DNA of 64,000 nucleotides from Nocardiopsis terrae (lineage in GTDB: Bacteria; Actinomycetota; Actinomycetes; Streptosporangiales; Streptosporangiaceae), in the NCBI RefSeq assembly GCF_014651695.1, contig NZ_BMXJ01000002.1, positions 744,001 through 808,000 of the forward strand, in the 5' to 3' direction. The notes beneath the pieces are model-generated. The model had not been told where the DNA came from, made no database searches, and saw only the letters and a program-made list of their open reading frames with translations. Below, piece by piece: positions 1-64,000 of this stretch; positions within the stretch are counted from its first letter, which is position 1, and every line of letters starts with the position of its first letter. A program made the translations under genes and the position numbers.

Positions 1-318
1 GACCTGCGCTGACCTGGCCGACCCCCAGACGATGGCGCCGACGGTGAGCTGTCCCACGAAACGCCCCTGGTAGGTGATCGCCCACGGCATGGACAGGCCC
101 TGGCGGGCTTCGCGGCGGATCGCCTGGAGCATCGCCAGGTAGGGGGTGAGTCCGGTGGTGCGCAGCGGCATCTCCGGGTAGGTGGGCTCCCAGGGCCGCA
201 GCCACTCGGCGTTGCGGGCCCTGGTCTCCCGCATGACGGGGGCGTCGCGAAGGCGCAGCGGGCGAAGCGCGATCGGCCCCTCCTGAAGAGTGGCGGGCCA
301 CCCCTGTCTGCGATTCAC
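1..318 (-). CDS. GNAT N-acetyltransferase, RimJ-like (partial, N-terminal part)
   Basis: The coding strand starts at a GTG preceded by GGAGGG six bases upstream and reads leftward off the window edge, giving about 106 residues. The start IALRPLRLRDAPVM is the beta1-alpha1 signature of RimJ/RimI-type acetyltransferases, and WAITYQGRFVGQLTVG matches the central beta strands that lead to the acetyl-CoA loop. That loop itself is beyond the edge. The family transfers acetyl from acetyl-CoA to a protein N-terminus or small amine; the substrate cannot be told. It lies downstream of mogA on the same strand after a 254-bp gap with no recognisable gene, the common actinobacterial order galU-moeA-moaC-mogA-rimJ. 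Confidence 0.8.
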   Translation of the reverse strand, partial: MNRRQGWPATLQEGPIALRPLRLRDAPVMRETRARNAEWLRPWEPTYPEMPLRTTGLTPYLAMLQAIRREARQGLSMPWAITYQGRFVGQLTVGAIVWGSARSAQV

Positions 319-572
319 GTCCGTCCCTCCGAGGCCCTCTGCACCGTCCTGCGCGGATGCGACACCGGCCCTTGGCGCCTGCAGGAGCACCCTTCGTCGG
401 TGACGCCTTCCAGTATTCCACTCCGACCGTGTGGGGTGGCGGCCGTCACCCCCACCGCACAAGAATCGGACGATTCCAAACTCCATTCACTCCTGCACCG
501 AAATCCGGCCGAAGGTCAAGGAATTCCCTTCCCCCGGAATGCCCCGGATGTGATTCCGGTCATTGTCCGGTG

Positions 573-1082
573 TCATTCGGCCCGGGGGTGGTCCCCGCCC
601 CGGAGTTGGTCCATCGCATGGCCCAGAACCGGTTCCAGCACGTCCATCCCGTCACGCACACCGCCTCTGGAACCGGGCAGGTTCACCACCAGCGCCCGGT
701 GTCCGGCGCGTTCGGCCACCCCGGCCAGACCGCGCGAGAGGATCGCCGTGGGCACGCCCTTCTCCCGGCCCGCCGCACGCAGCGCCTCCGCGATACCGGG
801 GATCTCACGGGTGAGCAGCGGGCGTGTCGCCTCGGGGGTGAGGTCCTGCGGGGTGAGCCCGGTGCCTCCGGTGGTCAGCACCGCGTCGACCCGCTCCGCG
901 AGGGCCCGCTCGATCGCGTCGGCGACCGGCACACCGTCCGGCACCACCCAGGGGCCGAGCACCTCACAGCCCATGGCCCGGAGCCGCTCGGCCACCACCG
1001 GGCCGGAGCGGTCCGGGTAGACCCCGGCCGCGGCCCGGTTGGAGGCGGTCACCACCGCGACCCGGTGAACGGTGTCACTCAC
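573..1082 (-). CDS. mogA: Molybdopterin adenylyltransferase (MogA/MoaB family)
   Basis: 169 residues from a GTG that overlaps the end of moaC by 8 bases (GTGAGTGA), so the two are translationally coupled; a start further upstream would lie inside moaC. The family adenylylates molybdopterin before metal insertion by MoeA. The MPT-binding fold is clear: residues 8-15 (VAVVTASN) form the first strand, TTGGTGLTPQD near residues 70-80 is the family signature loop, and NLPGSRGGV is the second MPT loop. Length is normal for the MoaB/MogA family. The operon context with moaC and moeA supports a role in molybdenum cofactor synthesis. MogA versus MoaB naming cannot be settled from sequence alone. Confidence 0.92.
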   Translation of the reverse strand: MSDTVHRVAVVTASNRAAAGVYPDRSGPVVAERLRAMGCEVLGPWVVPDGVPVADAIERALAERVDAVLTTGGTGLTPQDLTPEATRPLLTREIPGIAEALRAAGREKGVPTAILSRGLAGVAERAGHRALVVNLPGSRGGVRDGMDVLEPVLGHAMDQLRGGDHPRAE

Positions 1083-1578
1083 CGCGCCTCCAGTGCCCCT
1101 TCTTCCCACCGGTCTTCTCCTCCACCCGCACCCCGGTGACCTCGGCCTCGGGGTCGAGCGCCTTGACCATGTCCACCAGACCGAGAGCCGCCGTCATGAC
1201 GCAGGTGAGCGCCTCCATCTCGACCCCGGTCCGGTCGGCGGTGCGCACCGTGGCGCTGACGTCCACCCCGCCGTCCGCGACCGTCAGGTCCACGTCGACC
1301 CCGTGCACGGCGATCGGATGGCACAGGGGAACCAGGTCGGGGGTGCGCTTGGCGCCCTGGATCCCCGCGATCCTGGCGACCGCGAGGGCGTCGCCCTTGG
1401 GGACCCCGCCCCCGCGCAGGGCCGCGACCGTCTCCGGGTTCAGCAGCACCCGGCCCGTGGCCGTGGCGGTGCGGGCGCTGACGTCCTTGCGGGAGACGTC
1501 CACCATGCGCGCTGCGCCGGACTCGTCGAGGTGGGTGAGGCCGGAGGGGTGCGCCTCCGGCTGAGGGCTGTCGGTCAT
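1075..1578 (-). CDS. moaC: Cyclic pyranopterin monophosphate synthase MoaC
   Basis: 167 residues with ATG start. MoaC converts the MoaA product 3',8-cyclo-GTP to cyclic pyranopterin monophosphate, the first stable Moco precursor. Visible signatures: GAKRTPDLVPLCHPI at residues 75-89, GVEMEALTCV at 118-127, the LVDMVKALD stretch around 134-142 carrying the conserved catalytic Asp, and the C-terminal KTGGKKG with the catalytic Lys. Normal length. It lies 143 bp downstream of moeA and overlaps mogA, so it is probably transcribed with both. No moaA, moaD or moaE is in the window. Confidence 0.96.
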   Translation of the reverse strand: MTDSPQPEAHPSGLTHLDESGAARMVDVSRKDVSARTATATGRVLLNPETVAALRGGGVPKGDALAVARIAGIQGAKRTPDLVPLCHPIAVHGVDVDLTVADGGVDVSATVRTADRTGVEMEALTCVMTAALGLVDMVKALDPEAEVTGVRVEEKTGGKKGHWRRGE

Positions 1579-1693
1579 GGCGTGGGACCACTCATCGTCG
1601 TCGGGTGCGGGCTCGCGGCCCGCCGGAGCGGCCGACCGCGGGGACGCGGGGTGACGCGTCCCACGATGACGTTACCGTTCCGCTACGACAGCG

Positions 1694-1734
1694 GCTCAGC
1701 GGCCGGGCGCCCTCCCCGCGCTCAGCGGCCGGGC
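1694..1734. repeat. 15-bp direct repeat at the 3' end of moeA
   Basis: GCTCAGCGGCCGGGC occurs at 1694-1708 and again at 1720-1734, 26 bp apart. The second copy spans the last codons and stop of moeA, and the first lies just downstream in the gap before moaC. It looks like a microduplication of the gene end. No function is evident. Confidence 0.6.
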
Positions 1735-2948
1735 AGGAGCAGGACCTCCGCCAGCGCGCCCGCCGGGACCTCGGTGACCTCCTCCGGGACCACCAGCAGC
1801 CCGTTGGCGTCCGCCAGCGCGGACAACTGGTGCGAACCCTGCCGCACCGCGGGGGACACCTCGGGGACAGCGTCCGGCCCGGCGGCACCCGCCACGACGG
1901 CGCGCAGGTAGGAGCGGCGCCCCAGCGGTGAGCTGACCGGTGTGGTCAGCCGGGCCCGCACGCTCGGGAGGGGATCCGGGGCCAGACCGCGCAGGGCACG
2001 CAGGACGGGCCGCACGAACAGCTGGAACGACACGAACGCGCTCACCGGGTTGCCCGGAAGCGTGATGATCGGGGTTCGGTCCGGACCGATCGTCCCGAAA
2101 CCCTGGGGCTTGCCCGGCTGTACGGCCACCTGGGTGAACTCCACGGTGCCCTGCCGGGTCAGCACCTCCTTGACCACGTCGTAGGCGCCCATGCTCACCC
2201 CGCCGGTGGTGATCACGACGTCCGCCCGGACCAACAGCCCCTCCAGGGTGTCCCAGACCTCGGCCGGGTCGTCCCCGACGAAGCCGTGGCGGTGGACCTC
2301 ACAGCCCTCCTCCTTGGCCGCGGCGGCGATCATGTAGCTGTTGGACTCGTAGATCTGGCCCGGCCCGAGCGGACGGCCCGGTTCGACCAACTCCTCGCCG
2401 GTGGAGAGCACCACCACGCGGGGCCGGGGCAGGACCGGGACCGTACGGCGCCCGACGGCCGCCAGGACCCCCATCTCACCGGCGCCGACACGGGCCCCGG
2501 CCCGCAGCACCGTCTCGCCCTCCGACACGTCCTCCCCACGGCGCCGGACGAAACTGCCCGGAGCGGTCGGGCGGTCGATCCGCACCTCGACCTCGCCGCC
2601 GTCGGTCCACTCCACGGGGACGACCGCGTCGGCGCCCGCGGGCACGGGCGCGCCGGTCATGATGCGGGCGCACAGGCCGGGGCGGATCGCGGCCGGCTCC
2701 GGATCGCCCGCCGGGATGTCCGCCACCACCGGCAGCCTGGCCGGAGCCTCCGCCGTGGCCCCGGCCAGGTCGGCCGCGTGGACGGCGTACCCGTCCATGG
2801 CCGAGTTGTCGAAGCCCGGCAGGGACACCGGGGAGGTCACGGGTTCGGCGAGCACGGTCCCGTGCGCCTGGAGCAGGTCCAGCTCGGTGGCTTCGGGAGT
2901 GGCGACCAACCCCAGAAGATCAAGGGTGTGCTGTTCGACGCTCTTCAT
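1722..2948 (-). CDS. moeA: Molybdopterin molybdenumtransferase MoeA (Glp)
   Basis: 408 residues from ATG. MoeA inserts molybdate into adenylylated molybdopterin. N-terminal FDNSAMDGYAV is the MoeA hallmark. The MoCF-binding domain shows LSTGEEL, ITTGGVSMGAYD and the GKPQGFG / LPGNPVSAFVSF stretch; the C-terminal beta-barrel domain ends at the stop. Length matches the family. It lies 112 bp downstream of galU on the same strand and precedes moaC, the order usual in actinobacteria, where this moeA copy is often called glp. Confidence 0.95.
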   Translation of the reverse strand: MKSVEQHTLDLLGLVATPEATELDLLQAHGTVLAEPVTSPVSLPGFDNSAMDGYAVHAADLAGATAEAPARLPVVADIPAGDPEPAAIRPGLCARIMTGAPVPAGADAVVPVEWTDGGEVEVRIDRPTAPGSFVRRRGEDVSEGETVLRAGARVGAGEMGVLAAVGRRTVPVLPRPRVVVLSTGEELVEPGRPLGPGQIYESNSYMIAAAAKEEGCEVHRHGFVGDDPAEVWDTLEGLLVRADVVITTGGVSMGAYDVVKEVLTRQGTVEFTQVAVQPGKPQGFGTIGPDRTPIITLPGNPVSAFVSFQLFVRPVLRALRGLAPDPLPSVRARLTTPVSSPLGRRSYLRAVVAGAAGPDAVPEVSPAVRQGSHQLSALADANGLLVVPEEVTEVPAGALAEVLLLPGR

Positions 2949-3060
2949 GGATCCTTCCGGGTCGTGTTACGCGCGGGGAGCGCACCACCCGTCACGGCGG
3001 GCGGCTCCGGTCCCATTGTGACCACCCCGGGGGCGGGTGTCCCGGATCCGGCCGCCGGTC

Positions 3061-4002
3061 TCAGCCCCGGAGCTGTGCCTGACGGTCCACGAACTCCTTC
3101 AGCCAGGGCAGGAGTTCGTCGGCGAGGTCGGGGCGGCGGCAGGCGAACTCGACCACGGTACGGATGTACTCGGCCTTGTTCCCGGTGTCGTAGCGGTTGC
3201 CGCGCAGCAGCACCCCGCGCACCCCTCCGCCGTCCTCCGGACTGGTACCGGCCAGCTCCTTCAGGGCGTCGGTCAACTGGATCTCACCGCCGCGCCCGGG
3301 CGGGGTGGTGTGCAGGATCGGGAAGACCGACGGGTCGCACACGTAGCGACCGATGATCGCCCAACGGCTCGGCGCGTGCTCGGGAGAGGGCTTCTCGACC
3401 AGGTCGGTGACGGTGACGACGTCGTCCTCGCCGGTGGCCTCCACCGCCGCGCAGCCGTAGAGGGAGACCTGTTCGGGTTCCACCTCCATGAGCGCCACGA
3501 CGCTGCCGCCGTGCCTCTCCCGGACCTCGATCATCCGGCGGAGCAGGTCCGCGGACTCGATGAGGTCGTCGCCGAGGAGGACCGCGAAGGGGTTGTCGCC
3601 GACGTGCGCCTCGGCGCACAGCACCGCGTGTCCCAGTCCCCGGGGCTCACCCTGGCGGACGTAGTGGACCTGGGCGAGCTCGCTGGACTCTCGGACCGAC
3701 CTGAGCTTGCCCTCCTCGCCCTTGGCCGCGAGCGCCTCCTCCAGCTCGTACGCCCGGTCGAAGTGGTCCTCGATGGAGCGTTTGCTGCGCCCGGTGATCA
3801 TCAGGACGTCGCGGAGCCCGGACGCGACGGCCTCCTCCACCACGTACTGGATCGCGGGCTTGTCCACGATCGGCAGCATCTCCTTCGGCGTGGCCTTGGT
3901 CGCGGGTAGGAATCGGGTGCCCAGACCCGCCGCGGGCACGACCGCCTTGGTGACGGGGGCGGAGTGGTTACGGGGTCGCGTCTGGTCGGTGTCTGCGCTC
4001 AT
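3061..4002 (-). CDS. galU: UTP-glucose-1-phosphate uridylyltransferase GalU
   Basis: 313 residues from the ATG at 4002. The frame stays open upstream, but the protein family begins just before the nucleotide-binding loop, seen here as KAVVPAAGLGTRFLPATKA at about residues 18-36, so longer starts are rejected. KEMLPIVDKPAIQYVVEEA and LGDDLIESADLLRRM are further signatures of the bacterial GalU nucleotidyltransferase. The enzyme makes UDP-glucose for cell envelope glycans and trehalose. Divergent from the cyclo-ligase gene across a 171-bp intergenic region; moeA follows downstream on the same strand. Confidence 0.96.
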   Translation of the reverse strand: MSADTDQTRPRNHSAPVTKAVVPAAGLGTRFLPATKATPKEMLPIVDKPAIQYVVEEAVASGLRDVLMITGRSKRSIEDHFDRAYELEEALAAKGEEGKLRSVRESSELAQVHYVRQGEPRGLGHAVLCAEAHVGDNPFAVLLGDDLIESADLLRRMIEVRERHGGSVVALMEVEPEQVSLYGCAAVEATGEDDVVTVTDLVEKPSPEHAPSRWAIIGRYVCDPSVFPILHTTPPGRGGEIQLTDALKELAGTSPEDGGGVRGVLLRGNRYDTGNKAEYIRTVVEFACRRPDLADELLPWLKEFVDRQAQLRG

Positions 4003-4173
4003 GAACGGCACTTTAGGACAGACGAAGCGGCTTACGTGGACGAACGCGGTCCGATGGCCGAGAAGTCCCCGTCGTTTCGGGTGAAGGCGTGCAAAACGCA
4101 ACCGGGCGTTCACCCCCTCGGGGCAGGGCCGCGCCCCTTCGGAGCGGACCGGACCGGGTGCCACACTGGGCCC

Positions 4174-4797
4174 ATGAGTGCCCCGAACGGTCGGAGCCGA
4201 CCGGACAAGCGCGAGCTGCGCGCGCGCCTGCTCACCGCACGGCGGGCCAGGGGCGCGCCCGAGCGGGAGCGGGCGGGCTCGGCGGTCCGCGAAACCCTCC
4301 TGGAACTGCCCTGGCTGGCCCAAGGCGCGACCGTGGCCTGCTACTACTCCGTCGGCGGCGAACCCGACACACGCGCCCTGGTGCACGCGCTGTGGAAACG
4401 CGGCACCCACGTCATCCTCCCCGTCTTCCTCCCCGACGGCTCCCTGGACTGGGCGGTCTTCGACGGTCCCGACAGCCTCGCACCGGCCGGGCGGGGCCTG
4501 GTCGAACCCGTCGGGCACCGCCACGGGCCGCGGGCGCTGGAACACGCCGACGCGGTGGTCTGCCCGGCGCTGGCCGTGGACCGGCAGGGGAACCGGATGG
4601 GGCGCGGCGCGGGCTGCTACGACCGGGCCCTGGCCCACAAGGGCCCGCGCACCCCGGCGATCGCGGTGGTCCACGACGAGGAGTTCGTCGGAGAGCTGCC
4701 CACGGAGCCGCACGACCGCCCCGTGGACGCGGTGGTGACCCCGAGCGGCGGGCTGCACGTGTTCGGGCCCGGCGCGGCGGTCTGGTCCGGCGGGTGA
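4174..4797 (+). CDS. 5-formyltetrahydrofolate cyclo-ligase
   Basis: 207 residues from an ATG at 4174. The enzyme uses ATP to convert 5-formyl-THF to 5,10-methenyl-THF, recovering folate. The N-terminal KRELRARLLTARRA is the conserved basic nucleotide-binding segment, ACYYSVGGEPDT the central sheet, and GRGAGCYDRAL the catalytic/ATP loop (GxGxGYYDR in most relatives, with Cys in place of the first Tyr here). Short intergenic spacing places it between divergent galU and the FmdB gene, an arrangement often seen in actinobacteria. Confidence 0.93.
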   Translation: MSAPNGRSRPDKRELRARLLTARRARGAPERERAGSAVRETLLELPWLAQGATVACYYSVGGEPDTRALVHALWKRGTHVILPVFLPDGSLDWAVFDGPDSLAPAGRGLVEPVGHRHGPRALEHADAVVCPALAVDRQGNRMGRGAGCYDRALAHKGPRTPAIAVVHDEEFVGELPTEPHDRPVDAVVTPSGGLHVFGPGAAVWSGG

Positions 4798-5068
4798 GCC
4801 GGTGCCGACGGGGCCGGAGCGGGGATTAAGCCGACCGCCTGCAGCGTTGTTGCTGGCGGTCGTGTCCCGAAGAGGCCCGCGACCCCACACCCCGACCGGT
4901 ACGCCCGCCCCGGCCGCCCCTCCCGGGCGCCGGGCCCGCCGTGCGGTCGGCCTCCCGGAGCACCGGGGTCGGCGCGGAACGGGTGAGGGGCTGTCGCGCC
5001 CGTGTTCGGCGAACGCGTACTATTTAGCAGTCAACGGGTGTGAGTGCCAGCAAGGAGGACCCGGAACA

Positions 5069-5461
5069 GTGCCTACGTACCAGTACGCGTGCACCGAGTG
5101 TGACGCCCAGATGGAGGTCGTGCAGAGCTTCAGCGACGATTCGCTGACGGTCTGCCCCGAGTGCGAGGGACGCCTGCGCAAGGTGTACTCCGCGGTCGGC
5201 ATCGTCTTCAAGGGTTCGGGCTTCTACCGCACCGACAGCGGGAAGAGCACGACGAACAGCTCTGCCATGACCGGCTCCAACTCCGCCGAAGGCGGCGCGG
5301 AGGGCAAGGGCGGCACCGAGGGCAAGGACGGCGGCTCCACCGACTCCGCCAAGTCCGCCTCGGACTCCGGCTCCAGCACCCCCGCGGCCTCCACCACCGG
5401 TGGCAGCGACAGTTCCAGCAGCAAGAGCACCAGCGGCAGCACCGCCGCGACCAGCAGCTGA
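5069..5461 (+). CDS. FmdB-family zinc ribbon protein
   Basis: 130 residues from a GTG preceded by AAGGAGGA with nine bases between. The N-terminal 40 residues form the FmdB regulatory zinc ribbon: YACTECDAQMEVVQSF then CPECEGRLRKVYS, two CxxC pairs that bind zinc. VGIVFKGSGFYRTD is the usual continuation. The remaining 80 residues are low-complexity Ser/Gly/Thr-rich and probably disordered. First found as a putative regulator beside formamidase/amidase operons; the role in actinobacteria is unknown. A strong terminator follows directly. Confidence 0.9.
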   Translation: MPTYQYACTECDAQMEVVQSFSDDSLTVCPECEGRLRKVYSAVGIVFKGSGFYRTDSGKSTTNSSAMTGSNSAEGGAEGKGGTEGKDGGSTDSAKSASDSGSSTPAASTTGGSDSSSSKSTSGSTAATSS

Positions 5462-5485
5462 GCCACCGCACCGTTGACCGCGGAC

Positions 5486-5516
5486 GCGCCGCCGAGACCC
5501 CTCGGCGGCGCTTTTT
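5486..5516 (+). terminator. Rho-independent terminator after the FmdB gene
   Basis: A perfect 11-bp stem GCGCCGCCGAG / CTCGGCGGCGC with loop ACCC is followed at once by TTTTT. It begins 25 bp after the stop codon. Confidence 0.92.
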
Positions 5517-5657
5517 GCCGCCTCCGCCCGACAGCGGACCGCGAGACCGGTCCGCACAGCGTTCGGGGGACGGCCCCGGCACGGTTCCGGGTCCACCGGA
5601 GAATTCACCCTGTGGACAACCGGCCGGAGCGCCCCGGCCCGGCCTAGCGTTACGGGC

Positions 5658-6314
5658 ATGGCCCACACCCCGCCCCTCTACCGGCACCGGCGCGGCCTGG
5701 CCCGCCTGCTCGACCGGTACCGGCGCGCCGCCGCCGCGGCGCTGACCGCCCTGGCCGCGATCAGTGCCGTCCTCGTCCTACGGCCTCCCCCCGAACCGAG
5801 CACCGACGTCCTCGTCGCCGCACGGGACCTCGACGCCACCGCGCACCTGGCAGAGGGGGACCTCACCGTCCGCTCCCTCCCGGACCGCTCCGTCCCGGAC
5901 GGGGCTCTGGCAGCGGAGGAGCCGCCCACCGGGCTCGCGCCGAACGCACCGCTACGGCGGGGCGAGGTACTCACCGACGCACGCCTGAGCGATCCCCCTG
6001 CCCGCCCCTACGGACCCGGTCTGGTGGCGGTCCCGGTCCGGGTGGCCGACCCGGGCGCGGTCGGCCTGCTCTCCCCCGGCAGCCGGGTGGACGTGCTGGC
6101 CGCCTCGGGCCACGACGGGTCGGGTGGCCCGCCCTCCCGGGCTGGTCCGGCGGTCGAGGTGGTCGGGAACCGTCCCGTGCTCGCGGTGCCCTCCGAGGGC
6201 GACGGGGGCGGGGAACGGGGAGCGCTGATCCTCATCGCCGCCACGCCGGAGGAGGCGAGGGCACTGGCCGGCCACGCAGCCGGTTCACGACTGTCAGTCA
6301 CCATCTGCGGTTGA
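5658..6314 (+). CDS. SAF-domain membrane-anchored protein (CpaB/RcpC-like)
   Basis: 218 residues. A basic cytoplasmic N-terminus is followed by one membrane segment (about residues 23-42, AAAAALTALAAISAVLVL). A SAF domain starts at DVLVAARDLDATAHLAEGDLTVRSLP, and a CpaB-like region VAVPVRVADPGAVGLLSPGSRVDVLA follows. CpaB/RcpC proteins act in Flp/Tad pilus assembly at the inner membrane, but no other tad gene is nearby, so that role is not shown. The many stand-alone actinobacterial copies have unknown function. It precedes mscL on the same strand by 78 bp. Confidence 0.75.
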   Translation: MAHTPPLYRHRRGLARLLDRYRRAAAAALTALAAISAVLVLRPPPEPSTDVLVAARDLDATAHLAEGDLTVRSLPDRSVPDGALAAEEPPTGLAPNAPLRRGEVLTDARLSDPPARPYGPGLVAVPVRVADPGAVGLLSPGSRVDVLAASGHDGSGGPPSRAGPAVEVVGNRPVLAVPSEGDGGGERGALILIAATPEEARALAGHAAGSRLSVTICG

Positions 6315-6392
6315 CCGATCACCAAAGGTGGTGAAAGCTGTCGGGGCGCCCGACCGGGCGCGTCAGAAACCACGAACACGTAGGGCAGTTCC

Positions 6393-6800
6393 ATGGAAGG
6401 CTTCAAGAAGTTCCTGCTCCAGGGCAACCTGGTGCAGTTGGCCGTCGCGGTCGTCATCGGCGCCGCCTTCGCCACCCTCATCTCCGCGTTCACCGAGGGG
6501 TTCGTCACCCCGCTCCTCGGCGTCTTCGGCGGCGTCCCCACCTTCGCGAACCTCTACTTCGAGATCAACGGCAGCCAGTTCCTGTACGGCGCCTTCGTGG
6601 ACGCCCTGATCTCGTTCCTGATCACCGCCGCGATCCTCTACTTCTTCGTGGTCATGCCCATGGGCAAGCTGATGCTGAGGTTCGCCAAGGCGGAGGAGGC
6701 CGTCACCCGCCCGTGCCCCCACTGCTGCACCGAGATCAACAGGAAGGCCACCAGGTGCGCCCACTGCACCAGTGAGGTCGCCCCGGAGGTCGCGGTCTAG
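6393..6800 (+). CDS. mscL: Large-conductance mechanosensitive channel MscL with C-terminal zinc-ribbon tail
   Basis: 135 residues. KKFLLQGNLVQLAVAVVIGAAF (shown here in part) is the TM1 signature of MscL, a pentameric channel that releases solutes on hypo-osmotic shock. A periplasmic loop (residues 45-68) follows, then TM2 (ISFLITAAILYFFVVMP). Instead of the usual helical bundle the tail carries Cys at 108, 111, 112, 122 and 125 in a CxxC...CxxC arrangement, i.e. a small zinc-ribbon-like element. Related tails occur in other actinobacterial MscL proteins as I recall. A bidirectional terminator separates it from the convergent peptidase gene. Confidence 0.95.
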   Translation: MEGFKKFLLQGNLVQLAVAVVIGAAFATLISAFTEGFVTPLLGVFGGVPTFANLYFEINGSQFLYGAFVDALISFLITAAILYFFVVMPMGKLMLRFAKAEEAVTRPCPHCCTEINRKATRCAHCTSEVAPEVAV

Positions 6801-6835
6801 GGAGCAGGGCCGGGAGTCCGGCCCCGCACGCGCGA

Positions 6836-6857
6836 GGGCGGCCCCGCGGGGCCGCCC
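6836..6857. terminator. Bidirectional hairpin terminator between mscL and the VanY-type gene
   Basis: GGGCGGCCCC and GGGGCCGCCC pair around a 2-nt centre in the gap between two convergent genes. No U tract is present on either side, so termination strength is inferred. Confidence 0.6.
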
Positions 6858-6910
6858 TGACGGTTCGGCCGACGGTACCGTCGGCCCGGGACGCTTCCGG
6901 TGAACGCGCC

Positions 6911-8020
6911 CTAACCCTCGTACTCCCAGTGCCAGGGCTCGAACGGGCTGGACTTCGCCCAGGCGGGGTGGACCCAGTTGTACTTGGCGCCGTTGGTCTC
7001 CATCCAGTTCCACCGTTCCGAGCGGAAGTTCTGGATACCGCAGCCGAGGTCGATCGCCTGGCCCAGACCGTGGTTACTGGTCCCGGGGACCGCCGCGAAC
7101 CCGGGCGGCTGCTCGGCGTAGACGCGGTGCTGGTTCGGCAGGTCACGGTAGGCACTGGTGATGCAGATGTTCTCGCCGAACTCCTCGACGTACTCCACGT
7201 TCAACTGGAGGAAGTCGACGGCGGCGTCGGCCCTGAGGAACTTGTCGTCGTAGAGCGAGCAGAGGGCGTCCTGCGGCAGCAGCCCGTTGGGGTAGCCGTC
7301 CGCGTTGGAGGCGGCGCTCGGGTCGCAGTCGGCAGCCGCCATGTAGGCCTCGGGGTCCAGCCCCCGCTCCTCCAACTCCTCGGTGAGCTCGTTCATGCTC
7401 GCCTCGGACTGCTCGCGCAGCGCGGTCACCTCGGCGGCGAGTTCGGCCTGTTCGAGCTGGGTGAAGGTCTGGAGCTCCTGTGCCTCACCGGCCAGCCCCA
7501 CCTGTTCCTCACGCAGGTCGGTGGCCTCCTGGATGAGCGCCTGGTTGTCCTCGGACAGCTTGGCCGCGTAGGCCTGCGTCTGGAGGTCGTCGTCCAGCTC
7601 CCCCGCAGCCAGGGTGCCGAGGACGCCCGCGTCCGGCCGCTGGTACATGCTGCTGGCCAACTGGGCGAGCGGTTCGCGCATGTCGCTGAGGTCGCCCTCG
7701 ATCTGCTGGAGGTCGTGGAGGGTCGAGATCAACTCCTCCTGCGCCTCCTCCAGGGCGTTCTCACGCTCGACGTACTCGTCGGTCGCCTCCTCCAGGGCTT
7801 CGGCGGAGTTCTCCGCGTTCTCACGGAGCTCGTCCAGGCTCGCCTCGGCCGACGCCGGGGCGATCGCCGCGTCGGACCAGGGAACGACGAGCAGGGAGGT
7901 GGCCAACACGAGTGTCAGCGCCTGCGCGATCCGGACCCGGTGGCGCGCCCCCAGAACGGTCAGCACCCCGCTACCCGGTGCGCGGGACCTCCGCCGCGCC
8001 GAATCAGAAGTGAACGGCAC
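6911..8020 (-). CDS. Secreted/membrane-anchored coiled-coil D-alanyl-D-alanine carboxypeptidase (VanY-like, M15)
   Basis: 369 residues from the GTG at 8020, chosen because GGAGG lies seven bases upstream; the ATG 33 bp further up has no such site. A hydrophobic segment (IAQALTLVLATSLLVVPW) near residue 35-52 acts as signal or anchor. A long acidic coiled coil follows (about residues 60-215, rich in Glu/Leu/Gln), then the M15B domain. Zinc-site motifs are visible: SAYRDLPNQHR, SNHGLGQAIDL (His and Asp ligands) and the terminal EPWHWEY (His ligand). The enzyme trims peptidoglycan stem peptides outside the membrane; the coiled coil may link it to a divisome or ABC partner, as with other coiled-coil hydrolases. 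Confidence 0.9.
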   Translation of the reverse strand: MPFTSDSARRRSRAPGSGVLTVLGARHRVRIAQALTLVLATSLLVVPWSDAAIAPASAEASLDELRENAENSAEALEEATDEYVERENALEEAQEELISTLHDLQQIEGDLSDMREPLAQLASSMYQRPDAGVLGTLAAGELDDDLQTQAYAAKLSEDNQALIQEATDLREEQVGLAGEAQELQTFTQLEQAELAAEVTALREQSEASMNELTEELEERGLDPEAYMAAADCDPSAASNADGYPNGLLPQDALCSLYDDKFLRADAAVDFLQLNVEYVEEFGENICITSAYRDLPNQHRVYAEQPPGFAAVPGTSNHGLGQAIDLGCGIQNFRSERWNWMETNGAKYNWVHPAWAKSSPFEPWHWEYEG

Positions 8021-8442
8021 GAATGATCCTCCGGCTGCATTTTCCTCGAACACCTACTCGTGGCCGCAAGGCAACGTACTACATGTCCACATGCGGACAC
8101 ACTGGACGATACGGCCCGACGGCCGCACCTGAGGACGGTTGGCTCCCGCTCCTGTGACTCTCTCGCCCGATATCCGGCGGAAAACCTGGTCATCGGGGTC
8201 CTGATGACAGTCGCACCCATTCGCCAACAGTGACCCAGGCACGCAAGCAGCCATAATCGCGACACGCGACATGAACAACATCACACCGTTGCCAGGACAA
8301 CCAATCGTAGGTCAGCGTACTCCGCCACGCACGCGGGGGCTTCGCTGGCAGGGGGGCAACGCCAATCCGAACCCCATGCATCCCCATCCTGGGTTAGGGT
8401 GGGCCCTGCAACCGGGTAACATCCGGTTCTGGCTGCACCCAC
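8021..8442. other. Intergenic region upstream of the VanY-type gene and tRNA-Arg
   Basis: 422 bp with no convincing gene. It holds the ribosome binding site of the peptidase gene, and an inverted repeat TGTCC-ACATGC-GGACA at 8084-8099. Within and beside it is the 12-mer CATGTCCACATG (8082-8093), which also forms the core of the MerR operator near 12,040. I looked for a c-di-AMP (ydaO) riboswitch, which often precedes actinobacterial cell-wall hydrolases, and did not find its conserved blocks. Confidence 0.5.
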
Positions 8443-8515
8443 GGCTCCGTAGCTCAGGGGATAGAGCACTGCTCTCCTAAAGCAGGTGTCGCAGGTTCGA
8501 ATCCTGCCGGGGCCG
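8443..8515 (+). tRNA. tRNA-Arg (anticodon CCT)
   Basis: A complete 73-nt cloverleaf without an encoded CCA. The acceptor stem GGCTCCG pairs with CGGGGCC (one G-U), the D arm is GCTC/GAGC, the anticodon stem CTGCT/AGCAG has loop CTCCTAA with CCT at 8476-8478, and the T arm is GCAGG-TTCGAAT-CCTGC. It reads AGG codons, which are rare in this genome. Followed by a very strong hairpin. No integrase or att-like repeat is visible beside it. Confidence 0.97.
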
Positions 8516-8522
8516 CGCCTGA

Positions 8523-8562
8523 ACGTCGGGGTGCCCTCTCCGCGGAGAGGGCACCCCGACGT
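8523..8562 (+). terminator. Terminator downstream of tRNA-Arg
   Basis: A perfect 19-bp inverted repeat (8523-8541 with 8544-8562) around GC, followed by CCTTT, begins eight bases after the tRNA. Confidence 0.88.
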
Positions 8563-8811
8563 CCTTTCACGGGTCAGAATTCCCCCTCGTTTCGGTCAAG
8601 TCGCCGCGGTTGCCCGCGCGCCGCTCCCCAGCCCCTCGCCGCAGGTGCTCTCCCCCGGCGAACCGCCCCCGCCACCCGACCGCCGTGCCGGTGTCCACAG
8701 AACGGTTCCGGGGCGGATTCTGACGGAGTTCGCCCGTCGCTCGTGTCGGGACCGGCTTCGGGCGCCCTCTGCGTCGATCATGGGAACCAGGCTGACCAGG
8801 GGGGAGATGAC

Positions 8812-9069
8812 GTGACCGACGGAAAGGCGACCGGAGGAGAGGGACCGGTGCGTAGGCCGGGCCGGGAAACGGCACGGGAGCCGGAGCAGGAACCGGCGCG
8901 GACCGCCAGGGCCCGGCAGCGGGGCGGCTCGCCCTCGGCGATCTCGGGGGCGCTCAAGAAGGACCCTCAGCCCGGGCCGCAGCACTGGGGCGGGCCCCGG
9001 CCGCGCAGAGCCGAGCCCGACGTGTTCTTCCCGCGGAAGTTCCCACGCCTGTCCCCGAACGACATCTAG
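8812..9069 (+). CDS. Small hypothetical protein, disordered
   Basis: 85 residues from a GTG preceded by AGGGGGGAG. The product is rich in Arg, Pro, Glu and Gly and shows no domain I recognise. The C-terminus DVFFPRKFPRLSPNDI is less low-complexity and could be the conserved part. It lies between the tRNA and the convergent phospholipase D-type gene. The ribosome binding site and codon position bias support it, but a spurious reading frame cannot be excluded in sequence this GC-rich. Confidence 0.42.
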   Translation: MTDGKATGGEGPVRRPGRETAREPEQEPARTARARQRGGSPSAISGALKKDPQPGPQHWGGPRPRRAEPDVFFPRKFPRLSPNDI

Positions 9070-9122
9070 CCGCCCGGCCCGAGGAGGGCACGGGGCCGAC
9101 GGGCCCGCGGGAGCCGGCGGGT

Positions 9123-10361
9123 CTACAGGAAACCGCGCCAGGGCGCCAGGACGATCTCGCTGAACTTGGCCGCGAACGGGCGCCCGCGCCACTCCTCCTC
9201 GGTGAGTTCGCGGGCGTTGGTGAGGTCGGTCTCGAAGACTGTCTCCAGGTGCTTGGCCACGCCCTCGTCGAAGATCTCCACGTTGATCTCGTAGTTCCCG
9301 GTGAGGCTGAGCCGGTCCACGTTAGCGGTGCCGATCGTGCTCCACCTGCCGTCCACCGTCGCGGTCTTGGCGTGCACCATCGCGTCCTGGTACAGCCACA
9401 GCCGCACCCCGCCCCTGAGCAGCTCCGAGTACCTGCCGCGCGCCATCCAGTCGGCGACGACGTGGTTGGAGTTCTCCGGTACGAGCACGTTGACGTCCAC
9501 ACCGCGCCGGGCCGCCTCGATGAGGACGTTGGCGAGCTCCCGGTCTGGGATGAAGTAGGCCTGGGTGAAGATCACCCGGTCCCTGGCGCGGTCCACAGCT
9601 TCCAGGAACATCGCCCGGATCGGGTAGATCAGCAGCTCGGGGACGTTGCGGTGGACCCGGATGCGCGAGTCCCACTCCGCCGTGCCGAAGCTGTCCAGGG
9701 CGGGCTGGTCCGCGTGCCGGTTGGCGTTCCAGAAGTCCGCGAAGGCGTTCTCCAGCTCCCACACCGCGGGGCCGACGAGCCGCAGGTGGGTGTCACGCCA
9801 CTCGATGGCGTAGGTGGAGCCCACGTTGAACCCGCCGACGAAACCGATCCGGCCGTCCACGGAGAGGATCTTGCGGTGGTCCCGGCCGGACTTGCGCACG
9901 TTCAGCAGCAGCACCCCCGGGCGGAACGCCGGGTAGCGCAGGACCCGCACCGGGGGCGGGAACCGGAAGAAGGAACGCGGGACGACGAGGTTGGCGAAAC
10001 CGTCGTAGACGACGTACACCTCGACGCCCCGTTCGGCCGCCTCGATCAGCGCCGCCTTGAACTCCCGGCCCACCGCGTCGGACTTGACGATGTAGGACTC
10101 GAACAGGATCCGGCGGCGGGCCCCGCGGATCGCGTCGAGCATGTCCTCGAAGAGGTTCTCCCCGTAGGTGTAGACCGTGGCGGTGGTCTCGCCGACCGGG
10201 ATCGAGGCCGGTTCGGTGCGGGGGAAGTTGACCCGGTGCGGGCGCACCCTCTTGCGCCAGTGGTCGACCCCCACGAGGACCGCCACCACCGCCACCTGGG
10301 TGGCCAACAGTCCCAGCAGCCCCCGTTTGGCCCAGGTAGTGACGGTCGAACGTCTCAACAT
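9123..10361 (-). CDS. Phospholipase D-family phosphatidyltransferase (cardiolipin synthase-like)
   Basis: 412 residues with ATG start. One N-terminal membrane segment (about residues 15-32, LLGLLATQVAVVAVLVGV) anchors two PLD catalytic domains. The HKD motifs are HRKILSVDGRIGFVGGFN in the first half and HAKTATVDGRWSTIGTAN in the second, each with His, Lys and Asp intact. Two-HKD proteins with this topology usually condense phosphatidylglycerol to cardiolipin, although other phosphatidyl transfers are possible. It follows a methyltransferase gene on the same strand after 114 bp. Confidence 0.88.
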   Translation of the reverse strand: MLRRSTVTTWAKRGLLGLLATQVAVVAVLVGVDHWRKRVRPHRVNFPRTEPASIPVGETTATVYTYGENLFEDMLDAIRGARRRILFESYIVKSDAVGREFKAALIEAAERGVEVYVVYDGFANLVVPRSFFRFPPPVRVLRYPAFRPGVLLLNVRKSGRDHRKILSVDGRIGFVGGFNVGSTYAIEWRDTHLRLVGPAVWELENAFADFWNANRHADQPALDSFGTAEWDSRIRVHRNVPELLIYPIRAMFLEAVDRARDRVIFTQAYFIPDRELANVLIEAARRGVDVNVLVPENSNHVVADWMARGRYSELLRGGVRLWLYQDAMVHAKTATVDGRWSTIGTANVDRLSLTGNYEINVEIFDEGVAKHLETVFETDLTNARELTEEEWRGRPFAAKFSEIVLAPWRGFL

Positions 10362-10475
10362 GCGGTCGCCTCCGGAACAGGAAGTCCGCTACGGCCCCGT
10401 GCGTAGCGGCCACCCCGGCACAAGGTGGAGCTCCACCGTAACCCGGCACGCGTCCCGGTACCGGGCACGAACCGC

Positions 10476-11267
10476 TCAGTCCCGCGCACGTCGCCGCAGC
10501 ACCAGCAGTTCGGTCGTGGGGCTCTCCCTTCGGCCCTGGACCAGCCGCCGGTCCACCCGGTAGAGGAGGGCCCCGGCGAGCCATCCCGTCGGGGCGGTGA
10601 CCGTGGCCGCGCGCAGCAGGCCTCCCCACACCTTGCGCCACGGCAGGGAGGCGTCGACCTGGGCGTTCATCAGCACCAGCATGGGAACCCTGCGCACGAT
10701 GTCGAACCCGGCCTTGTCCGCCAGCGCCGAGATCGTCTCCAGCGTCCGGTTGACCTGGTGTTCGCCGCGCTGCTCGGGGCGTTGGAGGCAGTTCTCGGAG
10801 ATGACGAGGGTGCCCCCCGGACGCACCACCCGGCCGAGGTTGCGCAGGGCCGCGGCGTAGCGGTCGTCGTCGGTGATGTGGAAGAGCACGTCCATGCAGG
10901 AGGCGGCGTCGAAGCCGGCGTCCTCGAAGGCGTCCAGCTCGGACACGTCCTGACGGACGAAGCGGTGGGTCGGGAAGCGCCCGCGGAGCCGTTCGACGGC
11001 GGCGTCGGTCATGTCGCAGCCGGTGACGTCCCCGGCGCCCAGGCGGTCCCACTGGCGTACGTAGAAACCGGTACCGCTGCCCGCGTCGAGCACGCTGGCC
11101 CCGTCCAGCCCCAGCCGTCCGACCTCGCGCAGGAAGACCTCCTCGCGCACCCGGTACATCCAGCTGTTGAAGGGCCGCCCCAGGGCCCGGTAGCCGACAC
11201 CGCTCTCGGTCCAGTCGTCTTCGAGCCGGTGTTCCCAGAAGTCACGGAGTTCACTGTGGGTAGCCAT
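10476..11267 (-). CDS. Class I SAM-dependent methyltransferase
   Basis: 263 residues from the ATG at 11267; the frame stays open upstream but without family-like sequence. Motif I is VLDAGSGTGFYVRQW (about residues 58-72), the acidic loop after strand beta2 is GCDMTDAAVERLRGRFP, and the post-I region is ASCMDVLFHITDDDRY, then VVRPGGTLVISE. Substrate not recognisable. It sits between a UbiE-like methyltransferase and the phospholipase D-type gene, all on the same strand. Confidence 0.85.
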   Translation of the reverse strand: MATHSELRDFWEHRLEDDWTESGVGYRALGRPFNSWMYRVREEVFLREVGRLGLDGASVLDAGSGTGFYVRQWDRLGAGDVTGCDMTDAAVERLRGRFPTHRFVRQDVSELDAFEDAGFDAASCMDVLFHITDDDRYAAALRNLGRVVRPGGTLVISENCLQRPEQRGEHQVNRTLETISALADKAGFDIVRRVPMLVLMNAQVDASLPWRKVWGGLLRAATVTAPTGWLAGALLYRVDRRLVQGRRESPTTELLVLRRRARD

Positions 11268-11397
11268 GAAACCACTTTCACACCGGCCGCCCCCGTTGTC
11301 CTGCCGCACCGCCGACCCGCCCGGTTTCCCGTCGGCCAACGCTCCGAGCCCGCCGCCGGACCCCGCCGCCCTCCCGCTTCGTCCCGCCCTGACCCGC

Positions 11398-11988
11398 TCA
11401 CCCCCTCCGGCGGGCGACCACGTGTTCCACGAACCCGAGCATGGTCCGGCCGTGCTCCCGGACCTCGAACCCCGCCTCCGCCGCGACGGCCCTCGGCAGG
11501 CGGCGCGGCCGTTCCCTGCGCGCCTCCCTCAACCGGAAGGGCCAGCGGGTGTACTCGATGTGGTCGATCAGCAGCAGGAGCCCTCCGGGCCGGAGCACAC
11601 GGCGCATCTCGGCGAGCGCCCGCCGCTGGTCGGGGATCTCGCACAGCGCCATGGTGCAGACCACGGTGTCGAAGGACCCGTCGCCGAAGGCGAGGTCATG
11701 GGCGTCGCCCTCGGCCAGCTCCGCCCGCGACCCGAGCCCGGCCGCACGGGCCCTGGCCCTGGCGAGCATGCCGGGGCTCAGGTCGACACCGGTGATCTCC
11801 ACACCGGGCGGGTAGTACCCCAGGTTCTGGCCGGTGCCGACGGCCACCTCCAGGACCCTCCCCTCGGCCCGGCCGCACAGCCGGGAGCGGGCGCCGCCGA
11901 CCACGAACCGCTGGAACGACTCACCCCGGTCGTAACCGCCGGACATCCGGTCGTACCTCCTGCGCACCTGTTCGGTTCTCTCGTCCAC
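11398..11988 (-). CDS. Class I SAM-dependent methyltransferase (UbiE/phospholipid methyltransferase-like), MerR-controlled
   Basis: 196 residues from a GTG at 11988 that has GGAGG six bases upstream. An ATG at 12039 is in frame but lies inside the MerR operator and has no ribosome binding site, so the GTG is preferred. RRYDRMSGGYDRGE is the UbiE/COQ5-type N-terminus, VLEVAVGTGQNLGYYP motif I, ITGVDLSPGMLARAR motif II, and LRPGGLLLLIDHI the post-motif strand. Divergent from a MerR regulator with a matching promoter, which implies induction of this gene by the MerR ligand. Confidence 0.85.
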   Translation of the reverse strand: MDERTEQVRRRYDRMSGGYDRGESFQRFVVGGARSRLCGRAEGRVLEVAVGTGQNLGYYPPGVEITGVDLSPGMLARARARAAGLGSRAELAEGDAHDLAFGDGSFDTVVCTMALCEIPDQRRALAEMRRVLRPGGLLLLIDHIEYTRWPFRLREARRERPRRLPRAVAAEAGFEVREHGRTMLGFVEHVVARRRG

Positions 11989-12024
11989 GATGGCCTCCTC
12001 GAGTCGTCCCTTGACAGGAGCCCC

Positions 12025-12055
12025 AGTCTGGAAGTTCATGTGGACATGAAGTCAA
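12025..12055 (-). promoter_or_regulatory. MerR-type promoter and operator with 19-bp spacer
   Basis: Reading leftward, -35 TTGACT (12055-12050) and -10 CAGACT (12030-12025) are separated by 19 bp. The spacer is spanned by the perfect palindrome TTCATGTCCACATGAA (12035-12050). Over-long spacers filled by a dyad are the hallmark of promoters that MerR proteins untwist on activation. The dyad also covers the merR start codon, so binding should repress merR itself. Confidence 0.75.
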
Positions 12056-12510
12056 GCAACGGGAGCCGACCGGTCGACGGGCGCTCCGGCGGGGAACTGA
12101 CCATCGGCGAGCTGGCCCGGTCCTTCGGGCTGGCCACACACGTTCTGCGGCACTGGGAGTCGGTGGGTGTGCTCGAACCTGCCCGGCGCACGGGCGGACA
12201 GCGGCGTTACACGGACGAGCAGCGGTGCCAGGTCGAGCTGATCCTGCGGGCGCAACGGGCGGGGATGAGCCTGGCGCGTATCCGCGAGGCACTCAACGCC
12301 CCGGACCAGCAGACCCTGCGGTCCCTGCTCGGCGCCCACCTTGCGGAGTTGGCCCAGCGCATGGAGCAGCTGCGCGAGGCCATGGAGATGTTGGAGCACG
12401 GCATGGTCTGCCGGCACCCGAACCTTCTGGAGTGCCCGGGAGCACGGGGGATCCTGGAGGACACCGCCGCCGTGGGCACGGTGGAGACTTCGGGGACCGG
12501 CGGGGAGTAG
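12046..12510 (+). CDS. MerR-family transcriptional regulator
   Basis: 154 residues from ATG at 12046 (an in-frame GTG lies 6 bp upstream; neither has a clear ribosome binding site, so translation may be leaderless). Residues 17-85 form the winged helix: LTIGELARSFGLATHVLRHW, then ARRTGGQRRYTDEQ. A long dimerisation helix follows (LLGAHLAELAQRMEQLREAMEML). The tail HGMVCRHPNLLECPG has two Cys and two His, which may sense metal, thiol or redox signals as in other MerR proteins; the inducer is not identifiable. It divergently faces a methyltransferase and lies 83 bp before the STM4015-4011 operon on the same strand. Confidence 0.88.
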   Translation: MKSSNGSRPVDGRSGGELTIGELARSFGLATHVLRHWESVGVLEPARRTGGQRRYTDEQRCQVELILRAQRAGMSLARIREALNAPDQQTLRSLLGAHLAELAQRMEQLREAMEMLEHGMVCRHPNLLECPGARGILEDTAAVGTVETSGTGGE

Positions 12511-12593
12511 GGCGGGGCGGTGCGTTCCGCGTCCTGTCCCCAGCCACTGCTAGACATGTCGCGCACCCGCCCGCCGGACAGAAGAAGAGAGCC

Positions 12594-13676
12594 ATGATCC
12601 GAGAACACCTCACCGAGTACGCCGGGCTCCCCGTGGTCGAGTTCCTGGACGCGGGCGCGGAGGAGAACCTCCTCCGGATGGCCGCCTACAGGGCGCGCAG
12701 GGCGGGGGAGGAGCCCCCGGCCTCGACCCCGCACCGAGGCCGCATGGAGGAGGCCGCGAAGGAGCCGGACTCGGTGGCGTGGCGGCTGCGGCTCAGCAGT
12801 TACAGGGAGGAGTTCGTCTCCTACCTGGCCAGGTTCGTCGAGGAGGTGGACACCACCCGGGTGACGGCCCTGGTGATCGGCGACTGGGGGTTCAGTGACG
12901 GCAGCGACCTCTCCTCGCGCGGCCTCCGGGACGCTCTGATCGGGCACGCCGAGGCCTTCCCTGCGCTGCGCTCACTGTTCGTCGGTGACGTCACCTTCGA
13001 GGAGAACGAGATCTCCTGGATCCAGCAGTGCGACCTCGCCCCCCTCCTGGCCGCCTACCCCCGCCTGGAGGAGCTGACCGTACGCGGGGTCGGTGAGACC
13101 TACCAGGGCGCCAGCACGCTCTCCCTGCACGTTCCCGAACACCGTGCCCTGCGTTCGCTCACCCTCCAGAGCGGCGGCCTGCCCGGCCGGGTGGTCCGCG
13201 AGGTGCTCTCGTCCGGGCTGCCCGCGCTGGAACGCCTGGAGCTGTGGCTGGGCGTGGAGGACTACGGCGGCGACGCCACCCCCGAGGACCTCGCGCCCCT
13301 GCTGTCCGGGAAGGCCTTCCCCGAGCTCCGCCACCTGGGCCTGCGCAACTCCCAGCGCACCGGTGTGTGGGTGCGGGCCCTGGCCGGGGCCCCGGTCACC
13401 GCCCGCCTGTCCTCCCTGGACCTGTCCCTGGGCTCCCTGCGCAACCGCGACGCCGAGCACCTGCTGGCCGCCGTGCCGGTGTTCGCGCACCTGGAGAGCC
13501 TGGACCTGCACCACCACTACCTGGGCGAGGAGAGCACCGAACGCGTGCGGGCCGCCCTCACCGGAGCGGGCGTCCGGGTCGACCTCTCCGACCGACAGGG
13601 GGACGGCGAGGACGACGGGGAGACCGAGGACCAGGAAGAGGACGACTACGACTACTACCCGGCCGTCGGCGAGTGA
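12594..13676 (+). CDS. STM4015-family leucine-rich repeat protein
   Basis: 360 residues from an ATG with AGAAGAGAG just upstream. After an N-terminal region (FLDAGAEENLL; WRLRLSSYREEFVSYLARFV) come leucine-rich repeats, e.g. YPRLEELTVRG, HRALRSLTLQSGGL, LPALERLELWLG, FPELRHLGLRNSQ, FAHLESLDLHHHYL. The last 30 residues are highly acidic with Asp/Glu runs and Tyr (DDYDYYP). First gene of a five-gene operon matching Salmonella STM4015-STM4011 families; all junctions overlap or nearly touch. No biochemical function is established for the family. LRRs normally bind protein or peptide, so a scaffold or substrate-presenting role is possible. Confidence 0.85.
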   Translation: MIREHLTEYAGLPVVEFLDAGAEENLLRMAAYRARRAGEEPPASTPHRGRMEEAAKEPDSVAWRLRLSSYREEFVSYLARFVEEVDTTRVTALVIGDWGFSDGSDLSSRGLRDALIGHAEAFPALRSLFVGDVTFEENEISWIQQCDLAPLLAAYPRLEELTVRGVGETYQGASTLSLHVPEHRALRSLTLQSGGLPGRVVREVLSSGLPALERLELWLGVEDYGGDATPEDLAPLLSGKAFPELRHLGLRNSQRTGVWVRALAGAPVTARLSSLDLSLGSLRNRDAEHLLAAVPVFAHLESLDLHHHYLGEESTERVRAALTGAGVRVDLSDRQGDGEDDGETEDQEEDDYDYYPAVGE

Positions 13677-14914
13677 GCCCGGATCCGCCCCCGGCCCCTC
13701 CGCCCCCGCTCGACCGGCCGCTGGTCGTGGTGTGCGTGCCGGGCAACCGCCGTCCGGCGCTGTTCACCGAGGCCGCTCGGGCCGCGGGGCTCGCCGATCC
13801 GGTCGCGCTCCCCTGGCGCAACCTCGCGGATCCGGCCGCCGGACCGGTCACCCTGCCCGAGGGCGCCCTGGTCCGGGTGGACTCGGCGGGCGAGGACGCC
13901 GCCACCGCCCGTCTGCTTCGCGGCTGGTCCCACGACCCCGACCTCCACCGCGCCGAGGGCACCGCCGACCAGCACCGGGGGTTCGTCCGCGCCCTGGGAC
14001 GCCTGTCCGAGGCGGTGGCGGCCACCCCCGGCGCACACCTGGTCCAGGACACCGGCGACCTGGCCGACCTGTGCGACAAACGCCGCTGCCACGCCCGGCT
14101 GGCCACGGCGGGGGTTCCGGTCGCCCCGGCCCTGCCCGGCCCGGTCACCGGCTACGACCCACTGCGCGCGACGATGGCCGAGCACCGCTGGTCGAGGGTG
14201 TTCGTCAAACCCGCGCACGGCTCCTCGGCCTCCGGGGTGGTCGCGCTGGCCACCGGCTCGGGCGGCCGGATCAGGGCGGTCACCTCGGCCGACCTCGTGC
14301 GGGACGGCGAGGGGCCGGTGGCGCTGTACAACTCCCTGCGCCTGCGCACCTACACCACCGGGGCCGAGGTGGCGGCGGTCGTGGACGCGCTCGCCCCCGA
14401 CGGCCTGCACGTGGAGCGCTGGGTGCCCAAGGCGGGCTTCGCCGGACGCGTGGTGGACCTGCGCGTCCTGGTGGTCGCCGGGCGCGCCACCCACGTGGTG
14501 GTGCGCTCCTCCCGCTCCCCCATGACCAACCTGCACCTGGGCAACGCCCGGGGCGACCTGGCGGCCCTGCGGGAAAGCGTGGGTCCTCGGGTCTGGCGGG
14601 AGGCCATGGCCACGGCGGAGGCGGCCGCGGCGGTCTTCCCCGGCACCCTGCACGCCGGGGTGGACCTGATGGCCTCGCCCGGCTGGCGGCAGTTCACGGT
14701 CTGCGAGGTCAACGCGTTCGGCGACCTCCTGCCCGGGGTCCTGCACGAGGGCCGAAGCACCCACGCCGAACAACTGCACGCCCTCGCGACGGGTCGCTTC
14801 CCCGTGCCCCCGCCCGTCCCGTCCCGTCCCGCCTCCCGGCCGCTTCCGGTCCGCCCTCTCCCACGGAAACCCGATGAACACCGACACCACCAGCACCGCC
14901 AGACCCAGCGCTGA
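13673..14914 (+). CDS. STM4014-family ATP-grasp protein
   Basis: 413 residues from a GTG that overlaps the preceding stop (GTGA). The first 15 residues are Pro-rich and variable; LVVVCVPGNRRPALFTEAAR starts the N-terminal domain. ATP-grasp features: VFVKPAHGSSASGVVAL (nucleotide-binding Lys and flexible loop), HVERWVPKAGFAGRVVDLRV, and CEVNAFGDLLPG with the metal-binding Glu/Asn. ATP-grasp enzymes form amide or ester bonds through acyl-phosphates. SSRSPMTNLHLGNARGDL also matches substrate-side loops of tetrahydromethanopterin/RimK-like ligases. Together with two radical SAM enzymes it suggests peptide or small-molecule ligation, but the substrate is unknown. Confidence 0.85.
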   Translation: MSPDPPPAPPPPLDRPLVVVCVPGNRRPALFTEAARAAGLADPVALPWRNLADPAAGPVTLPEGALVRVDSAGEDAATARLLRGWSHDPDLHRAEGTADQHRGFVRALGRLSEAVAATPGAHLVQDTGDLADLCDKRRCHARLATAGVPVAPALPGPVTGYDPLRATMAEHRWSRVFVKPAHGSSASGVVALATGSGGRIRAVTSADLVRDGEGPVALYNSLRLRTYTTGAEVAAVVDALAPDGLHVERWVPKAGFAGRVVDLRVLVVAGRATHVVVRSSRSPMTNLHLGNARGDLAALRESVGPRVWREAMATAEAAAAVFPGTLHAGVDLMASPGWRQFTVCEVNAFGDLLPGVLHEGRSTHAEQLHALATGRFPVPPPVPSRPASRPLPVRPLPRKPDEHRHHQHRQTQR

Positions 14915-14936
14915 CGCAGGTCTGACGCAGCCCGAC

Positions 14937-15785
14937 ATGAACACCGTGGTCGGCACGCACGACATCCTGCTGCTCACCCTGGACACCCTGCGCCACGACG
15001 TCGCGGTCGAGCTCGCCGGGGCCGGACGCACCCCGAACCTGGCCCGGCTGCTGCCCGAGGGCGGCTGGGAGGAGCGGCACTCCCCCGCGAGCTTCACCTA
15101 CGCCTCCCATCTGGCCATGCTCGCCGGGTTCCTGCCCACCCCGGCCTCACCCGGCCCGCACCCGCGCCTGTTCGCCGCGTCCTTCCCCGGCAGTGTCTCC
15201 ACCGCGCCCGGCACCTGGACGTTCGAGGCGCCCGACCTCGCCTCCGGCCTGGCCCGGGCGGGTTACCACACCGCCTGTGTGGGCGGTACGGGCTTCTTCA
15301 ACCGCAGGTCGGAGCTGGGTTCGGTGCTGCCGGACCTGTTCGCCGAAAGCCACTGGGAGGAGTCCTTCGGCGTCGCCGACCCGCGCTCCTTCGAGAACCA
15401 GGTGGACCGCGCCGTCGAGGTGGCCGCCGCGACCCCCGCGGAACAACCCCTGTTCCTGCTGCTCAACGTGTCCGCCCTGCACCAGCCCAACTGGTTCCAC
15501 CTGCCCGGCGCGACCAGGGAGGACGGGGACACCCGGGCCAGCCACGCGGCGGCCCTGGAGTACGTCGACCGCCACCTCCCCCCGTTGCTGTCCGCCGTGT
15601 CCGCCCGCCGTCCCTGCTTCGCGATCGTGTGCTCGGACCACGGCACCGCCTACGGCGAGGACGGCTACACCGGCCACCGGATCGGCCACGAGACCGTCTG
15701 GACCGTCCCCTACACCCACGCCGTCCTCCCCCGCGGGTACGGCGCCGAGCCCGCATCCGAGCAGCCCGAGAAGGAGGACGCATGA
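14937..15785 (+). CDS. STM4013/SEN3800-family hydrolase (alkaline phosphatase/sulfatase fold)
   Basis: 282 residues from the ATG at 14937, 22 bp after the STM4014 stop; an in-frame ATG at 14874 would add 21 low-complexity residues and overlap by 41 bp. THDILLLTLDTLRHDVA is the N-terminal metal-binding strand of the superfamily, SFTYASHLAMLAGFLP the position of the nucleophile loop, and CSDHGTAYGEDGYTGHRIGH the C-terminal metal site with Asp-His and His. A phosphate, phosphonate or sulfate ester hydrolase or transferase is therefore likely. The stop overlaps the next start (ATGA), which shows coupling with STM4012. Confidence 0.85.
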   Translation: MNTVVGTHDILLLTLDTLRHDVAVELAGAGRTPNLARLLPEGGWEERHSPASFTYASHLAMLAGFLPTPASPGPHPRLFAASFPGSVSTAPGTWTFEAPDLASGLARAGYHTACVGGTGFFNRRSELGSVLPDLFAESHWEESFGVADPRSFENQVDRAVEVAAATPAEQPLFLLLNVSALHQPNWFHLPGATREDGDTRASHAAALEYVDRHLPPLLSAVSARRPCFAIVCSDHGTAYGEDGYTGHRIGHETVWTVPYTHAVLPRGYGAEPASEQPEKEDA

Positions 15786-17206
15786 GCGTCATCCCGATGG
15801 CCGAACCCGTCCGTGCGGACTCCCCGTACCGCTCGTACGTGTACGCCTACCCGCACAAGAGCGCCTACCGCCCCTTCACCGAGCGGCCCGCCCTGGCCGA
15901 CCTGTGGCGGGAGGAGGACGTCAGCTCGCTCTCGCTGTACGCGCACATCCCGTTCTGCGAGATGCGCTGCGGGTTCTGCAACCTCTTCACCCGCTCCACT
16001 CCCCCGGCGGAGCAGGTCACCGCCTACCTGAACGCCCTGGAGCGCCAGGCCGGGACGGTCGCCTCCGCCCTGCCCGCCGGCGCCTCGTTCGCCCGGGCCG
16101 CCCTGGGCGGGGGCACCCCCACCTACCTGACCGCCGAAGAGCTGGTGCGGGTCTACGACCTGATCGAACGCTCCTTCGGGGTGGACCTCACCACGATCCC
16201 GGTGTCGGTGGAGACCTCACCGGCCACCGCCACCCCGGACCGCCTTCAGGTGTTGGACGAACGCGGCGCGACCCGGATCAGTATGGGCGTGCAGAGCTTC
16301 GTCGACTCCGAGGCGCACGCCGCCGGACGCCCGCAGAAACGCGGGGAGGTGGACCGCGCGCTGGCCGACATCCGCGAGCACGCCCGGGCCGGCCTCAACG
16401 TGGACCTCATCTACGGCATCGAACGGCAGACCCCGAAGACCTGGGAGTACTCCCTGGACACCGCGCTGTCCTGGGAGCCGGAGGAGATCTACCTCTACCC
16501 GCTGTACGTGCGACCGCTCACCGGGCTGGGCCGCCGCGCCCGCGCCTGGGACGACCACCGGCTTGCGCTGTACCGCCAGGGCCGCGACCACCTGCGCGAA
16601 CGCGGCTACGAGCAGGTGTCCATGCGCATGTTCCGGCGGGCCGACGCCCCCGACTCCGCAGGGCACGGCGCGGCGGCCGGGGCCCCGGACTACTGCTGCC
16701 AGACCGACGGCATGATCGGTCTGGGCTGCGGCGCCCGCTCCTACACCGCCTCGACCCACTACTCCTTCGACTACGCGGTGGGCGTGGGCAGGGTGCGGTC
16801 GATCATCTCCGACTACGTGGGGCGCGACGCGGCCGAGTTCGCACACGCCGAGGTCGGCTTCGCCCTGGACGGGGAGGAGCGCCGCCGGAGGCACGTGTTG
16901 CAGTCACTGCTGCGCGTGGAAGGGCTGGCGGTCGCCGACTACACGGCCCGGTTCGCCGCGCACCCGGTGTCGGACTTCCCCGTCGAGTTCGCGGCGCTGG
17001 CCGAACGCGGCTGGCTGGAGCCGGGAGACGGGATCGGGAAAGGTATCCAGGACGCCCAGGACGTCGGGGGCGCCGGGGCCTCCGCTTCCGGTAGTTCCGG
17101 GCTGCTCCGGCTCACCGAGGAGGGGCTGGCGCACTCGGACGCGATCGGCCCGGACTTCTTCTCCGCCCGGGTGAACCGGCTGATGGCCGAGTACGAGGCG
17201 GGGTGA
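15782..17206 (+). CDS. STM4012-family radical SAM protein (HemN/HemW-like)
   Basis: 474 residues, starting in an ATGA overlap. The radical SAM cluster is CEMRCGFC (Cys 59, 63, 66), preceded by SLYAHIPF as in HemN relatives. LGGGTPTYL is the SAM-binding GGE-equivalent loop, VSVETSP and TRISMGVQSF are HemN-like strands, and LNVDLIYGIERQTPKTWEYS follows. A C-terminal HemN-type domain (RVEGLAVADYTARF) ends with LLRLTEEGLAHSDAIGPDFF. True coproporphyrinogen dehydrogenase residues cannot be verified, and the context of STM4011-4015 argues for another substrate. The end overlaps STM4011 (GTGA). Confidence 0.88.
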   Translation: MSVIPMAEPVRADSPYRSYVYAYPHKSAYRPFTERPALADLWREEDVSSLSLYAHIPFCEMRCGFCNLFTRSTPPAEQVTAYLNALERQAGTVASALPAGASFARAALGGGTPTYLTAEELVRVYDLIERSFGVDLTTIPVSVETSPATATPDRLQVLDERGATRISMGVQSFVDSEAHAAGRPQKRGEVDRALADIREHARAGLNVDLIYGIERQTPKTWEYSLDTALSWEPEEIYLYPLYVRPLTGLGRRARAWDDHRLALYRQGRDHLRERGYEQVSMRMFRRADAPDSAGHGAAAGAPDYCCQTDGMIGLGCGARSYTASTHYSFDYAVGVGRVRSIISDYVGRDAAEFAHAEVGFALDGEERRRRHVLQSLLRVEGLAVADYTARFAAHPVSDFPVEFAALAERGWLEPGDGIGKGIQDAQDVGGAGASASGSSGLLRLTEEGLAHSDAIGPDFFSARVNRLMAEYEAG

Positions 17207-18150
17207 GCCGCGTGAGCACCTGCGGTCCCGTCGATCTTCCCGATCCCGCGCTCGTGCGCCCCGCCACGGCGCGGGCCCTGCCCGCGCACCTCACCCTGCT
17301 GTACCGGGGGCCGCTGGCCAGCTGCGACTACGACTGTCCGTACTGCCCCTTCGCCAAGCGCCGGGACAGCCCGGAGACCCTGCGCGCGGACCGGGCCGCC
17401 CTGGAGCGGTTCACCGACTGGGTGGCCACCCGCGCCGAGGAGGCCCCCGGCACCCGGTTCTCGGTGCTGTTCACCCCGTGGGGCGAGGGGTTGACCCGTT
17501 CCTGGTACCGACGGGCGATGGTTCGGCTGAGCCGCCTGCCGCACGTGGAGCGGGTGGCGATCCAGACCAACCTGAGCGGGCGCACGGCCTGGCTCGCCGA
17601 CTGCGACCGGGACTCGGTGGCCCTGTGGACCACCTACCACCCGGGTGAGGTCAGCCACGGGCGCTTCCTGGACAAGGCGCGCGAGCTCTCCGCGACGGGG
17701 ATCCGGTTCAGCGTGGGGGTGGTGGGGCAGCCCGAGCACCTGGAGGCGGCGGTGCGGATGCGCGCCGACCTGCCCGAGGGGGTGTACCTGTGGGTGAACG
17801 CCGCCGAGGGGGCCACCTACACCGACGCCGAGGCGGCCTCCTGGCAGGAGATCGACCCGCACTTCCACTACAGCCGCCTGCCGCACCCCAGCCGCGGGCT
17901 GCCCTGTCGTACGGGTGAGAGTGTGCTGTCCGTGAACGGGGACGGCGACGTGCGCCGCTGCCACTTCGTGGACACCCCTCTGGGCAACCTCTACGACGGG
18001 TCCTTCGCGGACCGCCTGGGGCCGGCTCCGTGCCCGCTGACCAGTTGCGACTGCCACATCGGCTACGTGCACCTGGAGACCCTGGACCTGTACGACGTGT
18101 TCCGGGGCGGGGTGATCGAGCGGATCCCGGCCCGCACGGGCGGCTGGTGA
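17203..18150 (+). CDS. STM4011-family radical SAM protein with auxiliary cysteine cluster
   Basis: 315 residues from a GTG overlapping the STM4012 stop. The radical SAM motif CDYDCPYC has Cys 41, 45 and 48. LFTPWGEGLTRSWYRRAM corresponds to the GGE region. The C-terminal third holds Cys 235, 253, 277, 282 and 284 (PCRTGESVL, RRCHF, CPLTSCDCHIGY). This pattern resembles a SPASM/twitch auxiliary iron-sulfur domain, typical of enzymes that modify ribosomally made peptides or carbohydrates. Last gene of the operon; a HAD gene with its own promoter follows 74 bp later. Confidence 0.87.
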   Translation: MSRVSTCGPVDLPDPALVRPATARALPAHLTLLYRGPLASCDYDCPYCPFAKRRDSPETLRADRAALERFTDWVATRAEEAPGTRFSVLFTPWGEGLTRSWYRRAMVRLSRLPHVERVAIQTNLSGRTAWLADCDRDSVALWTTYHPGEVSHGRFLDKARELSATGIRFSVGVVGQPEHLEAAVRMRADLPEGVYLWVNAAEGATYTDAEAASWQEIDPHFHYSRLPHPSRGLPCRTGESVLSVNGDGDVRRCHFVDTPLGNLYDGSFADRLGPAPCPLTSCDCHIGYVHLETLDLYDVFRGGVIERIPARTGGW

Positions 18151-18188
18151 ACTCCCGCCGGCCCTCGCCCGCGAACCCCGAAAACCCA

Positions 18189-18217
18189 TCGAAACCGTCG
18201 CCTCCGGACGACATAAT
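18189..18217 (+). promoter_or_regulatory. Probable promoter of a leaderless HAD hydrolase mRNA
   Basis: -35 TCGAAA (18189-18194) and -10 CATAAT (18212-18217) have a 17-bp spacer. The ATG at 18225 lies seven bases beyond the -10, so transcription would start at the start codon; no ribosome binding site is present. Confidence 0.55.
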
Positions 18218-18224
18218 CCATCCC

Positions 18225-19037
18225 ATGGTCCTTCCCAGAGTCATCGCCACCGACCTTGACGGAACCCTGCTCGGCCGGAGCGGTGAGGTCTCCGACCGCA
18301 ACCGCCGAGCCCTGACCGCCGCCGTGGAGGCCGGGATCAAGGTGGTCATCGTGACCGCCCGTCCGCCGCGCACCACCGAGGCCTTCGCCGACATGTTCGA
18401 CTGCGCCGCCGTGGTCTGCGGCAACGGCGCCCACACCCGACTGCCGGGGGAGCCGTCGCCGCTGGTGCGGGCCATCGACCGCGACACCTCCGGAACGATC
18501 GTGGCCAAACTCCGGGGCGCCCTGCCCGAACTGGGCTTCGGCGTGGAGACCGGCGCGGGGTTCTACCACGACGCCGACTACCACCTGGAGCCATGGGTAC
18601 CGCGTGATTGGGTGAGCGGGGTGCTGGACGACACCGACGCCCTGTTGGAGGCCGCGACCCCGGTCACCAAGCTCATCGCCCGTTCCAGCACACACCCGGT
18701 GCACCTGATGTACGAGGCGGCGGTGGCCTCGGTGGGGCCGCTCGCGGAGGCGACCTACTCGGGCCGCGCGGGGCTCGTGGAGCTGAGTGCCCCCGGTGTG
18801 AACAAGGGCAGCACGCTCGCGATGCTGTGCGAGCGCTGGGGCGTGTCCAGCGAGGAGGTCGTGGCCTTCGGTGACATGCCCAACGACCGGTCCGCCCTGA
18901 CCTGGGCCGGTTCCGGGTACGCGATGTCCAGCGGGCACCCCGAGCTGCTCGACCCCGCACTGGGGTTGAAGGTGGCCCCCTCCAGTTTCGAGGACGGTGT
19001 GGGCCGCGTGGTGGAGGACCTGCTGGAGCGGGCCTGA
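18225..19037 (+). CDS. Cof-type HAD-superfamily phosphatase
   Basis: 270 residues. HAD motif I is ATDLDGTLL (Asp nucleophile and general acid, about residues 8-16), motif II VIVTARPPRTT, the C2B cap spans roughly residues 85-190, motif III is NKGSTLAML (Lys) and motif IV FGDMPNDRSAL. Cof-type enzymes dephosphorylate sugar phosphates, FMN or similar; the substrate is unknown. It follows the STM4011 family gene but a promoter lies between, so membership in that pathway is not implied. Confidence 0.9.
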   Translation: MVLPRVIATDLDGTLLGRSGEVSDRNRRALTAAVEAGIKVVIVTARPPRTTEAFADMFDCAAVVCGNGAHTRLPGEPSPLVRAIDRDTSGTIVAKLRGALPELGFGVETGAGFYHDADYHLEPWVPRDWVSGVLDDTDALLEAATPVTKLIARSSTHPVHLMYEAAVASVGPLAEATYSGRAGLVELSAPGVNKGSTLAMLCERWGVSSEEVVAFGDMPNDRSALTWAGSGYAMSSGHPELLDPALGLKVAPSSFEDGVGRVVEDLLERA

Positions 19038-19133
19038 CCGTAGCTCGCCGTACTGGTAATCGTTGGCTGCGGCGGCGGTGCGGCGCCTAACGTGGCAGGG
19101 ACCAGTAGTTCCCGAGTCTTCGAGGACCCCGCC

Positions 19134-19652
19134 GTGCCGCACCCCACCCAGCTCGTCTCCTCGCTCGCCGCACCCGAACGGCTCGCGCTGTACGCCCGGA
19201 TCGTCACCGCCGGGCCCGGGGGGTTGGACGCCGCCGAACTCCAGGGGGCCAGGGCCGCCAAGCGCCTGGCACGCCTGGTGCGCGACGGCCTGGTCCGGGA
19301 GGAGGGTTCGGGTGCGGGGGACGTGCGGCTGGTGGCGGTCACCGAGGTGTTCGCCGCGGCCATGCGCTCCCACCGGGACGAGAACAGGACGGGTGAGCCG
19401 GTGGACGCGCTCTTCCGCCAGGGGCGCCTCACCACGATGCCGGCCAGGCGCGAACTACGGTTGGCGGTACTGGAGCGGATCAGCGGGCGGCTGTTCGCAC
19501 CGGGGGAGGAGTACACGGAGAAGGAGGTCAACGCGGCCATCCGCACCTGCTTCGACGACCACTCCGCCATGCGCCGCTACCTGGTCGAGGAGGGTTTCCT
19601 CGACCGCGAGGACGACGGCAGCGTGTACCGCCTGACCAGGAGCCACGGGTGA
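19134..19652 (+). CDS. DUF2087 domain protein with N-terminal winged-helix-like region
   Basis: 172 residues from the GTG at 19134, which has GAGGA seven bases upstream; an earlier in-frame GTG at 19092 lacks one. Residues 1-75 (LVSSLAAPERLALYARIVTA, KRLARLVRDGLVRE) look like a MarR/ArsR-type winged helix. The C-terminal DUF2087 block is RQGRLTTMPARRELRLAVLE, EYTEKEVNAAIRTCFDDH and RRYLVEEGFLDREDDGSVYRL. Such proteins are thought to be nucleic-acid binding regulators, but no target is known. Convergent with the SMR gene. Confidence 0.85.
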   Translation: MPHPTQLVSSLAAPERLALYARIVTAGPGGLDAAELQGARAAKRLARLVRDGLVREEGSGAGDVRLVAVTEVFAAAMRSHRDENRTGEPVDALFRQGRLTTMPARRELRLAVLERISGRLFAPGEEYTEKEVNAAIRTCFDDHSAMRRYLVEEGFLDREDDGSVYRLTRSHG

Positions 19653-19702
19653 GACCCGGCGCCGGGACCGTTTCCCCGCAGCCGCTCCGCGGCCGGAAGC
19701 GG

Positions 19703-20017
19703 TCAGCCGAGGACCTTGAGGCCCACCACGCCCGCCACGATCGCGATCAGGCACAGGGCCTTGGGCACGCTGAAGCCCTCACCGAGGAAGAACATGCCGA
19801 CGAGCGCCGTACCCACGACCCCGACGGACACCCAGACGGCGTAACCCGTACCGAGCGGGATGGTGCGCAGGGCGTAGGCCAGACCGGCCATGCTCAGGGC
19901 GAGGGCGACCAGGAAGGCCACCGACGGCCAGAGGCGGGTGAAGCCCTGCGAGGCGTGCAGCGCGGCGGCCCACGCGGTTTCCAGCAGGCCGGAGACCACC
20001 AGAACGATCCATGCCAT
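19703..20017 (-). CDS. gdx: SMR-family guanidinium exporter (SugE/Gdx type)
   Basis: 104 residues, four membrane helices. The essential Glu is residue 13 in SGLLETAWA. The SugE/Gdx subtype is supported by GFTRLWPSVAFLVALALSMAG and TIPLGTGYAVWVSVGVVGTA. Gdx transporters export guanidinium in exchange for protons as dimers in the inner membrane. A guanidine-III riboswitch directly upstream supports that substrate over general multidrug export. A single gene encodes it, so a homodimer with dual topology is expected. GGAGG lies ten bases before the ATG. Confidence 0.93.
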   Translation of the reverse strand: MAWIVLVVSGLLETAWAAALHASQGFTRLWPSVAFLVALALSMAGLAYALRTIPLGTGYAVWVSVGVVGTALVGMFFLGEGFSVPKALCLIAIVAGVVGLKVLG

Positions 20018-20051
20018 GACCCGTTACCTCCAAGACGTGCGAACAGTGTCC

Positions 20052-20092
20052 GCGCCGTCTTGTCCTGACCGGGTACGGCGCACCTCGTCCGG
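20052..20092 (-). promoter_or_regulatory. Guanidine-III (ykkC-III) riboswitch
   Basis: The 41-nt aptamer lies 34 nt before the start of gdx, on its strand. It begins CCGGACGAGGTGCGCCGTAC and ends GTCAGGACAAGACGGCGC. The GCGCCGT and ACGGCGC strands form the pseudoknot, and the CCGG segments form the other helix. As I recall it, this equals the Thermobifida fusca aptamer solved by crystallography. Guanidinium binding is expected to switch on translation of the exporter, whose Shine-Dalgarno is just downstream. Confidence 0.92.
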
Positions 20093-20299
20093 GGTCCTCA
20101 GGTCCTCGGAACATACAACACCTCCGGCGGGCCGGGAGTTCAGGGTGCGGTGGAGACGCCGGCCACCGGACACCGCGCGCCCGGACCCCGAGCGGCCGGG
20201 GCAGCTGGGTCGGGCCGTCGGTGCGGCGGGGCGGCCGCCGCCCGCACGGCCGCTCCGCGTCATCATGGGTGAGGAGAGCAGTAAGGACACCGGAAGGCA

Positions 20300-21136
20300 G
20301 TGGTGAGGGTGGGACGGGTCACCGTACGCGAGCGGGTCCTGCGGATCCGGGACGGGGCGGCGAGCGAGCGGGTGGACACGCTCGTGGTCGAGGAGCCCCT
20401 GGAGGTCAGGCTGGACGGCGACCCCCTGAGCATCACCATGCGCACCCCCGGGAGCGACTTCGACCTCGCCGCCGGGTTCCTGGTCAGCGAGGGCGTGGTG
20501 GCCGAACGGCACGAGATCGCCGCGATCCGCTACTGCGCCGGGGCCACCGAGGACGGGTCGAACACCTACAACGTGCTCGACGTGACCCTGGCCCCCGGTG
20601 TCCCCCGGCCCGACACCTCGCTGGAACGCAACTTCTACACCTCCTCCTCGTGCGGCCTGTGCGGCAAGGCGAGCCTGGACGCCGTACGGACCAGGGCCCG
20701 CTGGCCGGTGGGCGGGGACGGCCCGCGGGTCGGCGCGGACACCCTGGCCGTGCTGCCGGACCGGCTGCGCGAGGCACAGCGGGTGTTCGACCGCACCGGG
20801 GGCCTGCACGCGGCCGGGCTCTTCACCCCCGACGGGGAGCTGCTCGCCCTGCGCGAGGACGTGGGCAGGCACAACGCGGTGGACAAGCTGGTCGGGTGGG
20901 CGCTGCGCTCGGAGCGGCTGCCGCTGCGCGAGAGCGTGCTGATGCTCTCGGGGCGCGCCTCCTTCGAGCTGGTCCAGAAGGCGTGGATGGCGGGCATCCC
21001 CGTGGTGGCCGCCGTCTCGGCCCCCTCGTCCCTCGCCGTCGACCTGGCCGCGGAGGCGGGCCTGACCCTCGTCGGTTTCCTGCGCGGCAGCTCCATGAAC
21101 GTCTACGCCGGAAGGCACCGCGTCCTCCTGGGGTAG
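20300..21136 (+). CDS. fdhD: Formate dehydrogenase accessory sulfurtransferase FdhD
   Basis: 278 residues with a GTG start (a second GTG follows immediately). FdhD carries sulfur from a cysteine desulfurase to the molybdenum of formate dehydrogenase's bis-MGD cofactor. The catalytic pair is in [12 protein letters not shown] near residues 117-128. [42 protein letters not shown] and [19 protein letters not shown] are family blocks. It fits the presence of Moco genes in this window, although no formate dehydrogenase gene is visible. Confidence 0.95.
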
Positions 21137-21200
21137 GCGCCCTGGCGTAGGCGCCGACCGACCCCGCACGGCCCCGGCGCGAGGGGGCTCTCCTCCTCGG

Positions 21201-21256
21201 TGATCTTGCTACCAGGGGCGATTTCGGCGCCGAACTTGCTCCTGGTAGCAAGATCA
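21201..21256. repeat. 56-bp nested palindrome (16-bp arms) between fdhD and the DUF485 gene
   Basis: TGATCTTGCTACCAGG (21201-21216) is perfectly complementary to 21241-21256. In the 24-nt middle lies a second palindrome, TTCGGCGCCGAA. It is too far from fdhD (65 bp) and lacks a U tract, so a simple terminator role is uncertain. It may be a REP/MITE-like dispersed element. The rest of the 363-bp gap holds direct copies of TCGTCGCAC but no gene. Confidence 0.85.
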
Positions 21257-21499
21257 GCGCAAGAAGGGGATGACCGTCCGGCGACCGTTCGTCGCACCAC
21301 GGAGCCGCTCGTCGCACGGTGGGCGACCGCTTGCCGCTCCCCTCCCGCGTTCGGCGCGCGCCCCGGCACGCCCCCTGCTCATCCGAAGTGTCGCTCCTTA
21401 CAGTTCCGAGTAACGCAGGTCACATAAACCGGACATACCGCGGAAACCTGCGTTCACCCGCAGCACCGTTCCCGCCCATCCCCCGGAGGTACCGAAACC

Positions 21500-21901
21500 A
21501 TGGCAAGCGACAGGCCGACGAAGGATCCGACACCCCCCGACGGGAACGGCGGCGACGAGCCGATCAGCAACGAGGCCTTCGTCGCCATGCACAGCGACCC
21601 GAGGTTCACCGAACTGAAGCGGCGCCTGTACCGCTTCATCTTCCCCATGAGCATCGCCTTCATGGCCTGGTACCTGCTCTACGTACTCATGTCGGCCTTC
21701 GGGCGCGACATCATGGGCACCAACCTCTTCGGCAGCGTCAACGTGGCCCTGGTGTTCGGCCTCCTCCAGTTCGTGTCCACCTTCGGGATCGCGGTCCTGT
21801 ACACGAGGTACGCGAACCGCAACTTCGACCGGTCCGCCGCCGAGCTGCGCGACGAGCTCCAGAACGGCGCCACCACCCAGAAGAGGGAGGACAACCGATG
21901 A
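21500..21901 (+). CDS. DUF485 membrane protein (YjcH-like), partner of the symporter
   Basis: 133 residues from an ATG with GGAGG upstream. After a charged disordered N-terminus, MHSDPRFTELKRRLYRFIFP is the DUF485 signature, followed by two membrane segments (FMAWYLLYVLMSAFG and VFGLLQFVSTFGIAVLYTRYA). DUF485 genes precede actP-type symporters in many bacteria and may modulate them. The stop overlaps the symporter start (ATGA), so they are translated together. Confidence 0.93.
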   Translation: MASDRPTKDPTPPDGNGGDEPISNEAFVAMHSDPRFTELKRRLYRFIFPMSIAFMAWYLLYVLMSAFGRDIMGTNLFGSVNVALVFGLLQFVSTFGIAVLYTRYANRNFDRSAAELRDELQNGATTQKREDNR

Positions 21902-23592
21902 TCCTCGCGCAGGAGGCTGTCAGCGAGAGCAGCCGGATGGTCACCATCGTCCTCTTCTCACTCATGATCGCGGCGACGCTCGGCATCACCGTCTGGGCCA
22001 GCCGCAACACCCGTTCGGCCACCGACTTCCACTCCGGCGGGCGCGGGTTCTCACCGCTGCAGAACGGCCTGGCCATCGGCAGCGACTACATGTCCGCCGC
22101 GTCCTTCCTGGGCATCGCGGGCATGATCGCCCTGTTCGGCTACGACGGCTTCCTCTACTCCATCGGCTTCCTGGTGGCCTGGTTGGTCGCCCTGCTGCTC
22201 GTCGCCGAGCTGCTGCGCAACTCCGGCCGCTACACCATGGGCGACGTGCTCTCCTACCGGATGCAGCAGCGCCCGGTGCGCACGGCCGCCGCGGTCTCCA
22301 CCGTGGTGGTGTCGATCTTCTACCTCCTCGCCCAGATGGTCGGCGCGGGCGCGCTCATCGCCCTGCTGCTCGGCATCCAGGAGGGTCAGACCTTCCTCGG
22401 CATGGACGCCGCGACCGCGAAGATCGCCGGCATCGTCGTCGTCGGTCTGCTGATGACCATCTACGTGGCGTTCGGCGGCATGAAGGGCACCACCTGGGTG
22501 CAGATCACCAAGGCCGTCATCCTGATGAGCGGCGCCGCCCTGCTCACCCTGCTCACCCTGTCGCTGTACGGCTTCAACCTGGGCTCCCTGATGACCGACG
22601 CGGCCAACGCCAGCCAGGCGGCGGCCAACGGCAACGCGGCCGGGTTCCTGGAGCCGGGCCTGCGCTACGGCGTCGAGGTGGCGGGCGACCCGCTGCAGAC
22701 CATGTGGAACAAGCTGGACCTGATCAGCCTCGGCCTGGCCCTGGTCCTGGGCACCGCCGGCCTGCCGCACATCCTGATCCGCTTCTACACGGTTCCGGAC
22801 TCCGGAAGCGCGCGCAAGTCCGTCAACTGGGGCATCGGCCTCATCGGCACCTTCTACCTGATGACCCTGGTGCTGGGCTTCGGCGCCGCGGCGCTCGTCG
22901 GCCACGAGGCCATCACCACCCAGGACGCCGCGGGCAACACGGCGGCGCCGCAGCTGGCCCAGGTCGTCGGGACGACCATCGGCGGCGACATGGCCGGAGC
23001 GGTCCTGCTGGCCCTCATCGCCTCCGCCGCCTTCGCCGCGATCCTGTCCACCGTGGCCGGCCTGGTCATCGCCTCGTCCTCCTCGCTGGCACACGACTTC
23101 TACAACTCGGTGATCCGCAAGGGCAAGGCCACCGGGTCCGAGGAGGTCAAGGTCGCCAAGCTGTCCGCCCTGGTCATCGGCTCCGTCGCGATCCTCCTGG
23201 CGATCTTCGCCCAGAACCTCAACGTGGCCTTCCTGGTGGCGCTGGCGTTCGCGATCGCGGCCTCGGCGAACCTGCCCACCCTGCTGCTCAGCCTGTTCTG
23301 GAAGCGCTTCAACACCGCCGGGGCGCTGGCGGGCATCTACGGCGGCCTGATCAGCGCGGTGGGCCTGGTGTTCTTCTCGCCGGTCGTCTCCGGCTCGGAG
23401 AACGCGCTCATGCCCAACGCCGACTTCGCCTGGTTCCCGCTGCCCAACCCGGCCCTGGTCTCGGTGCCGATCAGCATCCTGTGCGCGGTCGTCGGAACGT
23501 ACGCGTCCAAGGAACGCGACTTCGAGAAGTTCGCGATGCTCCAGGTCCGTGCGCTCACCGGCGCCGGAGCCGAGAAGGCGGGCGACCACTAG
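21898..23592 (+). CDS. actP: Cation/acetate symporter (ActP/MctC-like, SSS family)
   Basis: 564 residues with 13-14 predicted membrane helices. Family signatures: TDFHSGGRGFSPLQNGLAIG with SDYMSAASFLG on TM1, AFGGMKGTTWVQITKAVILM, GLPHILIRFYTVPD, and SAAFAAILSTVAGLVIASSS near the sodium site. It imports short-chain monocarboxylates (acetate, pyruvate, propionate) with sodium or protons. A terminator follows, then a LytS/LytR-like pair and a second symporter, which suggests carboxylate-sensing control. Confidence 0.93.
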   Translation: MILAQEAVSESSRMVTIVLFSLMIAATLGITVWASRNTRSATDFHSGGRGFSPLQNGLAIGSDYMSAASFLGIAGMIALFGYDGFLYSIGFLVAWLVALLLVAELLRNSGRYTMGDVLSYRMQQRPVRTAAAVSTVVVSIFYLLAQMVGAGALIALLLGIQEGQTFLGMDAATAKIAGIVVVGLLMTIYVAFGGMKGTTWVQITKAVILMSGAALLTLLTLSLYGFNLGSLMTDAANASQAAANGNAAGFLEPGLRYGVEVAGDPLQTMWNKLDLISLGLALVLGTAGLPHILIRFYTVPDSGSARKSVNWGIGLIGTFYLMTLVLGFGAAALVGHEAITTQDAAGNTAAPQLAQVVGTTIGGDMAGAVLLALIASAAFAAILSTVAGLVIASSSSLAHDFYNSVIRKGKATGSEEVKVAKLSALVIGSVAILLAIFAQNLNVAFLVALAFAIAASANLPTLLLSLFWKRFNTAGALAGIYGGLISAVGLVFFSPVVSGSENALMPNADFAWFPLPNPALVSVPISILCAVVGTYASKERDFEKFAMLQVRALTGAGAEKAGDH

Positions 23593-23607
23593 GACGAATC
23601 TGCCACA

Positions 23608-23637
23608 GGGCCCGCCGTCCTCCGGGACGGCGGGCCC
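23608..23637 (+). terminator. Terminator after actP
   Basis: A 13-bp perfect stem GGGCCCGCCGTCC / GGACGGCGGGCCC with a 4-nt loop lies 15 bp after the stop. Confidence 0.75.
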
Positions 23638-23704
23638 TCCCCGTGGAGGAAGGCTGCACCCGCAACGTGAGTGTCGACACATTCTGCGGAGATAAGATCG
23701 TTCC

Positions 23705-24799
23705 GTGTCCTATCGGTGGCTGTCGTGGCTTTCCCCCTCCCGGCGCCCCACGTCTTCGGAACGCCGGGCGAGTGTGGACCTGATGCGTCAGGTCCACGCC
23801 CTGGGCGTCGACCTCCAGGACGGGCTGCACGGGCGCGGTGTGAACTCCGCCGCCCGGCGCCTGCGCCAGGTCCTGGCCGTGGACGGGGTGCTCCTCGCCG
23901 ACCTCGACGGACCGGTGGCCTCCCACGGGAGGTGCCCGGACACCGGCGAGGTCGCCGGACTGCTCTCCCAGGTCTTCGAGTACGGGGGCGGCGCCCGCTC
24001 CCGTCTGCCCGACGGGTCCTCGGTGTGCGCCGTCCCGCTGACCGTCGCCGACGAACTCTCCGGGGCGCTGCTCGCCTCCGGCGACCCCGTGGAGGCGGAC
24101 GTCGAGGCGGCCGCGGCACTGGTCTCGGACTGCCTGGACCACGCCGCGCTGCGCCGGGCTCGCGCCCGGATCGCCGCCGCCGACCTGCGCACCCTGCGCG
24201 CCCAGATCTCACCGCACTTCGTACACAACGCGCTGGCGGTGATCGCCGCACTGGTGCGCACGGACCCCGACCGGGCCCGCCACCTGCTCTCGGACTTCGC
24301 CGACTACCTGCGGTACGGATTCTCGGAGAAGGGCGACTACGCGACCGTCTCCGACGAGCTGGAGGCCACCCAGACCTACCTCGAACTCCAGCGGGCCCGC
24401 TTCCACGACCGCCTGGACATCACCGTGCGGATGGCGCCCGAGGTACTGCCGGTCGCCATTCCCTTCCTGGTCGTGCAGCCGATCGTGGAGAACGCGATCC
24501 GGCACGGGCTGGAACGCAAGGAGGGCCGGGGGCACATCAGCGTGTCCGGTTTCGGCGAGGGACCCCTGTGCGTGATCGAGGTCGAGGACGACGGCGTGGG
24601 CATGCACCCGGAGCTGGCCCGCGCCCTGCTGGCGGGCACCGGGCCGGAGTCGCGCAGCGTCGGTCTGGCCAACGTCGACCAGCGGCTGCGGGCGGTCTAC
24701 GGACCGGAGTACGGTCTGGTGATCGAGACCGCGCTGGGAGAAGGGACGAAGGTGACCGTGCGCGTACCGAGGTTCGCACCCGGGGTGGTGGTCCGGTGA
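23705..24799 (+). CDS. LytS-type sensor histidine kinase, cytosolic with GAF-like sensor
   Basis: 364 residues, GTG start, probably leaderless: TAAGAT at 23693-23698 lies six bases before it, and there is no close Shine-Dalgarno. No membrane segment is present. Residues 35-150 form a GAF-like domain (AARRLRQVLAVDGVLLADLD). The His_kinase domain has LRAQISPHFVHNALAVI with phospho-His 171, the N box VENAIRHGL (Asn 263) and the G box DDGVGMHP / GVGLANVDQRL-type loop. It would phosphorylate the LytTR regulator encoded by the overlapping next gene. Relatives such as BtsS and YpdA sense pyruvate, which fits the symporter neighbours. A 10-bp palindrome GTGTCGACAC lies at 23671. Confidence 0.92.
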   Translation: MSYRWLSWLSPSRRPTSSERRASVDLMRQVHALGVDLQDGLHGRGVNSAARRLRQVLAVDGVLLADLDGPVASHGRCPDTGEVAGLLSQVFEYGGGARSRLPDGSSVCAVPLTVADELSGALLASGDPVEADVEAAAALVSDCLDHAALRRARARIAAADLRTLRAQISPHFVHNALAVIAALVRTDPDRARHLLSDFADYLRYGFSEKGDYATVSDELEATQTYLELQRARFHDRLDITVRMAPEVLPVAIPFLVVQPIVENAIRHGLERKEGRGHISVSGFGEGPLCVIEVEDDGVGMHPELARALLAGTGPESRSVGLANVDQRLRAVYGPEYGLVIETALGEGTKVTVRVPRFAPGVVVR

Positions 24800-25584
24800 G
24801 ACCCGAGCTCCGTGTACTGGTGGTGGAGGACGAGGAGTCCACCCGCCAGGAGATGGCCTCCCTCCTCGGTGACATGCCCGAGGTCTCGGAGGTCCTGGTC
24901 GCCTCCAACGGCGCCAGCGCCGTGCGCCTGCTGGGCACCACCAGTATCGACGCCGCGTTCCTGGACATCCTGATGCCCGGGCTGGACGGCATGGACGTGG
25001 CCCGGGTGCTGAGCGTGATGTCGGAGCCGCCGTCGATCGTGTTCGTGACGGCCTCCGAGAGCCACGCCGTGGAGGCCTTCGGGATCGGGGCGGTGGACTA
25101 CCTGCTCAAACCGATCCGTCCGGAACGGCTGGCCGAGGCGGTGGGGCGGATCGCCCAACTGCGCAGGGCCAGCGGTTCGACGCCCCCTGCCGAGGACCTG
25201 CACGTGGTGCAGATCGACACCGGTCGGCGCACCGTGTTCGTCAAACGCGACGACGTGCAGTTCGTGGAGGCGCAGGGCGACTACGTGCGCCTGCACACCG
25301 CCGAGGGCACCCACCTGATCCGGCTGTCGCTGTCCTACCTGGAGGAGGTGTGGGCCTCGGCCGGGTTCGTGCGGGTGCACCGCGGCTTCCTCGTCGCCAT
25401 CCCGTGGGTGCGGGACCTGCGGGTGACCTCCTCGTCCGGGTTGGTCGCGGGGACGCCCGCCGGGGACGTCCCGGTGAGCCGCAGGCACGGCCGCCACCTG
25501 CGGGAACAGCTCCTGGAGGCGGCCAAACGCGACCAGTTGGGCCGTTCGGCCCGCCCTCCGGGGACGGCCAAGGACCAGCCGTGA
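24796..25584 (+). CDS. LytR/AlgR-type response regulator with LytTR DNA-binding domain
   Basis: 262 residues, GTG start overlapping the kinase stop (GTGA). The receiver domain has acidic VEDEE at residues 10-14, phospho-Asp 57 in FLDILMPG, and YLLKPIRPERL with the conserved Lys. The LytTR domain spans about residues 145-240 (VFVKRDDVQFVEAQGDYVRL, FVRVHRGFLVAIPWV, VPVSRRHGRHLREQL). LytTR proteins bind paired direct repeats; targets here are most likely the two symporter operons. Confidence 0.94.
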   Translation: MRPELRVLVVEDEESTRQEMASLLGDMPEVSEVLVASNGASAVRLLGTTSIDAAFLDILMPGLDGMDVARVLSVMSEPPSIVFVTASESHAVEAFGIGAVDYLLKPIRPERLAEAVGRIAQLRRASGSTPPAEDLHVVQIDTGRRTVFVKRDDVQFVEAQGDYVRLHTAEGTHLIRLSLSYLEEVWASAGFVRVHRGFLVAIPWVRDLRVTSSSGLVAGTPAGDVPVSRRHGRHLREQLLEAAKRDQLGRSARPPGTAKDQP

Positions 25585-25606
25585 CCCCTAGTCGGAAGGA
25601 ACGGCC

Positions 25607-26056
25607 GTGAGTCCGCGCAGGGAGAAGCTCACCAGCCCGCAGACCCGCATCGCGCTGGCACGGGGGAACCGTCCGGTGCAGCACCTGCTCCCGGTGCCCG
25701 AACCGGTGGACACCGAGGCGGCGCGACGGCTCTTCCGGGCCCAGCGGCGCACGGCCGTGCGCACGGTCTCGCTGCTGTCTGCGGTGCTGTTCGGGCTGAG
25801 CGGTTCCTTCGCCCTGTTCCCGGCTCTGGGGCAGGTCCGCCTCGCGGGGGTTCCGGTGTCGTGGCTGCTGCTGACGGTGGCGATATACCCGGCGCTGTTC
25901 GGTCTGGCGCTGTGGCACGTACGCGCGGCCGAACGCCTGGAGGACCGGGCCGAGCGCCTGGCGCGGGACCGCCGGGCCCCGGATCCGGAGCAGGGCCGGG
26001 AACAGGGCCGGGTTCACCGCCCGGAGCCCGGTGCCGGCCCTGACGGGACGCCGTGA
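25607..26056 (+). CDS. Small two-TM membrane protein, symporter partner
   Basis: 149 residues from a GTG with GGAAGGAA just upstream. RTVSLLSAVLFGLSGSFALF and WLLLTVAIYPALFGLALWHV form two membrane helices; both ends are charged and the C-terminus is Arg/Pro-rich. It takes the same place before a symporter as the DUF485 gene does before actP, and its stop overlaps the symporter start by GTGA. It does not show the DUF485 motif clearly. It probably supports assembly or regulation of the following transporter. Confidence 0.8.
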   Translation: MSPRREKLTSPQTRIALARGNRPVQHLLPVPEPVDTEAARRLFRAQRRTAVRTVSLLSAVLFGLSGSFALFPALGQVRLAGVPVSWLLLTVAIYPALFGLALWHVRAAERLEDRAERLARDRRAPDPEQGREQGRVHRPEPGAGPDGTP

Positions 26057-27708
26057 GCACGGCGGTTCTCGCGATAGGCCTGGTACTCGCCACCAGCCTG
26101 TTCATCGGGGTGTACGGGGTTCGGGCGGCCCGTTCCACCTCGGACTTCCTGGTGGCCTCGCGGCGGGTGTCGCCCAACTGGAACGCGCTGGCGATCGCCG
26201 GCGAGTACCTGTCGGCCGCCTCGGTGCTGGGCCTGGCCGGGCTGCTGCTCAAGAACGGCCTGGGCACCATGTGGTACGCCGTGGGCTTCACCGCGGGCTA
26301 CGTCGCCGTGGTCGCCCTGGTAGCGGGTCCGATGCGCCGTTCGGGGGCGTTCACCGTGCCGGACTTCGCCGAGTACCGGCTGGGCGCGCCCCGGCTGCGC
26401 AAGCTCTGCGGCTGTGTGGTCCTGGTGATCATGCTGCTGTACCTGGTACCGCAGTTCAAGGGCGCCGGAGTGGTGCTGAGCCTGGTCAGCGGAACCCCCT
26501 ACTGGGTGGGGGTGCTCCTGGCGGGGCTGGTGGTGAGCGGTTCGATCGCCGCGGGCGGGATGCGCTCGGCCACCTACGTGCAGGCCTTCCACTACGTCGT
26601 CAAACTGCTCTTCCTCGCCGTGCCCGCGGTCTACCTCGTGGTGCACGCGGGCGCCGACACCCGGGCCGAGGCCCTGCACCCGGAGTGGGGGACCCACTTC
26701 CCCCGGGCCACCCCGGTGGAGTTCACCGTCGCCACGGACTTCCGGCTGGACGAACCGGTCACCGTGACCACCTCCAGGGGCGAGGAGCTGGAGCTGGCGC
26801 CCGGAGCGCACTCGGTCGAGCGGGGCACGGAGTACGTGTTCCCGGCGGGCGCCACCATCCCGCACCCGGAGGGCCTGCCGGAACTGGGCAGCGAACGGTG
26901 GAGCACCCCCCTGCTGGACGTGGGCGGGTACCCGTTGTTCGAGACCTGGTCGACACTGCTCGCGATCACCCTCGGCTGTATGGGCCTGCCGCACGTCATC
27001 ATGCGCTTCCACACGAGCCCGACCGCGCGGATCGCCCGCAGGGTGGCGGTGGGCGTGATCGCCCTGTTGGGGTTGTTCTACCTGTTTCCCACGGTCTACG
27101 GGCTGTTGGGGCGGGTGCTCACACCGCAGCTGGTGATGCTCCAGGGCACCGACACCGTGGCGGTGGTCCTGCCCGCCCAGGCCGTCCCGGGTGCGGTGGG
27201 CACCCTCCTCACCGCACTGGTGGCGGCGGGGGCCTTCGGGGCGTTCCTGTCGACCTCCTCGGGGCTTCTCCTGGCCCTGGCCGGGGGTCTGTCCCACGAC
27301 CTGTTCCAGGGGAGCGTGCCCCGGTTGCGGCTGGCCGTGGCGGTCGGCGCCTGCGTGGCCGTGCTGCTGGCCCTGCCCGCGCAGATGATCGACATCAACG
27401 TGCTGGTGGTGTGGGCGTTCACGGTGGCCGCTTCCACCTTCTGTCCCCTGCTGGTGCTGGGCATCTGGTGGCGGCGCCTCACCCTGCCGGGCGCGGCCGC
27501 GGGCCTGACCGTCGGCGGGGTGACCGCCACCGGGACCGTCGGCTGGTCGATCCTGCTCGACACCCCCCAGGGCTGGGTGACGGTGCTGCTGGCCCAGCCC
27601 GCCGCCTGGACCATCCCGTTGGCCTTCCTGACGATGATGGCCGTGTCCCGGTTCACCAGGCCTCCGGAGTGGGCGGAGCACGCGGTGCTGCGCCTGCACT
27701 CACCGTGA
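26053..27708 (+). CDS. Sodium/monocarboxylate symporter (SSS family, ActP-like paralogue)
   Basis: 551 residues, about 13 membrane helices. TSDFLVASRRVSPNWNALAIA then GEYLSAASVLGLAGL is the SSS TM1 signature. A larger extracytoplasmic loop of about 90 residues (roughly 205-295, EWGTHFPRATPVEFTVATD and on) is absent from actP and carries Glu/Gly-rich segments. GCMGLPHVIMRFHTSP and AFGAFLSTSSGLLLALAGGL are the sodium-site regions. Divergent enough from actP to suggest a different carboxylate substrate. Overlaps its small partner. Confidence 0.9.
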   Translation: MSTAVLAIGLVLATSLFIGVYGVRAARSTSDFLVASRRVSPNWNALAIAGEYLSAASVLGLAGLLLKNGLGTMWYAVGFTAGYVAVVALVAGPMRRSGAFTVPDFAEYRLGAPRLRKLCGCVVLVIMLLYLVPQFKGAGVVLSLVSGTPYWVGVLLAGLVVSGSIAAGGMRSATYVQAFHYVVKLLFLAVPAVYLVVHAGADTRAEALHPEWGTHFPRATPVEFTVATDFRLDEPVTVTTSRGEELELAPGAHSVERGTEYVFPAGATIPHPEGLPELGSERWSTPLLDVGGYPLFETWSTLLAITLGCMGLPHVIMRFHTSPTARIARRVAVGVIALLGLFYLFPTVYGLLGRVLTPQLVMLQGTDTVAVVLPAQAVPGAVGTLLTALVAAGAFGAFLSTSSGLLLALAGGLSHDLFQGSVPRLRLAVAVGACVAVLLALPAQMIDINVLVVWAFTVAASTFCPLLVLGIWWRRLTLPGAAAGLTVGGVTATGTVGWSILLDTPQGWVTVLLAQPAAWTIPLAFLTMMAVSRFTRPPEWAEHAVLRLHSP

Positions 27709-27787
27709 GGACCAAAGGCCTTGGTGTCCCGGGCCCGCCGGGGGGTACGTTCGCAGCGCCCCTGACGAAACCCCCTAGGAGGACACC

Positions 27788-28330
27788 GTGCCCCTCTCCC
27801 CCGGACGAGCGAAGCGCACGTCCCGTCTGACCGCCCTGGCCGCCGTGGCCGCGTCGGTGGTGTTCCTCGTGCCCGGCACCGCCTTCGCCGAAATGGGCCA
27901 GGTCCGCGCCGAGAGTCAGGAGATCATCGTCACCGAGGAGGGTGTCTACGAGGTCGGCGAGGACGTGGAGAGCCTGGACGCGTTCCTGACGGAGAACCCC
28001 GAGTACGAACCCGCCGTGGAGGACCCCGGGGGCGTCAGCACCCTGGCCACCAACTCGCTCCCCCTGACCCACGGGGTCCTGACCACGAGGACCACCCGCT
28101 GCGAGAGCGCGACCGTCAGCTACAGCAAGCGCAGCGGTTCGGAACTGACCATCAGGTTCTCCCTCGCCCAGTTGGGCAGCGGCACCAAGAACGGCCCCGG
28201 CATCGGTATCGTCGCCGGTCAGACCCGCAGCTACACGTTCAGCACCAGAAGCTTCGGGAACGTCCAGGGCCGCATGTACGTGAATGAGCAGGACAAGACC
28301 TTCCGGAACGGGTACATCAGCTGCCGCTAG
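27788..28330 (+). CDS. Small secreted protein of unknown function
   Basis: 180 residues from a GTG with TAGGAGGA upstream. A signal peptide (basic KRTSRLT, then AALAAVAASVVFLVPGTAFA) is cleaved near AFA-EM. An acidic segment (IIVTEEGVYEVGEDVESLDAF) may be a propeptide. The C-terminal part with two Cys (RCESATVSYSK and the last ISCR) could be held by one disulfide and looks beta-rich. No family recognised. A 66-bp terminator repeat starts 15 bp after the stop. Confidence 0.75.
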   Translation: MPLSPGRAKRTSRLTALAAVAASVVFLVPGTAFAEMGQVRAESQEIIVTEEGVYEVGEDVESLDAFLTENPEYEPAVEDPGGVSTLATNSLPLTHGVLTTRTTRCESATVSYSKRSGSELTIRFSLAQLGSGTKNGPGIGIVAGQTRSYTFSTRSFGNVQGRMYVNEQDKTFRNGYISCR

Positions 28331-28344
28331 TCGGCACCTGCGGG

Positions 28345-28410
28345 ACCGGAACGCGGGAGGGGGTGCGGGCACCCGGTGCCCGCACCCCCTCCGGATGCGA
28401 CCGGCCCCCT
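28345..28410. repeat. 66-bp direct repeat, copy 1 (hairpin terminator) next to hicB
   Basis: Identical over 66 bp to 29038-29103, the unit length being 693 bp. It contains an 18-bp stem (28356-28373 with 28375-28392) that can terminate transcription from both sides. It ends two bases before the hicB stop codon. Confidence 0.95.
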
Positions 28411-28412
28411 GG

Positions 28413-28745
28413 TCACGGGCGCGCGGCCAACCGCACTGCGGCCAGCCGGTTGAGCGACACGTTCTGTTCGGCGGCCTCGATGGCCAACCGCCGGTGTAGT
28501 TCCGGGGGGACACGGACCTGGAACTTCCCCGAGTAGCTGCGCTCCCCGATCGGTATCGGCGGCTCCTCACCGGAGACGACCATGTCCTCGACGGTGTCCT
28601 CGGCGAGGCCGCGGATTCCCTCGAAAGCCTCGGAACTCGTGCGGGCGACCCACGACAGGGAGGGGAACTCGGCGACGGTTCCGACGTAGGACTCGTCCTC
28701 AACCGACCAACGAACACGGTAGGCGTAGTGCTCTGCTCTGTTCAC
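28413..28745 (-). CDS. hicB: Antitoxin of the HicB family
   Basis: 110 residues from a GTG that overlaps the hicA stop (GTGA). The N-terminal partial RNase H fold is typical of HicB: YAYRVRWSVEDESYVGTVAEFP, SLSWVARTSSEAFEGI. The C-terminal ribbon-helix-helix GKFQVRVPPELHRRLAIEAA, NVSLNRLAAVRLA binds the operator. It neutralises HicA and represses the operon. hicA comes first in the operon, as in most hicAB loci. The cassette is enclosed by a perfect 66-bp repeat. Confidence 0.92.
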   Translation of the reverse strand: MNRAEHYAYRVRWSVEDESYVGTVAEFPSLSWVARTSSEAFEGIRGLAEDTVEDMVVSGEEPPIPIGERSYSGKFQVRVPPELHRRLAIEAAEQNVSLNRLAAVRLAARP

Positions 28746-28990
28746 CGCTCCTCCTCCAGCTTGTCGATCGCGGCGAGGACCTGTCTCACCTGGTAGGCCT
28801 TGGCCGTTCCGTGGTCGTTCTGGATGTTCACCCTCGGGTCCCCCGACCAGGGCATCCTGTACACCTGGTGGGAGGTCCCGCGCCGGCGCGGCGGACCGAA
28901 GTAGTGCCCACACACCTTCGCCAGGTCCGCGAACCGGATCGACTTCGGCTGATCCCGCATCCGCGCGAGGATCTTCTCAAGGCTGGCCAT
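28742..28990 (-). CDS. hicA: mRNA interferase toxin of the HicA family
   Basis: 82 residues. The double-stranded RNA-binding-like fold has the conserved active-site His in RRGTSHQVYR, with FADLAKVCGHYFG before it and DPRVNIQNDHGTAKAYQVRQVL after it. HicA cleaves mRNA and tmRNA to arrest growth. The start ATG lies ten bases from a palindromic operator with a -10-like GATACT, so the mRNA may be leaderless. It lies between two copies of the 66-bp repeat, downstream of pckA on the same strand. Confidence 0.92.
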   Translation of the reverse strand: MASLEKILARMRDQPKSIRFADLAKVCGHYFGPPRRRGTSHQVYRMPWSGDPRVNIQNDHGTAKAYQVRQVLAAIDKLEEER

Positions 28991-28998
28991 GGCCGCAA

Positions 28999-29016
28999 AG
29001 TATCACTATTGATACT
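28999..29016 (-). promoter_or_regulatory. Palindromic operator at the hicAB promoter
   Basis: AGTATCA-CTAT-TGATACT is a perfect 7-4-7 palindrome. Its hicA-proximal half contains GATACT, a likely -10 element, eight bases before the ATG. HicB binding here would block RNA polymerase. The AT content is far above the surroundings. Confidence 0.75.
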
Positions 29017-29037
29017 ACCCCAAGGTTCCTTCTCCGA

Positions 29038-29103
29038 ACCGGAACGCGGGAGGGGGTGCGGGCACCCGGTGCCCGCACCCCCTCCGGATGCGACCGGCCC
29101 CCT
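29038..29103. repeat. 66-bp direct repeat, copy 2 (terminator after pckA)
   Basis: Identical to 28345-28410. This copy lies 31 bp after the pckA stop and serves as its terminator. Copy 1 follows hicB in the same orientation, so the cassette reads pckA, terminator, hicA, hicB, terminator. Confidence 0.95.
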
Positions 29104-29134
29104 CGCGCGGAAAAGGCGGGGCCGGTCGGGGTCG

Positions 29135-30955
29135 CTACCTCTCCAGGCGGTTCAGCAGCGCGTGGTACTCGTCCCAGAGCTCACTGGGCAGGTTGTCGCC
29201 GAAGGTCTTGAAGAACTCGGGGACCAGGGCGGCCTCCTGCTTCCAGACCTCGGTGTCGACGTCGAGGACGAACTCCATGTCCTCGGCGGACAGGTCCAGG
29301 CCCTCGGTGTCGATGCCGTCGGCGGTCGGCAGGTAGCCGATCGGGGTCTCGACCGCGGCGGCGTCGCCTTCGAGGCGGTCGACGATCCACTTGACGACGC
29401 GGCTGTTCTCACCGAAGCCCGGCCACACGATCTTGCCGTCGGCGTTCTTCTTGAACCAGTTGACGTAGAAGATCTTCGGCAGCTTGGCCTGGTCGGCCCG
29501 CTGGCCCAGCTTGACCCAGTGGGCGAAGTAGTCACCCATGTTGTAGCCGCAGAAGGGCAGCATCGCGAACGGGTCGCGGCGCAGCTCGCCGACGGAGCCC
29601 TCCTGGGCCGCGGTCTTCTCGGAGGAGACGTTGGCACCCAGGTAGACGCCGTGCTGCCAGCTGAAGGACTCGGCGACCAGCGGCACCGCGGAGGCGCGGC
29701 GGCCGCCGAACAGGATCGCGGAGATCGGGACGCCCGCCGGGTCCTCCCACTCGTCGGCGATGGTCGGGGCCTGACCGGCCGGGGTGGTGAAACGGGAGTT
29801 CGGGTGGGCCGCGGGCTCGTCGGAGTCCGGGGTCCAGGGACGGCCCTTCCAGTCGGTGAGGTTGGCGGGCGCCTCCTCGGTGAGGCCCTCCCACCACACG
29901 TCACCGTCGTCGGTCAGGGCGACGTTCGTGAAGATGCTGTTGCCCCAGAGGGTCTCCACGGCGTTGGCGTTGGTGTCGGCGCCGGTACCGGGGGCCACAC
30001 CGAAGAAACCGGCCTCGGGGTTGATGGCGCGCAGCTGGCCGTCGGCGCCGAAGCGCATCCAGGCGATGTCGTCGCCGACGGTCTCGACCTTCCAGCCGGG
30101 GATGGTCGGCTGGAGCATGGCCAGGTTGGTCTTGCCGCAGGCGCTCGGGAAGGCGGCGGCGACGTAGTGCGACCTGCCCTCGGGCGAGGTCACCTTGAGG
30201 ATCAGCATGTGCTCGGCGAGCCAGCCCTCGTCGCGGGCCATCACCGAGGCGATGCGCAGCGCGTAGCACTTCTTGCCGAGCAGGGCGTTGCCGCCGTAGC
30301 CGGAGCCGTAGGACCAGATCTCGCGGGTCTCGGGGAAGTGGGAGATGTACTTGGTGGAGTTGCACGGCCAGGCGACGTCCTGCTGGCCGGGCTCCAGGGG
30401 GGCGCCGACGGAGTGGACCGCCTTGACGAACTCGCCGCGCTCCTCGATCAGCCGCAGGGCGGCCGAGCCCATGCGGGCCATGATGCGCATGGAGACGACG
30501 ACGTACGGGGAGTCGGTGATCTCGACGCCGAGCTGGGAGATGTCGCCGCCGAGCGGGCCCATGCAGAAGGGCACGACGTACATGGTGCGGCCGCGCATGG
30601 CGCCCTTGAAGACCTCGCCGAAGGTGGCGCGCATCTCGTCCGGGGCGATCCAGTTGTTGGTGGGGCCGGCGTCCTCTTCGCGCTCGGAGCAGATGAAGGT
30701 GCGGTCCTCGACCCGGGCGACGTCGGTCGGGTCCGATTTGCAGTAGAAGCTGTTCGGGCGTTTGACGGGGTTGAGGCGGGTGAAGGTGCCCTGCTCGACC
30801 AGCTGGTCGGTCAGGCGGGTCCACTCCTCCTCGGAACCGTCGCACCAGACGACCTCGTCCGGCTGGGTGAGCTCCGCGACCTCACGTACCCAGGAGACGA
30901 GTTCCTCGTTCTTGGTGGGGGCGGCGCCCACATCAGTACCCACGTCAGCAGTCAC
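29135..30955 (-). CDS. pckA: Phosphoenolpyruvate carboxykinase (GTP)
   Basis: 606 residues from a GTG with GAGGAG five bases upstream. GTP-type PEPCK converts oxaloacetate and GTP to phosphoenolpyruvate and carbon dioxide, the gateway of gluconeogenesis from acetate or amino acids. Signatures: the P-loop kinase segment [14 protein letters not shown] with the hyperreactive Cys, the metal-binding stretch [16 protein letters not shown], and guanine-binding NWFKK with GEN-SRVVKW. Length is standard. Two overlapping DasR-like boxes lie about 65-90 bp upstream. Confidence 0.97.
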
Positions 30956-31018
30956 AACGGCTCCTCATCGAATTACGAGATCCCTCGAATCATGAACGAC
31001 GAGTGCCGACACTGACCA

Positions 31019-31047
31019 ATTGGTCTAGCCCAGTGGTCTATACGCGT
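31019..31047. promoter_or_regulatory. Tandem DasR-like (dre) boxes upstream of pckA
   Basis: ATTGGTCTAGCCCAGT (31019-31034) matches the dre consensus A(C/G)TGGTCTAGACCA(C/G)T at 14 of 16 positions, and AGTGGTCTATACGCGT (31032-31047) at 13 of 16. They overlap by three bases. A palindrome GACCAATTGGTC (31014-31025) joins the first box. DasR is the GntR-family GlcNAc regulator of streptomycetes and relatives. Confidence 0.6.
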
Positions 31048-31323
31048 TGGCAGGGGAAACCGGATTGCGCTGCACAGCAAGGGTTTTCGACGACCCGAAG
31101 CCGTGCCGGAACGCACTCGCGCGGGCAGGGTTCCCGTACTGTTCGGGTCCGCTTTTCCCTGCATTGCGCGCAAGTGCCCCACCAGCACCAACACACGGTG
31201 CTGTTCGTCACACAGCAGAAGTCTCCCGTCGGATCCAACGGATTAGACCAATGACGGCCGCACCGGCGACGCCCTGCGGCTTCGTCCGGGCGGCGAACTC
31301 CTGCCGGGCCCGTGCCGGGCGGC
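31048..31323. other. Intergenic region upstream of pckA
   Basis: The gap between pckA and the stress-protein gene (368 bp in all, counting the dre boxes) contains no gene I can support. It is less GC-rich than the neighbours. It holds the palindrome TTGCGCGCAA at 31164-31173 within GCATTGCGCGCAAG, a 14-mer also found at 50235-50248 upstream of an acyl-CoA dehydrogenase gene. Confidence 0.5.
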
Positions 31324-32226
31324 TCAGCGCAGTATGGCGACCGGGCCCCGCGCTCCGTGCAGCACCGAGTGGCTGACCGAACCCAGAAGCAGACCGCGGA
31401 AACCCCCGCGGCCGCGCGAGCCCACCACGATGAGGTCGGCGGGGGTGGCCTCCTCCAGGAGCGCGACCACCGGGTGGGCTCGCACCACCCGCGTTCGCAC
31501 CCGGACCCCGGGGTGGAGCAGCTGCAGGTCGGCGAGCTCCTCGTCCAGGGCCTGACGGGCCGCCTCGGCCGCGGTGGCGTCGTCGAACAGCTCCGGCGGG
31601 ATCGGCCCGGTCGCCGCCGCGAAGGCCACCAGGGGCTGCCAGGCGTTGACCGCGACCAGGTCGGTGTCGGCGAACTCCGCCTGGGAGAAGGCGAACTCCA
31701 GGGCGCGGCGGCTGGGTTCGGAGCCGTCCACCCCCACGATCACCCTGCTGCGGACCCCGTGTGCGGCCGCGTGGTCCCTCGGCAGGACGATCACCGGCAC
31801 CGCCGCCCGGGCGGCCAGTTCGATCCCCACCGAGCCGACGAAGGCCGCGGCGATCCCGCTCAGTCCGCGCGAGCCCACCACGACCGCCACCGCCCCGGGC
31901 GAGGCCGCCTCGGTGACCAGCGCCTCGGCGGGGCGGGAGAAGGACAGGCGGGTCTGGACGGAGAGCTCGGGGAACAGCCGGGCCACCCAGTCGCGGGCGT
32001 GGTCGAGCAGCCGCCGGGCGCCCGCCCCCGGCCCGCCCCCGTCGTTCTCCTCCGCCTCGTCCCAGACCCCGAAGTCCTCCGTGGCCAGCGGGCTCGCCGC
32101 GGCGACGATCCGTACCCCGAGACCGCGCAGCACGGCCTGGTGCGCGGACCACTCCAGCGCGTGCCTGCTGGAGTCGGTGCCGTCCACTCCCACGATCACC
32201 CATCGTGCCGTGGCTGCGCCGTTCAT
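31324..32226 (-). CDS. Tandem universal stress protein (two UspA domains)
   Basis: 300 residues from ATG with AAGGACG upstream. Domain 1 (about 8-150) starts WVIVGVDGTDSSRHALEW and ends with VVGSRGLSGIAAAFVGSVGIELAARAA; domain 2 (about 158-300) starts RVIVGVDGSEPSRRALEF and ends VVGSRGRGGFRGLLLGSVSHSVLHGA (both quoted in part). The G-2x-G-9x-G(S/T) ATP-binding loop is present in both. Such proteins bind ATP and are induced by stress or hypoxia in actinobacteria. Confidence 0.93.
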   Translation of the reverse strand: MNGAATARWVIVGVDGTDSSRHALEWSAHQAVLRGLGVRIVAAASPLATEDFGVWDEAEENDGGGPGAGARRLLDHARDWVARLFPELSVQTRLSFSRPAEALVTEAASPGAVAVVVGSRGLSGIAAAFVGSVGIELAARAAVPVIVLPRDHAAAHGVRSRVIVGVDGSEPSRRALEFAFSQAEFADTDLVAVNAWQPLVAFAAATGPIPPELFDDATAAEAARQALDEELADLQLLHPGVRVRTRVVRAHPVVALLEEATPADLIVVGSRGRGGFRGLLLGSVSHSVLHGARGPVAILR

Positions 32227-32464
32227 CACGTGCGTCCTTCTGTAGGTCGTCGGTACCCTCGCGGTCCCCGGACCCGCCGGTCCGTGTTCCCGTTGTGTTC
32301 CACGATGATGCCGTGTGGACACGCACCCGTGGATAACGGTGCCGACGCGAGTTGGCTGACGTAGGGTCCCAGAACGGGCGGTGTCCCGGCGGAGCGGGGA
32401 ACGCGGAAGCGTACCGGTGCGTCCGAGAGACACAGAAGAGTCAGCAGCGGAGACTGGGGGCGCC

Positions 32465-33193
32465 ATGCCTTACTCGAACACCGCGACACTGCACTGGGAC
32501 TACCGGGACGGCCGTGTGGCCGCCGTGGTCGCCGCCGTGGTCTACAGCATGTGGACCCTCGAGGTCGTCCTGCCCGGGGGCCCGGGCACCGCCACGGGCG
32601 CCCTCGCCGACCCCGAATCCACCCTCGGCCTGGTGCTGGACAGCGCGCACCGGACCGCCGCGATCCTGGTCGTCCTCGCCGCCGGGCTGGGCCTGACCCT
32701 GGGCGCCAAACGCCCCCGCAGCTGGCTGACCGTCTCCTGGTGGTCGATGGCCGTGTTCGGCGCCGCCTCGCTCACCGCCTCGCTGCTGCCCGGCCGGTGC
32801 GTCGTGTCCACGGACGCGGCCTGCACGGTGGAGTCCCTGGTGGAGGGGTCGCAGGGCGCGACGGCGACGCAGACCGTCCTGGCCGTGGTCGCCGCCCTGT
32901 CCGCACTGCTGGCCTCGGCGGCCCTGACCCGGGACCGGCGCCGGGCCCGGGAGCGCGCCTGGCCCGCCCTGGCGCTGATCACCGTCGCGCAGGCGGTGGC
33001 CGCCGTGGTCGTCCTGGTCCTGGCGGCCATGGCGTACGCCTCTTCAGGGGACGGATCCCCCGGCGTCGCCCTCGGTCTCGCCGAACGGGCCCACCTGGTC
33101 ACCGTCGCCCTGTGGCTGTTGGCCGTCGGGGTCGTGCCCGGCCAGTGGAAGCGCAGCCGCGGGCAGCGGAGCACGGTCCGCCCCGCCGACTGA
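32465..33193 (+). CDS. DUF998 membrane protein
   Basis: 242 residues with six predicted membrane helices. DGRVAAVVAAVVYSMWTLEV is TM1; LVLDSAHRTAAILVVLAAGL, VSWWSMAVFGAASLTASL, VLAVVAALSALLASAAL, LALITVAQAVAAVVVLVLAAM and TVALWLLAVGVVPGQW follow. HLVTVALW with nearby GLAERA and the PGRC Cys match the DUF998 pattern. Function unknown. Divergent from the stress-protein gene and convergent with helR. Confidence 0.8.
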   Translation: MPYSNTATLHWDYRDGRVAAVVAAVVYSMWTLEVVLPGGPGTATGALADPESTLGLVLDSAHRTAAILVVLAAGLGLTLGAKRPRSWLTVSWWSMAVFGAASLTASLLPGRCVVSTDAACTVESLVEGSQGATATQTVLAVVAALSALLASAALTRDRRRARERAWPALALITVAQAVAAVVVLVLAAMAYASSGDGSPGVALGLAERAHLVTVALWLLAVGVVPGQWKRSRGQRSTVRPAD

Positions 33194-33224
33194 CGGAGGC
33201 GGCCAGGACCGCTGTCTGAACCCC

Positions 33225-33260
33225 GCTCGGACCGGCACCGTGCCGGCCGCCGGTCCGAGC
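33225..33260. terminator. Bidirectional terminator between the DUF998 gene and helR
   Basis: GCTCGGACCGGC (33225-33236) pairs perfectly with GCCGGTCCGAGC (33249-33260) around a 12-nt loop between convergent genes. Confidence 0.75.
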
Positions 33261-33273
33261 CGTCACGGACCGC

Positions 33274-35490
33274 TCAGGCCAGTTCGGCGGGCAGGGGCCG
33301 GGCGTGCACCACGTGCAGGGTGCTGACCGCGCGGGTGAGCACCACGTACAGCCGGTTCGCGCCGCGCTCCTCGGCCTCGACGATGGCGGCCGGCTCGGCG
33401 ACCACCACCGCGTCGAACTCCAACCCCTTGGCCAGACTGGCCGGGACGGCGACCAGGCGGGCGGTGTCCGTCCCGGTCCCGCCGAGCAGCGGGGCGTCCA
33501 CCCCCTCCGCGGCCAGTGCCTCGCGTAGCGCGGGGAGCTGGTGGTCGGCGGCGATCAGCCCCACCGAGCCCTCGCCCCGGAGCGCTTCCCGGCAGCCCCG
33601 TGCCAGGGCCGGGGCGATCTCCCCGGCGGCCGGGAGCAACCGGAGCGCACCGGGTGAGCGGCGCACCGCGACCGGCGCGAAGGGATGGGACCTGAAGCCG
33701 GAGGCCTCCGGCCGGGGGCGGTCGGGGGCGGTGGGCGGGAGCGGGGCGATCGTGGGCAGCAGGCGGGCGGCGAAGTCGATGATCTGCGCGGGGACCCGGT
33801 ACCCCCGGTCCAGGGTGTGCAGGTGACCGGTGGGCTTGCCCAGGTGTTCCATGAGCGTCGACCAGTTCCGGGCCGCCGACGGACTCGTGCCCTGGGCGAT
33901 GTCGCCGAGCACCGTGAGGGAGCCCGCGCCCGCGCGCCGTCCGACCGCCCGGCACTGCATCGGGCTCAGGTCCTGGGCCTCGTCGACGACGACGTGCCCC
34001 AGACCGGAGGGGCGTTCGATCAGCGCCGCCGCCTCGTCGACCAGGGCCAGGTCCTCCTCCGACCACTTCGCGGTCCTGGGACCGCGCGGTTTTCCCGGCA
34101 GGAGCAGGGCCTGCTGCTCCTCCGGGGTGAGCAGCCCCCCGGCGGCGCGGGCCAGGCGCTCGGGGTCGGTGAGCAGGCCGAGCACCAGCCTGAGCGGCTC
34201 GACCTTGGGCCACAGGGCGGTGACCGCGGCGCGCACCGCCGGGTCCCGGCGGACCTGGGCGTGGGTGCGGTCGTCGCAGACCTCGCCCTCGGCCTCCATC
34301 AGGGTCAGGATCGCGTGCGCCATGCGGTGCGACAGGAGTTCGCGGCCGGACCCGTAGGCGACGCCGCGCGCCGCGAGCTCGTCGAGGAGCGGGCGCACGT
34401 CCTCCGGGTACAGGCGCCAGCGGCGCGAGCCCCGGCGGACCATCACGGTCTCCTCCGGGGACCGCAGGTGGGCCCACAGGTCGCGGCGGAGCACCTCGGC
34501 CATCACCGCGGACCCCTTGGTGCGCGCGGCCTCGGGGGCCTCCGTGCGGCGCACCCACCCCTGGGCGGGTCGCAGCCGCTCCGACAGGTCCCGGGTGAGG
34601 AGTTCGTGGACGGTGGTCTGGTGGACGTCCACCTCACCGAGGGCGGGGAGCACGTCCCGGATGTAGGACAGGAAGGACCGGTTGGGTCCGATGATCGCCA
34701 CACCGGACCGGGAGAGCCGTTCGCGCTCGCTGTAGAGCAGGAAGGCGATGCGGTGCAGGCCGACCGCGGTCTTGCCGGTGCCGGGGGCGCCCTGGACGCA
34801 CAGGGTGGTCCCCAGCGGGGCGCGGACCAGCGCGTCCTGTTCGGGCTGGATGGTGGCGACGATGTCGCGCATCGGCCCGGTGCGGGGGCGCTCGATCTCC
34901 GAGTTGAGGAGTTCGCTGCCCAGGGAGGCCTCGGGCGCGTCCGCGCCGACGAGCAGGTCCTCGTCCTCGAAGGCGGTCAGGACGGACCCGGGCTGGCCGT
35001 CGGGGCCGGTGACGGTTCCGAAACCGTACCGGCGCCGGACCCGCACGGCCATCCGTTCGCTGGGCGATGCCTGGTAGTAGGCGATGCTGACGGGCGCGCG
35101 CCAGTCCAGGACCACGGGACGGCCCCGGCCGTCGTGGACGTGGCGGCGGCCGATGTGGATCCGGTCGGGTTCGTCGGAGGGCCGGCGGACCGGGGCCGGG
35201 CCGCCGTCGGCGGCGTCCTCGTCGAGGAAGACGGTGCCGGGTTCGAAGTCCAGGCGCCCGAAGTACAGGGGGGCGCCGGGGATGTCGGCCAGGGCCGCCA
35301 GGCGGCGCTCTCGGCCGCGGCGCAGGGCGGCGTCGGTGACCTTGTCCTTGGCGGCGTCACCGAAGAGCAGTTCGGTGGCGTCGACCTCCTCGCGCATGCG
35401 GCGCAGGGCGGCGCGGGCCTCGTGCAGGGCCTCGCGTTCGGCGAGGAGTTCGGGGTCGGCGGGCACGGCTGTGGGATCGGTGGCGGTCAT
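33274..35490 (-). CDS. helR: RNA polymerase recycling ATPase, HelD/HelR family
   Basis: 738 residues, UvrD/Rep-like superfamily 1 ATPase. The N-terminal coiled coil (AEREALHEARAALRRMREEV) is the arm that enters the RNA polymerase secondary channel. DWRAPVSIAYYQASPSE precedes the ATPase. Walker A is GAPGTGKTAVGLHR, Walker B-like VVVDEAQDLSPMQCRAV, and motif III TVLGDIAQGTSP; the C-terminal half ends with RLYVVLTRAVSTLHVVH (motif VI). Actinobacterial HelR dislodges stalled or rifamycin-bound polymerase and can give rifamycin tolerance. I did not find a clear rifamycin-associated element in the 184-bp upstream gap. Confidence 0.88.
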   Translation of the reverse strand: MTATDPTAVPADPELLAEREALHEARAALRRMREEVDATELLFGDAAKDKVTDAALRRGRERRLAALADIPGAPLYFGRLDFEPGTVFLDEDAADGGPAPVRRPSDEPDRIHIGRRHVHDGRGRPVVLDWRAPVSIAYYQASPSERMAVRVRRRYGFGTVTGPDGQPGSVLTAFEDEDLLVGADAPEASLGSELLNSEIERPRTGPMRDIVATIQPEQDALVRAPLGTTLCVQGAPGTGKTAVGLHRIAFLLYSERERLSRSGVAIIGPNRSFLSYIRDVLPALGEVDVHQTTVHELLTRDLSERLRPAQGWVRRTEAPEAARTKGSAVMAEVLRRDLWAHLRSPEETVMVRRGSRRWRLYPEDVRPLLDELAARGVAYGSGRELLSHRMAHAILTLMEAEGEVCDDRTHAQVRRDPAVRAAVTALWPKVEPLRLVLGLLTDPERLARAAGGLLTPEEQQALLLPGKPRGPRTAKWSEEDLALVDEAAALIERPSGLGHVVVDEAQDLSPMQCRAVGRRAGAGSLTVLGDIAQGTSPSAARNWSTLMEHLGKPTGHLHTLDRGYRVPAQIIDFAARLLPTIAPLPPTAPDRPRPEASGFRSHPFAPVAVRRSPGALRLLPAAGEIAPALARGCREALRGEGSVGLIAADHQLPALREALAAEGVDAPLLGGTGTDTARLVAVPASLAKGLEFDAVVVAEPAAIVEAEERGANRLYVVLTRAVSTLHVVHARPLPAELA

Positions 35491-35674
35491 GGCGGGACCT
35501 CGGGTTTCGGCGGGACAGGACGCGGCTTCGCGCGTGCGCGCGGTCCCGCCCCGGTCGCCTTGACAGGCCCGGTTCGTTCCGATCCGTGAGCGCGCACCAC
35601 GACCCCGGGGGGGGTGGCGAGGCCGAGCCAGCGATCCTACCCGAGGTGCGGGGTGCGCCGAGGTGGTGTTCGCG

Positions 35675-36619
35675 TCAGGTCTTGCGGAGGCGGACCCTGC
35701 TGACGCGGTGGTCGTCGCCCTTGAACAGGACGAGGGTCGCCCGGCCGCGGGTCGGGCGGATGTTCTCCACCAGGTTGACCTCGTTGATGGTCTGCCAGGT
35801 GTTGGCGGCGAACTCCAGGGCCTCGTCCTCGTCGATGGTCGTGGCCATGTGGTGGAAGTAGGAGCGCGGGTCGGAGAAGGCGGTGCGGCGCAGTTCGCGG
35901 AACCGGTCGAGGTACCAGTCGCGGATGTTCGCGACCTTGGCGTCGACGTAGATGGAGTAGTCGAAGAAGTCCGCGACGGCCAGGCGGCCCGCGGTCGCGG
36001 GCTGGAGCACGTTGATGCCCTCGACGATGAGGATGTCGGGGCGGTGGACGGTCTGGCGCTCGCCCGGCACCACGTCGTAGTGCAGGTGGGAGTAGACGGG
36101 GATCTCCAGGCGCTCGGCCCCGGCCTTCATCTCCGAGACGAACCGGACCAGGGCCCGGCGGTCGTAGCTTTCCGGGAAGCCCTTGCGGCGCATGAGGCCG
36201 CGCGACTGCAGGACGGCGTTCGGGTGGAGGAAGTTGTCGGTGCTGACGAGTTCGACGTCCGGGTGGTTGGGCCACTGGGCGAGCAGGGAGCGCAGGAGGC
36301 GGGCCGTGGTGGACTTGCCCACGGCGACGCTGCCCGCCACACCGATGATGAACGGTGAGGGCCGGTCGGCCTCGCCGAGGAAGGCGCGTACCGCGGCGTG
36401 GCGCTGCTGGGTGGCGCCCACGTACAGGTTGAGCAGCCGCGACAGGGGCAGGTAGATGTCGCGCACCTCTTCCAGCGAGGTGGGGTCGTTGGTACCCCGC
36501 AGGTCGCTGAGGTCGGCCTCGGTCAGGGACAGGGGCGTGGAGGCCCGGAGGGCGGCCCAGGCCGCTCGGTCCAGTTCCACGTACGGCGAGGAGATGCCGT
36601 TCTTCGTCGCGTGAGACAC
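35675..36619 (-). CDS. coaA: Type I pantothenate kinase CoaA
   Basis: 314 residues from the GTG at 36619; sequence further upstream is not family-like. The enzyme phosphorylates pantothenate as the first step of CoA synthesis. The P-loop is [17 protein letters not shown] (near residue 100), then [13 protein letters not shown], the [11 protein letters not shown] block and VEGINVLQP with the conserved Glu. [19 protein letters not shown]-like sequence continues the family fold (written here as [20 protein letters not shown]). A TAGTGT box eight bases before the GTG and the absence of a Shine-Dalgarno suggest a leaderless mRNA. Divergent from glmS. Confidence 0.95.
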
Positions 36620-36822
36620 GGTTGACCACACTAGACGAGGTGCTCCCCCGTTCCGGGCAGGCGGTACCCCCATTACCCGGTTCCGGAGCGGAACGTGCCG
36701 GAAACCACACGTTCACCCGGCCGACACGAAAGGTTTTTTGGTCGGGCCCCGAGGAGGGGGAATCGACTCCACTCGGAGCCCGCCCCGGGCCCCCACCTGC
36801 GCGGTCTGGTTCCGATGCACCA

Positions 36823-36870
36823 AATGGTCTATACCGCCACCTGGGAAAACAACCAGTGGTATGGGGCACT
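36823..36870. promoter_or_regulatory. Two DasR-like boxes upstream of glmS
   Basis: AATGGTCTATACCGCC (36823-36838) and AGTGGTATGGGGCACT (36855-36870) each match the dre consensus at 12 of 16 positions. They are 32 bp apart, about three helical turns. The second has complementary ends AGTG/CACT. They lie 43-90 bp before the glmS start. Confidence 0.5.
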
Positions 36871-36912
36871 GGTTGGTCGATTCGATACGACTTTTCGCTT
36901 ACGCTGGCGGCC

Positions 36913-38766
36913 ATGTGCGGAATCGTTGGCTACGTCGGGCCGCAACCGGCGCTTGAGGTTGTCGTTGACGGCCTCGCGAGGTTGGAGTACCGCGGATATG
37001 ACTCCGCGGGTATCGCTGTGCTGGGCGGGGGGACCCTGCGCTCACAGAAGCGGGCGGGCAAGCTCGCCAACCTGCGCCAGGCCCTGGAGAGGAGTCCGGT
37101 CTCCGGTGACGGCGCCGGGATCGGCCACACCCGTTGGGCCACGCACGGCGCGCCCAACGACGTGAACGCCCATCCCCACGTCGACAACGACCACCGCGTC
37201 GCGGTGGTCCACAACGGCATCATCGAGAACTTCGCCGCCCTGCGGCTCGAACTGGAGGAGCAGGGCTGCAAGTTCCTCTCCGAGACCGACACCGAGGTCG
37301 CCTCCCACCTGCTCAGCACCGAGCTGGACCGGCGCGGCGACGGTGACCTCGCCGGGGCGATGCGCGACGTGTGCAAGCGCCTGGAGGGCGCCTTCACCCT
37401 GGTCGCGGTCTCCGTCGACGACCCCGACCTGGTCGTCGCGGCCCGTCGCAACTCCCCGCTGGTCGTCGGCCGCGGTGAGGGCGAGAACTTCCTGGCCAGC
37501 GACGTGGCGGCGTTCATCGCCCACACCCGTGACGCGGTCGAGCTCGGCCAGGACCAGGTCGTCGAGCTGCGCGCCGACTCCGTGGTCGTCACCGACTACG
37601 ACGGCAACCCCGTGGACGTGCGCGAGTACCACGTCGACTGGGACGCCTCCGCGGCGGAGAAGGACGGTTTCGACTACTTCATGCTCAAGGAGATCGTCGA
37701 GCAGCCGAAGGCCGTCGCCGACACCCTCCTGGGCCGGGTCTCGGTCGAGGGGCAGCTCTCCCTGGACGAGATGCGGCTGACCCCGGCGGAACTGCGGTCG
37801 GTCGAGAAGGTCGTCATCATCGCCTGCGGCACGTCCTACCACGCGGGTCTGATCGCCAAGTACGCGATCGAGCACTGGTGCCGGGTCCCCTGCGAGGTGG
37901 AGGTCGCCAGCGAGTTCCGCTACCGCGACCCGATCCTGGACCAGCAGACCCTGGTCATCGCGATCTCGCAGTCCGGCGAGAGCATGGACACCCTGATGGC
38001 GGTCCGCTACGCCCGCGAGCAGCGCGCCCGCGTACTGGCGATCTGCAACGTCAACGGGTCCACGATCCCGCGTGAGTCCGACGGCGTGCTGTACACGCAC
38101 GCCGGACCGGAGGTCGGGGTGGCCGCCACCAAGACCTTCCTCACCCAGCTGGCCGCCTGCTACCTGGTCGGCCTGTACCTGGCCCAGGTGCGCGGAATGA
38201 AGTTCGGCGACGAGATCAACGCCGTGATCGCGCAGCTGGCCACCATGCCGGAGCAGGTCGAGAGGGTCCTGGACACGGTCGAGCCCGTCCGTGAGCTGGC
38301 CCGTTCGCTGGCCGACGCGGACACCGTGCTGTTCCTCGGCCGCCACGTGGGTTACCCGGTGGCGATGGAGGGCGCGCTCAAGCTCAAGGAGCTGGCGTAC
38401 ATGCACGCCGAGGCGTTCGCCGCGGGCGAGCTCAAGCACGGTCCGATCGCGCTGATCGAGGAGGGCCTGCCGGTGGTCGTCGTGGTGCCCTCGCCCAAGG
38501 GGCGCAGCGTGCTGCACGACAAGATCGTGTCGAACATCCAGGAGGTGCGTGCCCGCGGTGCCCGCACCATCGTGATCGCGGAGGAGGGCGACGAGGCGGT
38601 ACGGCCGTACTCGGACGTGCTCATCGAGATCCCGGCGGTGCCGACCCTGCTGCAGCCGATCGTCTCGACGATCCCCATGCAGGTGTTCGCCTGCGAGCTC
38701 GCCCTGGCCAAGGGCAACGACGTGGACCAGCCGCGCAACCTCGCCAAGAGCGTGACCGTGGAGTAG
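36913..38766 (+). CDS. glmS: Glutamine-fructose-6-phosphate aminotransferase (isomerising) GlmS
   Basis: 617 residues. It makes glucosamine-6-phosphate, the entry to UDP-GlcNAc and peptidoglycan. The N-terminal Cys2 nucleophile in MCGIVGYVG, GHTRWATHG and HNGIIENF belong to the class II glutaminase domain. The two SIS domains show ACGTSYHAGLIAKYAIE, ISQSGESMDTLMAVRYA, GPEVGVAATKTF and the C-terminal QPRNLAKSVTVE. TACGCT lies seven bases before the ATG and there is no Shine-Dalgarno, so the mRNA may be leaderless. DasR-like boxes upstream suggest control by amino sugars. I see no glmS ribozyme. Confidence 0.97.
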   Translation: MCGIVGYVGPQPALEVVVDGLARLEYRGYDSAGIAVLGGGTLRSQKRAGKLANLRQALERSPVSGDGAGIGHTRWATHGAPNDVNAHPHVDNDHRVAVVHNGIIENFAALRLELEEQGCKFLSETDTEVASHLLSTELDRRGDGDLAGAMRDVCKRLEGAFTLVAVSVDDPDLVVAARRNSPLVVGRGEGENFLASDVAAFIAHTRDAVELGQDQVVELRADSVVVTDYDGNPVDVREYHVDWDASAAEKDGFDYFMLKEIVEQPKAVADTLLGRVSVEGQLSLDEMRLTPAELRSVEKVVIIACGTSYHAGLIAKYAIEHWCRVPCEVEVASEFRYRDPILDQQTLVIAISQSGESMDTLMAVRYAREQRARVLAICNVNGSTIPRESDGVLYTHAGPEVGVAATKTFLTQLAACYLVGLYLAQVRGMKFGDEINAVIAQLATMPEQVERVLDTVEPVRELARSLADADTVLFLGRHVGYPVAMEGALKLKELAYMHAEAFAAGELKHGPIALIEEGLPVVVVVPSPKGRSVLHDKIVSNIQEVRARGARTIVIAEEGDEAVRPYSDVLIEIPAVPTLLQPIVSTIPMQVFACELALAKGNDVDQPRNLAKSVTVE

Positions 38767-38791
38767 GCCGGGCCTGCGGCCCCCGGTGTGC

Positions 38792-38833
38792 GGGGCGTGC
38801 TGGGCGGGGTACGTCCCCCGCCCAGCACGCCCC
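38792..38833 (+). terminator. Terminator after glmS
   Basis: A perfect 18-bp stem GGGGCGTGCTGGGCGGGG / CCCCGCCCAGCACGCCCC with loop TACGTC starts 26 bp after the stop. It also faces the convergent STAS gene. Confidence 0.85.
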
Positions 38834-38889
38834 GTCCGTGTTCCCGGGGCGCCCACGGCGCTCGGGTGTCCGGAGGCGGCGTGCTGGGC

Positions 38890-39252
38890 TCAGTGCACCG
38901 CGTGGTCGGTGCGGTGCGCGGCGCAGGCGGCCGCGGTGTCGTGGTGGGTCGGCAGCACCCCGTGCAGGTCGAGTACGTCCAGGATCCGAAGCAGTTGCCG
39001 GGGCGGACTCGCGAACAGGAGGTGGTTCTGGACGCCGGTGGCGGAACGGACCGCGCCGACCAGCGCGTTGACGCCCGAGGCGTCGATGAATTCCACCGCG
39101 GAGAGGTCGACGACGGTGCAGTTGTCGAGTGCGGCCGAGGCCAGCCGGGTGAACACGCCCTCGGCCGTGGCGATATCGATTTCGCCCTTCAGGTGCACGA
39201 CGGTCATACCGTCGCACCGGAAGCGTTCCTGGTCCGGATCCAGTACGGCCAC
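38890..39252 (-). CDS. STAS-domain anti-anti-sigma factor (RsbV/SpoIIAA-like)
   Basis: 120 residues. TVVHLKGEIDIATAEGVFTRL starts the STAS fold; VVDLSAVEFIDASGVNALVGA carries the Ser that is phosphorylated by an RsbW-type kinase (usual DSSG, here DASG, about residue 58). LLFASPPRQLLRILDVLDL follows. The unphosphorylated form would bind an anti-sigma kinase and free a sigma factor. The nearby HATPase gene and the SpoIIE phosphatase at 61.4 kb belong to the same type of partner-switching circuit, although partnership is not shown. Confidence 0.9.
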   Translation of the reverse strand: MAVLDPDQERFRCDGMTVVHLKGEIDIATAEGVFTRLASAALDNCTVVDLSAVEFIDASGVNALVGAVRSATGVQNHLLFASPPRQLLRILDVLDLHGVLPTHHDTAAACAAHRTDHAVH

Positions 39253-39398
39253 GCCTTACTCCCGGGCTCGGGGTCGGGGGGTTTCTCTGCCGCCGTCGGC
39301 CAAATGCCGACATGCCTTGACAGCCTACTCGGCCCGGCGGACTCCACCACCGGTCCGAGTCACGGGAACAACCCCTCCTCCGGGGATCAGGGGATCCG

Positions 39399-39950
39399 TC
39401 AGAGCGGATCAGAAGCGCAGACCGCCCACACGACCTTTCCGTGTCCGAGGGCGGGGCCCCAGCCCCATTCCCGGCTGAAAGCGGCGATCAGGCTGAGCCC
39501 GCGGCCGGATTCCGCGAAATGGTGCGCGTCGATCCGGACCGGGCCCTTGGGGCTGGGGTCGGCGACCATGCACACCACGGTGCCCTGTTCGGGCAGGGGT
39601 CTCAGCTGAAGGGTGATGCGGGTGTGCTCGGGGCCGTCGGCCGCGACCGCGTGCCTGCAGGCGTTCCCGACCAGTTCGGAGACGATGAGCCGGAGGTTCT
39701 CCGCCAGTTCCGGCATCCGCCACGCGAACAGGCTCTCGACACCGAACTCACGCGCGGAGCGGACCGAGTCCGGCAGCGCGCGGTAGGAGGCGGCCGCGAC
39801 GGCGCGGGTACGCGTGCGCTCCCCGATCCCCAGCCGCCCGAGCGAGGGGTCCCAGCGCCCGGCCGACACCCCTCCGGACGCCTGCACCGGGAGGGGGTGG
39901 TTCCAGGATGCCCCGGCCTCAGGCTCCGAGAGCATCAGCTCTGTGTTCAT
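39399..39950 (-). CDS. RsbW-like HATPase (AbaA/WhiJ-module serine kinase)
   Basis: 183 residues from ATG. A variable N-terminus of about 50 residues is followed by YRALPDSVRSAREFGVESLF, the N box LRLIVSELVGNACRHA (Asn and Glu binding Mg-ATP), VCMVADPSPKGPV (G1 region) and SGRGLSLIAAFSREWGW (G2). These are stand-alone anti-sigma-type kinases. It is divergent from an XRE/DUF5753 regulator with a DUF397 gene further on, the composition of streptomycete whiJ/abaA-like loci that affect development. Confidence 0.9.
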   Translation of the reverse strand: MNTELMLSEPEAGASWNHPLPVQASGGVSAGRWDPSLGRLGIGERTRTRAVAAASYRALPDSVRSAREFGVESLFAWRMPELAENLRLIVSELVGNACRHAVAADGPEHTRITLQLRPLPEQGTVVCMVADPSPKGPVRIDAHHFAESGRGLSLIAAFSREWGWGPALGHGKVVWAVCASDPL

Positions 39951-40028
39951 CTCTCTCCTCGCGTGGAAACCCTCGAGTTCACGCCTGTCTGTCCGCTATG
40001 CCCGTTACTTACATACGTAAGCCACAGA

Positions 40029-40038
40029 TGCACGTGCA
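40029..40038. promoter_or_regulatory. Palindrome TGCACGTGCA in the HATPase/XRE divergent region
   Basis: A perfect 10-bp palindrome 79 bp before the HATPase start, next to CTTAC-ATAC-GTAAG (40009-40022). The identical decamer occurs at 41480-41489 in front of the DUF397 gene, which suggests one regulator acts at both. A -10-like TATACT at 40189 probably belongs to the XRE gene. Confidence 0.5.
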
Positions 40039-40234
40039 GATCAACGTTCGGCAAGACTATAGGACTCTGTCCTGCTTTCGGTAGGCCTCCTCACGAAGAA
40101 TTCGCCCTCCGCTCACCGGCGATTCCGGTTGGCCCGCTTCACCGCTTCCCGAGCCGGATCCGGGCCTGGCGCGGAAGAACCGCATCGGTATACTGAGCGG
40201 TCGCTCGCGCCAATACCACTCCTAGGGAGGCGAA

Positions 40235-41152
40235 GTGGTAGCCGATCCAATGCCGAACCACCAGGTCACACAGGATTTCCTAGCCAATTCCAGCGGTGGC
40301 CCCACCGTGCTGCGCATTCTGCTCGGCACCCAGCTGCGCCGCCTGCGCAAGGAGAAGGGCATTTCCCGGCACGACGCCGGATACGCGATCCGCGCCTCCC
40401 ACGCCAAGATCAGCCGCATGGAGCTGGGCCAGGTCAGTTTCAAGCACCGGGACGTCGACGACCTGCTGAAACTGTACGGAGTGGACGATCCCGGGCAGCG
40501 CGAGGCCCTGGTCGGAATGATCTCCAGCGCCAACGCCCAGGGCTGGTGGCACAAGTACGGCGACGTGCTTCCCCAGTGGTTCGGCGTCTACGTGGGCCTG
40601 GAGGAGGCCGCGTCGGTCATCCGTACCTTCGAGGTGCAGTTCGTGCCCGGGCTGCTCCAGACCGAGGGGTACGCCAGGTCGGTCATCAAACTCTCGCGCA
40701 CGGCCAACTCCGAGGAGGAGGTGGACAGCCGCGTGAACATGCGCATGCGCCGGCAGCTGCGCTTCACCTCGCCCGAGGGCGATCCGCCGCGCCTGTGGGC
40801 GGTCATCGACGAGGCGGTCCTGCACCGGCCCTACGGCGACGCCGAGGTGATGCGCGGCCAGATCGAACACCTCCTGGAGATGTCCCGCCGCCCCAACATC
40901 ACCATCCAGATCGCCACGTTCGCCATGGGCGGCCACCCCGCCGCCGGCGGCCCGTTCAGCATCCTGCGCTTCCCGACCCCCCAACTGCCCGACGTGGTCT
41001 ACCTGGAACAGCTGAGCAGCGCGCTCTACTTCGACAAGTTCGACGACACCAGCCGCTACGCGCAGACCATGGACCACCTCGCCACCCAGGCACCCCTGCC
41101 GGGCTCCACCGAGGAGATCCTCGAAGGCTTCCTCGAACGCTACGGGTCCTGA
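40235..41152 (+). CDS. XRE-family regulator with DUF5753 domain (Scr1/WhiJ-like)
   Basis: 305 residues from a GTG preceded by AGGGAGG. The helix-turn-helix is LGTQLRRLRKEKGISRHDAG then ASHAKISRMELGQVSFKHRD (residues 29-75). The DUF5753 domain begins at WWHKYGDVLPQWFGVYVGLE and contains IRTFEVQFVPGLLQTEGYAR, its most conserved block. Members pair with DUF397 proteins, often encoded beside them, as antitoxin-like or developmental regulators (WhiJ, AbaA locus). Here a DUF397 gene follows 505 bp later and an RsbW-like kinase is divergent. Confidence 0.93.
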   Translation: MVADPMPNHQVTQDFLANSSGGPTVLRILLGTQLRRLRKEKGISRHDAGYAIRASHAKISRMELGQVSFKHRDVDDLLKLYGVDDPGQREALVGMISSANAQGWWHKYGDVLPQWFGVYVGLEEAASVIRTFEVQFVPGLLQTEGYARSVIKLSRTANSEEEVDSRVNMRMRRQLRFTSPEGDPPRLWAVIDEAVLHRPYGDAEVMRGQIEHLLEMSRRPNITIQIATFAMGGHPAAGGPFSILRFPTPQLPDVVYLEQLSSALYFDKFDDTSRYAQTMDHLATQAPLPGSTEEILEGFLERYGS

Positions 41153-41657
41153 CCGAGGGGACCCCGAGCGGTCCTCTCCCTGGCGGTCCTCTCCCGAGCC
41201 CCGCCCGCCGGGGACGCGCCCCCACCACCGGCCCCACCACCACGCCTCCCGGTCCTACGCCGCCCCCGTGCCGCCCCCGACAGCACCGACACCCCGGGCG
41301 AGGCCGCGAACGCCCTGAGTGCCCTCGGGGGCCGTCGGTATGTCCACGTTCGGCCACGACTGGGAAACAATCCTGGAACGCTGAACCGCCGGGACCCCCG
41401 AAGCGTTAGGCGTGACATGCGGTTCCACCATCGGTTCACCCTCGGCCAATCCGCGAGAACTTACTGATGCAAGCACGTATGCACGTGCATGCACTACGCT
41501 TTGGGTTTGCACGGGGACGAACGGACCAATCGTGCACGACCCTGCCCGTCCTGGGACACGGCGGGCGAAGGTCAGGATGGTCCAGCCCGACGAGCACGGC
41601 GCACTGGAGCCGCTTGTGGACCCCGCTCACACGTCCCCGAAGTTCCAGGAGGTTGAG
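41153..41657. other. Intergenic region with the DUF397 promoter and operator
   Basis: 505 bp without a convincing gene. The cluster GATGCAAGCACGTATGCACG (41466-41485) runs on through TGCATGC to 41492 and contains TGCACGTGCA (41480-41489) and overlapping GCATGC-type dyads. It lies directly before a -10-like TACGCT (41495-41500). Transcription from here would leave a leader of about 150 nt before the DUF397 start; an in-frame ATG at 41577 could lengthen that protein. Confidence 0.5.
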
Positions 41658-41891
41658 ATGCACCCGATCTACAACGGCGTCCCCGCGGACCGGTTGAAGG
41701 TCGCATGGACCAAGAGCAGTTGGAGCAATCCGGACGGGAACTGCGTGGAGGTCGCCACGCTGCCCGGAGGAGACATCGCCGTCCGCAACTCGCGTGACCC
41801 CGAGGGGCCCGCGCTCGTGTACACGCCGGCGGAGATCAGGGCCTTCGTCCGCGGCGCCAAGACCGGCGACTTCGACGCCCTCCTGGACTGA
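41658..41891 (+). CDS. DUF397 protein
   Basis: 77 residues from an ATG with AGGAGG five bases upstream. The DUF397 core is AWTKSSWSNPDGNCVEVATL, then IAVRNSRDPEGPALVYTPAEIRAFV, and the terminal GAKTGDFDAL. DUF397 proteins are small partners of XRE/DUF5753 regulators. The tight Shine-Dalgarno favours this start. A terminator follows. Confidence 0.92.
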   Translation: MHPIYNGVPADRLKVAWTKSSWSNPDGNCVEVATLPGGDIAVRNSRDPEGPALVYTPAEIRAFVRGAKTGDFDALLD

Positions 41892-42034
41892 CCCCGCGCC
41901 CCCACCCACCCCCCCGAACCCTGGGCCCCTCCCCCCACCGACAGACCAGCCCAGGAAACGTGTCCGATCCGTCGGGCCTCGCGGTCCACTCCCGTCCCGC
42001 GACGGCCTGTTTCCGTCCACGGAGCGGACACGAG

Positions 42035-42067
42035 CGGAGCCCGGCACCCACCAGGTGCCGGGCTCCG
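42035..42067. terminator. Terminator between the DUF397 gene and kamA
   Basis: CGGAGCCCGGCACC pairs perfectly with GGTGCCGGGCTCCG around CACCA between convergent genes. Confidence 0.75.
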
Positions 42068-42143
42068 CCCGTCTACCACCGACCGCTACGCGGCCCTCCC
42101 GCCGCCGGAGGCGCGCTTCCTCCTCCCCCGGCGGCGGTCCGCC

Positions 42144-43505
42144 CTAGAGGCGGGTGGGGTCGACCAGGCCGTTGTCGCCGACCGGGGCCTGCTCCCACGG
42201 GAAGTGGGTGGCGCCCAGCGCCGGCTTCAGGTCGAACAGCCAGGCGGCCTTCTCGTCGTACTTGGCGAAGAAGGGCTTGCCGACCAGCTCCGGGTCACGC
42301 GCCTGGATGAAGTGCAGGACGAAGACCTTCTCTCCCAAGATCTCCGTCACACCGTCCACGCACACCTTGCCCGGCGTCGCCGACATCGACGGACCCCGCA
42401 CGGTCCGGGCCAGGCCCGAGACCCGCTGGTAGGCACCGCGGAAGATGTCGTAGGCCTCGGCCAGCGGCACCGCGAAGTAGTCCTGCGGGCCGGTGTCGCG
42501 CTCGACGAACATGTAGTAGGGCACCATGCCGTGGCGCAGGTGCGTCCGCCACATGCTCTCCCAGGTGGCCGAGTCGTCGTTGATCGTGCGGATCAGCGGT
42601 GCCTGGGTGCGGATGACCGCCCCCGTGGCGCGGATCCGGCGCACGGCGTCCTGTACGAGCTCGGAGTTCATCTCGTTCGGGTGCGAGAAGTGGGCCATGA
42701 ACGCGAGGTTCTTGCCCGAGGCCACGACCTTCTCGAACAGACGGAGCGTGTCGTCCGCGTCCGGGTCGGTGGTGAAGCGCTGCGGCCAGTAGGCCAGCGC
42801 CTTGGTCCCGATCCGGATGGCCTCCAGGTGCTCGATCTCCAGCAGCGGCTCGATGTAGCGGGAGATGACCCCCTCACCCATGATCATCGGGTCGCCACCG
42901 GTGAACAGGACGCTGGTGACCTCGGGGTGCGAGCGCACGTAGTCGACCATCTGGTCGATCTCACCGGAGGCGAACTTCAGGTCGGCGTCGCCGACGAACT
43001 GCGCCCAGCGGAAGCAGTAGGTGCAGTACGCGTGGCACGTCTGCCCCTGCTTCGGGAAGAAGAGCACCGTCTCCTTGTACTTGTGCTGGATCCCCGGGAT
43101 GGGCTCCTCGTTGCCCGAGGTGGGCACGTTGAGGTCCATCTGGCCCGCGGGGTGCGGGTTGAGCTTGGCCCGGACCTGGTTGGCGGCCTCGTTCAGCTCC
43201 TTGCGCCCCGCGCCCGCGGACAGCAGGTCGGCGATCCTGGAGACGTCGTGCTGGGGCAGCATGTCCGCCTGGGGGAAGACCAGGCGGTAGATCGGATCGT
43301 CGGGAGCGGCGTCCCAGTCGATCAGCTCATCGATGACGTAGCTGTTGACCCGGAACGGAAGCACATGGGCCACCGCCTTGACCGCGAGCTGCTCGTCGGC
43401 CGCGAGGCCGGCTCGCGCCGTGAGCTCGTCAAGGTGTTTCGTCGTGTAGGCACGAAACCGACGTCCGGCGGACGGGGACTGTGCCACGTCAGGCGTAACG
43501 CTCAC
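42144..43505 (-). CDS. kamA: Lysine 2,3-aminomutase (KamA family, radical SAM)
   Basis: 453 residues from the GTG at 43505 with a GGAGAGGAGAGG tract upstream. The radical SAM motif is CHAYCTYC. PLP-binding and substrate blocks: VLFTGGDPMIMGEG, IRIGTKALAYWPQRF, HFSHPNEM, and PYYMFVERDTGPQDYF with the PLP-Lys region further on. The enzyme interconverts L-lysine and beta-lysine. No ablB acetyltransferase, lysine-degradation or biosynthetic cluster genes are adjacent, so its use (N-acetyl-beta-lysine as osmolyte, catabolism, or a natural product) is open. A family member acting on glutamate or another amino acid is possible. Confidence 0.85.
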   Translation of the reverse strand: MSVTPDVAQSPSAGRRFRAYTTKHLDELTARAGLAADEQLAVKAVAHVLPFRVNSYVIDELIDWDAAPDDPIYRLVFPQADMLPQHDVSRIADLLSAGAGRKELNEAANQVRAKLNPHPAGQMDLNVPTSGNEEPIPGIQHKYKETVLFFPKQGQTCHAYCTYCFRWAQFVGDADLKFASGEIDQMVDYVRSHPEVTSVLFTGGDPMIMGEGVISRYIEPLLEIEHLEAIRIGTKALAYWPQRFTTDPDADDTLRLFEKVVASGKNLAFMAHFSHPNEMNSELVQDAVRRIRATGAVIRTQAPLIRTINDDSATWESMWRTHLRHGMVPYYMFVERDTGPQDYFAVPLAEAYDIFRGAYQRVSGLARTVRGPSMSATPGKVCVDGVTEILGEKVFVLHFIQARDPELVGKPFFAKYDEKAAWLFDLKPALGATHFPWEQAPVGDNGLVDPTRL

Positions 43506-43943
43506 GCCTCTCCTCTCCTGCTGGTTCACCAGGGGCCTCCCCTGGGAGGAGGGCAGCCCTGATCCGGCGGTTCCGGCATACGGGTACCGGGGGACCACCG
43601 TGGGATGAAAATTTGGTTGTCGTCTGCGCTCGGGGCTTTCTCGGGCGACCGAGCCAGCGAGCGGATATACCCCGACTAGGGGATTTGTACCCACCTTGCG
43701 CAATATCCAGCCCTGACCTGGACATACTGCAAGTATCCTCGCATGGGCGCAGGTGGGCGCGGGAACGTGCCGTCCGCAGGCAGGGCGGGGGCGACCCGAT
43801 AGCGTGTCACCACACCATCCAGCGCGGCCCGGCGGGGGCTCGCTCGCCCCTGCCGCGAACCCACCCGAAAGCGTGCGAACGGCACACACTACCCCGCCCC
43901 GCGGACCCCACCCACCAACACCGACCGACCGTGTGAGGAAGCA
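43506..43943. other. Divergent intergenic region between kamA and plsX
   Basis: 438 bp without a supportable gene. It has AT-rich patches (TGAAAATTTGG near 43603), GGATATACC (43659-43667) and the imperfect dyad ATACCCCGACTAGGGGAT (43664-43681), where the kamA promoter probably lies. TGCGCAATATCCAG and TACTGCAAGTATCC near 43700-43740 are candidates for the plsX side. Confidence 0.4.
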
Positions 43944-45026
43944 GTGACTGGCACTCCCGACGCGGACGCCCCGGCCCCGCGCACGTCACCGCCGATCATC
44001 GCGGTGGACGCCATGGGCGGCGACAACGCTCCCCAGGAGATCGTGCACGGTGCCGTCCGGGCCGTGCGCGAGCTGGGCCTGCGCGTCCTGCTCGTGGGGC
44101 GCCGGACCGAGATCGCCGCGATGCTCGCCGAGCAGGGCGCGTTGCGCGACATCCCGGTGGTCCACGCCGAGGACGACATCGCGATGCACGAAGGGGCCCT
44201 GGCCAGTTGGCGGCGTCCCCGCTCCAGCGCCGCGGTGGCCTGCCGGCTGATCCGCCGGGGCGACGCCCACGCGCTGGTGTCCGCCGGATCCACCGGCGGG
44301 ATCGTGGCCACCTCCACGGTGCGGCTGCGCACCCAGCCGGGAGTGCTGCGCCCGGCCCTGGCCGTGACCCTTCCCACCGGAAGGGTGCCCACCATCATGG
44401 TGGACGCCGGGGCCAACGCCGACGCCAAACCGGAGATGCTGGTCCAGTTCGCACACCTGGGCTGTGCCTACGCGCAGACCGCCTTCGGCGTGGAGCGGCC
44501 CCGGGTGGGCATGCTGAACATCGGTTCGGAGCCGGGCAAGGGGAACAAGCTGATCCGCAGAGCCAGCGAGCTGCTCGCCGGCGCCGCAGAGGGCTCCGAG
44601 ACCATGGACTTCCGCGGCAACATCGAGGGGCACGACCTGCTCTCCGGGAAGGTCGACGTGGTCGTCACCGACGGGCACAGCGGCAACGTGGCGCTCAAGA
44701 CCATCGAGGGGACCGCCGCCTTCACCATGGACGCCGTCAGGGAGGCGCTCACCTCGTCCACCGCGGCCAAGGCGGGCGCGATGCTCCAGCGCGGCGCCCT
44801 GAGGAGGCTGCGCGAGCGGTTCGACAGCGAGACCTACGGCGGCGCCGCCCTGCTCGGCCTGACCGGCACGGTGGTCATCGCGCACGGCGACAGCCACCCC
44901 GAGGGCATCGCGCACGCCTGCCAGCTCGCCCACGACCTGTCGGGCGGCCGCATCGGCGACCAGATCCGGCGAAGGGTGCACCCCCGTTCCCCGCACTGGC
45001 TCCACCGCCGCGGCGAGGACCGCTGA
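43944..45026 (+). CDS. plsX: Phosphate acyltransferase PlsX
   Basis: 360 residues from a GTG with GAGGAA upstream. PlsX moves an acyl group from acyl-ACP to phosphate, giving the acyl-phosphate used by PlsY in phospholipid synthesis. AVDAMGGDNAPQEIVHGAV is the N-terminal signature; SAGSTGGIVA, VDAGANADAKPEML, LNIGSEPGKGN and VTDGHSGNVALKTIEG are further family blocks. Usually plsX lies with rpmF, fabH or rnc; here it stands alone beside kamA, so a second copy elsewhere is possible. Confidence 0.9.
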   Translation: MTGTPDADAPAPRTSPPIIAVDAMGGDNAPQEIVHGAVRAVRELGLRVLLVGRRTEIAAMLAEQGALRDIPVVHAEDDIAMHEGALASWRRPRSSAAVACRLIRRGDAHALVSAGSTGGIVATSTVRLRTQPGVLRPALAVTLPTGRVPTIMVDAGANADAKPEMLVQFAHLGCAYAQTAFGVERPRVGMLNIGSEPGKGNKLIRRASELLAGAAEGSETMDFRGNIEGHDLLSGKVDVVVTDGHSGNVALKTIEGTAAFTMDAVREALTSSTAAKAGAMLQRGALRRLRERFDSETYGGAALLGLTGTVVIAHGDSHPEGIAHACQLAHDLSGGRIGDQIRRRVHPRSPHWLHRRGEDR

Positions 45027-45038
45027 CCGGGGCCCGGT

Positions 45039-45482
45039 TCAGGGCGTGAAGGCGCGCACGTAGGCCTCCTGTTCCGGGGTCTCCACCGCGTGCGGGGAGT
45101 AGTGTTCGCGCACGTAGGACACGGCCTCCCCTGCGGGGAGCCCGTCCAGCACCGCCAGACAGGCCAGCGCCGTCCCGGTGCGACCGCGACCGCCCAGGCA
45201 GGCCAGTTCCACCCGTTCCCGCCCTGCCCGTTCGAGGGCCTGGCGGAACCGGGACAGGGTGTCGGCGGGGTCGGCGGGCAGCCCGAAGTCCTCCCAGCGC
45301 ACCCAGCGGTGCGTCCAGGGGAACGTCGGGGGTTCGTGGTCCAACAGGTACAGGGCGAACTCGGGCCGGGGGCCCTCCGGCAGCGGGTACCCCAGCCCCC
45401 GGCCGCGGACGGCTCGGCCCGAGGGCAGCCTCAGCAGCCCGGCGGTCCCCGGCTGCCACGGATCACTCCTCTGATCGCTCAC
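45039..45482 (-). CDS. Protein-tyrosine/dual-specificity phosphatase-like protein
   Basis: 147 residues from the GTG at 45482 (an ATG at 45557 would add 25 residues without family character). The catalytic P-loop is ACLGGRGRTGTALACL, i.e. Cys-x5-Arg-Thr, with Gly-rich spacing unlike the common HCxxGxxR. The general-acid loop is probably near FGLPADPADTL. The C-terminal helix region is EAVSYVREHYSPHAVETPEQ. Relatives are found in many actinomycetes; the substrate is unknown. Convergent with plsX, divergent from argS. Confidence 0.83.
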   Translation of the reverse strand: MSDQRSDPWQPGTAGLLRLPSGRAVRGRGLGYPLPEGPRPEFALYLLDHEPPTFPWTHRWVRWEDFGLPADPADTLSRFRQALERAGRERVELACLGGRGRTGTALACLAVLDGLPAGEAVSYVREHYSPHAVETPEQEAYVRAFTP

Positions 45483-45580
45483 CGGAAGAGGATATCCGGC
45501 CGCCGCGGCCCCGTACCGGAGCGGTGCGTCCCGGTAAACGACTGGCGGGAAGGGCACGGCCGGTCGGTAGGCTTGGCACC

Positions 45581-47326
45581 ATGGCCGACCCGCAGGAAGT
45601 ACTCTCGCGACGGGTCCAGTCCGCTCTCGGCGCCGCCTTCGGCCCCGAGTTCGCCGACACCGACCCCGTCATCCGCCCGTCCCAGTTCGCTGACTACCAG
45701 GCGAACGCCGCACTCGCGCTCGCCAAGCGCCTGGGCCGAAAGCCCCGCGAGGTCTCCGCGGCGATCATGGAGCACCTCGACGTGTCCGACGTCTGCCGTG
45801 ACGTCGAGGTCAGCGGTCCGGGTTTCATCAACCTCACACTGCGCGAGGACTGGATCGCCGACCAGACCCGCCAGCTCCTCGACGACCCCCGCGTGGGCGT
45901 GCCCGTGCAGGAGCGCCTGAACATCCCGCTCGACTACTCCGCGCCCAACGTGGCCAAGGAGATGCACGTCGGACACCTGCGCACCACGGTGGTCGGCGAC
46001 TCCCTGGCCCGGACCCTGGAGTTCCTGGGCCACAACGTCATCCGGCAGAACCACATCGGTGACTGGGGCACCCCCTTCGGCATGCTCATCGAGCATCTGC
46101 TGGAGGTCGGTGAGGAGTCCGCCGAGGCCGACCTGCTCACCACCGACCCGAACGCCTTCTACCAGGCGGCCCGGACCAAGTTCGACTCCGCGGGGGAGGA
46201 CCCGGGCGACTTCGCCGCCCGTGCGCGCCGCAGGGTGGTCGCCCTGCAGGGCGGCGACGAGGAGACGCTGCGCCTGTGGCGCAAGCTGGTGGGCCTGTCC
46301 AGGGTCTACTTCAACAAGGTGTACGCCAAGCTCGGTGTGACCCTCGACGACGAGGCCCTGGCCGGTGAGAGCAGCTACAACGCGATGCTCGCCGACGTGT
46401 GCGAGGAGCTGGAGGCCAAGGGCATCGCCGAGGTCAGCGACGGCGCCCTGTGCGTGTTCCTGGACGGCTTCACCGGCCGCGAGGACAAGCCGGTGCCGCT
46501 GATCATCCGCAAGAGCGACGGCGGCTACGGCTACGCCACCACGGACCTGGCGACCGTCCGGTACCGGGTGGACGACCTCAAGGCCGACCGCATCCTGTAC
46601 GTGGTCGGCGCCCCGCAGGCCATGCACTTCAAGATGGTCTGGGCCACCGCCCGCAAGGCCGGGTGGCTGCCGGAGGGCGTGGAGACCACGCACGTGCAGA
46701 TCGGCAACGTCCTGGGCAGCGACGGCAAGATCCTGCGTACCCGCAGCGGCGCGCCGGTCCGGCTGATGGCGCTGCTGGGCGAGGCGATCGAGCGGGCCGC
46801 GGCCGTGGTCGCCCAGAACCGCCCCGACCTGGACGCCGAGAGCCAGGCGGAGATCGCCTACAAGGTCGGCATCGGCGCGGTGAAGTACGCGGACCTGTCG
46901 GTCTCGCACGACACCGAGTACGTGTTCGACTTCGACCGCATGCTGGCGCTGACCGGCAACACCGGACCGTACCTGCAGTACGCGCAGGCCCGGATCCGGT
47001 CCATCTTCCGCAAGGGCGGGGTGGACCCGCAGCGGATCGACGGCCGGATCAGCGTGTCCGAGGGCGCCGAGCGCGAGCTCGCGCTCAAGCTGCTGGGCTT
47101 CGGTGCCGTGGTGGCGCAGGTCGGCGACCTCCTCCAGCCGCACCGCCTGTCCACGTACCTGTTCGAGCTGGCGCAGAGCCTCACGGCCTTCTACGAGCAC
47201 TGCCCGGTGCTGACCGCCGGGACCGACGCCGAGCGCGAGTCGCGGCTGGCGCTGGTCTCCGTGGCGCTGCGCGTGCTGGTCCAGGGGCTGGACCTGCTCG
47301 GCGTGGAATCGCCCGAGCACATGTAG
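45581..47326 (+). CDS. argS: Arginyl-tRNA synthetase
   Basis: 581 residues. The N-terminal Add-1 domain (ADYQANAALALAKRLGRKPRE) contacts the tRNA D-loop. The class I HIGH motif is SAPNVAKEMHVGHLRTTVVG. KMSKS is replaced by GKILRTRSG, as in many ArgS enzymes. The C-terminal DALR anticodon domain (SLTAFYEHCPVL, SRLALVSVALRVLVQGLDLLGVESPEHM, quoted in part) ends in the family's typical way. TAGGCT eight bases before the ATG and no Shine-Dalgarno suggest leaderless translation. A tRNA-Arg gene is also in this window. Confidence 0.97.
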   Translation: MADPQEVLSRRVQSALGAAFGPEFADTDPVIRPSQFADYQANAALALAKRLGRKPREVSAAIMEHLDVSDVCRDVEVSGPGFINLTLREDWIADQTRQLLDDPRVGVPVQERLNIPLDYSAPNVAKEMHVGHLRTTVVGDSLARTLEFLGHNVIRQNHIGDWGTPFGMLIEHLLEVGEESAEADLLTTDPNAFYQAARTKFDSAGEDPGDFAARARRRVVALQGGDEETLRLWRKLVGLSRVYFNKVYAKLGVTLDDEALAGESSYNAMLADVCEELEAKGIAEVSDGALCVFLDGFTGREDKPVPLIIRKSDGGYGYATTDLATVRYRVDDLKADRILYVVGAPQAMHFKMVWATARKAGWLPEGVETTHVQIGNVLGSDGKILRTRSGAPVRLMALLGEAIERAAAVVAQNRPDLDAESQAEIAYKVGIGAVKYADLSVSHDTEYVFDFDRMLALTGNTGPYLQYAQARIRSIFRKGGVDPQRIDGRISVSEGAERELALKLLGFGAVVAQVGDLLQPHRLSTYLFELAQSLTAFYEHCPVLTAGTDAERESRLALVSVALRVLVQGLDLLGVESPEHM

Positions 47327-47367
47327 CGGGCCGGGCGGGCCGTCCGGGCCCGCCGGCCGGTCGAACC

Positions 47368-47402
47368 AGGGAGGGCCGGGGCGTCACGCCCCGGCCCTCC
47401 CT
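47368..47402 (+). terminator. Terminator after argS
   Basis: A perfect 17-bp inverted repeat, AGGGAGGGCCGGGGCGT with 47386-47402, around a single C, 41 bp after the stop. The following 257 bp up to YceI hold only its promoter, with TTATAT at 47631 as probable -10. Confidence 0.8.
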
Positions 47403-47659
47403 TCGTGTGTCCGTGCAGCCGATCGCGCGTCCGTGCTGACGGGGTGGCCGGAACCGGCCGTGACCGAAGTCCCCCTGGCTGTCCGAGGCCCTCCGGCGAG
47501 GGGTGATCCGCCGCGCCAGAGGCGGTTCCGGGAACTTCCCGGGGAAGGCGAGTCGAATGTCTCTCCGCAGGTCGGAGCGGAATCCGGGGTCGTGGTCAGG
47601 GGTCAGACCTAAAGTGTGCTGACCAATGTCTTATATCGGGCAAAAGGGAGTTATCACCC

Positions 47660-48265
47660 ATGACATCCGCTCCGACGAGGTTCGGCCCGGACACCGGTAC
47701 CTGGCACCTCGACCCGCTGCACTCCAGTCTGATCTTCGTCGCCCACTACCTGCGCTTCGGCCGGGTCCAGGGCGCCTTCGGCCAGGCCGAGGGACAGGTC
47801 CGCGTGGCCCAGGACCCCACGCGGTCCTCGGTGGAGGTCGTCATCGACGCGGCGAGCCTCAACACCGGGGTCAACGCCCGCGACGCGCACCTGCGCTCCG
47901 CCGACTTCCTGGACGTGGACCACCACCCCCGGATCCGCTTCACCTCCACCGGGGTGGAACCGGTCAGGAGACAGAACTCCTTCCGCCTGCACGGCGACCT
48001 CGAACTGCACGGCACGACCGTTCCCGTCGTCCTGAACTCCGAATGGGTCGGTGAAGCCCCCGACCTGGGCTCCCCGGACGACACCCACGGCCACTTCTTC
48101 TCCGCCACGACCCAGATCAGCCTGGCCGAATTCGGGGTCGGCGACGGCGGCGGCACCCCCTGGGGCGGCCGTATCGTCGGCGACACCGTCGACATCGTGC
48201 TGGAGGTCCGCCTCCAGAACCAGGATCCCGCGCCGTTCCTCGAGCAGATCGGGCACACGCCCTGA
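47660..48265 (+). CDS. YceI-family lipocalin-like protein
   Basis: 201 residues from ATG with AAAGGGAG upstream. TWHLDPLHSSLIFVAHYLRFGRV (in part) is the YceI start; VVIDAASLNTGVNARDAHLRS, FLDVDHHPRIRFTST and the closing IVGDTVDIVLEVRLQ complete the beta barrel that binds polyisoprenoid or amphipathic ligands. No signal peptide, so it acts in the cytoplasm, as is common in actinobacteria. Convergent with rbsK. Confidence 0.93.
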   Translation: MTSAPTRFGPDTGTWHLDPLHSSLIFVAHYLRFGRVQGAFGQAEGQVRVAQDPTRSSVEVVIDAASLNTGVNARDAHLRSADFLDVDHHPRIRFTSTGVEPVRRQNSFRLHGDLELHGTTVPVVLNSEWVGEAPDLGSPDDTHGHFFSATTQISLAEFGVGDGGGTPWGGRIVGDTVDIVLEVRLQNQDPAPFLEQIGHTP

Positions 48266-48313
48266 GCGCACCGCCCAGAGCACGTGCCCGACCACGCACA
48301 GCGGTCCCGCGCC

Positions 48314-49261
48314 TCAGCCCCTGAGCAGGGCCTCGACCTCGTCCCGCGAGGCCATCGACGAGCTGGCTCCGTGCCGTCCCACGGAGATCGCGGCAGCGGC
48401 CGCGGCGAACTCCATCGCCGCACGCGGAGTCCGTCCCTCCGCCCTGGCGACCGCGAACGAACCGCAGAAGGTGTCGCCGGCCGCCGTGGTGTCCACCGCC
48501 TCCACCCGACGGGCCGGAACGTGGACCGGCTCCTCGCCCTGGCGCCCGTACAGCGACCCGTCCTCGCCGAGCGTCAGCAGCACCTCGGGAACCCTCTCCA
48601 GCAGCGCAGCCAGAGCGGCGCGCGGTTCGGTGTGCCCCGTGATCGCGGCGGCCTCGTGCTGGTTCGGGACCAGGACGTCCACGTTCTCCAGGAGCTCCTC
48701 GGGCAGCTCCCGGGCGGGGGCGGGCGTCAGATAGACCGGTACGCCCAGGCTCCGGCCCAGACGGGCACCGGCCACCACCGCGGCCATCGGCAGCTCCAGC
48801 TGGAGCAGCAGGGCCGCCGTTCCGCTCACCAGAGCCTCGTCGCCCTCGGCCACCCCGGCCCCGCCGTTGGCGCCGGGTACGACGATGATGCGGTTGCCGC
48901 CGCGGCCGTCCACGACGATGTGCGCGATCCCGGACACCCCGGGGACCGTGCGCAGTCCGGTGGCGTCGATCCCGCTCCGGGCCAGGTTGGCACGCAGTTC
49001 GGTGCCGAAGGCGTCGTCGCCGACAGCGCCGAGGAAGGCCACATCGGCCCCGGCCCGTGCGGCCGCCACCGCCTGGTTGGCGCCCTTGCCGCCGGGGATC
49101 TGCCGGAAGCCGGTGCCGGTGACGGTCTCGCCGCCGTCCGGCACCTCGTCCACGTAGGCCACCAGGTCCATGTTCACGCTGCCGAGGACGGCGAGGCGCG
49201 GCGCCGCGCTCGCTTCGGTACTCATCCGGGAACCCGCTTCGCTGCTCACTGTGCCACTCAC
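48314..49261 (-). CDS. rbsK: Ribokinase (PfkB family)
   Basis: 315 residues from a GTG overlapping the xthA stop (GTGA); an internal ATG at 49225 is an alternative. The PfkB signatures are GSVNMDLVAYVDEVPDGGET, IPGGKGANQAVAAARAGA, and DTTAAGDTFCGSFA with the catalytic Asp and anion hole. It phosphorylates D-ribose to ribose-5-phosphate. Coupling to exonuclease III is odd functionally. No rbs transporter genes are adjacent. Confidence 0.9.
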   Translation of the reverse strand: MSGTVSSEAGSRMSTEASAAPRLAVLGSVNMDLVAYVDEVPDGGETVTGTGFRQIPGGKGANQAVAAARAGADVAFLGAVGDDAFGTELRANLARSGIDATGLRTVPGVSGIAHIVVDGRGGNRIIVVPGANGGAGVAEGDEALVSGTAALLLQLELPMAAVVAGARLGRSLGVPVYLTPAPARELPEELLENVDVLVPNQHEAAAITGHTEPRAALAALLERVPEVLLTLGEDGSLYGRQGEEPVHVPARRVEAVDTTAAGDTFCGSFAVARAEGRTPRAAMEFAAAAAAISVGRHGASSSMASRDEVEALLRG

Positions 49262-50088
49262 TTCCTGGGCCGGTCGACCGGCTGGCTGTCGGCACCGTCA
49301 AGGGCGACGATGACCGGGGCGTGGTCGGAGGCGCCCTTGCCCTTGCGCTCCTCGCGATCGATGCTCGCGCCGGTCACCCTGGACCGGAGCGCGGGCGAGG
49401 CCAGCACGAAGTCGATGCGCATGCCCTTGCGTTTGGGGAAGGCCAGCCCCTTGTAGTCCCAGTAGGTGTACACACCGGGGCCGGGGGTGTGATCGCGCAC
49501 CACCTCGGCGAAACCGGCGTCGACCAGCCCGGCGAAGGCGGCCCGTTCGGGTTCGGTGACGTGGGTGAGCCCCTCGAAGGCGGCCGTGTCCCACACGTCC
49601 TCGTCCTTCGGGGCGATGTTGAAGTCGCCGGTGTAGGCGATCTGCGCCTCGGGGTCACGTGCCAGGCTCTCGGCGCCCGCCTGGCGCAGGGCCTCCAGCC
49701 AGCGGAGCTTGTAGGCGTAGTGGGGGTGGTCGACCTCGCGGCCGTTGGGCACGTACAGGCTCCACACCTGGACGCCGCCGCAGGTGGCGGCGATGGCGCG
49801 GGCCTCACGCTCCTCGGGGTCCCCGTAGCCGGGCTGGCCGGGGAAGCCGATCCGGACGTCCTCCAGCCCCACGCGCGAGGCGATCGCGACCCCGTTCCAC
49901 TGGGAGAGGCCGTGGTGGGCGACCTCGTACCCGCGGTCGGTGAAGACCGACTCGGGGAACTGGTGGTCACGGGCCTTGGTCTCCTGGACGGCGAGGACGT
50001 CGACCTCGCTCCGGTCCAACCAGTCGCCGATCCGTTCGGCCCTGGCGCGGGCACTGTTCACATTCCATGTCGCGATACGCACAGCCAA
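49258..50088 (-). CDS. xthA: Exodeoxyribonuclease III
   Basis: 276 residues from a TTG at 50088, or 274 from the GTG at 50082; neither has a clear Shine-Dalgarno. An EEP-fold apurinic-site endonuclease and 3'-5' exonuclease of base-excision repair. Active-site blocks: RIATWNVNSARAR (Asn), VQETKARDHQFP (Glu), YTGDFNIAPKDEDVWD (Asp-Asn), RIDFVLAS and the terminal ASDHAPV (Asp-His). Confidence 0.95.
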   Translation of the reverse strand: MAVRIATWNVNSARARAERIGDWLDRSEVDVLAVQETKARDHQFPESVFTDRGYEVAHHGLSQWNGVAIASRVGLEDVRIGFPGQPGYGDPEEREARAIAATCGGVQVWSLYVPNGREVDHPHYAYKLRWLEALRQAGAESLARDPEAQIAYTGDFNIAPKDEDVWDTAAFEGLTHVTEPERAAFAGLVDAGFAEVVRDHTPGPGVYTYWDYKGLAFPKRKGMRIDFVLASPALRSRVTGASIDREERKGKGASDHAPVIVALDGADSQPVDRPRK

Positions 50089-50432
50089 AGGCTAGAGGAT
50101 CGCGCCGACGACCTGGCCGGACACGAAGGAACCCCGGTGCGGCCGTCCTCCGCACCGGGGTTCGGCGACTCCCGGCACATGCACGGTTGGTTTCCGTCGC
50201 GCCCCGTTGGACGGCCGACCCACCCAAACGGTTCGCATTGCGCGCAAGGTTTTTCCCCGGAGACGGGGAGAAAATCGCCTGCGGGGCCGTGATCAGGGAC
50301 TCCGTCGAACCGGACCGCACGGGACGGCGGGGGTCCGACTCGTTGAGGGCAGCGGGCGTCAGATACCACGACCACGGGTACGGCTGTGACACGGACCACA
50401 TCCGCTATTCCCGCAGTGAGGTGAACGCGCCC
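50089..50432. other. Divergent region between xthA and the acyl-CoA dehydrogenase gene
   Basis: 344 bp without a supportable gene. A perfect 14-bp stem (50129-50142 with 50150-50163, loop of seven) stands like a terminator although no gene ends here. GCATTGCGCGCAAG (50235-50248) repeats a 14-mer found upstream of pckA and is followed by a T tract. Confidence 0.5.
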
Positions 50433-52385
50433 ATGTCGACGGTCGAACCCGCTTCCGGCACCAACCAGGACCCCGAACCCGAGGTCGACGAACGCAGGGC
50501 ACGCCAGGTGGCCGAACAGGCCCGGGAGAGCGGCTGGAGCCAGCCCAGCTTCGCCAAGGAGCTGTACCTGGGCCGCCTGCGGCTGGACCTGATCCACCCC
50601 CTCACCGAACCCGACGAACCCTCCCGCCGACGCGGTGAGGCCTTCCTCGCCGAACTGCGGCGGGTGTGCGAGGGCATCGACCCCCAGCGGATCGAACTCC
50701 AGGAGCGCATCCCCGACGAGACCATCGCGGCCCTGCGCGAGGTCGGCGCGTTCGGAATGAAGATCCCCGCCGAGTACGGCGGACTCGGCCTCACCCAGGT
50801 CCACTACAACCGCGCCCTGATGCTGGTCGGCTCCGTCTCACCGGCGATCGGCGCCCTGCTCTCCGCGCACCAGTCCATCGGCGTCCCCCAACCGGTCGCC
50901 ATGTTCGGTACCGAGGAGCAGAGGAACACCTTCCTCCCCCGCTGCGCCGAAGGCGCGATCAGCGCGTTCCTGCTCACCGAACCGGACGTCGGCAGCGACC
51001 CGGCGCGGCTGCGCTGCACGGCCACGCCCGCGCAGGACGGTTCCGAGTACGTGCTGGACGGGGTCAAGCTGTGGACCACCAACGGCGTGGTCGCCGAGCT
51101 ACTCGTGGTGATGGCCCGCGTGCCCGAGGGCCCCGGCCACCGCGGCGGCGTCACGGCCTTCGTCGTCGAGGGCGACTCGGCCGGGATCACCGTGGAGCAC
51201 CGCAACCGCTTCATGGGGCTCAAGGGACTGGAGAACGGCGTCACCCGTCTGCACCGGGTGCGGGTACCCGCCGCCAACCGGATCGGCGAGGAGGGGCACG
51301 GGCTGCGGATCGCCCTGTCCACCCTCAACACCGGCCGCCTGTCCCTGCCCGCCATGTGCGCGGGCGGAGGCAAGTGGGCCACCAAGGTCGCCCGCGAGTG
51401 GGCCCGCGAACGCGTCCAGTGGGGGCGACCGGTGGGCCGACACGAGGAGGTGGCCAAGAAGCTCTCCTTCATCACCGCCACCACCTACGCCATGGAGGCC
51501 ATGCTGGACCTGTCCAGCCAGATGGCCGACGACAAGCGGCACGACATCCGCATCGAGGCCGCCATCGCCAAACTGTGGGCCTCGGAGATGGCGTACACGA
51601 TCGCCGACGAACTCGTCCAGGTCCGCGGCGGACGCGGTTTCGAGACCGCCGGATCCCTGGCCGCGCGCGGCGAGCGCGGGGTGCCCGCCGAGCAACTGCT
51701 GCGCGACCTGCGGATCAACCGGATCTTCGAGGGAAGCACGGAGATCATGCACCTCCTGATCGCCCGCGAGGCGGTGGACGCGCACCTGTCCGTGGCCGGG
51801 GACATCATCGACCCCGACACCAGCCGGTCCGACAAGGCACGCGCCGTGGCCCGGGCGAGCGGGTTCTATGCCAGGTGGCTGCCGACCCTCGTGGTCGGCC
51901 GGGGCCAGGTGCCCTCGGCCTTCGCGGAGTTCGGACCGCTCGCCGCCCACCTGCGCTTCGTCGAGCGCTCCTCGCGCAGGCTGGCCCGGTCCACGTTCTA
52001 CGCGATGTCGCGCTGGCAGGGGAAGATGGAGGTCAAACAGGGCTTCCTCGGGCGTGTGGTGGACATCGGCGCCGAACTGTTCGCGATGAGCGCCGTGGTC
52101 GTGCGCGCCCGCGCCGACACGGACGCGCACCCCGAGCGCGGCACCACCCCGTTCGAGCTGGCCGACGTGTTCTGCCACCAGGCCCGGCTCCGGATCGACA
52201 CCCTCTTCGAGGGGCTGTGGTCCAACACCGACGAGCTGGACGGCAAGCTCGCCCGCCGCCTGATGGACGACTCCTACACCTGGCTGGAGGAGGGCGTCCT
52301 GGACCCGTCGCTCCCCGGACCGCTGATCGCCCCGGCCGCGCCCGGCCCCTCCGAGAAGGAGGACCAGCACCGCCGGATGGGCTGA
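50433..52385 (+). CDS. Acyl-CoA dehydrogenase family protein, long form
   Basis: 650 residues from ATG at 50433 (a GTG 12 bp upstream is in frame). Residues about 70-460 form the FAD-dependent dehydrogenase fold: [56 protein letters not shown], and [20 protein letters not shown] with [16 protein letters not shown] carrying the expected catalytic Glu. The extra C-terminal 190 residues are helical ([20 protein letters not shown] and on), as in the long FadE-like actinobacterial subfamily. It introduces a 2,3-double bond in acyl-CoA. Substrate length unknown. Confidence 0.92.
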
Positions 52386-52443
52386 CTCCCGCCCCGGGGG
52401 TCCTGTTCCAGGGAATGTCGTCGGCTGGGCCTACGGTGATCAG

Positions 52444-53676
52444 ATGCCTGCACCGCACCCCCGCCGCGACGCGGAGTTCTCCCTGTCCCAGGCCCGTCGG
52501 ATCGCCCTGGCCGCCCAGGGCTTCCACGACCCGCGCCCCGGCTCCGGGCCCACACTCACCCATCTGGCGCGCGTCGTGCGCCGGGTGGGGTTGCTCCAGA
52601 TCGACAGCGTGAACGTGCTGGCCCGCAGTCAGTACCTGCCCGTGTTCGCCCGGTTGGGCGGCTACGATCCCGCGCTGCTGGACCGGGCCGCCACCACCGC
52701 GGCGGGCAACAGCCCGGCGCGGCTGGTCGAGTGCTGGGCGCACGAGGCGAGCCTGGTCCCGCCCGCGACCCACCGCCTCATGCGGTACCGCATGGAACGC
52801 AACCGCGCCCAGGAGCGGGTGGGGTGGATGAACGGCATCCGCGAGGACAGGCCCGAACTGGTCAAGGCGGTGCACGAGGAGGTGGCCCGGATCGGTCCGG
52901 CCACCGCCCGCGAGGTCGAGGCCGCCCTGGCCCACGACGCGCCGCGCGCCAAGGAGCACTGGGGTTGGAACTGGTCCGAGGTCAAGAAGTGCCTGGAGTA
53001 CCTGTTCTGGATCGGCGACCTCACCTCCAACGGCCGCAACAGCCAGTTCGAGCGCCGCTACGACCTGCCCGAACGCGTCCTGCCCGCCGAGGTGCACGCA
53101 CTGCCCCACCCCGCCCCGGAGGAGGCCCACCGCGAGCTGGTGGCGATCGCCGCCCGTGCCCACGGGATCGCCACCGAGCCCGACCTGCGCGACTACTTCC
53201 GGCTCAAGGGGAGCGAGTCCCGTGCCGCTGTCGCCGACCTCGTGGACTCCGGGGAACTCGTCCCGGCCACCGTGCGCGGCTGGGGCCGACCCGCCTACCT
53301 GCACAAGGACGCCCGCGTCCCCCGCCGGGTGGACGCCCGCGCCCTGCTGAGCCCCTTCGACTCACTGGTGTGGACGCGCGACCGCGCCGAGGAGCTGTTC
53401 GGTTTCCGGTACCGGCTGGAGATCTACGTGCCCGCCGCCAAGCGGGTGCACGGCTACTACGTGCTGCCGTTCCTGCTGGGCGAGGAGCTGGTGGCCCGGG
53501 TCGACCTCAAGGCCGACCGCGCCTCGGGCACCCTGCTCGCCCGCCGGGTCACCCTGGAGGAGGACGCCCCCGCCGAGACCGTGCCCGAACTGGTGGAGCA
53601 GCTGAAGGAGATGGCCGCCTGGCTGGGCCTGGAGAACGGCGTCGGCGGCGAGGGGCTGGACTCCCCCCGGAGGTGA
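52444..53676 (+). CDS. YcaQ/AlkX-like winged-helix DNA glycosylase (HTH_42 family)
   Basis: 410 residues. [16 protein letters not shown] and the catalytic-type QxD in [16 protein letters not shown] (about residues 57-72) are the family signature; [30 protein letters not shown]-like sequence (here [18 protein letters not shown]) and [21 protein letters not shown] complete the three tandem winged helices. Escherichia coli YcaQ unhooks interstrand crosslinks, and streptomycete AlkZ acts on azinomycin adducts. It could protect against an alkylating agent, but no biosynthetic cluster is near. Confidence 0.87.
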
Positions 53677-53726
53677 TCCGGAAAACGGCCCCGGATGCGC
53701 GGGCCGGGTCTGCCATGATCTGGTGC

Positions 53727-54371
53727 ATGCCAGAGATTCCAGACACGGCGAAGAGAGTGGCCCTCCTGCCCGGAGCCGCGACCCTGCTCCTGACCGCTGG
53801 TTGTGCCCAGGGCGAGGAGACGGACGAGGCGGCTCCCGAGGTGGAGGCCGCGGTGGAAACGGAGAAGACCGAGGAGCCGCAGCGGGAGTACACCTCCATC
53901 CCGGCCGACGGCGAGCTCGCCTGGCTCGTCCCCGAGGACCTTCCGGCGTGGACGGACAGCGGGGGCGGCGAAGAGGGGCTGGCGGTCTTCGTCCGGGACG
54001 GGTGCAGCGTCACCCTCAACCTCATGGAGGGGCACGCCAAGCAGTCCGAGGAACTGGACCGCAGCCCCCAGGACAGCGCGCTGCTGTGGCTCACGGTCCC
54101 GGGGGACGTGTTCGGCGACGATCTGACCGACACCCCGATCACCCCGCTCGACCCGGTCGAGGTCCCCACCGACGACGGGGAGAGCGTGGAGTTCACCGCC
54201 GTGGAGACGGTGAACGAGGAGACGGACGCCGGTTCCCGGGCCGGAGTCCTCTGGCACGGCGACGACGAACTCCGCTTCGCCCAGTCCTGCGGTATGCCCG
54301 CCGGCGCCTGGGAGGACGGCCAGGAGCACGTGGACGCCTTCCTCGACGATCTGTTGGTGACGGTCCCCTGA
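53727..54371 (+). CDS. Lipoprotein of unknown function
   Basis: 214 residues from the ATG at 53727 (another in-frame ATG lies 12 bp upstream). A lipobox LTAGC with Cys 26 follows a short hydrophobic stretch LLPGAATLLLTAG. An acidic linker (EETDEAAPEVEAAVETEKTE) leads to a globular domain with two further Cys (VRDGCSVTLN, FAQSCGMPAG) that may form a disulfide. VEFTAVETVNEETDAGSRAG resembles actinobacterial secreted lipoproteins of no known role. CATGAT seven bases before the start hints at leaderless expression. Confidence 0.75.
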   Translation: MPEIPDTAKRVALLPGAATLLLTAGCAQGEETDEAAPEVEAAVETEKTEEPQREYTSIPADGELAWLVPEDLPAWTDSGGGEEGLAVFVRDGCSVTLNLMEGHAKQSEELDRSPQDSALLWLTVPGDVFGDDLTDTPITPLDPVEVPTDDGESVEFTAVETVNEETDAGSRAGVLWHGDDELRFAQSCGMPAGAWEDGQEHVDAFLDDLLVTVP

Positions 54372-54387
54372 GACGGAACGTGACGCT

Positions 54388-54449
54388 GGGCCGCGCCCCG
54401 GGTCCGGGGTGCGGCCCGGTGCTCGGGGCCCGGGGTCAGACGCGCTCGA
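54388..54449. repeat. Direct repeat, distal copy: thiolase 3' end plus terminator, fused to vapC
   Basis: 62 bp that align with 55269-55336 with three substitutions and one 6-bp difference. It includes a GC-rich terminator hairpin (GGTCCGGGGTGCGGCCCGGT region) and continues into the last codons of vapC (Glu-Arg-Val-stop), which match the last codons of the thiolase gene. Confidence 0.92.
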
Positions 54450-54912
54450 CGCGGGGGCCGTACGGAGAGGTCTCCTCCGGCAGCGGGGAGAAGCCCTCCA
54501 TCGCCGCGGCGGCACGCAGGTTCTTGTCGAAGACCGCGCATGAGGTACATCCCGGGTCGGCCGACCGAACGGCCTTGGCGGAGGCGAGCTGCACGGCGTC
54601 GTAAGCTCTCAGGCCGTGCACCGCCGTCAGCCGAACCGCCTCCTCCAGGATCTCGGCTGTGACCCTGACCGCTGAGAGGCGCCGCTCCTCACCGGGGGCG
54701 CCGAAGTAGTCGGCCTCGAACTCGGCCACCAGGACCCGCGTGTCCTCGGCGCCCAGTTCCCCCATCCTGTGTTTGCGCCAGAGGGCGGCGGGGACTTCGA
54801 CCCTGGTCATCTGCGACACCACCAGCGGCTGCGCCAGGTCCCGGACGGCCTGGCTGCCGTACTCGTCCGCGTACAGCTTGACCACAGCGGACGTGTCGGC
54901 GAAAACGCTCAT
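54436..54912 (-). CDS. vapC: PIN-domain toxin of the VapC family
   Basis: 158 residues, start in an ATGA overlap with vapB. PIN-domain acidic residues: Asp6 (MSVFADTSAVVKLY), Glu39 (RVEVPAALW), Asp in LRAYDAVQLASA and Asp in CAVFDKNLRAA. VapC toxins are Mg-dependent RNases that cut tRNA or rRNA. The C-terminus YGPRVERV ends in the same Glu-Arg-Val-stop DNA as the neighbouring thiolase, within a duplicated segment, so the tail appears to have been acquired from that gene. Longer than many VapCs (about 130-140). Confidence 0.92.
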   Translation of the reverse strand: MSVFADTSAVVKLYADEYGSQAVRDLAQPLVVSQMTRVEVPAALWRKHRMGELGAEDTRVLVAEFEADYFGAPGEERRLSAVRVTAEILEEAVRLTAVHGLRAYDAVQLASAKAVRSADPGCTSCAVFDKNLRAAAAMEGFSPLPEETSPYGPRVERV

Positions 54913-55205
54913 TCGCGCCCTTCCGCCACGAGGTCCTCCAGCTGGGTTCCCCCGCCCGCCGCCCGGCGGGCCCTCTCGACGGCCTCACGGCTGGGGCGGG
55001 AGCGCTGGGTACCCGAGGAGTCCAGCAGCCCGGCCTGCGCGAGCTTGGCACGGACGGCCCGTGCCTCGTCGCCCTCCAGGTCCGGGTCGGTCACCGCCCG
55101 CATCACCCGGGTCACGTACTCGTTCAGGCTGACACCGCGGCGTTCGGCAGAGCACTTGACCCTGCGCATCAGCTCTTCTTCGGCTCTCCACGTCATCTGA
55201 CTCAT
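54909..55205 (-). CDS. vapB: Antitoxin of the VapB family (ribbon-helix-helix)
   Basis: 98 residues. The N-terminal half TWRAEEELMRRVKCSAERRG, VSLNEYVTRVMRAVTD is a ribbon-helix-helix DNA-binding fold; the C-terminal half with GGTQLEDLVAEGRE wraps the toxin. A -10 TAGGCT lies only six bases before the ATG and there is no Shine-Dalgarno, so the operon mRNA is probably leaderless. It lies downstream of the thiolase gene on the same strand. Confidence 0.9.
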   Translation of the reverse strand: MSQMTWRAEEELMRRVKCSAERRGVSLNEYVTRVMRAVTDPDLEGDEARAVRAKLAQAGLLDSSGTQRSRPSREAVERARRAAGGGTQLEDLVAEGRE

Positions 55206-55211
55206 GACCGC

Positions 55212-55240
55212 AGCCTAGATGCATGCATGCCTGCAGGCAA
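55212..55240 (-). promoter_or_regulatory. vapBC promoter and operator
   Basis: -35 TTGCCT (55240-55235) and -10 TAGGCT (55217-55212) have a 17-bp spacer. The spacer is made of overlapping dyads (GCATGCATGC, and CCTGCAGG extending into the -35), the likely VapB operator. Confidence 0.75.
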
Positions 55241-55268
55241 GAGTTTTCCCCGCAACCGGCACGGCGCC

Positions 55269-55336
55269 GGGCCGCACCCCGGATCCGGGGTGCGGCCCGG
55301 TGTTCGGGGCCCGGGGTCCGGGTCAGACGCGCTCGA
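55269..55336. repeat. Direct repeat, proximal copy: thiolase 3' end and terminator
   Basis: 68 bp covering the last codons and stop of the thiolase gene and its GC-rich hairpin (ACCCCGGATCCGGGGT region and GGGCCCGGGG). 59 of 62 positions match the copy at 54388-54449, apart from a 6-bp TCCGGG difference. Confidence 0.92.
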
Positions 55337-56465
55337 TGATGGTCACGTTGGCCTGGCCGCCGCCCTCGCACATGGTCTGGAGGCCGTAGCGGCCGCCGGT
55401 GCGGTGCAGCTCGTTGACCAGCTTGGTCATCAGGACGGAACCGGTGGCGCCCAGCGGGTGGCCCAGGGCGATGGCGCCGCCGTTCGGGTTGACCTTGGCC
55501 GGGTCCGCGCCGAGCTCGTCGATCCAGGACATCGGGACCGGGGCGAAGGCCTCGTTGATCTCGGTGACGTCGATGTCGTCGATGCTCAGGCCCGCCTTCT
55601 CCAGGGCGATCCTGGTGGCCGGAATCGGGGCGGTGAGCATGTAGACCGGGTCGTCGCCGACCAGCGACAGCTGGACGACGCGGGCCAGCGGGGTCAGGTT
55701 GTGCTGCTCCACCGCGCGCTCGGAGGCGATGAGCAGCGCGCCGGCGCCCACGGAGACCTGGCTGGCGACCGCGGCGGTGAGCTCCCAGTCCTCGCGCAGC
55801 GGCCTGAGCCCGGCCATCTTCTCCAGGGTGGTGTCGGGGCGGATGCCCTCGTCCCCGCCCACCCCGGCGATCGGGGCGATCTGGGAGTCGAAGTAACCGG
55901 CCTCCTGCGCGGCGGCGGCGCGCTTGTGGCTCTCCAGCGCGAACTCCTCCAGCTGCTCGCGCTTGTAGCCCCACTTCTCACACATGAGCTGGGCGCCGCG
56001 GAACTGGGAGATCTCCTGGAAGCCGTACCGCTCGATCCAGCCCTCGCCGTACAGCGGGAGGTCGTTGTCCACGGCGAACTGGACGTTGGCGCCCATGGGG
56101 ACCATGCCCATGTTCTCCACACCGGTCGCCACCACCAGGTCCTGGGTGCCGGACATGACGCCCTGTGCGGCGAAGTGGATGGACTGCTGGGAGGAGCCGC
56201 ACTGGCGGTCGATGGTGACGCCGGGGACGGTCTCGGGAAGGCCGGCGGACAGCCACGCGGTGCGGGCCAGGTCCAGGGCCTGCGGACCGGCCTGGCTGAC
56301 GACGCCCATGATGACGTCCTCGACCGCCGCCGGGTCGACCCCGGTGCGCTCGACGAGCTCCTTGAGGACGTGCGCCCCCAGGTCCGCCGGGTGCACGGCG
56401 GCCAGCGCACCCTTCTTCGTGCCGACGGGGGTGCGTACTGCTCCGACGATGTAGGCCTCGGCCAC
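55323..56465 (-). CDS. Acetyl-CoA acetyltransferase (thiolase)
   Basis: 380 residues from the GTG at 56465, which has GGAGG five bases upstream. AYIVGAVRTPVGTKKGAL begins the thiolase fold. The nucleophile Cys is in TIDRQCGSSQQSIHFAAQ; INEAFAPVP and GGAIALGHPLGATGSV carry the catalytic His, and TMCEGGGQANVTII the second Cys. It either cleaves 3-ketoacyl-CoA in beta-oxidation or condenses acetyl-CoA. A 19-bp operator overlapping its -10 is shared with the acyl-CoA dehydrogenase at 58.9 kb, which favours degradation. Confidence 0.94.
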   Translation of the reverse strand: MAEAYIVGAVRTPVGTKKGALAAVHPADLGAHVLKELVERTGVDPAAVEDVIMGVVSQAGPQALDLARTAWLSAGLPETVPGVTIDRQCGSSQQSIHFAAQGVMSGTQDLVVATGVENMGMVPMGANVQFAVDNDLPLYGEGWIERYGFQEISQFRGAQLMCEKWGYKREQLEEFALESHKRAAAAQEAGYFDSQIAPIAGVGGDEGIRPDTTLEKMAGLRPLREDWELTAAVASQVSVGAGALLIASERAVEQHNLTPLARVVQLSLVGDDPVYMLTAPIPATRIALEKAGLSIDDIDVTEINEAFAPVPMSWIDELGADPAKVNPNGGAIALGHPLGATGSVLMTKLVNELHRTGGRYGLQTMCEGGGQANVTIIERV

Positions 56466-56503
56466 GGGGTCCTCCAAGGGGCGTGGAATGTGACGTCCTG
56501 CTG

Positions 56504-56522
56504 AACCGAACTGTATTCGGTT
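56504..56522 (-). promoter_or_regulatory. Thiolase operator AACCGAAC-TGT-ATTCGGTT
   Basis: A 19-bp dyad (7 of 8 arm positions paired). It overlaps the -10 TACAGT (56515-56510) of a promoter with -35 TTGCCA (56537-56532) and 16-bp spacer. The same dyad lies at 58804-58822. Confidence 0.7.
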
Positions 56523-56619
56523 TTGGCTTCCTGGCAAGACCCCGCCCCCCGCCTTACGGGCCCCCGCCCAGTTCAGCGCGGTGTTCCCGGCTCGGAAGGC
56601 CCACCGCGGCGACGCTGCC

Positions 56620-58722
<2,103 letters not shown>

Positions 58723-58798
58723 CTAGGAACCCGACCCTGCCAGACCACCGGGAACCGCCCATCCGACCAGGAACTTTGCCCCGGCTTGCCCCCGTCTC

Positions 58799-58827
58799 TT
58801 CAAAACCGAATTCGATTCGGTTACCGT
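58799..58827 (+). promoter_or_regulatory. Promoter and operator of the acyl-CoA dehydrogenase gene
   Basis: -35 TTCAAA (58799-58804) and -10 TACCGT (58822-58827) with a 17-bp spacer. The spacer is filled by the perfect 8-3-8 dyad AACCGAATTCGATTCGGTT (58804-58822), nearly identical to the thiolase operator. A TetR- or GntR-type repressor of lipid use is likely. Confidence 0.78.
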
Positions 58828-58868
58828 GTGGGAACACCAGTGATCCCCGACACCCTCCGGAGCAGCGC

Positions 58869-60011
58869 ATGAAGCGGGAACTCTTCGACGCCGACCACGA
58901 CCTCTTCCGCGAATCGGTGGCCGAGTTCCTCAAGAGGGACGTGGCTCCCTTCCACGACCAGTGGGAGAAGGACGGCATCGTGCCCCGCGAGGTGTGGGTC
59001 AGGGCGGGCCGGGTCGGCCTCCTCGGTCACGGTGTCCCAGAGGAGTTCGGCGGCACCGGGCTGCACGACTACCGTTACAACCAGATCGTCAACGAGGAGA
59101 TCTGCCGAGCACACGCCAGCGGGCTGGGCATCACCCTGCAGAACGACGTGATGGCGCCGTACATGGTGGGGCTGACCAACGACGAACAGAAGGGGCGCTG
59201 GCTGCCCGGCTTCGCCAGCGGCGAGCTCATCACCGCCATCGCGATGACCGAACCCGGCACCGGCAGCGACCTCCAGGGGATCAGGACCTCCGCGGTCCGC
59301 GACGGGGACGAGTTCGTCCTCAACGGCAGCAAGACCTTCATCACCAACGGCATCAACGCCGACCTGGTGATCGTGGTCTGCCAGACCGACCCCGAGGCCG
59401 GGGCGCAGGGCTTCTCACTCCTCGCCGTGGAGCGGGACATGCCCGGCTTCGACCGGGGCCGCAACCTCGACAAGATCGGCATGAAGGCCCAGGACACCGC
59501 CGAGCTGTTCTTCGACAACGTGCGCGTCCCGGCCGCCAACCTGATCGGCACCGAGGGCCAGGGCTTCATCCACCTGCTCCAGAACCTTCCCCAGGAACGG
59601 CTGTCCATCGCCACCTGTGCGGTCGCCTCGGCCGACCAGATGCTCCAGCACACCATCGACTACTGCCGGGAGCGCACCGCCTTCGGCCGTTCGATCGGGC
59701 GCTTCCAGAACACCCGTTTCGTCCTGGCCGAGTTGGCGACCGAGGTGGACCTGGGCCGCACCTACGTCGACCGGGGCGTCGAGCTGCTCAACAAGGGTGA
59801 ACTGACCGTCGAGGACGCCGCCAAGGCCAAGTGGTGGACCACCGAGATGTGCAACCGGGTCATGGATCGGTGCCTTCAGCTTCACGGCGGGTACGGGTAC
59901 ATGATGGAATACCCCGTGGCACGGGCATGGCAGGACACCCGGGTCCAGACGATCTACGGTGGCACCACCGAAATCATGAAGGAGATCGTGGGCCGGGGCC
60001 TGGGCCTGTAA
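58869..60011 (+). CDS. Acyl-CoA dehydrogenase
   Basis: 380 residues from ATG with CCGGAG upstream; standard length. Blocks: GLLGHGVPEEFGGTGLHDYR, AIAMTEPGTGSDLQGIRTSA (FAD/substrate loop), NGSKTFITNGINADLVIVV, ERTAFGRSIGRFQNTRF and LQLHGGYGYMMEYPVARAW. The catalytic Glu lies in IYGGTTEIMKEIVGRGL. It oxidises acyl-CoA to 2-enoyl-CoA and passes electrons to ETF. It shares a palindromic operator with the thiolase gene on the other side of the transporter, so these two are probably co-regulated. Confidence 0.95.
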   Translation: MKRELFDADHDLFRESVAEFLKRDVAPFHDQWEKDGIVPREVWVRAGRVGLLGHGVPEEFGGTGLHDYRYNQIVNEEICRAHASGLGITLQNDVMAPYMVGLTNDEQKGRWLPGFASGELITAIAMTEPGTGSDLQGIRTSAVRDGDEFVLNGSKTFITNGINADLVIVVCQTDPEAGAQGFSLLAVERDMPGFDRGRNLDKIGMKAQDTAELFFDNVRVPAANLIGTEGQGFIHLLQNLPQERLSIATCAVASADQMLQHTIDYCRERTAFGRSIGRFQNTRFVLAELATEVDLGRTYVDRGVELLNKGELTVEDAAKAKWWTTEMCNRVMDRCLQLHGGYGYMMEYPVARAWQDTRVQTIYGGTTEIMKEIVGRGLGL

Positions 60012-60051
60012 GGGCGTGTAGGACCTCCCCCAACCCCGAAGGGTCCGGATC

Positions 60052-60219
60052 ATGAGCGGAGCGTGGGACGGCCTCATCGTGATGGGGCTGCTGGTGGTAC
60101 TGCTCGTCATCGCCGTGCGCAAGCTCCGGCCGAGGATCCATATCCCCTGGGCGACCAGCGGCATCGTGGTCTTCTTCATCTTCGTCTGCCTGCTGCTGTG
60201 GGCCTGGTCCAACCGCTGA
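60052..60219 (+). CDS. Small two-TM membrane protein (55 residues)
   Basis: Starts at an ATG 40 bp after the dehydrogenase stop; the upstream GAAGGGTCC may act as ribosome binding site. The product has two hydrophobic helices, GLIVMGLLVVLLVIAV and SGIVVFFIFVCLLLWAW, joined by a basic loop RKLRPRIHIP. A terminator hairpin follows, which supports a real transcript end here. No family recognised. Confidence 0.65.
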   Translation: MSGAWDGLIVMGLLVVLLVIAVRKLRPRIHIPWATSGIVVFFIFVCLLLWAWSNR

Positions 60220-60229
60220 ACCCACACCG

Positions 60230-60261
60230 AAGGCCCGCCGCCCCGAGGGGTGGCGGGCCTT
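60230..60261 (+). terminator. Terminator after the small membrane protein gene
   Basis: AAGGCCCGCC pairs with GGCGGGCCTT; the 12-nt loop contains a further CCCC/GGGG pairing. It begins 11 bp after the stop. Confidence 0.75.
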
Positions 60262-60351
60262 GACGGCGCCCGGAGGGAGAGCTGGGCCCGGTGGACGGTC
60301 CGAAGGCGGGTAAGGACCGGACGGCCGGACCCGGCCGTGGTGGTCAGGGGA

Positions 60352-61155
60352 TCAGGGGGCGTACGGGGCGAAGTCGACGCCGTCGGGGAGCGCCCTGGCC
60401 AGGGCGCCACCGAACCGGTCGTCCCTGAGGTCGAGCTGGGCCGACCCGTAGTCGGCCGTCACGAAGACGTCCCGGACGCCCTCGGGATAGCCCTCCCAGC
60501 CCACCAGGTCCGGGTACTGCCACTCACCGTGGTGGTTCTCCGGCGGGTCGTCGTGAGGGGCGGCGAACCGGAAGGCGTGGGTCGAGAGGCCGTCCTTGTG
60601 GTAGACGATCTTGGGGTGGGTGCCCTCCCACAGGACGTCCTCGGCGGCCCGGGTGTCGTAGTCGCCGTGGGCGGAGGCGGACACGTACCGGGCCTCGTCG
60701 TCGAGCACCCACACGACGACGTGTTCCAGGTCGTGCCGGTGGCCGCAGCAACCGGGCAGGACCTGGTCCTTCTCGAAGTAGAGCGCGTACATGTAGGCGC
60801 ACCACCCGCTGCCGTCACAGCTGGCACGGGAATAGGAATTGGTGTTGTCCAGGTCGGACCGGTCCCGGCAGTTTCCGTTCAACGCCCCCGAGGTCTTGAG
60901 CCCTCCGGCGACACTTCCGCCCGGACCGACAGCCGGGGTGGAATAGCAACCGTCCGTGTCGTAGTCGAAGGCGGGCTGCCATTTCGCCTCGGCCTCGGAC
61001 GAATTCGCAGGAAGAGCGGGGGGAGGCGCCGCGAAGGCCGGGGTGGCGAGTGCGATCACCAGGCCTAGCGCCCCGAGGAGGGAGACACCACCGCGCAGAC
61101 CGGACCCCAACAGGGAACGACTGGATCCCGAGGACCTATCGGGACTTTGTTCCAT
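60352..61155 (-). CDS. Secreted NPP1-family (necrosis-inducing, NLP) protein
   Basis: 267 residues from the ATG at 61155 (another at 61218 in frame). The signal peptide has a long Ser/Arg-rich n-region, then GVSLLGALGLVIALATPAFA with cleavage after AFA. The mature domain has the NLP heptapeptide-like GHRHDLEHVVVW (consensus GHRHDWE, with Leu for Trp), plus KWQPAFDYDTDGCYSTPAV and GWCAYMYALYFEKDQV. NLPs bind sphingolipid head groups and can lyse eudicot membranes; many actinobacterial members have no known activity. Several Cys pairs are likely disulfides. Confidence 0.88.
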   Translation of the reverse strand: MEQSPDRSSGSSRSLLGSGLRGGVSLLGALGLVIALATPAFAAPPPALPANSSEAEAKWQPAFDYDTDGCYSTPAVGPGGSVAGGLKTSGALNGNCRDRSDLDNTNSYSRASCDGSGWCAYMYALYFEKDQVLPGCCGHRHDLEHVVVWVLDDEARYVSASAHGDYDTRAAEDVLWEGTHPKIVYHKDGLSTHAFRFAAPHDDPPENHHGEWQYPDLVGWEGYPEGVRDVFVTADYGSAQLDLRDDRFGGALARALPDGVDFAPYAP

Positions 61156-61420
61156 GAAGGGATCCGGGGAACCCGGAACCGATTTCAAACCCCCGGAAGA
61201 CAATGCACGCACCACCATTCGAGCAGCCGGATCGACCCTTTACCACTGGATAAAGTAACCAGCCGACTACAGGCGAGCAAGGAGGGTTCGCTGCATTTTT
61301 TTTCGCAGGCCGAAACGGGTTTACGGCGGCACGGTCCCCGACCAGGGAAAAGGACCCGGAACGGAGCGGCCGGCCTCGGATGACGACGAAGGAGGGGGCG
61401 CGGCCCGGCGGGGCCGCCGC

Positions 61421-63706
61421 CTACTCCTCGTCGTCCTTCTCCGCCTCTTCGACCCCGGCGTCGCCGTGCATGGGCATCTCGAACCAGACGGCCTTGCCGT
61501 CCGGGGTGGGCCGGGAGCCCCAGCGGCTGGCGAGCTGCTCGACCAGGTACAGACCGCGACCGCCCTCGTCGTCGGCGGCGGCGCTGCGGATCCGGGGCAG
61601 GCGCAGGTCGTGGTCGAAGACCTCCACCCACACGGCGCTGGCCCCCCGGCGGAGTCGGAGCAGGAACTCCTTGTCCCCCGGGTCGTCGCTGGACTCGTCC
61701 TCCTCGGCGACCGCCTCCAGCAGGTCGCTCCAGTCCTCGTCGAACTCGTCGGCCGCACCGCCCGGGTCGAGCGGGGACTCCGAGTCCAGGACACCGCTAC
61801 CGGTGAACTCCCGGTGCACCGGGTGCGGGGTGGCGTGGATGACCACGTTGGTGACGATCTCCGAGACCAGCAGGCAGGCCAGTTCGGCCTGGTCGCGGTC
61901 GACGCCCCAATCCTTGAAGGTGTCGGCAGCCAGGTGCCGGGCCGCACCCACCGTGGACGCCTCCGAGGGGAACCAGCCCTCGCGCAGGGCGAGCTCCTCG
62001 GAGTGGGTGCGCACGACCAGGAGCGCCGTGTCGTCGTCCAGTTCACCCGGAACGCTGTGCACCGCGGCCTCGGCGATCTGTTCCACGTCCTTGTCGGCGA
62101 CCTCGGCGACCCGTTCTGTCAGCCGGGCCAGCGCGCGCTCGGGGTCGGCCCTCCCGCCGACAGGTCGCCGGTCCACCATGCCGTCGGTGTACATCACCAG
62201 GGTCGCACCCAGGGGCAGACGCAGGTCGGCCTGGTGGTAGACGATGTCCTCACCGGAGCCGCCCCTGGCGCGCACGCCCAGCATGCGGTCGGTGACCTCC
62301 AGGTCGAGGGCGTCAACCGACTCCGACGTGATGAGCAGCGGGGAGGCGTGTCCCGCGTTGGCGTAGGACAGCTCCCGGGACCAGGCGTCGTAGACCATGT
62401 AGAGGCAGCTGACGCTGGGGATCCAGACACCGCCGTTCCCGTCGGGGGTGCCGAGCTGGCGTACCCACTCGTCGAGTTCGCGCAGGATGTCCGCGGGCTC
62501 CCGGTCGGCCTGGGCGAAGGCGCGCAGGGCGGCACGCAACTGCCCCATGACGGCGGCGGCGTGCGGGCCCCGCCCCTCGACGTCGCCGATGACGAGGCCG
62601 ACGCGGCCCGCGGAGAGCGGGATCGCGTCGTAGAAGTCGCCGCCGACCTGGGTCTGGACGCCGTGCCCGTGGGCCTGGAGCGGGCCGGCGGGCAGGTAGC
62701 GGTGGGCCAGGGTCAGCCCGTCCAGGGGCGGGAAGTGGCTGGGCAGCAGACTGTTCTGGAAGGCGAGCGCGGTACTGCGCTCCTCCTCGAAGAGGCGGGC
62801 GTTGTCGATGGCCAGCGCGACCCTGGAGGCGATGGCGCCGACCAGGTCCCGGTCGAAGCCGCCGTAGGTGCTCTTCTGCCGGGGCGAGAGGCCGGACAGC
62901 GCCAGGGTGAGCACACCGAGGACCTCGCCCCGGGCCCGCAGCGGGGCGGCGATGGCGGAGGTGACGCCGACCTGCCGGGAGACCCGGTCGGAACGGTCGT
63001 TGGGTGAGTTCTCGTAGAGGTAGTCGCTGCTGACGACGGTCTCCAGGCGGCGCATCGCCTGGGTGACGAAGTGGCGTTCGGGGTAGCGGACCTCGTCGCC
63101 GACGTCGAACCAGGTCCGGGGCGGCGGGGACCAGCCCTCGGCGTGCACGGAGACCTGTCTGACCAGGCGGTCGTGGTCGTAGAGGTCGATGAAGCAGTGG
63201 TCGGCGAACTGGGGCACCAGGATCCCGGCCACACCCTTGACCGTGGAGTCGAACTCCAGCGAACTGGCCAGGCGACTGCCGATCCGTTCGAGCAGGCCGT
63301 ACTGTTCCTCGACCCGGCCGCTGCGCAGGGCCTCGCGGGCGATCAGGGCGATGCCGTCGATCTCGCCCGCGTTGTCGTGCATGGGCACCGCCTGGGCCCG
63401 TACGTGGATCCAGGTGGAGTCGCCCTTGAGCACGGCGAAGGTGCCCTCCCAGGGTTCGCCGCGCAGGACGCGGCGGGCCAGCTGGGAGGCGTGTTCGCGG
63501 TCGGACTCGTGGATGCCGATGTCCAGCAGGGACAGGCCGACGTAGTCGCGTCCGCCGACGAACCCGAAGAGTTCGCGCGCGTACGGGTTCCAGTAGCGAA
63601 GGAGGCTGAACCGGTCGATGACGACGATGGCGATCTGGGCCTGGTCGACGACCTCGGCCTTGGCTAGCGCGCCGCTCTCCCGGAAGGGCTCACCCCACCG
63701 TGTCAT
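61421..63706 (-). CDS. PAS-GAF-SpoIIE phosphatase with C-terminal HATPase domain
   Basis: 761 residues. PAS domain about 20-130 (IVVIDRFSLLRYWNPYAREL), GAF about 145-310 (LVPQFADHCFIDLYDHDRL), PP2C-type SpoIIE phosphatase about 330-545 (QTQVGGDFYDAIPL, VGLVIGDVEGRGPHAAAVMG, DDDTALLVVR for the metal-binding Asp residues). The RsbW-like HATPase runs from ~565 (ELACLLVSEIVTNVVIH N box; GGRGLYLVEQLASRWG). An unusual acidic insert of about 45 residues (around DEFDEDWSDLLEAVAEEDES) splits the N and G boxes. It would dephosphorylate STAS proteins such as the one at 38.9 kb and may also carry kinase activity. A GC hairpin at 61400-61417 follows the stop. Confidence 0.92.
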   Translation of the reverse strand: MTRWGEPFRESGALAKAEVVDQAQIAIVVIDRFSLLRYWNPYARELFGFVGGRDYVGLSLLDIGIHESDREHASQLARRVLRGEPWEGTFAVLKGDSTWIHVRAQAVPMHDNAGEIDGIALIAREALRSGRVEEQYGLLERIGSRLASSLEFDSTVKGVAGILVPQFADHCFIDLYDHDRLVRQVSVHAEGWSPPPRTWFDVGDEVRYPERHFVTQAMRRLETVVSSDYLYENSPNDRSDRVSRQVGVTSAIAAPLRARGEVLGVLTLALSGLSPRQKSTYGGFDRDLVGAIASRVALAIDNARLFEEERSTALAFQNSLLPSHFPPLDGLTLAHRYLPAGPLQAHGHGVQTQVGGDFYDAIPLSAGRVGLVIGDVEGRGPHAAAVMGQLRAALRAFAQADREPADILRELDEWVRQLGTPDGNGGVWIPSVSCLYMVYDAWSRELSYANAGHASPLLITSESVDALDLEVTDRMLGVRARGGSGEDIVYHQADLRLPLGATLVMYTDGMVDRRPVGGRADPERALARLTERVAEVADKDVEQIAEAAVHSVPGELDDDTALLVVRTHSEELALREGWFPSEASTVGAARHLAADTFKDWGVDRDQAELACLLVSEIVTNVVIHATPHPVHREFTGSGVLDSESPLDPGGAADEFDEDWSDLLEAVAEEDESSDDPGDKEFLLRLRRGASAVWVEVFDHDLRLPRIRSAAADDEGGRGLYLVEQLASRWGSRPTPDGKAVWFEMPMHGDAGVEEAEKDDEE

Positions 63707-63858
63707 CTAGCCGCCACCTCGCCGTCATGAGCTGCGCACATGCCCGCTCCGGGTACTCCGAACGACCGCACCTTGGGGCGAGCGTAGCAACACCGCCAAT
63801 GTTCCCGCAGCGCAATGAGACAATCCCGATGAGCAACCAATCAACGTGTACGGACGTT

Positions 63859-64000
63859 TCACGGCTTGGCGACGAAGATGTGCCCCGCGACGTCGGCGGG
63901 GATCTCGGTGTCCTCACCTTCGCCGATGACGCGCACTCCGTCGTCCGAAGCTCGCAGTACGACTTCCTGCCCCGGTTGTACCCCGGATTTGCGCAAGGTG
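63859..64000 (-). CDS. C-terminal end of a probable DtxR/IdeR-type metal-dependent regulator (partial)
   Basis: 47 codons read in from the right edge to a TGA. LRKSGVQPGQEVVLRASDDG, then VRVIGEGEDTEIPADVAGHI and FVAKP, has the shape of the SH3-like/FeoA C-terminal domain of DtxR-family regulators, which often ends in HIFVA. Alternatives such as a stand-alone FeoA-like or AbrB-type protein cannot be excluded with so little sequence. The 152-bp gap to the SpoIIE gene shows no other gene. Confidence 0.45.
   Translation of the reverse strand, partial: TLRKSGVQPGQEVVLRASDDGVRVIGEGEDTEIPADVAGHIFVAKP

What the first reader, a model, noticed from the sequence alone, without database searches (positions are those of the whole stretch)
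12594..18150. STM4015-STM4014-STM4013-STM4012-STM4011 operon: an uncharacterised two-radical-SAM pathway
Five genes run head to tail with GTGA/ATGA overlaps or a 22-bp gap: LRR protein, ATP-grasp, alkaline-phosphatase-fold hydrolase, HemN-like radical SAM and a radical SAM with auxiliary cysteines. I recognise these as the families named after Salmonella STM4011-4015, for which I know no assigned function. The combination (ligase, ester hydrolase/transferase, two radical enzymes and a peptide-binding-type LRR) is what one expects for modification of a peptide or assembly of a small molecule, with the LRR protein presenting or being the substrate.
Basis: partly seen in the sequence, partly recalled or inferred. 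Interest (0 to 1): 0.85.

Follow-up and report, generated by a model that had tools for sequence, protein, structure and literature searches.

The report
LRR protein with enzyme-modified C-terminal tail
A widespread but unexplained bacterial gene set couples two radical enzymes, a ligase and a hydrolase to a fast-changing repeat protein whose last residue is nearly always glutamate, which suggests that the repeat protein's tail is where the enzymes attach or build something.

Summary
They behave as one unit: in 101 genomes of the order, STM4015 and STM4014 mark the same 56 genomes, and 55 of these also have STM4011 above cut-off. Of 80 named loci, 76 hold all five; 4 are cut by contig ends. 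No function turned up in the papers searched. Main new result: STM4015 changes fastest, is often multiplied while the enzymes stay single, and ends in glutamate in 138 of 138 filtered copies (71 of 71 after removing similar ones), behind an aromatic-x-x-V-x motif and a variable linker. One tail-less copy was found elsewhere. The ligase STM4014 most resembles LysX, graspetide ligases and RimK, which act on glutamate carboxylates of proteins or peptides. Best reading: STM4015 is the substrate or carrier, charged on its terminal glutamate by STM4014 and then worked on by the other enzymes. A HAD phosphatase is a likely sixth member in some lineages, a DUF6745 gene pair in others. Chemistry and biological role are untested.

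The parts
12594..13676 (+). STM4015: leucine-rich-repeat protein, 360 aa; proposed substrate or carrier
   Evidence: NCBIfam NF038076, 369 bits, cut-off 275; related to PDB 2ra8, Bacteroides fragilis, 2.5e-43
13653..13673 (+). C-terminal tail YYPAVGE of STM4015; terminal Glu codon 13671-13673, behind an acidic variable linker
   Evidence: Last residue Glu in 138 of 138 filtered copies, 71 of 71 non-redundant; 25 of 26 further 3' ends
13673..14914 (+). STM4014: ATP-grasp ligase, 413 aa, RimK/LysX-like
   Evidence: NF038074, 431 bits, cut-off 175; profile match to LysX 1uc8, 3.8e-6; model pLDDT 88.8, best PDB fold match LysX 3vpd, 4.6e-12
14937..15785 (+). STM4013: alkaline-phosphatase-superfamily hydrolase or transferase, 282 aa; D16, T54, H182, D234, H235, H247, H251 invariant in 18 sequences
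   Evidence: NF038075, 406 bits, cut-off 250; alignment A5; nearest solved relatives nucleotide pyrophosphatases and sulfatases; roles of the residues recalled from the superfamily
15782..17206 (+). STM4012: HemN-like radical SAM enzyme, 474 aa; C59, C63, C66 invariant in 18 sequences
   Evidence: NF006067, 615 bits, cut-off 380; alignment A6
17203..18150 (+). STM4011: radical SAM enzyme with auxiliary cysteines, 315 aa; C41, C45, C48 plus C235, C253, C277, C282, C284 invariant in 9 sequences
   Evidence: NF038073, 404 bits, cut-off 200; alignment A1; profile positions 194-267 match SkfB 6efn, 1.1e-4
18225..19037 (+). Cof-type HAD-IIB phosphatase, 270 aa; likely sixth member in this lineage
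   Evidence: Pfam Hydrolase_3, 128 bits, cut-off 20.9; follows STM4011 in 10 of 80 named loci, L017-L026, in Salmonella and E. coli; fused to STM4011 in Bacteroides finegoldii

Best explanation
The cassette modifies, or builds a group on, the LRR protein STM4015. STM4014 uses ATP to activate the carboxylate of the terminal Glu of STM4015 and joins an amine to it, probably an amino acid or small building block. The radical SAM enzymes STM4011 and STM4012 then rearrange or extend the attached group or the neighbouring conserved aromatic/Val residues, and STM4013 (with the HAD phosphatase where present) removes or transfers a phosphate- or sulfate-type group. The finished group most likely stays on STM4015, so that a diversifying LRR recognition domain carries a constant chemical tail. 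Shown by sequence: the gene unit, the tail conservation, the ligase kinship, the catalytic motifs. Inferred: the site of attachment, the order of steps, the nature of the group and its retention.
For: Terminal Glu in 138 of 138 filtered STM4015 copies, 71 of 71 non-redundant, entropy 0.0 bits at the last residue against 2.4-3.6 in the linker positions -8 to -20 and 1.4-3.3 at the last residue of the other four proteins. Same kind of tail in Salmonella, Bacteroides, Methylobacterium, Deinococcus, Paenibacillus, Calothrix, E. coli. STM4015 is the most divergent of the five (median pairwise difference 0.51 against 0.26-0.41) and the only one that multiplies: 33 of 72 loci with two or more copies, up to 7 per genome against one full STM4011. 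In the 101 genomes no STM4015 over cut-off occurs without STM4014. STM4014 is nearest to LysX, graspetide ligase PsnB, ArgX and RimK; LysX joins its cargo to the gamma-carboxylate of the C-terminal Glu of LysW (PMC10433800, passages). STM4011's auxiliary region resembles the peptide maturase SkfB.
Against: No modification has been observed. Conserved C-termini can also be docking signals. One STM4015 copy, L114, lacks the tail. The LysX profile match adds up two stretches that are not significant alone (0.16 and 0.38) and vanishes at 1e-3 when only the 31 actinobacterial sequences are used. The fold search also returns DcsG, Ddl and PPIP5K, which act on free small substrates. Retention on the protein rests on a neighbour screen whose clusters were not annotated. 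A Calothrix plasmid stretch has an STM4015 relative with the tail but no other cassette gene; its chromosome was not searched.
Confidence: 0.5

Rival explanations
1. STM4015 is a reusable carrier: a small molecule is loaded on its C-terminal Glu, matured there, and then cut off as a diffusible product, as in LysW or pearlin pathways.
For: Same sequence evidence for the tail and the ligase. Carrier-bound synthesis with a C-terminal Glu and a radical SAM enzyme acting on a carrier-bound amino acid both have precedents (PMC9303977, passages).
Against: No peptidase was seen among the annotated genes of the seven opened plasmid cassettes and their direct neighbours, and no further family recurred in more than 24 of the loci L008-L096 (clusters not annotated). 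Many diverged LRR copies per enzyme set are not needed for one product.
Confidence: 0.22
2. The tail is a RiPP-like core: STM4014 makes an internal lactam or lactone with the terminal Glu, as in graspetides, and the radical SAM enzymes cross-link the aromatic residue.
For: PsnB with its precursor is the second-best fold match of STM4014 (4.8e-12); SkfB, a peptide maturase, matches STM4011; a conserved aromatic residue lies at -6 in most tails.
Against: No invariant Ser, Thr or Lys partner in the tail: -2 and -4 are mixtures of small residues. STM4015 is a folded protein, not a short precursor peptide.
Confidence: 0.12
3. The tail is not modified: it is a docking or recognition motif by which the LRR protein holds the enzymes or another partner, and the enzymes act on a separate small molecule.
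For: Conserved free C-termini commonly serve as recognition motifs, and LRR domains bind partners (general knowledge). Fold matches of STM4014 include ligases of free small substrates.
Against: Does not by itself explain why the partner ligase is closest to enzymes that act on protein or peptide Glu carboxylates, nor several diverged copies per enzyme set.
Confidence: 0.12

Closest known systems
NCBIfam families STM4011 to STM4015 (Salmonella locus; STM4013, 4014 and 4015 typed hypoth_equivalog, 4012 equivalog, 4011 subfamily)
   Same: All five window proteins exceed the curated cut-offs; same gene order in Salmonella and E. coli.
   Different: The families carry names but no stated function. 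Salmonella and E. coli have one STM4015 each in the loci read; many actinobacteria have several.
Amino-group carrier protein systems (LysW with LysX/ArgX)
   Same: Carrier ends in Glu at the exact C-terminus; ligase of the RimK/LysX ATP-grasp group.
   Different: LysW is a small zinc protein ending EDWGE; STM4015 is an LRR protein ending Y/F-x-x-V-x-E. The LysX motif GSWGR is not found: the corresponding place in STM4014 reads GSSASG. No Lys-pathway enzymes; two radical SAM enzymes instead.
Pearlins (PEARL carrier-peptide pathways)
   Same: C-terminal loading of a ribosomal carrier followed by a radical SAM step (PMC9303977, passages).
   Different: Loading there is by a tRNA-dependent PEARL, here by an ATP-grasp enzyme; the carrier there is a short peptide.
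Graspetides and RimK/S6
   Same: ATP-grasp enzymes that modify Glu carboxylates of a peptide or protein; second-tier fold matches of STM4014.
   Different: No precursor peptide; substrate here a folded LRR protein; no Ser, Thr or Lys acceptor conserved in the tail.
PDB 2ra8, Bacteroides fragilis Q64V53
   Same: Solved structure of an STM4015 relative; profile E 2.6e-67, reaching the last profile position.
   Different: Deposited as uncharacterized. A related Bacteroides protein has an N-terminal WGR domain not seen in the window protein.

Membership tests
STM4011-4015 cassette | Each protein over the curated cut-off of its NCBIfam model | tested here: met
   Five of five
STM4011-4015 cassette | Five genes in conserved order in one unit | tested here: met
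   Window; 76 of 80 named loci, 4 cut at contig ends
Amino-group carrier protein system | Carrier protein with a C-terminal Glu | tested here: met
   138 of 138 filtered copies; one exception elsewhere, L114
Amino-group carrier protein system | Small zinc-binding carrier with EDWGE end | tested here: not met
   LRR protein of 360 aa ending YYPAVGE
Amino-group carrier protein system | LysX/ArgX-type ligase | tested here: inconclusive
   Nearest by profile and fold, but no GSWGR motif and no match with 31 sequences alone
Amino-group carrier protein system | Covalent cargo on the gamma-carboxylate of the Glu, released by a peptidase | not testable with these tools
   Needs biochemistry
Pearlin (PEARL) pathway | PEARL (lanthipeptide-dehydratase-like) ligase in the cluster | tested here: not met
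   None of the five proteins nor the HAD matches such a family
Graspetide | Short precursor peptide with Thr/Ser/Lys and Glu/Asp core | tested here: not met
   Tail has no conserved Ser, Thr or Lys; no separate ORF family of 70 aa or more in over 24 loci; shorter ORFs not screened
Known anti-phage defence systems | Match to PADLOC models | tested here: not met
   7 proteins scanned; one partial weak match, STM4012 to PDC-M51A, 2.5e-6

The most novel reading that the evidence does not exclude
A new kind of protein-tethered chemistry: a multiplied, fast-diversifying LRR recognition family carries a constant group assembled by two radical SAM enzymes on its C-terminal Glu, so that one enzyme set arms many different binding domains.
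Probability: 0.3. Interest if true: 0.9.

Novelty: new variant of a known kind. Interest (0 to 1): 0.72.

Why it matters
The cassette occurs in Actinomycetota, Pseudomonadota (154 of 5,426 complete E. coli genomes), Deinococcota and Bacillota, and in decayed form in Bacteroidota. Its two radical SAM families, ATP-grasp family and phosphatase-superfamily family carry no stated role. A proposed substrate and a single residue to watch turn these families into a problem that one intact-protein mass spectrum can open. If right, it extends carrier-protein logic, so far known to me for small zinc proteins and short peptides, to a folded multi-copy LRR family.

Tried and rejected
Separate precursor: no ORF family of 70 aa or more, beyond cassette, HAD and DUF6745 pair, recurred in more than 24 of the loci L008-L096; smaller ORFs were not screened and the clusters were not annotated.

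Minimal three-gene system in Bacteroides: L012 first seemed to lack STM4013 and STM4012; one search found an STM4013 N-terminal piece and an STM4012 C-terminal piece with the middle missing, so it is a decayed copy.

STM4012-STM4011 fusions: STM4011 was missing from L033, L037, L043 and L051; one search showed an artefact of my ORF bookkeeping. L053 likewise has STM4014.

HAD unrelated to the cassette in enterobacteria: megablast with the Salmonella locus matched 4,902 of 5,426 E. coli genomes over about 5% of the query, presumably through typA. With E. coli queries the whole region, the HAD alone and STM4015 alone each match 154 of 5,426; that these are the same genomes is inferred from equal counts and from the 40 listed records.

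DUF6745 as a second tail substrate: its C-terminal end is conserved, but so is the whole domain, so this says little.

STM4013 paralogue as a clue: it lies by an AdoMet synthetase and a tRNA-synthetase-like protein; a search of PMC2922099 for such partners found none. Led nowhere.

Viral contigs: 26 partial matches at 21-43% identity, not examined further. Defence library: one weak partial match.
Full report
WHAT IS THERE. NCBIfam places them in STM4015 (LRR), STM4014 (ATP-grasp), STM4013 (alkaline-phosphatase superfamily), STM4012 (HemN-like radical SAM) and STM4011 (radical SAM), all above curated cut-offs. Pfam sees the LRR, sulfatase and STM4012 radical SAM folds above cut-off; for STM4014 an ATP-grasp model, and for STM4011 both SPASM and Radical_SAM, score below cut-off. 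Catalytic motifs look intact: CX3CX2C in both radical enzymes, five further invariant cysteines in STM4011, and metal-site and Thr positions in STM4013 (their roles are recalled). The closest named STM4011 relatives (78-83% identity) are mostly Nocardiopsis, with Streptomonospora at 82% and one record labelled Glycomyces fuscus at 80%, so the window is probably from Nocardiopsis or close to it; this is inference.

ONE UNIT. In a phylum-wide draw STM4015 is rare (3 of 149 genomes). In 101 genomes of the order, STM4015 and STM4014 over cut-off mark the same 56 genomes. STM4011 over cut-off marks 55 of those plus G232, which has a partial STM4011 alone; the remaining genome of the 56, G210, has an STM4011 cut at a contig end. 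Below cut-off there are further matches: STM4015 in G151 and G164 (short LRR-level stretches), STM4011 in G211 and G213, STM4014 in 29 genomes, as expected for a wide superfamily. STM4013 and STM4012 were searched in 30 of the 101 genomes: over cut-off in 15 of 15 with and 0 of 15 without the cassette; STM4013 has sub-cut-off paralogues in 4 of the 30.

Of these 80, 72 were complete by script, 4 more after correcting my bookkeeping, and 4 are cut at contig ends. In the plasmid collection 13 records carry STM4011; all 13 also carry STM4015, and a Calothrix record carries an STM4015 relative alone. I opened 9 of the 13: seven (L010, L011, L013, L014, L016, L156, L157) are annotated with all five genes, Bacteroides finegoldii is decayed, and an Embleya record has no annotation there. 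In E. coli the whole 5.5-kb region, the HAD alone and STM4015 alone each match 154 of 5,426 complete genomes; in one of these, E500002, STM4015 is annotated as frameshifted. Pairwise distances among the five proteins over 79 loci correlate at r 0.54-0.95.

THE TAIL. STM4015 has an unusual end. In one search, 140 of 142 frames end in Glu; the other two are hits whose frame leaves the homologous stretch. With filters for length and register, 138 of 138 end in Glu, 71 of 71 after removing sequences 70% alike; entropy is 0.0 bits at the last residue, 0.6-1.0 at -3, -4 and -6, and 2.4-3.6 at -8 to -20. In the same call the last residues of the other four proteins have 1.4-3.3 bits. The pattern is aromatic-x-x-V/L/M/I/A-x-Glu in 135 of 138; the three others (Salmonella, Methylobacterium, Rhodococcus) have the aromatic residue shifted. 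Tails of this kind occur in Bacteroides, Paenibacillus, Deinococcus, Calothrix and E. coli too. As a test against my reading I fetched 12 copies for which the profile match stopped before the tail: 11 still end in Glu, and one (L114) lacks the tail with no sign of it in another frame; over all 26 complete 3' ends in that call, 25 end in Glu.

STM4015 is also the most divergent of the five (median pairwise difference 0.51 against 0.26-0.41) and the one that multiplies: two to six copies in 33 of 72 complete loci, up to seven per genome against one full STM4011, plus distant copies that keep the tail. A table row in a 2009 study of positive selection in Salmonella lists STM4015 with the value 0.0693 for Ty (PMC2784778, that passage only). 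Many substrates for one enzyme set, with a constant end, is what one expects of a modification site.

THE LIGASE. A profile of 36 STM4014 sequences finds LysX (1uc8, 1uc9, 3vpd; 4e-6 to 9e-6), then RimK (2e-4) and weaker ATP-grasp enzymes; the LysX score adds up two stretches that are not significant alone, and with only the 31 actinobacterial sequences nothing passes 1e-3. An AlphaFold2 model (pLDDT 88.8, pTM 0.86) matches LysX 3vpd best (4.6e-12), then graspetide ligase PsnB with its precursor, DcsG, ArgX with LysW, LysX/ArgX with LysW-gamma-AAA and RimK, with TM-scores of about 0.5 on the longer query and 0.6-0.75 on the targets; Ddl and PPIP5K also match. The fold alone therefore does not prove a protein substrate. 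LysX joins the amino group of its cargo to the gamma-carboxylate of the C-terminal Glu of LysW, and its GSWGR motif reads the LysW tail (PMC10433800, passages). In STM4014 the corresponding place reads GSSASG, which fits a different tail but also means that STM4014 is not a LysX.

OTHER ENZYMES AND PARTNERS. STM4011's auxiliary region resembles SkfB, a peptide maturase (1.1e-4). STM4013 is nearest to nucleotide pyrophosphatases and sulfatases (2.4e-7 and weaker). A Cof-type HAD phosphatase follows STM4011 in the window, in 10 of the 80 named loci (L017-L026), in Salmonella and in E. coli, and is fused to STM4011 in B. finegoldii. In 57 of the 80 loci a DUF6745 gene, and in 59 a small partner gene, lies near the cassette; none of the ten HAD loci has DUF6745. 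DUF6745 also sits by the cassette in Deinococcus and Methylobacterium, and Deinococcus taeanensis has both it and a HAD gene nearby. In the 30 genomes, high-scoring DUF6745 (327-381 bits) occurs in 5 of 15 cassette genomes, each time near STM4011 by coordinates, and in 0 of 15 others; weaker paralogues (91-125 bits) occur in both groups.

READING. The most economical account is that STM4015 is the substrate: its terminal Glu is charged by STM4014, and the radical and hydrolytic enzymes work on what is attached or on the tail. Whether the group stays or is released is open; multiplied LRR copies and the lack of a widely recurrent further family favour staying, weakly. None of the chemistry has been tested.

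PRIOR KNOWLEDGE. Searches for the locus names found two papers, each with one table entry; for the family names none; for DUF6745 none; for combinations of LRR, radical SAM and ATP-grasp none; for 2ra8 or Q64V53 none. Term searches inside a graspetide survey (PMC8939145) and an ATP-grasp survey (PMC4431377) found no leucine-rich or STM40 names. The library holds open-licence PMC papers only, so earlier remarks in closed journals are possible.

Noticed in passing
L007:9106-10194 (own genome, G000:C4, outside the window): Second STM4015, 362 aa, without other cassette genes in the 18-kb stretch, yet ending LYPAVAE.
   Followed up: yes
L161:8370-9269 (own genome, G000:C8): STM4013 paralogue below cut-off beside an AdoMet synthetase (PF01941) and a class I tRNA-synthetase-like protein, conserved in two further genomes.
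   Followed up: partly
window about 12043-12510 +: MerR-family regulator just upstream of STM4015 on the same strand.
   Followed up: no
L016:8421-10040 and near the cassette in 57 of the loci L017-L096: DUF6745 gene (PF20530) and a small partner protein with GHAH and HEEH motifs lie by the cassette where the HAD gene is absent.
   Followed up: partly
L012:9513-13530 (Bacteroides finegoldii): Decayed cassette: only pieces of STM4013 and STM4012 remain; STM4011 is fused to a HAD domain and STM4015 has an N-terminal WGR domain.
   Followed up: yes
L154:301-1148 (E. coli E500002): STM4015 annotated as a frameshifted pseudogene while the other cassette genes are annotated as intact.
   Followed up: no
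OR850900.1 (hit H33, phage collection): A 5,922-base record named Salmonella phage holds an STM4011 relative; perhaps a host fragment under a phage name.
   Followed up: no
L114 (G234:C1:909000-910600): The one otherwise readable STM4015 copy without the C-terminal Glu tail, ending NFVADGRDF.
   Followed up: yes
L121 and L122 (G231:C1): Two STM4015-STM4014 pairs in one genome, of which only one has STM4013, STM4012 and STM4011 behind it in the stretches read.
   Followed up: no
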